Below are positions 1 through 18,979 of a DNA stretch of 18,979 nt, one piece after another. How positions within the stretch are numbered: the first letter of the stretch is position 1; every line of letters begins with the position of its first letter. The notes under the pieces were generated by a model that saw only the letters and a program-made list of their open reading frames with translations, did not search any database and was not told the origin of the DNA. Source of the stretch: an uncultured Eubacterium sp. Its GTDB lineage: Bacteria > Bacillota > Clostridia > Peptostreptococcales > Anaerovoracaceae. The DNA is taken from the NCBI GenBank assembly GCA_900542385.1, contig UQNP01000022.1:1-18979 (forward strand), given 5' to 3'. The position numbers and the translations under genes were made by a program.

Positions 1-32
1 TCGATTAAATTTTCTAAAAATTAAAAAAATAC

Positions 33-61
33 TTGCAATTGTTTCCGTTTTGTGCTATTTT
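33..61 (+). promoter_or_regulatory. Predicted sigma-A promoter of the permease-deaminase operon
   Basis: A -35 box TTGCAA (33-38) and an extended -10 box TGC-TATTTT (TG at 53-54, TATTTT at 56-61) are separated by 17 bases. The start would fall near 68, inside the palindrome at 58-89, so a protein bound there would block RNA polymerase. The assignment rests on motif match only. Confidence 0.5.
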
Positions 62-89
62 TGGTATGAAAATATTTTCATACCAAAAA
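58..89. promoter_or_regulatory. Perfect 32-bp palindrome, probable repressor operator
   Basis: Each half reads TTTTTGGTATGAAAAT and the other half is its exact reverse complement, with no central gap. It overlaps the predicted -10 box and start site. The core TGAAAATATTTTCA resembles LacI-family operators in size and symmetry but lacks the central CG common in that family. The LacI-type protein encoded at 2913-3932 is the obvious candidate ligand (inference). As RNA it could also form a hairpin, but the tail after it is A-rich, not T-rich, so a plus-strand terminator is unlikely. Confidence 0.6.
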
Positions 90-145
90 ATTCCGTTATT
101 TAAGCATATTTTTTAAGATTTTTCCGTTATTTCTCAATATTTTAT

Positions 146-157
146 GAAAATATTTTC
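146..157. promoter_or_regulatory. Second, shorter copy of the operator core
   Basis: GAAAATATTTTC repeats exactly the central 12 bases of the palindrome at 58-89; the flanks TAT on the left and TAC on the right are only partly symmetric. Its centre lies 78 bp from the centre of the first site. It sits in the leader just upstream of the permease ribosome binding site, so it may be an auxiliary operator for repression by looping (inference). Confidence 0.4.
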
Positions 158-186
158 TACTTCGTTTCACTGTAAAGGAGGTTATC

Positions 187-1506
187 ATGAGTGAAAAAGA
201 AAGAAAAGAACAGGCAGTAGATAAAGATTATCCGCTGCAGCACGTACCTGCAAATGCCAGGCGCGGTCTCATCTCCATAAGCTGCGTACTTATAGGCTTC
301 ACATTTTTTACACCTACTATGGCTTCCGGAGCATCCCTGGGAGCTGCTTTCACATTTGACGAACTCATACTTATCATAGTCGCCGGCAGTCTTATCCTCG
401 GACTTTATGTAGCCGCTATGTGTCTTATCGGCGCGCGCACCGGTCTCACCTGCGTTCTTCAGTCAAAATACACTTTCGGGAAAGCCGGCGCAAAATGGTC
501 CGATATCATACTCGGAGGAACGCAGATTTTCTGGTATGCAATAACCGCAGAATACATGGGAAGTCTTTTCTCCATGGGTCTTGGACTTGACACTGCCGGA
601 TGGAAAATATTCTTCATAATCTTCTGGGGCGTGATCATGGGAGTTACCGCCATATACGGCGTAAAAGCTATGTCCATAGTATCATATGTAGCTATCCCTC
701 TCATGGCTGCTCTAATGATCATCGTAATGATAATGGCCGTAAGAGAAGCAGGAAGCCTCGATGCGATCAGAGCTATAACTCCGTCATCATCTATGACAGT
801 CACTTCTGCTATAACAATTATCGTAGGCACTTTCGCATCAGGCGGAACACAGGCCGGAAACTGGGCAAGATTTGCAAAAACCGGAGCAACAGCTTTCATA
901 GCAGGACTTTTGGGATTCCTCGTAGGAAACGGCGTAATGATATTTTCCGGAATGCTCGGCGGTCTCGTATTCCATACAGGCGACCTCATAGAGCTTATGA
1001 TATCCATGGGAATAGTATTCTGGGCTCTCATCATACTCACCCTGAACATATGGACGACAAATAACGCGACTGCTTACGCTTTCGGAGTCGCCGGAGCCGA
1101 AATGTTCAACAAGAACAATAAAAACCCATTTATCATAGGCGGTATAATCATAGCCCTTATAATGGCTATTTTAGGCATTTCAAATTATTTCCTGCCTATG
1201 CTCAATCTTCTCGGAACTTTCGTTCCTCCTCTCGGAGGCGTCATAATCGGCGATTACTTCTTCGTATGCAAAGGGAAAATCCCACGGTTGGAATACGTCC
1301 ATTTCAAAACATGGAGGATAGCTCCTATAATCGCATATATACTTGGATGCGCAGCAGCCTACTTCGGAGGAGTATTCGAAATCGGCATGCCTGCACTTCA
1401 GGGAATAATAATATCCATGCTCGCAGTACCTGTAATACATATCATTTTCGTAAAATTCGGTATAAATGATGAGCACGACGTGGATGAAAACGCTGAATAT
1501 ATTTAA
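187..1506 (+). CDS. codB: NCS1 family cytosine-type permease
   Basis: Inner-membrane importer of a pyrimidine base, probably cytosine or a methylated derivative, by cation symport as in the NCS1 family. The 439-residue protein has about twelve hydrophobic segments. It matches E. coli CodB along its length: the start VPANARRGLISIS, the motif IGARTGLT near residue 80, LGGTQIFW near 110, SGGTQAGNWARF near 220, NIWTTNNATAYA near 295 and PPLGGVIIGDYF near 355. Length is close to CodB (about 420) with a short charged tail. The start is fixed by AAGGAGGT at 175-182. It is followed after 31 bases by the deaminase, which supports a base-uptake role. The exact substrate cannot be read from the sequence; a purine or another pyrimidine is possible. 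Confidence 0.88.
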   Translation: MSEKERKEQAVDKDYPLQHVPANARRGLISISCVLIGFTFFTPTMASGASLGAAFTFDELILIIVAGSLILGLYVAAMCLIGARTGLTCVLQSKYTFGKAGAKWSDIILGGTQIFWYAITAEYMGSLFSMGLGLDTAGWKIFFIIFWGVIMGVTAIYGVKAMSIVSYVAIPLMAALMIIVMIMAVREAGSLDAIRAITPSSSMTVTSAITIIVGTFASGGTQAGNWARFAKTGATAFIAGLLGFLVGNGVMIFSGMLGGLVFHTGDLIELMISMGIVFWALIILTLNIWTTNNATAYAFGVAGAEMFNKNNKNPFIIGGIIIALIMAILGISNYFLPMLNLLGTFVPPLGGVIIGDYFFVCKGKIPRLEYVHFKTWRIAPIIAYILGCAAAYFGGVFEIGMPALQGIIISMLAVPVIHIIFVKFGINDEHDVDENAEYI

Positions 1507-1537
1507 CGCTCATACGAAAACAACCAGGAGGTATAAA

Positions 1538-2812
1538 ATGTCTGAACTTTTGATCAAAAATGCGAAGCTTCGTTATTCAAACCACTTGACCGATATACTC
1601 ATAAAAGACGGTAAATTCGAAAAAATAGGTGCGGTTTCTGAAGTTCCGCAAAACACCGAAACCATAGATGCCGCAGGTAATATCGTGACTCCGCCAGTTG
1701 TCGACCCCCACGTGCATCTCGATGCTGTGCTCGTATCCGGTCTGCTCAAAAGGAAGAACGAAACAGGAACACTTCTTGAAGCCATAGATATATGGAGCGA
1801 CTGGAAAAAAGATCTGACAAAAAAAATGCTCAAGGAAAACGCAAGAAAAGTCATAGACTGGTATATAGCTAACGGTGTGCTCCGTGTACGCACCCACGCA
1901 GACTGCACCGATCCCACTCTCCTTACTGTGGAAAGCCTGTTAGAGATCCGTGAAGAAGTGAAAGATCTCATCGACATACAAGTGGTAGCATTTCCGCAAA
2001 ACGGCATTTTCACAGATCCGGCAAACCTGGATCTGCTTAAGGAAGCTGTAAATATGGGCGTCGATGTGGTGGGCGGGGCTCCCCACATAGAATTCACCAG
2101 AGAAGACGGTGTGAAGGATGTGGAGACCGTATACGACATTGCAGAAGAAAACGGACTTATGATAGATATCCACATCGATGAAACAGGCGATCCTCATTCG
2201 AGATTCGTCGAAGTTATGGCCAAAGAGAGCATCAGCCGCCGCATGGGTGAAAAATCAACGGCGAGCCACACTACCGCAATGCACAATTACAACAACGATT
2301 ATGCTTACAAACTCATCGGAAACATTGCAAAGTCCGGCATGAGCATGATAACCAATCCTTTCGACAACGCCGTTCTCCAAAACAGAATGGACGGATATCC
2401 AAGAAAACGAGGTCTTACAAGAGTCGATGAAATGCTCGATCGCGGTATAAATGTAGCCATAGGCCATGATTCGATAATGGATCCATGGTATTCAATGGGT
2501 AAAGCCAGCATGACACTTGCAGCTTTCCTGCTGTTCCACATGGGACACATGAACGGCGCAGCGCAGATACAGCAGCTTTTCGATATGATCACCGATAACT
2601 CCGCAAAGGCTATGAGTCTTGATAACTACGGTATAAAAGAAGGCAATCAGGCCGATCTGGTCATCTTCGACGCAGCAACGGAAAGCGATATAATAAGACT
2701 TCAATCCGAATGTACTCATGTCATAAGAAAAGGTAAGATCATATGCAGGACGTCGCCTGCCGAAAGAAAACTCCTTTACGATACGCCTTCATATGTGGAT
2801 TTTAAATTATAA
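1538..2812 (+). CDS. codA: CodA-like amidohydrolase, cytosine / 5-methylcytosine deaminase
   Basis: Hydrolytic deamination of a cytosine-type base to the corresponding uracil-type base, in the cytosol. The 424-residue protein aligns with E. coli CodA almost without gaps. The metal and catalytic residues are present: H58 and H60 (PHVHLD), Q154 (AFPQ), H212 and E215 (DIHIDE), H244 (ASHTTAMH) and D311 (GHDS), plus W317 (DPW). The next residue, S312, replaces CodA Asp314, the residue that contacts the pyrimidine C5 side. CodA homologues lacking that Asp were reported to deaminate 5-methylcytosine, so the natural substrate may be 5-methylcytosine. The start chosen is ATG 1538 with AGGAGGT at 1526-1532. 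An ATG at 1466 would overlap the permease and has no such site. It probably forms an operon with the permease. Confidence 0.9.
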   Translation: MSELLIKNAKLRYSNHLTDILIKDGKFEKIGAVSEVPQNTETIDAAGNIVTPPVVDPHVHLDAVLVSGLLKRKNETGTLLEAIDIWSDWKKDLTKKMLKENARKVIDWYIANGVLRVRTHADCTDPTLLTVESLLEIREEVKDLIDIQVVAFPQNGIFTDPANLDLLKEAVNMGVDVVGGAPHIEFTREDGVKDVETVYDIAEENGLMIDIHIDETGDPHSRFVEVMAKESISRRMGEKSTASHTTAMHNYNNDYAYKLIGNIAKSGMSMITNPFDNAVLQNRMDGYPRKRGLTRVDEMLDRGINVAIGHDSIMDPWYSMGKASMTLAAFLLFHMGHMNGAAQIQQLFDMITDNSAKAMSLDNYGIKEGNQADLVIFDAATESDIIRLQSECTHVIRKGKIICRTSPAERKLLYDTPSYVDFKL

Positions 2813-2821
2813 CATGAAGCA

Positions 2822-2851
2822 GCAGGGGCTTGACATAAGTCAAGTCCCTGC
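2822..2851 (+). terminator. Stem-loop after the deaminase gene, possible weak terminator
   Basis: GCAGGGGCTTGAC (2822-2834) pairs with GTCAAGTCCCTGC (2839-2851): 13 pairs including one G-T, around an ATAA loop. There is no T run directly after it; the first pyrimidine-rich stretch starts near 2864. It may act as a 3' RNA-stabilising hairpin rather than a full terminator. A TTGACA at 2830-2835 inside the stem, followed 18 bases later by TATGTA, could be a weak promoter for the regulator gene. Confidence 0.4.
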
Positions 2852-2912
2852 AATATGTACAAATCTCTCTTTTTATTGTAAAATTTAAAAAAAACGCAAG
2901 GGAGAAAGTAAC

Positions 2913-3932
2913 TTGAACATAAAAGACGTCGCCGAAAAATCAGGTTTTTCCATCACAACAGTTTCACGCGTGCTTAACAACCCTGAAGCCGTGTCAAAAA
3001 AAACACGGGAAAAAATCCTCAAAGTAATGGAAGAACTGAATTATACACCCAACTGGTTTGCACGAAATCTCCAGACATCGAAAGCAAACGTCATCGCAAT
3101 GATGATACCCGATACTCTCGAGCAATCCAATATGGAGATCACCCAAGGTGTAGAAAATATCGCAAGACAAAACAAATACAGCATAATACTCTGCAACACT
3201 GAGTACGACCGCAATATCGAACTGGAATATATAGACACTCTTGTCCAGCGAAAAATAGATGGACTCATCTTAGTATCCTCAACTTTAAACAGCGACGATA
3301 TTTCAAAGCTGAAATTGCACAAAACACCTTTTTTGTTCATAGGAAAAACAGATCATAATGAAAACGAAACCATCGTATACACTAATTACGATACAGCAAC
3401 CGAAGAAGCCATAGATCATCTCGCAGAGCTGGGGCGAAAAAAAATAGCAGTGATTTTATCCGAACATCCCGAATCAATAAACGCAGAAAAACTCAAAGGA
3501 TACAAAACTTCCATTGAAAAACGCGGTTTAAAATACGATCCGTCATACATCATAAAATCAAAGAATACCATTGAAGGAGGATATGTATCCACCAGCAAGC
3601 TCCTGGCAAAAGAAGACAGACCCGATGCAATATTTGCATCGACCGACACCATCGCGTTCGGCGTCATAGAACGTATGAAACAGGATGATCTCACTCCAAA
3701 AGATCTTGCTGTCATAGGATACGATGACCTCGATGTGGGAACAGTCATCGAGCCTAAACTCACGACCATCACAAAACCATCGTATCGAATGGGGCTTACA
3801 GCAGCACGTCTCCTGTTCGACATCATCGAAGACAAAAGTCTTCTCGATTCTCCGCAGGCGATAATGATAAAATCACGTCTTAAAATCAGGAAATCCTGCG
3901 GAAACGAAAAAAGACTCAAAGAAATCTGGTAA
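2913..3932 (+). CDS. LacI/GalR family transcriptional regulator
   Basis: A 339-residue DNA-binding regulator. Residues 1-50 form the family helix-turn-helix and hinge (MNIKDVAEKSGFSITTVSRV, then NNPEAVSKKTREKI). From about residue 58 a periplasmic-binding-protein-like ligand domain follows, with the expected segments VIAMMIPD, IDGLILVSS, RKKIAVI, PDAIFASTD and LAVIGYDD. The start is TTG at 2913 behind GGGAG at 2899-2903. It lies between the deaminase and the flavoenzyme, and its TAA stop at 3930-3932 merges into the next gene's ribosome binding site. It probably controls this cluster, and the palindromes at 58-89 and 146-157 are candidate operators (inference). The effector may be a pyrimidine base or nucleoside; sugar ligands are more usual in this family. 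Confidence 0.9.
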   Translation: MNIKDVAEKSGFSITTVSRVLNNPEAVSKKTREKILKVMEELNYTPNWFARNLQTSKANVIAMMIPDTLEQSNMEITQGVENIARQNKYSIILCNTEYDRNIELEYIDTLVQRKIDGLILVSSTLNSDDISKLKLHKTPFLFIGKTDHNENETIVYTNYDTATEEAIDHLAELGRKKIAVILSEHPESINAEKLKGYKTSIEKRGLKYDPSYIIKSKNTIEGGYVSTSKLLAKEDRPDAIFASTDTIAFGVIERMKQDDLTPKDLAVIGYDDLDVGTVIEPKLTTITKPSYRMGLTAARLLFDIIEDKSLLDSPQAIMIKSRLKIRKSCGNEKRLKEIW

Positions 3933-3942
3933 GGAGGATATC

Positions 3943-5070
3943 ATGCACGGTACAAATATAATGGGAATTCCAATGAAAAATCCTCTGATAATAGCTCCCG
4001 GTCCATGGAGCAGAGGAAAACTTCTCAAAAACGCTCTCGAATGTAATGCCGGAGCTATAATAACCGAGACTGTCGTAAGCGAACCTTATCCTGATACACG
4101 CCCGCGATACGCATACGATCCTAAAAACGGCGGACTGCAAAACATAAGGCTGTACAGTGCCCTCGATCTTGAAGGCTGGCTCTGTGAACTTGAAAAGGCA
4201 GACAAAACCTCAAGATACGGCTCTATTTCAAAGCTTATCGTATCCATAATGGCATCTACTCCGTCCGAACTCGGTTACATAGCGCGAAAAGTCGAAAAAA
4301 CCGGCGTTGACGGAATAGAGATCGGTCTCGCCTGCCCCATGGGAGAAGGTCCGGAAATAGTGGCCGAAAATCCCGAAAAAGTCTACGAATACACTAAAGC
4401 AGCCGTAAGAGCTGTGAATATCCCTGTATCAGTAAAGCTATGCGCCACCGCAAATCTGCTCTCCTCCGTAAGAGCTGCTGAAAAAGCAGGCGCATCAGGT
4501 ATAAGCGCGATAGATACCCTAAGATGTATCCTCAGCATAGACACCGAAAGCGGCCTGCCCGGACTTCCTACATATGGAGGATATTCAGGCGCTCCGATAC
4601 GCCCGATCGGTCTTGCTACCGTCGCCGCTATAGTTCAGACAACAAAGCTCCCTGTTGCAGGTATAGGCGGTATAGAAAACTGTGAAAATCTCATTGAATA
4701 CATCATGGCCGGAGCTTCCTGCGCCGGCATAGGAACACAGATCCTACTCAAGGGCTACGGGATCATAAAGAAGACACTCGAAGATTTTTCTGATTTCACA
4801 TCCAAAAAAAATATATCCGACCTTGAAAATATTCGCGGATGTGCATTGAAGAAGTTAAAATCTTTCGAAGAAATAAAGCTGGAGCTCAAACAGGCCGAGC
4901 TTGCAGAAAACTGCACGGATCATGAATGTCAGAAATGCGTTATGTGCTGTCTGCAAAATGCGATCCGCTTGGACAGCGGCCGCATAAAAATAGATCCGTC
5001 GCTTTGCGACGGATGCGGACTGTGTCTGGATATATGCCCGGATGCCAGGATAAGGCTTTCGTGGACATAG
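3943..5070 (+). CDS. Dihydropyrimidine / dihydroorotate dehydrogenase-like flavoprotein with C-terminal Fe-S domain
   Basis: A 375-residue FMN TIM-barrel enzyme of the DHOD/PreA superfamily that probably interconverts a pyrimidine and its 5,6-dihydro form. Barrel residues 1-280 include IGLACPMG (C131), VSVKL (K165), TYGGYSGAPIRPI (210-222), very like dihydropyrimidine dehydrogenase, and the phosphate-binding GIGGIENCENL (240-250). Residues 324-365 form a ferredoxin-like tail. C355, C358, C361 and C365 give one canonical CxxCxxCxxxCP; a second group (C324, C329, C332, C335, C336) is irregular. C131 aligns with the catalytic Cys of class 1 DHODs, whereas the loop Cys of dihydropyrimidine dehydrogenase (human C671) has no clear counterpart. 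No PreT partner lies beside it. The start has AAGGAGG at 3931-3937. Pyrimidine reduction is inferred from context; the substrate could differ. Confidence 0.75.
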   Translation: MHGTNIMGIPMKNPLIIAPGPWSRGKLLKNALECNAGAIITETVVSEPYPDTRPRYAYDPKNGGLQNIRLYSALDLEGWLCELEKADKTSRYGSISKLIVSIMASTPSELGYIARKVEKTGVDGIEIGLACPMGEGPEIVAENPEKVYEYTKAAVRAVNIPVSVKLCATANLLSSVRAAEKAGASGISAIDTLRCILSIDTESGLPGLPTYGGYSGAPIRPIGLATVAAIVQTTKLPVAGIGGIENCENLIEYIMAGASCAGIGTQILLKGYGIIKKTLEDFSDFTSKKNISDLENIRGCALKKLKSFEEIKLELKQAELAENCTDHECQKCVMCCLQNAIRLDSGRIKIDPSLCDGCGLCLDICPDARIRLSWT

Positions 5071-5107
5071 ATAATATCCTTTATATTTGTATTTCTAAAT
5101 TCCCGAT

Positions 5108-5878
5108 CTACACATATTTTTTCATGTAGTTCAAAGCATTTTTTTCGAGCCGAGAGACCTGAGCCTGGCTTATGGATATTTCCTCCGCCACTTCCATCTG
5201 CGTCTTTCCCTCGAAAAAACGCATTGTGAGTATGTGCTGTTCTCTCGGAGACAGCTTTTTCATAGCTTCGGACAGCGACAGATTTTCTATCCATCTGCTG
5301 TCCGTATTTTTTACATCTTTTATCTGATCCATTACATATATGGGATCTCCGTCATCGTTGTATACCGGCTCAAACAGAGATACAGGGTCCTGTATCGAAT
5401 CCAGCGCCATAACGATATTTTCTTTTTTAAGTTCCAGCTCTTTGGCTATTTCATCTACAGTAGCCTCCCGCTGTAATTTTCTGCTCAGCTTTTCTCTCGC
5501 AGTCAGCGCTTTATAAGCTATATCTCTCATTGAACGCGATACTCTTATACTGTTGTTATCCCTAAGATACCTCCTGACCTCGCCTATGATCATCGGTACA
5601 GCATATGTGCTGAACTTGACACCATGGGACATATCAAAATTATTGAGAGCCTTTATCAATCCCACGCAGCCCACCTGAAAAAGATCATCGGGGTTATCTC
5701 CTCTTCCCGAAAACTTCTGAATGACACTGAGAACAAGGCGAAGATTTCCCCTGATAAATTCATCCCTCATTTTGCTGTCGCCGGCTTTGACAGCAGCGAG
5801 CATTTCCTGCATCTCTTTATCTTTATATCTGGGCAGCTTTGAAGTATTGACGCCGCAGATCTCAACTTTACCTGACAT
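5108..5878 (-). CDS. sigG: RNA polymerase sporulation sigma factor sigma-G
   Basis: Forespore late sigma factor directing genes for spore maturation and germination. The 256-residue protein matches B. subtilis sigma-G from end to end. The N-terminus KVEICGVNTSKLP is diagnostic. Region 2 has NLRLVLSVIQKF, DDLFQVGCVGLIKALNNFD and VKFSTYAVPMIIGEVRRYLRDNN, region 3 has SIRVSRSMRDIAYKAL, and region 4 ends TQMEVAEEISISQAQVSRLE. The ATG at 5876-5878 has GAGGT upstream on the minus strand. It lies 100 bases downstream of argD in the same direction. In most spore formers it directly follows sigE; here the arginine operon lies between them. I see no clear sigma-F/G promoter or terminator around it. It converges on the flavoenzyme gene with a 37-base gap. 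Confidence 0.96.
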   Translation of the reverse strand: MSGKVEICGVNTSKLPRYKDKEMQEMLAAVKAGDSKMRDEFIRGNLRLVLSVIQKFSGRGDNPDDLFQVGCVGLIKALNNFDMSHGVKFSTYAVPMIIGEVRRYLRDNNSIRVSRSMRDIAYKALTAREKLSRKLQREATVDEIAKELELKKENIVMALDSIQDPVSLFEPVYNDDGDPIYVMDQIKDVKNTDSRWIENLSLSEAMKKLSPREQHILTMRFFEGKTQMEVAEEISISQAQVSRLEKNALNYMKKYV

Positions 5879-5978
5879 AAATAATTAACCTCACATCCTT
5901 TTTGCTCCCCTAAAGCAACCCGATGCTGTAATATATTTATGCGCAGATAACGTTTCTTTTATTCTCTTTTAAATCAAA

Positions 5979-7148
5979 TCAGTCCAAAACTTTTTTCAGT
6001 ATTTCAAGTCCTTTATCTATCTCATCATAATTAATCGTAAGAGGCGGCAGAAGCCTTATCTTGTCCTTTGCCGTAAGTATCATAAGTCCTTCAGACAAAG
6101 CATTTTCAACGACTTCAGAGGCTTTTTTATCTTCCAGCTCCACACCCAGCATAAGTCCAAGGCCAGATACGCTCTTTACCTGCGGGATATCCGTGAGCTT
6201 TTCGATAAAATAATCCCCCTTGCTTCTGACATCCTCTAAAAATTTATCATCGATCCTCTTTAAAACCTCCGCAGCTCCCGCACAAGCCACAGGATTTCCT
6301 CCGTAAGTCGTACCATGGCTTCCCGGAGTCAGCACATCGCAGCACTTTTCACCGAAAAGCGCTCCGCCGATAGGAAGACCGCCGCCTATTCCCTTTGCGA
6401 AAGTTACGATATCAGGTTTCACTCTGAAATATTCATAAGCAAAAAATCTGCCTGTCCTTCCTACTCCTGTCTGTACCTCATCGACGATAAAAAGTATATC
6501 TTTTTCTTTACATATATCGTATGCAGCCTTGACGAATTCCTCATCAAGATTCATCACTCCGCCTTCACCCTGTATCATTTCCATCATCACAGCGCATACA
6601 TCTTTGTCCGCAAGCTCCTTGAGCTGCTGCACATCATTGGCTTTACAGTATCTGAATCCCCCAAGAAACGGAGTAAAATATTTATGATAGTTGTCCTGTC
6701 CGGTGGCAGTTATCGTTGCCATCGTCCTGCCGTGAAAAGAATTTTCAAGGGTTATAATGGTATTTGCATTTTTCCCTTTATTTGTCGTACCGTATTTTCG
6801 CGCTGTTTTTATAGCAGCTTCATTAGCCTCAGCTCCTGAATTGCCGAAAAAAACTTTCGACATTCCCGTCCTTTTCGTCAGCATATCAGCTACCTTCACC
6901 TGCGGCTCAGTATAAAACAGATTAGACACATGCTGCAGCTTATTGAGCTGCTTGGTTACCGCTTTTATCCATTCGTCATCGCAAAAGCCAAGGCAGTTCA
7001 CTCCTATCCCGGAAGTAAAATCTATATATTTTCTGCCATCCGCCGAAATGCATTCAGCACCTTTGCCTTTTTCTGCGACCATGTCGTATCGTGAATAAGT
7101 AGAAACAATCTTTTCTCCGTCAAGTTTTTTGATCTCATTGCTGTTCAT
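5979..7148 (-). CDS. argD: Acetylornithine aminotransferase
   Basis: PLP-dependent class III aminotransferase that converts N-acetylglutamate semialdehyde to N-acetylornithine in arginine synthesis; cytosolic. The 389-residue form shows the ArgD signatures [11 protein letters not shown] near residue 45, [18 protein letters not shown] at 100-117, SFHGRT near 137, GEGGV near 194, [12 protein letters not shown] at 222-233 (D223 contacts the PLP pyridine nitrogen) and the Schiff-base lysine K252 in [13 protein letters not shown]. The start is uncertain. ATG 7148 overlaps argB by 14 bases and has GAGGAAAG upstream at a long spacing; ATG 7172 would add eight residues. Overlap with argB implies translational coupling. 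ArgD proteins often also use succinyldiaminopimelate. Confidence 0.93.
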
Positions 7149-8031
7149 TCCAGTATCTTTCCTCGCTTTCATGTAATATTGCTGTTCCTATTCCTTTGTT
7201 TGTAAATATTTCAAGAAGCAGGCTGTGAGGTATCCTGCCGTCCATTATATGTATCCTTGAAACACCGCTTCGCAGCGCATCTATACAGTTCTCTATCTTC
7301 GGCAGCATCCCGCCTGAAATTATCCCCTTTTCTATGAGGTCATATGCTTCATCTATGTAAAGTTCGGATATGACCGAACCTGCATCGTAGGGATTTTCTC
7401 TTACCCCCTCAACATCAGACAGATATGCAAGCTTTTCAGCTTTGAGAGATGCCGCAATAGCTCCCGCCGCCTCATCGGCGTTGATGTTGTAAGCCATACC
7501 CTTGTCATCTATACCTATAGGGTATATTATCGGCAGGAAATCATTTTCGAGAAGATCCATGATTATCTTTGTATTTACGTCTTTTATGTCTCCGACAAAT
7601 CCTATATCCTTACCGTCAGGACATTTTTTTTCAACCTTGAGAAGTCCGCCGTCCATCCCGCTTATTCCCGCTGCATTTATCCCCAGTGCCTGTACTTTCG
7701 ACACAAGATCCTTGTTTACCTTTCCCAGCACCATCTCTGCAAGCTCCATCGTCTCAGAATCGGTAACGCGAAGTCCGTTCACGAACTTCGTTTCCATACC
7801 CGCCTTATCTACCCAGCGGCTGATCTCCTTGCCGCCGCCGTGCACGATGACCGGTTTGAATCCTACGAGTTTCAAAAGAACCACATCTTCTATTACACTG
7901 GTTTTAAGCTCTTCATCTATCATAGCGCTTCCGCCGTATTTTACAACTATTATTTTCCCGCTGAATCTTCTTATATAAGGCAGTGCTTCAACGAGTACTT
8001 CAGCTTTTTCAAGATATTTTTCATCTACCAT
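7135..8031 (-). CDS. argB: Acetylglutamate kinase, arginine-sensitive type
   Basis: Phosphorylates N-acetylglutamate with ATP, the second step of arginine synthesis. The 298-residue protein has the amino-acid kinase signatures [49 protein letters not shown] and GGMLPKI. Its N-terminus carries the helix ending [11 protein letters not shown] that is found in hexameric, arginine-inhibited kinases. Feedback at this step is expected here because ArgJ recycles the acetyl group. Two starts are possible: ATG 8031 with GGAG about six bases upstream (chosen), or TTG 8043 with AGGAG that lies at the argJ stop. The 3' end overlaps argD. Confidence 0.95.
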
Positions 8032-8045
8032 ACAAAACTCCAATC

Positions 8046-9260
8046 TCAGCTCCTGTAATCACCGTTTATCCTGACATAATCGTAGGTCAGATCACATCCC
8101 CACGCTGTAGCGCAGGCTTCTCCCTGATTCATATCTATATTTATTATTATTTCTTCTTCAGACAATATTTCCGACGCTTTTTCCTCGCTGTATTCCTTAT
8201 GTCTTGACCCTTCGCACACAAGTACGCTTCCTTTGGATGAGCTCATCTCCACATCTATATTATCTGCGGAAAAATCCCCATCTGCATATCCTACAGCACA
8301 AAGCACCCTGCCCCAGTTAGCATCCGCTCCAAAAACAGCAGCTTTGAAAAGATCCGATGAGATCACGCTTTTGCTGATCTTCGATGCAGTCTCTTCATCA
8401 GGTGCTCCCGCCACATTGCATTCTATCAGCTTTGTCGCTCCTTCTCCGTCTCGCGCTAACTTCTTTGAAAGATTCACAGTTACCATTGACAATGCCTTCT
8501 TAAAGGTTTCAAAAGCCTGCCCTTCCTGTTTTATCTCACTGTTTTGGGCTTCTCCGTTGGCCAGGACAGCTACAGTATCGTTAGTTGAAGTATCTCCGTC
8601 TATACATATTTGATTATAACTCTTCTTTATATCTTCTTTAAGGGCCTTTTTTAGCATTTCAGAAGATATGCTCACATCCGTCGTAATGAATGAAAGCATA
8701 GTCGCCATATTTGGATTTATCATTCCGCTTCCTTTAGCCGTGCCTCCTATCCTGCACATCTTTCCATCAAGCTCAAATTCAACTGCCGTATATTTAGGAA
8801 CTGTATCGGTAGTCATTATTGCCTCCGATGCCGCTTTTTCCCCTTCGCTGCTGAGCTTATCCACAGCTTCAGGTATGCCATTTTTGAACGGCTCTATAGA
8901 AAGTTCCTGCCCTATGACTCCCGTCGAGCATATGACTACATCCTTTTCATCTATCCCTAAAGCTTCTGCTGTGATCCTGCACGTTTCCTCTGCGATCTCA
9001 ACTCCTCCCGAAGCACAAGTATTGGCGTTGCCGCTATTGCATATTATTGCCATAGCTTTACCGTCGGATATATTCTTTTTCGTTACTGCTATGGGAGCTC
9101 CTTTCACCTTGTTTTTCGTATATACTCCCGCAGCACTGCATAAACTGTCGCTGACTATCAATGCCAGGTCTTTCTTTTCCCTGTCTTTTTTTATACCGCA
9201 CCAGACTCCTGCTGCTTTGAATCCTTTCGGAGCACAAACTCCTCCGTCTATGTACTTCAT
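8046..9260 (-). CDS. argJ: Glutamate N-acetyltransferase / amino-acid acetyltransferase
   Basis: Transfers the acetyl group from N-acetylornithine to glutamate, closing the acetyl cycle of arginine synthesis. Many members also make acetylglutamate from acetyl-CoA. The 404-residue precursor is expected to cut itself between A186 and T187 in [10 protein letters not shown], making T187 the nucleophile of the beta chain. Other family segments are [12 protein letters not shown] (71-82), [22 protein letters not shown], the [11 protein letters not shown] segment, ARDGEGATK and [13 protein letters not shown]. The argC stop is three bases upstream and the ribosome binding site is weak, so translation is probably coupled. 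Whether it is mono- or bifunctional cannot be read here, but no argA is in the operon. Confidence 0.95.
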
Positions 9261-9263
9261 ATC

Positions 9264-10190
9264 TTATACCAGTCCTTTCTCTTCATCCAGTCCGAGCATT
9301 ATGTTCATATTCTGTATCGCTGCTCCCGATGCTCCCTTGCCGAGATTGTCATAAAGAGCTACGAGCAATATATTTTCATCATTTCCCGTTACCGTTATAT
9401 TCAGCTTATTGGTTCCCTGAAGCTTATTTGCCGCTATAAATCCGCCGTCATCAAGTGATTCTTTGACCTCTACCATCTTTTGACCTTCATAGTATTCAAA
9501 GAATATTTTCTTCACTTCCGCTACTCCTGCATTTAATCCTTTCACCGGAACAGTAACCTCCATTCCGCTGTAATAATCTGCTACTACGGGTATAAAGGCC
9601 GGAGGAGTTTTCAGTCCGGTCATTGCAACTATTTCAGGAATATGCTTGTGCGACTGAGAGATACCGTACTGTCTCGGACTTTCAAGCTCGTCCTTTTCAC
9701 ATCGCCCGTCACTTTCATATGCAGCTATCATTTTCTTTCCGCCTCCGCTGTATCCGGTAAGAGAAAAAGCGGAAAAGAGATAATCATCACCTGCCAGTCC
9801 GGATTCAATCAGAGGTTTTATGAGCATTATGACTCCTGTCGCATGACATCCGGGAACGGCCACTCTGTTGCTTTCCTTTATCTTTTCCCTCTGTCCTCTG
9901 CAAAGTTCCGGCATGCCGTATACCCATCCGCTGTCTGTCCTGTGCGCAGTCGATGTATCGAGTATCCTGCATTCCGCAGGCGCTGCCGCAGCTATTTCCC
10001 TTGACGCAGAATCCGGAAGGCATAAAAAGGAAATATCGGCTTTTTTTATAAATGACAGCCTTTCCTCCAGATCCTTACGTCTGCTGCTGTCTATTTTGAG
10101 AAGCTCTATATCATCACGTCTGCTGAAATATTCATGTATCTTCAGACCTGTCGTGCCTTCTGCTCCATCTATAAATACTTTATATTTCAT
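9264..10190 (-). CDS. argC: N-acetyl-gamma-glutamyl-phosphate reductase, short type
   Basis: NADPH-dependent reduction of acetylglutamyl phosphate to the semialdehyde, the third step of arginine synthesis. The 308-residue protein has the N-terminal nucleotide fold (VFIDGAEGTTGLKI, residues 5-18), the catalytic cysteine C115 in VAVPGCHATG, SLTGYSGGGK near 146, HKHIPEI near 183 and a C-terminal DNLGKGASGAAIQNMNIM. The length and the start of the fold fit the shorter ArgC type (about 310 residues) rather than the 345-residue type. ATG 10190 is chosen because GGAGG lies six bases upstream; a TTG at 10202 would overlap that site. First gene of argCJBD. Confidence 0.94.
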   Translation of the reverse strand: MKYKVFIDGAEGTTGLKIHEYFSRRDDIELLKIDSSRRKDLEERLSFIKKADISFLCLPDSASREIAAAAPAECRILDTSTAHRTDSGWVYGMPELCRGQREKIKESNRVAVPGCHATGVIMLIKPLIESGLAGDDYLFSAFSLTGYSGGGKKMIAAYESDGRCEKDELESPRQYGISQSHKHIPEIVAMTGLKTPPAFIPVVADYYSGMEVTVPVKGLNAGVAEVKKIFFEYYEGQKMVEVKESLDDGGFIAANKLQGTNKLNITVTGNDENILLVALYDNLGKGASGAAIQNMNIMLGLDEEKGLV

Positions 10191-10208
10191 CTGTTCCTCC
10201 AATGTAGT

Positions 10209-10246
10209 GTTGCATTTTTATGTATATAAAAGCATATTTATTCATA
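10209..10246 (-). promoter_or_regulatory. Two tandem ARG boxes (ArgR/AhrC operator)
   Basis: On the minus strand, TATGAATAAATATGCTTT (10246-10229) and TATACATAAAAATGCAAC (10226-10209) are each 18 bases and are separated by two bases. Both are close to the AhrC box as I recall it, CATGAATAAAAATTCAAG, and paired boxes 2-3 bp apart are the usual ArgR/AhrC arrangement. They lie just downstream of the predicted start site, ideal for arginine-dependent repression of argCJBD. Confidence 0.7.
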
Positions 10247-10255
10247 TTAGGTTTT

Positions 10256-10284
10256 ATAATACACCAGCTTTGATACAATTTCAA
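10256..10284 (-). promoter_or_regulatory. Predicted sigma-A promoter of argCJBD
   Basis: Minus-strand -35 TTGAAA (10284-10279) and -10 TATTAT (10261-10256) are spaced by 17 bases. The start is expected near 10249, directly before the ARG boxes. The -35 box begins only 14 bases past the sigE stop codon. I see no terminator in between, so some readthrough from spoIIGA-sigE is possible. Confidence 0.65.
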
Positions 10285-10298
10285 TATTTTTCGCTAAA

Positions 10299-11024
10299 TT
10301 AACCCAATTTTTTTATCTCACTTTGAAGCCTGCCTATTATCTTTTTTTCAAGTCTTGAAATATACGACTGTGATATTCCCATAAAGTCGGCCACTTCTTT
10401 CTGGGTCATCTCCTTTCCGCCTGCAAGGCCGAATCTCATTTCAACTATTTCTCTCTCCCTTACGCTTAATTTTCCCATGGCGTAACCGAGAAGTTTTCTG
10501 TTCACTTCATCTTCAATGTGGTCATATATCTCATCATTTTCAGTCCCAAGTATATCTGAAAGCAGCAGCTCATTCCCGTCCCAGTCCACATTGAGCGGTT
10601 CATCCAGCGAAACTTCTCCCTTGATCTTATTGTTTCTTCTTAAATACATCAGTATCTCATTTTCTATACACCTGGAAGCATAGGTTGCAAGCTTTATGTT
10701 TTTTTCTATTTTAAACGTATTCACAGCTTTTATCAGTCCTATGGTGCCTATGGATATCAGGTCCTCCACATTTACTCCCGCATTCTCAAATTTTCTCGCT
10801 ATGTATACGACAAGTCTAAGATTGTGCTCAATCAGAATATTTCTGGCTTCCTTGCTTCCCTTCATAAATTCAATGACTGTCTTCTGTTCTTCTTCCGCTG
10901 AAAGAGGCGGAGGCAGCGTATCGTTTCCTCCTATGTAAAACAATCCGCATCGCGGTTTTTTTCTCTTAAAGCCAATTCTCACAGCAACTTTTTCGATAAG
11001 ACTACTCAAAATTTTCAACAGCAT
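10299..11024 (-). CDS. sigE: RNA polymerase sporulation sigma factor sigma-E (pro-form)
   Basis: Early mother-cell sigma factor. The 241-residue protein matches B. subtilis pro-sigma-E closely: [13 protein letters not shown] near residue 30, [78 protein letters not shown] and the region 4 helix [20 protein letters not shown]. The first 29 residues are amphipathic and basic, the inhibitory pro-sequence; by alignment SpoIIGA would cut near F29-Y30. The ATG at 11024 is chosen for AAGGGGG upstream; a GTG at 11048 has no such site. It lies 24 bases after spoIIGA, its activating protease, in one operon. Confidence 0.96.
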
Positions 11025-11048
11025 TTTCGTTCCCCCTTTGCAAAACAC

Positions 11049-11903
11049 TCACATACTGCATATCATATCCCGGGAAAGGAGCAGGCCGCACTCTATGCCT
11101 GTTTCCATCCTATCGGTCACCTTAAAATCACCATCTCCTTTTGCAACTGCACATCTGCTGCATTTTCTGCCGTTAAGCATCATATAATCTATTCGTACAG
11201 CTTCAAGAATCCCTCTTGATTTCACTGTTTCATAGGGAATCACGCAGATTCTTTCCAATTTTACAGCCCCTGAAGTCTCTAACCTTTTCCAAAGCTCATC
11301 AGAAGCTACCGCTACAGACAGACCTCTCACAGGCTCTTTTAAAGAATTTCCTGTATCAAGAAAGGCTTTTACATCAAACACCATATTTTCAATATGTATC
11401 ACTGCATCAAACACATGCTCTCTGTAGAACTTACGCCTTGAAACAGCTTCAACTGTCTTCTTTGCTGCAAACAGCGATATACCTGTAAAAAGCGCCAGCA
11501 TTCCCGCCTTCATATCCCCGGTGTATATTCCGGTCATAGTATACATACCGCTGTTTTTCGTGATCAAAAGCAGCGCCATCGTTATTCCGCCCATGGAATA
11601 CGTAACAAGTATGAAAACGATGACTTTTTTCCACAGGATATTTTTGCCTAAAACCAAAAAACAAACAAAAAAAGCAAATCCTGCTTCGGCAGCCGCCGCC
11701 AGTTCCATAACTGCGGGAATGAATATAACGAATGAAAAAGCTCCGCACATAACACTTCCCAGCGCTATTTTAATCTTTCCCTTCCCGCTGAATACGTATC
11801 CTCTGCTGCCAAAGAGCTTTTCCGATATCAAGGCGGTAATATAAAGTATCACTCCTCCCATAACGGCGTTTTCCGCAAACAGTATCTCTCCGTACACATT
11901 CAT
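11049..11903 (-). CDS. spoIIGA: Sporulation sigma-E processing peptidase SpoIIGA
   Basis: Septal membrane aspartic protease that activates pro-sigma-E in the mother cell after a signal from SpoIIR made in the forespore. The 284-residue protein starts MNVYGEILFAENAVMGGVIL, followed by roughly five hydrophobic segments within residues 1-150. A cytoplasmic C-terminal protease domain carries the active-site motif FLDTGNSL, with D183 by my count, the same number as the catalytic Asp of the B. subtilis protein. Later motifs are VIPYETVKSRGIL and the truncated-looking end LLLSRDMICSM. ATG 11903 has GGGAGG upstream; an ATG at 11930 would add nine unrelated residues. Sequence identity in this family is usually low, so the sigE neighbour is important support. 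Confidence 0.9.
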   Translation of the reverse strand: MNVYGEILFAENAVMGGVILYITALISEKLFGSRGYVFSGKGKIKIALGSVMCGAFSFVIFIPAVMELAAAAEAGFAFFVCFLVLGKNILWKKVIVFILVTYSMGGITMALLLITKNSGMYTMTGIYTGDMKAGMLALFTGISLFAAKKTVEAVSRRKFYREHVFDAVIHIENMVFDVKAFLDTGNSLKEPVRGLSVAVASDELWKRLETSGAVKLERICVIPYETVKSRGILEAVRIDYMMLNGRKCSRCAVAKGDGDFKVTDRMETGIECGLLLSRDMICSM

Positions 11904-11941
11904 TTGTATTTCCTCCCGGAGCATTTCCAATGATAATGAAG

Positions 11942-11975
11942 ATTATATATTCAGCGCCGCGCGCAATTTGTCATA
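11942..11975 (-). promoter_or_regulatory. Candidate spoIIG promoter with Spo0A-like box
   Basis: Minus strand: -10 TATAAT (11947-11942), and ATGACA (11974-11969) as a -35-like box 21 bases upstream. This overlaps TTTGTCATA on the plus strand (11967-11975), 7 of 9 to the 0A box TTTGTCGAA as I recall it. The B. subtilis spoIIG promoter also has an over-long spacer and 0A boxes overlapping its -35 region. The match is suggestive only. Confidence 0.4.
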
Positions 11976-11993
11976 AACGGTAGCGAAAACAAA

Positions 11994-12019
11994 AAGACTT
12001 CGGATTTTTCCGAAGTCTT
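11994..12019 (-). terminator. Rho-independent terminator of infC-rpmI-rplT
   Basis: AAGACTTCGGA and TCCGAAGTCTT form an 11-bp perfect stem with a four-base loop. On the minus strand it is followed by TTTGTTTT. It lies about 30 bases beyond the rplT stop and separates the ribosomal operon from spoIIGA. Confidence 0.88.
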
Positions 12020-12048
12020 GATTTTGATTCAAATATTTATTTCGATTT

Positions 12049-12402
12049 CTACAGAGCTTTCTTTGCAGTATCGCAAAGTTTAGCAAATGCGGCCGGATCA
12101 TGGATCGCCAGCTCTGACAGCATCTTTCTGTTGATATCTATGTTCGACTTTTTCAGTCCATCGATCAATCTGCTGTAAGAAATATCGTTGAGTCTTGCTG
12201 CAGCGTTTATTCTTGCTATCCACAGTTTTCTGTATTCTCTCTTCTTGTTCTTTCTTCCTACATATGCTGAACGAAGAGCTCTCATCGTTGCAGGCTTAGC
12301 GGCCCTGTAAGTCTTGCTCTTAGCGCCGTAGTAGCCTTTAGCCATTTTTAAAACTTTTTTATGTCTCTTGTGTGCATTCAAACCTTTTTTTACTCTTGCC
12401 AT
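12049..12402 (-). CDS. rplT: 50S ribosomal protein L20
   Basis: Early-assembly 23S rRNA-binding protein of the large subunit. The 117-residue length is standard, and the sequence is diagnostic: [61 protein letters not shown] and [26 protein letters not shown] overlaps the rpmI stop and positions the ATG. It is the last gene of infC-rpmI-rplT. In B. subtilis L20 represses this operon by promoting termination in the infC leader; the leader here has the parts for the same control. Confidence 0.98.
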
Positions 12403-12415
12403 TTCTCTGCCCTCC

Positions 12416-12616
12416 TTACTTGCTTAATACCGCTTTTATTCTCTTTAAATCAGCGCTCGTCAGAGTCGTTGCCTTTCTGAGGCCTCTCTTCCTCTTCTGG
12501 CTCTTCTTAGTAAGAATATGGCTCTTGTATGCTTTATTTCTCTTAACTTTGCCCGATCCCGTTATCTTGAATCTTTTGCACGCGCCTCTGTGAGACTTCA
12601 TCTTCTGCTTTGCCAT
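12416..12616 (-). CDS. rpmI: 50S ribosomal protein L35
   Basis: Small basic large-subunit protein of 66 residues, a standard length. [42 protein letters not shown] and the C-terminal DLKRIKAVL are characteristic. AGGAGGA at 12630-12624 precedes the ATG. It lies 34 bases after infC and 13 bases before rplT, so it is translated from the shared transcript. Confidence 0.97.
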
Positions 12617-12650
12617 GATATGTTCCTCCTAATAGTTTATTTATTCATGC

Positions 12651-13166
12651 TTACTTGTCAGTCTTCGGTGTAAGTATCATAGTAAGACTTCTGCCCTCAA
12701 ACTTAGGCTTCTTATCCATTTCACCCACATCGGAAACAGCTTCGGCAAATTTATTCATAACGTCCATGCCTTTAGCGACATAATCCTTTTCTCTGCCTCT
12801 GAATCTCAGGCTCACCTTCAGTTTATCCCCATCTTTTAAGAACTTTGAGCCGGTCTTTGCCTTTACCATTATATCATGATCTTCTATAAAGGTAGAAAGC
12901 CTTATTTCCTTTACCTGGGTAGTCTTCTGTTTTTTCTTCGCTTCCTTCTCCTTCTTCTGCAGCTCATACTTATACTTTCCGTAATCAAGTATCTTGCATA
13001 CAGGAGGATTTGCTTTCGGCGAAATGCAGACCAGATCGAGTTTTTTCTCCTCAGACATAGCCAGAGCCTCGTCTCTGCTCATGATGCCTATCTGAGCGCC
13101 GTCTGTATCGATAACTCTCAGTTCCTTTGCACGAATTTCTTCGTTTATCATCGCTTCCCTGCTAAT
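12651..13166 (-). CDS. infC: Translation initiation factor IF-3 with an ATT start
   Basis: Binds the 30S subunit, blocks premature 50S joining and proofreads start codons. The protein has the IF-3 N-domain (INEEIRAKELRVIDTDGAQIG, here interrupted for length: INEEIRAK then ELRVIDTDGAQIG), the lysine-rich linker DYGKYKYELQKKEKEAKKKQ and the C-domain VKEIRLSTFIEDHD through MILTPK. The ATG at 13151 would start at INEE. In frame upstream, ATT at 13166-13164 has GGAGG nine bases before it and yields (M)SREAMINEEIR, which aligns with the B. subtilis start MISKDFIINEGIR. I therefore choose ATT (171 residues). A non-canonical AUU start for infC is known in E. coli and Bacillus and lets IF-3 limit its own synthesis. 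Confidence 0.93.
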   Translation of the reverse strand: MSREAMINEEIRAKELRVIDTDGAQIGIMSRDEALAMSEEKKLDLVCISPKANPPVCKILDYGKYKYELQKKEKEAKKKQKTTQVKEIRLSTFIEDHDIMVKAKTGSKFLKDGDKLKVSLRFRGREKDYVAKGMDVMNKFAEAVSDVGEMDKKPKFEGRSLTMILTPKTDK

Positions 13167-13180
13167 TTTCCTACACCTCC

Positions 13181-13215
13181 AAAAAACTAAAAAAGCGGAT
13201 ATGAGTTATCCGCTT
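13181..13215 (-). terminator. Leader terminator (attenuator) upstream of infC
   Basis: AAGCGGATA and TATCCGCTT form a 9-bp stem with a five-base loop (13193-13215), followed on the minus strand by TTTTAGTTTTTT. It ends right before the infC ribosome binding site GGAGG (13180-13176), so it must be bypassed for expression. Confidence 0.85.
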
Positions 13216-13352
13216 CAATTCATTTCCGTCATTCACCGCAGCAAAGACAGCATCACGTTACCGCAAAACTGACATACACGGCAAAATCCTGATTATTAAC
13301 CTAAGCAGCCGAAGCCCTAAGGTGAGAAGCGGATTACTTCTTCTTTATTACT
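13182..13352 (-). ncRNA. infC operon leader, probable L20-type attenuator
   Basis: The predicted transcript start is near 13352, leaving about 185 bases before the infC ATT codon. Near its 5' end ATCCGCTTC (13334-13326) is exactly complementary to GAAGCGGAT (13216-13208), the 5' arm of the terminator at 13193-13215. Pairing the first two would break the terminator, which gives an antiterminator/terminator switch with about 110 bases between the arms. This matches the architecture known for the B. subtilis infC leader, where L20 favours termination. I did not identify the L20 binding site itself. Confidence 0.7.
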
Positions 13353-13358
13353 TGTGTA

Positions 13359-13387
13359 AATATACCATAAGACGCGATGCAAATCAA
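13359..13387 (-). promoter_or_regulatory. Predicted sigma-A promoter of infC-rpmI-rplT
   Basis: Minus-strand -35 TTGATT (13387-13382) and -10 TATATT (13364-13359) are 17 bases apart, with TGG directly before the -10 box (extended -10). It begins 24 bases after the trxA stop. No trxA terminator is apparent between them. Confidence 0.65.
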
Positions 13388-13410
13388 GTCTTTTTTATCC
13401 TCAAAGTGCG

Positions 13411-13722
13411 CTAAATGCCTAAAACTTTCAGCATTTCTTCTTTAGAACGCAGACCGACCAGAGTGTCCGAAACCTCACCGTCTTTAAATACCATGAGAGT
13501 AGGTATACTGGTTATGCCGTAATGAAGCGCAAGCGCCTGCTCTTCATCCACATTAACTTTTCCGATCTTGACATTGTCATATTCCTGCGCTATTTCATCC
13601 AGCACAGGGCCCTGCATCTGGCACGGACCGCACCATGCCGCCCAGAAATCCAGAAGGACACTTCCCTTCGCTTCTTTTACTTCCTTATCAAAATTATCTT
13701 TTGTTATCTTTACAATATCCAT
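13411..13722 (-). CDS. trxA: Thioredoxin
   Basis: Cytosolic dithiol-disulfide oxidoreductase. The 103-residue protein is a complete single thioredoxin fold. VLLDFWAAWCGPCQMQGPVLDEIA carries the CGPC active site at about residues 31-34 (shown in family form WCGPC), followed by VKIGKVNVDEEQALALHYGI and the cis-proline segment SIPTLMVFKDGEV, with the C-terminal helix RSKEEMLKVLGI. GGAGGT precedes the ATG. It stands alone on the minus strand, divergent from the sigma-54 activator gene and upstream of the infC leader. It supplies electrons to ribonucleotide reductase and general disulfide repair; no specific partner is visible here. Confidence 0.96.
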   Translation of the reverse strand: MDIVKITKDNFDKEVKEAKGSVLLDFWAAWCGPCQMQGPVLDEIAQEYDNVKIGKVNVDEEQALALHYGITSIPTLMVFKDGEVSDTLVGLRSKEEMLKVLGI

Positions 13723-13779
13723 ATCACACCTCCATGTATCATATATTTCCCTGCATATAATTTAATATCCTTAATTATA

Positions 13780-13807
13780 ATATTACACGCTCAAACTGGA
13801 CTGTCAA
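13780..13807 (-). promoter_or_regulatory. Predicted sigma-A promoter of trxA
   Basis: Minus-strand TTGACA (13807-13802) is followed after 16 bases by TAATAT (13785-13780); TATTAT with a 19-base spacer is an alternative -10 box. It lies about 58 bases upstream of the trxA start. Confidence 0.55.
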
Positions 13808-13834
13808 GGTAAATTTTCTCTTTTCTCACCTTTC

Positions 13835-13863
13835 TTGTAAATAATTACTTTTACTTGTATAAT
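13835..13863 (+). promoter_or_regulatory. Predicted sigma-A promoter of the sigma-54 activator gene
   Basis: TTGTAA (13835-13840) and a perfect TATAAT (13858-13863) are spaced by 17 bases. The start is expected near 13870, giving a short leader of about 29 bases to the GTG start. It is divergent from the trxA promoter with roughly 27 bases between the two -35 boxes. Confidence 0.7.
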
Positions 13864-13898
13864 ATAATGTAGTGTTTTTACAGCAAAGGAGGATAACC

Positions 13899-15284
13899 GT
13901 GGATAAACTTTCCGGACATATTGCCTTAAAAGATCTTCTCCCTATACTTGACGGCATCAGCGATGCTGTATTTATAGACAACGGAGAAGGCAGATGCCTG
14001 TGGTGCAACAGCACCTGTGAAGATCTTTATGATATCTCCGTTTCAGATATAAGGGGAAAATCTGTAGATGAACTGGAGAAAAAAGGCATTTTCACACCTT
14101 CAGTCACACGACGTGTCCTTGATGAAAAAAGAGAGATAACAATACTTCATGAAAACAAATACGGCAAAAAACTTCTGACTACAGGAACGCCTATCTTTGA
14201 CGATACCGGCAAAATCTCTCTCATACTGACCACATCGAGAGATATAACACGACTTACTGAAGATGAAGAAAAATCAAAATCCGCCTCTAATACTATGATA
14301 AGCATGAGCGCCATCACAAACACCTATTCTCCAGACAGCGGGATCATAGCAAACAGCACCCCTATGAGAAATGTCATGATGCTTACCAAAAGACTTGCAT
14401 CGGTAAATTCCACTGTTCTGATAACAGGTGAATCGGGAGTGGGAAAGGGAATGATAGCTAAAATACTTCACGAAGAAGGCAACCGATGCGACAAACCTTT
14501 TGTAACGGTAAACTGCGGTGCGATACCGGAAAATCTTATAGAATCAGAACTCTTCGGATATGTCGCCGGTGCTTTTACAGGATCCCGCGCCGAAGGCAAG
14601 CAGGGTCTTTTCGAAGTAGCTCAGAACGGTACTATATTCCTCGATGAAATCTCAGAGCTTCCTTTAAATCTTCAGGTAAAACTTCTCAGAGTCATACAGG
14701 AACGCGAAATAACGCCTGTAGGCGGCATAAAACCAATACCTATAAATGTAAGGATAGTATCAGCCACCAATAAAAACCTCATGGAACTCGTACGAGAAGG
14801 AAAATTCAGAGAAGACCTTTACTACAGACTGAATGTAGTTCCTATCAACGTACCGCCTCTTAGAGACAGACCGGAAGATATACTTCCTCTCATACAGACC
14901 AACCTGGCTAAATACAACGAACATCTTCATGAAAGCAAAACTATAAGTTCCGAAGTCCTCGCAGTACTGCTTAAATATCAGTGGCCCGGAAACATAAGAG
15001 AACTTCAGAATATAATAGAGCGCCTTATAATAACGACCAACGAAGACGTGATAACAGAAGAAAATCTTCCTATATTTATAAAACAGGAAGCGGAAACCAA
15101 TGCAAATATGAATACAGATCTTTCCCTTTCCGCTGCTATGGCAAAAGCCGAAAAAGACATACTTCAGGAAGCTCTTTCAAATTATAAATCTACAAGAGCT
15201 ATGGCCAAAGTACTGCAAGTAAGTCAACCGACTATCGTCAGAAAGCTTCACAAATACGGTCTTTCAAACACTCCTGCCGACTGA
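13899..15284 (+). CDS. Sigma-54-dependent transcriptional activator, PAS-AAA+-HTH
   Basis: Enhancer-binding protein that uses ATP to open promoters held by sigma-54 polymerase. Of 461 residues, about 12-120 are a PAS sensor (ILDGISDAVFIDNGEGRCLW, then GKSVDEL and TRDIT-like SRDITRL). Residues 150-390 are the AAA+ domain: Walker A GESGVGKG (177-184), GAFTGS (224-229, the sigma-54 contact loop, with Ser for the usual final Ala), Walker B TIFLDE (245-250), and FREDLYYRLNV (303-313). Residues 425-455 form a Fis/TyrR-type helix-turn-helix (STRAMAKVLQVSQPTIVRKL). The start is GTG 13899 with AAAGGAGG at 13885-13892; an ATG at 13872 precedes that site. It probably drives the two downstream genes; the ligand sensed by PAS is unknown. 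Confidence 0.93.
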   Translation: MDKLSGHIALKDLLPILDGISDAVFIDNGEGRCLWCNSTCEDLYDISVSDIRGKSVDELEKKGIFTPSVTRRVLDEKREITILHENKYGKKLLTTGTPIFDDTGKISLILTTSRDITRLTEDEEKSKSASNTMISMSAITNTYSPDSGIIANSTPMRNVMMLTKRLASVNSTVLITGESGVGKGMIAKILHEEGNRCDKPFVTVNCGAIPENLIESELFGYVAGAFTGSRAEGKQGLFEVAQNGTIFLDEISELPLNLQVKLLRVIQEREITPVGGIKPIPINVRIVSATNKNLMELVREGKFREDLYYRLNVVPINVPPLRDRPEDILPLIQTNLAKYNEHLHESKTISSEVLAVLLKYQWPGNIRELQNIIERLIITTNEDVITEENLPIFIKQEAETNANMNTDLSLSAAMAKAEKDILQEALSNYKSTRAMAKVLQVSQPTIVRKLHKYGLSNTPAD

Positions 15285-15315
15285 CGCACATACGACTTTC
15301 AAAACACTTTTTTGC

Positions 15316-15350
15316 GATACAAAAACGTATCAGCGATACAATTTTGTATC
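15316..15350. promoter_or_regulatory. Two adjacent activator-binding palindromes (UAS)
   Basis: GATACAAAAACGTATC (15316-15331) and GATACAATTTTGTATC (15335-15350) share the arms GATAC/GTATC. Their centres are 19 bp apart, close to two helical turns, so both would face the same side of the DNA. Both are preceded by GC. They are the best candidates for the binding sites of the activator encoded just upstream (inference). Confidence 0.7.
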
Positions 15351-15410
15351 AAGTCTTACAAACAAGCGTTTTTAACCGATAATATGTGTTAATTTTTATA
15401 CAATCCTTTA

Positions 15411-15436
15411 GCGATACAATTTTGTATCGCTTTTTT
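15411..15436 (+). terminator. Third palindrome, also a terminator-like hairpin
   Basis: GCGATACAATTTTGTATCGC (15411-15430) contains the same 16-bp element as the second upstream site. It can form an 8-bp stem with a four-base loop followed by TTTTTT (15431-15436). It may therefore end the activator transcript and also serve as an enhancer site. It lies about 125 bases after the activator stop codon. Confidence 0.6.
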
Positions 15437-15597
15437 ATTTTTCTATCCAAAATCATATATTTCTTTAATATAAATTTAATATTTGAAAATTCTTTAATTT
15501 ATGTCTTTTTCAAGCTGAAATCCTTTGTTTTCAACGTTTTACAAAATTTAAAGTTTTCATCTTTTATTTTAAAAAAAATCACATTTATTCACATGGT

Positions 15598-15613
15598 TGG
15601 CACACAAATTGCG
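15598..15613 (+). promoter_or_regulatory. Sigma-54 (-24/-12) promoter
   Basis: TGGCACACAAATTGCG has GG at 15599-15600 and GC at 15611-15612 with exactly ten bases between. It matches the consensus TGGCAC-N5-TTGC at every conserved position. Transcription should start near 15624, leaving a leader of about 66 bases before the aldehyde dehydrogenase. The activator gene immediately upstream supplies the required partner. Confidence 0.88.
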
Positions 15614-15689
15614 TATTATATAGTTAGTGCTGAAAGGCATTTAATTAAATGATTGTTATTTTATAAAATAAAAAAGGAGGACTTTAAAA

Positions 15690-17114
15690 ATGGCAATGAA
15701 TGCACAGGAATATGTTGCAGGATTAGTTGAAAAGGGCAGAAAAGCTCAGGCTATCGCAAACAACTTCACACAGGAAGACGTTGATCTTATCACGGCTGCT
15801 GTTACTTACAACCTCACTAAGCCGGAAAAGGCTAAGATGTATGCAGAAATGCTGGTTGAAGAATCCGGCATGGGTATAGCAGAAGACAAAGTTGCTAAGA
15901 TCTACGGTAAAGTTTGGGGAGCTTATATCCAGATGAAGGACAAGAAGTCAGTTGGCCTCATCGATGACAACAAAGAAACAGGAATGCAGACTTGGGCTAA
16001 GCCTATGGGTGTTGTCGCTGGTATCATGCCTGTAACAAACGGTGAAGCTACTCCTATCGTTAAATCAAACATGGCTCTTAAGACGAGAAACGCTATAATT
16101 CTGGCACCTCATCCTAAGTGCAAGAAGCTCAACGTTACTATCGTTGACGAAATCAGAGCTACACTTAAGAAGCTTGGATATCCTGAAGATCTGGTTCAGA
16201 GCGTAGATCCTGAATGGGTTAAACTTGAAACTTCACAGCAGCTGATGAAGCAGTGCGACTTCATACTCGCAACAGGCGGCGAAGCTCTCGTAGAAACTGC
16301 TTACTCCTCCGGAACTCCTGCTATCGGCGTTGGTGTTGGTAACTGCGTATCTGTTGTAACAGGCAAGACTCCTATGGACAAGGTTGCTGAAATGATCGTT
16401 AAATCAAAGGCTTATGACAACGCTACATCATGCTCAACTGAAAACAACATCGTTGTATTCGAAGACTGCTATGATGAGTTCGTAAAGGAAATGGAAGCTC
16501 ACGGAGCTGTTCTCTTCAAGGAAGGCTCAGAAGAAAAGATGAAGCTGCAGAAGGCTATGTGGCCTAACACTCCTAACGACCATGTTCTCAACAGAGCAAT
16601 CGTTGCTCAGAACGCTGAAACTATCGCTAAGATCGCAGGCATCGATGTTCCTGCAGGAACTAAAGTTCTCATGGCTGAAGAAAACGGCGCAAGCCTTGAT
16701 CACCCATTCGGCGGAGAAAAACTTTCCCCTGTATCAGGTATCCAGAAAGCTAAAGACCTCGACGAAGCTATCGAAAAGGTTATGGCATGCCTCGAATATC
16801 AGGGCAAAGGCCACAGCGTTGGTATCCACACTAACGATGATGAAGATGTCAACAGACTGGCAGCAGTAGCTCCTGTAACCAAGTGCGTTGTTAATCAGCC
16901 ACAGTGCCTGACTAACTCCGGCGGCTGGGACTGCGGATTCCCTGTATCAATGACTCTCGGATGCGGTACTTGGGGCGGCAACAGCGTATCTCACAACGCT
17001 ACTTGGCATGATCTGCTCAACTTCACTTATGTTTCAAGACAGATCCCTAACTGGAAGCCGGAAAAAGTTGAAGACTTTATCGATGCTGATGTAATCGCTA
17101 AGGTTGATGCGTAA
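15690..17114 (+). CDS. CoA-acylating aldehyde dehydrogenase
   Basis: NAD(P)-dependent oxidation of an aldehyde to its CoA thioester. The 474-residue protein has the acylating-type fold: PMGVVAGIMPVTNGEATPIVK (around 105-125, quoted in part as PMGVVAGIMPVTN), NAIILAPHPK, the nucleotide-site motif ATGGEALVETAYSSGTPAIG near 195-213 and the catalytic cysteine C248 in ATSCSTENN. The C-terminal part has TNSGGWDCGFPVSMTLGCG-like Gly/Cys-rich sequence. The best family guess is the sulfoacetaldehyde (SauS-like) or EutE/malonate-semialdehyde-like group. With an aminotransferase next door the aldehyde probably comes from an omega-amino acid such as taurine or beta-alanine. AAAAGGAGG at 15672-15680 precedes ATG 15690. 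Codon use is strongly biased to GCT, GTT, ATC and AAG, unlike neighbouring genes, which suggests abundant expression. Which aldehyde is used is not settled. Confidence 0.82.
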   Translation: MAMNAQEYVAGLVEKGRKAQAIANNFTQEDVDLITAAVTYNLTKPEKAKMYAEMLVEESGMGIAEDKVAKIYGKVWGAYIQMKDKKSVGLIDDNKETGMQTWAKPMGVVAGIMPVTNGEATPIVKSNMALKTRNAIILAPHPKCKKLNVTIVDEIRATLKKLGYPEDLVQSVDPEWVKLETSQQLMKQCDFILATGGEALVETAYSSGTPAIGVGVGNCVSVVTGKTPMDKVAEMIVKSKAYDNATSCSTENNIVVFEDCYDEFVKEMEAHGAVLFKEGSEEKMKLQKAMWPNTPNDHVLNRAIVAQNAETIAKIAGIDVPAGTKVLMAEENGASLDHPFGGEKLSPVSGIQKAKDLDEAIEKVMACLEYQGKGHSVGIHTNDDEDVNRLAAVAPVTKCVVNQPQCLTNSGGWDCGFPVSMTLGCGTWGGNSVSHNATWHDLLNFTYVSRQIPNWKPEKVEDFIDADVIAKVDA

Positions 17115-17150
17115 ATCATTCCATTACACAGAAAATTGATTCTTTGTTTC

Positions 17151-17179
17151 GGGAAGAGGTCTTCCCTCTTCCCCTTTTT
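17151..17179 (+). terminator. Intercistronic terminator-like hairpin
   Basis: GGGAAGAGG (17151-17159) and CCTCTTCCC (17165-17173) form a perfect 9-bp stem with a five-base loop, followed by CTTTTT. It lies between the dehydrogenase stop and the aminotransferase start. It would attenuate transcription into the second gene or stabilise the first message. The following bases, CCTTTTT with AAAAAGG (17173-17189), could fold over the next ribosome binding site. Confidence 0.65.
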
Positions 17180-17198
17180 ATAAAAAAGGAGATTTAAA

Positions 17199-18521
17199 AT
17201 GTCAACAATTAGAGAAAAAGATAAAAAATACAATCTGCATTCATGGTCAGCTCAGGGCAAACTGAATCCTATAGTTGTTACGAAAGCAGAAGGAATCTAC
17301 TTCTGGGATGAAGACGGCAAAAGATATGCAGATATGTCATCACAGCTCGTAAACTCCAACCTCGGTCACGGCAACAAGGCTATAATAGACGGTATCATCG
17401 AACAGGCTCAGAAAATTCCTTTCATGGGACCTGGATTCGCTATGGACTGCAGAACTGACGCAGCAGAAGCTGTTGTTGAACTTACTGGATTCAAAGGCGG
17501 AAAATGCTTCTTCGTAAACGCTGGTGCTGAAGCTAACGAAAACGCTATAAAGATCGCAAGACAGTATACCGGTAAGCAGAAGATCTTCTCACAGTACAGA
17601 TGCTATCATGGATCATCTGCTGGCGCAGGTATGCTGACAGGTGAACCAAGACACTTCTTCAACGAGCCTGGCGGCCCTGGATACGTTAAATACGACGGAC
17701 CTTATGAATACAGAGCTCCTAAAGCTTGTAAGTTCGCAAACGAAGACGAAGTTGCAGACTTCTACCTCGAACTTCTTGAAAACCAGATCCTTTACGAGGG
17801 ACCTGAACATATCGCAGCTATATGGCTCGAATCAGTAGTAGGCTCCAACGGCGTACTTATCGCTCCTACTAAATGGTATCAGGGCGTAAGAGCTCTCTGC
17901 GACAAATATGAAATCCTCATGGTTGCAGACGAAGTTATGGCAGGATGGTACAGAACCGGTAAGGCTTTCGCATTCATGAACTTCGGATATGAGCCTGACA
18001 TGATCACATTCGCTAAAGGTGCTACTTGCGGATACGTTCCTCTCGGCGGCGTTGTTGTACAGGAAAAGATCGCTAAGTTCTTCGACGACACTTCAATGGG
18101 ATGCGGACTTACTTACTCAGCTCATCCAATGGGCTGCGCTGCTGCAGTGGCTACTATCGGCGAATACAAGAACCTCGATATAGAAAACAAGATGAAGCCG
18201 ACAAGCAAACTTCTTGCTGACATTCTCGATGGTTATGTAGAAAGTCATCCATGCGTTGGACAGGTAAGACATATCGGTCTGTTCTCCGCTATAGAACTCG
18301 TTAAGGATAAGGCTACAAGAGAGCCTCTCGTTCCTTATGGAAGGGACCCTGAAGGCATCATGAAGAAGATCCTTGGAATGCTGGTAGCTGAAGGATTCTG
18401 GACTTATGATCATGAAAATATGCTCATCGTTGCTCCTCCTCTCATCATCACTGAAGAAGAGCTGAAGGAACAGATGGCTATCATGGATAAAGTTCTCGAT
18501 TCAGTAGACAAGATGATTTAA
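17199..18521 (+). CDS. Class III aminotransferase, taurine/beta-alanine (omega-amino acid) type
   Basis: PLP enzyme moving a terminal amino group to a 2-oxoacid and making the semialdehyde for the preceding dehydrogenase. The 440-residue protein starts HSWSAQGKLNPIVVTKAEGI, as in taurine/omega-amino-acid transaminases, and then has DMSSQLVNSNLGHG (45-58), FFVNAGAEANENAIKIARQYTG (104-125, quoted in two parts in the family), YHGSS (136-140), ESVVGSNGVL (211-220), VADEVMAGWYRTGKAF (242-257; D244) and the PLP lysine K273 in TFAKGATCGYVPLGG. It is not an ArgD paralogue by these motifs. AAAGGAG precedes ATG 17199. Codon bias matches the dehydrogenase. Taurine:pyruvate, taurine:2-oxoglutarate, beta-alanine and 3-aminoisobutyrate activities are all possible; sequence alone does not choose among them. 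Confidence 0.8.
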   Translation: MSTIREKDKKYNLHSWSAQGKLNPIVVTKAEGIYFWDEDGKRYADMSSQLVNSNLGHGNKAIIDGIIEQAQKIPFMGPGFAMDCRTDAAEAVVELTGFKGGKCFFVNAGAEANENAIKIARQYTGKQKIFSQYRCYHGSSAGAGMLTGEPRHFFNEPGGPGYVKYDGPYEYRAPKACKFANEDEVADFYLELLENQILYEGPEHIAAIWLESVVGSNGVLIAPTKWYQGVRALCDKYEILMVADEVMAGWYRTGKAFAFMNFGYEPDMITFAKGATCGYVPLGGVVVQEKIAKFFDDTSMGCGLTYSAHPMGCAAAVATIGEYKNLDIENKMKPTSKLLADILDGYVESHPCVGQVRHIGLFSAIELVKDKATREPLVPYGRDPEGIMKKILGMLVAEGFWTYDHENMLIVAPPLIITEEELKEQMAIMDKVLDSVDKMI

Positions 18522-18543
18522 TCACGTATCGATAAAACTCCTT

Positions 18544-18575
18544 AAAAAGAAGACGGCTGAGCCGTCTTCTTTTTT
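18544..18575. terminator. Bidirectional terminator
   Basis: AAAAAGAAGACGGC (18544-18557) and GCCGTCTTCTTTTT (18561-18574) form a long perfect stem around TGA, with A and T runs on either side. It serves the aminotransferase on the plus strand and the ferredoxin gene on the minus strand. Confidence 0.92.
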
Positions 18576-18616
18576 CTTTCAAAGTTTTATGTTTTGAATC
18601 CATCACTTCTCTGATC

Positions 18617-18808
18617 CTATTTTTCCGATTCTATAGCATTTGCCGGACACTCTTCCTGAGCAAGTATCCCATTGTCGATAAACTGCTCGTTTGTTATCTC
18701 CTCTTCTATGGCTTCAGCCACACCTTCTTCGTTCATTTTAAAAACCTCCGGACACATACCTTCGCATACACCGCATCCTATACAGCTATCGTTCACAAAA
18801 AATTTCAT
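18617..18808 (-). CDS. Small 4Fe-4S ferredoxin
   Basis: Low-potential electron carrier of 63 residues. C9, C12 and C15 (CIGCGVC) with C54 (ECPANAI) give the ligands of a single 4Fe-4S cluster, as in Thermotoga and Desulfovibrio type ferredoxins. C19 is the usual fourth residue of the CxxCxxCxxxCP pattern, but no second cysteine group exists. In some relatives C19 makes a disulfide with a mid-chain cysteine, which is absent here. The protein is acidic overall. AAAGGAGG (18825-18818) precedes the ATG. It is not obviously part of the aminotransferase operon, because it faces it across a shared terminator. It could serve Fe-S enzymes such as the flavoprotein at 3943-5070, but nothing in the sequence links them. 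Confidence 0.93.
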   Translation of the reverse strand: MKFFVNDSCIGCGVCEGMCPEVFKMNEEGVAEAIEEEITNEQFIDNGILAQEECPANAIESEK

Positions 18809-18871
18809 ATAATCAGCCTCCTTTTGCTTCTTTTCTACATCATAATACTATTTTGTTCCCAAATCTGTTGT

Positions 18872-18979
18872 TCATACAACAAATACTCTCTTTTTTGCAA
18901 TATATCCGCCAGCACTTCCAGCTGCAATATTCCTCAAACATATGTACCCGGCCTTCGCATATGCAAACACGTGTTTACT
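18872..18979 (-). CDS. Possible 3' end of an unidentified gene, cut by the window edge
   Basis: Reading from the window end on the minus strand, 35 codons stay open to a TGA at 18874-18872. The peptide is rich in Ala and Gly (for example NIAAGSAGGYIAKKRVF). The stop lies 63 bases before the ferredoxin start, which would fit an operon. The stretch is short enough to be open by chance and I recognise no family. Confidence 0.25.
   Translation of the reverse strand, partial: SKHVFAYAKAGYICLRNIAAGSAGGYIAKKRVFVV

Follow-up and report, generated by a model that had tools for sequence, protein, structure and literature searches.

A CodA-family deaminase with serine at the CodA Asp314 position in a probable LacI-regulated cytosine-catabolic operon of an uncultured Eubacterium sp.

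Introduction

CodA-type cytosine deaminases are characterised by an Asp at position 314, and CodA carrying this residue is described in PMC6186785 as essentially unable to use 5-methylcytosine. The same source reports that Asp314->Ala replacement gave CodA 5-methylcytosine activity (citing Hitchcock 2014), and that the Klebsiella 5-methylcytosine deaminase has a serine at this place, while the D314A replacement is described in PMC4283509 as making codA a better 5-fluorocytosine marker. In the structure of the permease CodB, as reported in PMC9379551, Q105, W108 and F204 are the key cytosine contacts, N280 acts through water and Phe33 faces the C5 side of the base; methylcytosine is stated there not to bind, presumably because of a clash with Phe33.

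The stretch of DNA analysed here (the window) comprises 18,979 nucleotides and contains a putative operon encoding a CodB-type permease, a CodA-family deaminase, a LacI-family regulator and a PreA/dihydropyrimidine dehydrogenase (DPD)-like flavoprotein. A sequence-only reading had named a permease, a regulator and a pyrimidine-reductase-like enzyme as neighbours, which holds, but had predicted an operon for 5-methylcytosine salvage, as the deaminase lacks the Asp in question; CodA homologues without this Asp from Rhodobacter and Corynebacterium reportedly deaminate 5-methylcytosine.

Results and discussion

Active site of the deaminase

The deaminase (424 aa; positions 1,538–2,812, forward strand) starts with an ATG at 1,538 preceded by AGGAGG, the mechanical start of the open reading frame being 1,466. 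As aligned with PDB chains by phmmer, it matches E. coli CodA over almost the full length (E about 1e-107) and contains all the metal ligands (HxH, His and Asp) and the catalytic Gln, Glu and His of CodA-type cytosine deaminases. Residues Q154, H212, E215, H244, D311 and W317 correspond to Q156, H214, E217, H246, D313 and W319 of CodA at the constant offset of two that had been described from Q154 to D311, while the HxH metal pair (H58/H60) is offset by three owing to a one-residue gap. H58, H60, Q154, H212, E215, H244 and D311 are invariant in a 23-sequence alignment. The metal ligand D311 (codon GAT; 2,468–2,470, forward strand) is followed by Ser312 (codon TCG; 2,471–2,473), which is aligned with CodA Asp314, so that codons and alignment alike bear out the earlier observation that this CodA-type trait is absent from the window deaminase; the best-scoring PDB chain is 1r9z, whose entry title names a D314S mutant. 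Among the curated families, the protein scores 470 against PRK07572 'cytosine deaminase' (cutoff 438) and 454 against PRK09230 (cutoff 483).

Ser occupies the Ser312 position in all of the 120 nearest homologues among the matches listed (best 120 of 6410). The genome_contigs search found 34 loci, two of which (L033 and L034) were dropped, their match being limited to residues 20–61; across the remaining 32 the residue is Ser in 26, Asp in five and Cys in one. Ser312 is thus a trait of the clade and no chance oddity. As the discriminating Asp is lost while the catalytic residues stay, activity of this enzyme on 5-methylcytosine in vitro is plausible, and it may also act on 5-fluorocytosine in vitro.

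The Ser is common to the window deaminase and to the K. pneumoniae 5-methylcytosine deaminase Kpn00632, whose operon was located in a Klebsiella record (the encoded protein is identical to PDB 4r7w over all 412 residues aligned) and is of the codB-PucR-codA type. In a 62-row tree, which took in 20 of the 120 listed homologues, the Kpn00632-type enzymes join Asp-type CodA (support 100/100), while the window deaminase lies in a separate clade (support 100/86) together with 48 Ser and two Asp rows; no branch of this tree unites the window deaminase with Kpn00632 while leaving CodA outside. Kpn00632 further deviates from CodA near the active site, with Cys and Ser at N273 and N277, Gly at H249 and Ala-Gln at G309-H310 (window numbering; AQDS motif), whereas the window deaminase has none of these changes and keeps the CodA residues. 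Tree placement and active-site comparison thus indicate a Ser common to separate branches, without the other Kpn00632 changes. The alignment with CodA and Kpn00632, which the sequence-only reading had proposed as a check, supports it as regards the Ser and speaks against it as regards the remaining active-site residues.

These data bear on the reading of the operon as one for 5-methylcytosine salvage or catabolism, in which a 5-methylcytosine-specific deaminase would convert the imported base to thymine, to be reduced subsequently. This reading agrees with a Ser shared with Kpn00632 and with all 120 homologues among the matches listed, and with the 5-methylcytosine activity that loss of Asp314 is reported to confer on CodA (PMC6186785). 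It is nevertheless rather unlikely, as the other active-site changes of Kpn00632 are missing and Kpn00632 clusters with CodA, apart from the window enzyme; the permease and the operons of close relatives, described below, also count against it.

As a separate observation, a Kpn00632-like codB-PucR-codA operon encoding a deaminase 88% identical to the K. pneumoniae protein is flanked by IS1 transposase genes in L048, and 29 plasmid records contain matches to its deaminase with an identity of 99% or more.

Permease

The permease gene (439 aa; 187–1,506, forward strand) encodes an NCS1-family CodB-type cytosine permease scoring 368 bits against the NCBIfam cytosine permease equivalog (cutoff 326) and matching PDB 7qoa with an E of 1e-54; identity with E. 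coli CodB is 30%. F33, Q105, W108, F204, T278, T279 and N280 of P. vulgaris CodB are all conserved, and with them the cytosine-contact side chains and the Thr pair of the sodium site. By contrast, Q105E, T279I, N280Q and G29S are found in all three Kpn00632-type permeases compared as control (E. hormaechei, K. pneumoniae and A. haemolyticus); F33 alone is not diagnostic, since these three retain it. At two further Kpn-type loci (L138 and L142) no CodB-type permease was seen. Among 27 further permeases from deaminase loci, 23 retain F33, Q105, W108, F204, T279 and N280; among these residues, L008, L019 and L025 differ at N280 only (Gln in L025), and the site is lost in L017. Ten Ser-type deaminases (L009, L011, L012, L014, L016, L020, L023, L024, L027 and L129) are paired with permeases that are 48–52% identical to E. 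coli CodB and have the cytosine site. The cytosine-type site of the window permease argues against import of 5-methylcytosine, as methylcytosine is reported not to bind CodB (PMC9379551).

The permease also bears on the idea that the deaminase works mainly on another amino-imine heterocycle, e.g. creatinine. In Tissierella creatinophila (L025:343-3893), an Asp-type deaminase of the window clade is encoded near a creatininase gene (TIGR04448, 302 bits, cutoff 235) with a CodB-type permease gene between them, and in Anaerotruncus (L138:5418-7704) a Kpn-like AQDS-type deaminase is encoded near a creatininase homologue 51% identical to that of T. creatinophila. These neighbourhoods suggest a creatinine role for some CodA-family members, as the CodA homologue of C. 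glutamicum is said to have. For the window enzyme such a role is very improbable, as the 15 window proteins scanned include no creatininase, hydantoinase or sarcosine gene product and the permease carries the CodB site, with N280 present where L025 has Gln.

Operon organisation and regulation

The LacI-family regulator (339 aa; 2,913–3,932, forward strand) contains PF00356 and Peripla_BP domains, and a LacI homologue adjoins the PreA-like gene in all 50 loci examined. Eleven of the 32 loci have the order codB-deaminase-LacI-PreA-like, L008 being from Spirochaetota and the remaining ten from Bacillota; the other 21 do not show it, the contig ending early in some and the flanks being complete in others. 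Upstream of the permease gene, a perfect 32-bp palindrome with 16-bp arms (58–89; core TGAAAATATTTTCA at 67–80) is the probable operator of the LacI-type regulator; an arm of 16 bp was never reached in 5000 dinucleotide shuffles of positions 1–186, the largest being 15, once. A second operator core, GAAAATATTTTC, lies at 146–157, 78 bp downstream of the first. Paired GAAAATATTTTC-type cores precede codB in the window, L001, L002, G656 and G677, i.e. in Ser-type and Asp-type operons alike; in L002 and in G677, one of the two copies deviates by a single base. The window-type core is missing from 17 other upstream stretches examined, many of which have a TGTAA-type palindrome instead. Palindromes of the type TGTAA..TTACA (exact or with one mismatch) are located upstream of codB or LacI in L007, L008, L011, L020, L023, L028 and L129, and the two palindrome types look as if regulator and operator had changed jointly in the clade of the window.

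G656 and G677 have the arrangement codB-codA(Asp)-LacI-PreA-like, where the deaminase shares 58% identity with E. coli CodA but 41 and 39% with that of the window, the permease is an E. coli-type CodB, and LacI (59 and 55%) and the PreA-like protein (57 and 55%) resemble those of the window. The PreA-like tree was built from 49 of 71 rows, after removal of five duplicates, three further same-genome rows and 14 pyd-linked rows. In it, the window, L001 and L002 (Ser) form one clade with G656 and G677 (Asp), with support 100/100, and the Asp label requires three or more changes along starred branches. Further Asp-type cases are G486 and, with a rearranged gene order, L028. A regulator and operator type common to operons with exchanged deaminases suggests, from sequence comparison, a common substrate, which is most likely cytosine, since Asp-type CodA is reported to be essentially unable to use 5-methylcytosine. 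As the permease has been exchanged along with the deaminase, this argument rests on LacI, the operator and the PreA-like protein. That close relatives have an Asp-type CodA in an operon of this kind also weighs against a 5-methylcytosine operon.

PreA-like flavoprotein

The product of the fourth gene (375 aa; 3,943–5,070, forward strand) is a PreA/DPD-like flavoprotein containing the FMN-type barrel and the C-terminal (dicluster) ferredoxin domain of dihydropyrimidine dehydrogenases (PreA, PydA and PydAc), but its PreA score of 198 bits falls short of the cutoff of 335. Asn609, Asn668, Asn736, Thr737 and Cys671, which we take to be the substrate residues of DPD, are not found as a full set in this protein; Asn609, Thr737 and Cys671 (C131) are kept, while Asn668 is replaced by Gly (G128) and Asn736 by Asp (D191). 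The link of this protein to uracil reduction is accordingly weak. The DPD Asn736 position is Asp in 18/18 codA-linked copies and Asn in 32/32 pyd-linked copies. The fourth gene encodes a DPD-like flavoprotein paralogue that goes with codA-linked operons, and its product may recognise cytosine.

It is conceivable that the flavoprotein produces 5,6-dihydro cytosine (or 5-methylcytosine), and that the deaminase hydrolyses the dihydrobase, with Ser312 leaving room for a non-planar C5. The Asp/Asn contrast favours such a reduction-first route, as Asp could take a hydrogen bond from the 4-amino group. The pyd-linked copies are, however, confined to one clade of the PreA-like tree, so that the contrast may be a single event; of the three distant relatives located in hydantoinase clusters, L072 has Asp and the other two Asn; some codA-linked copies have Ser, Ile or Ala at the proton-donor position Cys671; and the Asp191-type protein occurs with Asp-type CodA too. 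A reduction-first route is accordingly quite unlikely. A broader proposal, speculative and itself unlikely, is that the codA-linked PreA-like proteins form a new type of reductase which would bind aminopyrimidines (cytosine or 5-methylcytosine) through the Asp in place of DPD Asn736, cytosine being reduced before or alongside deamination, and that Asp changed to Asn when the LacI-reductase module moved beside uracil pathway genes.

Pyrimidine breakdown in related genomes and other window genes

Dihydropyrimidinase is found over the cutoff in nine and PreA in seven of 14 related genomes. G001, with a deaminase sharing 82% identity with that of the window, has a second LacI-PreA-like pair, behind which lie a hydantoinase/carbamoylase-family gene, PreT and PreA; its dihydropyrimidinase gene adjoins another carbamoylase-family gene; a carbamoylase-family gene next to PreT-PreA is seen in both G001 and G014. 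The reductive pyrimidine pathway encoded in the relatives is, by its predicted gene functions, one of breakdown and not of salvage.

Several side observations concern these neighbourhoods. In some genomes (L131:3618-4946 and L137:1994-3331), the PreA-like gene and PreT are separated by the gene of a YgeY-like hydrolase, which scores under its family cutoff; other genomes have a carbamoylase-family gene at this place. In G001, argJ and argD are located upstream of the LacI-PreA-like-PydC-PreTA cluster (L067), and in the window an arg cluster (argD, B, J and C; 5,979–10,202) lies close to the codA operon. In the region 13,872–18,521, the gene of a PrdR-like sigma-54 activator (424 bits; cutoff, 795) precedes an acylating sulfoacetaldehyde-dehydrogenase-like gene (464 bits; cutoff, 600) and the gene of a class-III aminotransferase (PRK06062; score 491, cutoff 472), possibly for catabolism of the amine, taurine or beta-alanine type. 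The description of the host as a spore-forming anaerobe is reasonable, as sigG and sigE score over their cutoffs in the window, with a SpoIIGA-like gene under its cutoff.

Assignment of the operon

With a probability of roughly two in three, the operon is a LacI-regulated cytosine-catabolic operon. Cytosine would be imported by the CodB-type symporter and hydrolysed to uracil and ammonia at the CodA-family metal site, as the conserved residues imply, and the product would enter the reductive pyrimidine pathway whose genes are seen in relatives. Ser312 would open the pocket on the C5 side, so that 5-fluorocytosine and, to some degree, 5-methylcytosine are probably accepted in vitro, the physiological substrate being cytosine. 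This assignment draws on the permease, which scores over the equivalog cutoff and has the contact residues of CodB, unlike Kpn00632-type permeases; on the Asp-type CodA under the same operator type, LacI and PreA-like gene in close relatives; and on the reductive pyrimidine breakdown encoded by relatives. On the other side, fixation of Ser in the close clade suggests that more than plain cytosine was selected for, and LacI, the operator and the PreA-like protein could serve two substrates.

The prediction of a 5-methylcytosine deaminase thus stands as regards the lost Asp and a plausible activity in vitro, but not as regards the physiological substrate, for which the context favours cytosine. 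The proposed 5-methylcytosine salvage operon is not supported, in view of the cytosine-type permease, the Asp-type CodA in the same operon, the different clade and operon type of Kpn00632 and the breakdown genes in relatives. Caution is therefore advisable in calling 5-methylcytosine deaminases by one residue, as here the residue matches while the permease site and the deaminase swap favour cytosine. The analysis also singles out a small DPD-like family whose base-recognition residue tracks codA versus uracil-degradation neighbours in the sample examined, a pattern that provides an assay-ready hypothesis on cytosine handling in anaerobes.

Comparison with known systems

E. coli CodA (PDB 3o7u and 1k6w; D314S mutant 1r9z) shares about 42% identity with the window deaminase but belongs to a separate clade, with Asp314 where the window enzyme has Ser, and with Phe, Ile and Phe where the nearby L80, A181 and I184 of the window enzyme stand; the window operon adds a LacI-type regulator and a PreA-like partner. 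K. pneumoniae Kpn00632 (PDB 4r7w, 4r85 and 4r88) differs from the window deaminase in clustering with Asp-type CodA and in its AQDS motif and further changes, and its operon differs in the altered permease site and the PucR regulator. Proteus vulgaris CodB (PDB 7qoa) has the same cytosine-contact side chains and sodium-site Thr pair as the window permease, while its Ser34, Ser203, Ala207 and Asn282 are Thr, Thr, Gly and Ala in the latter. The clostridial ferredoxin-dependent PydAc (PMC7332683) and PreA/DPD resemble the window flavoprotein in the FMN-type barrel, the C-terminal dicluster ferredoxin domain and the lack of an NAD(P)H domain. Unlike PreA/DPD, the window protein contains Gly at DPD Asn668 and Asp at Asn736 and scores under the PreA cutoff, and it has one ferredoxin domain where PydAc of C. 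chromiireducens, compared by its description, has two (PMC7332683).
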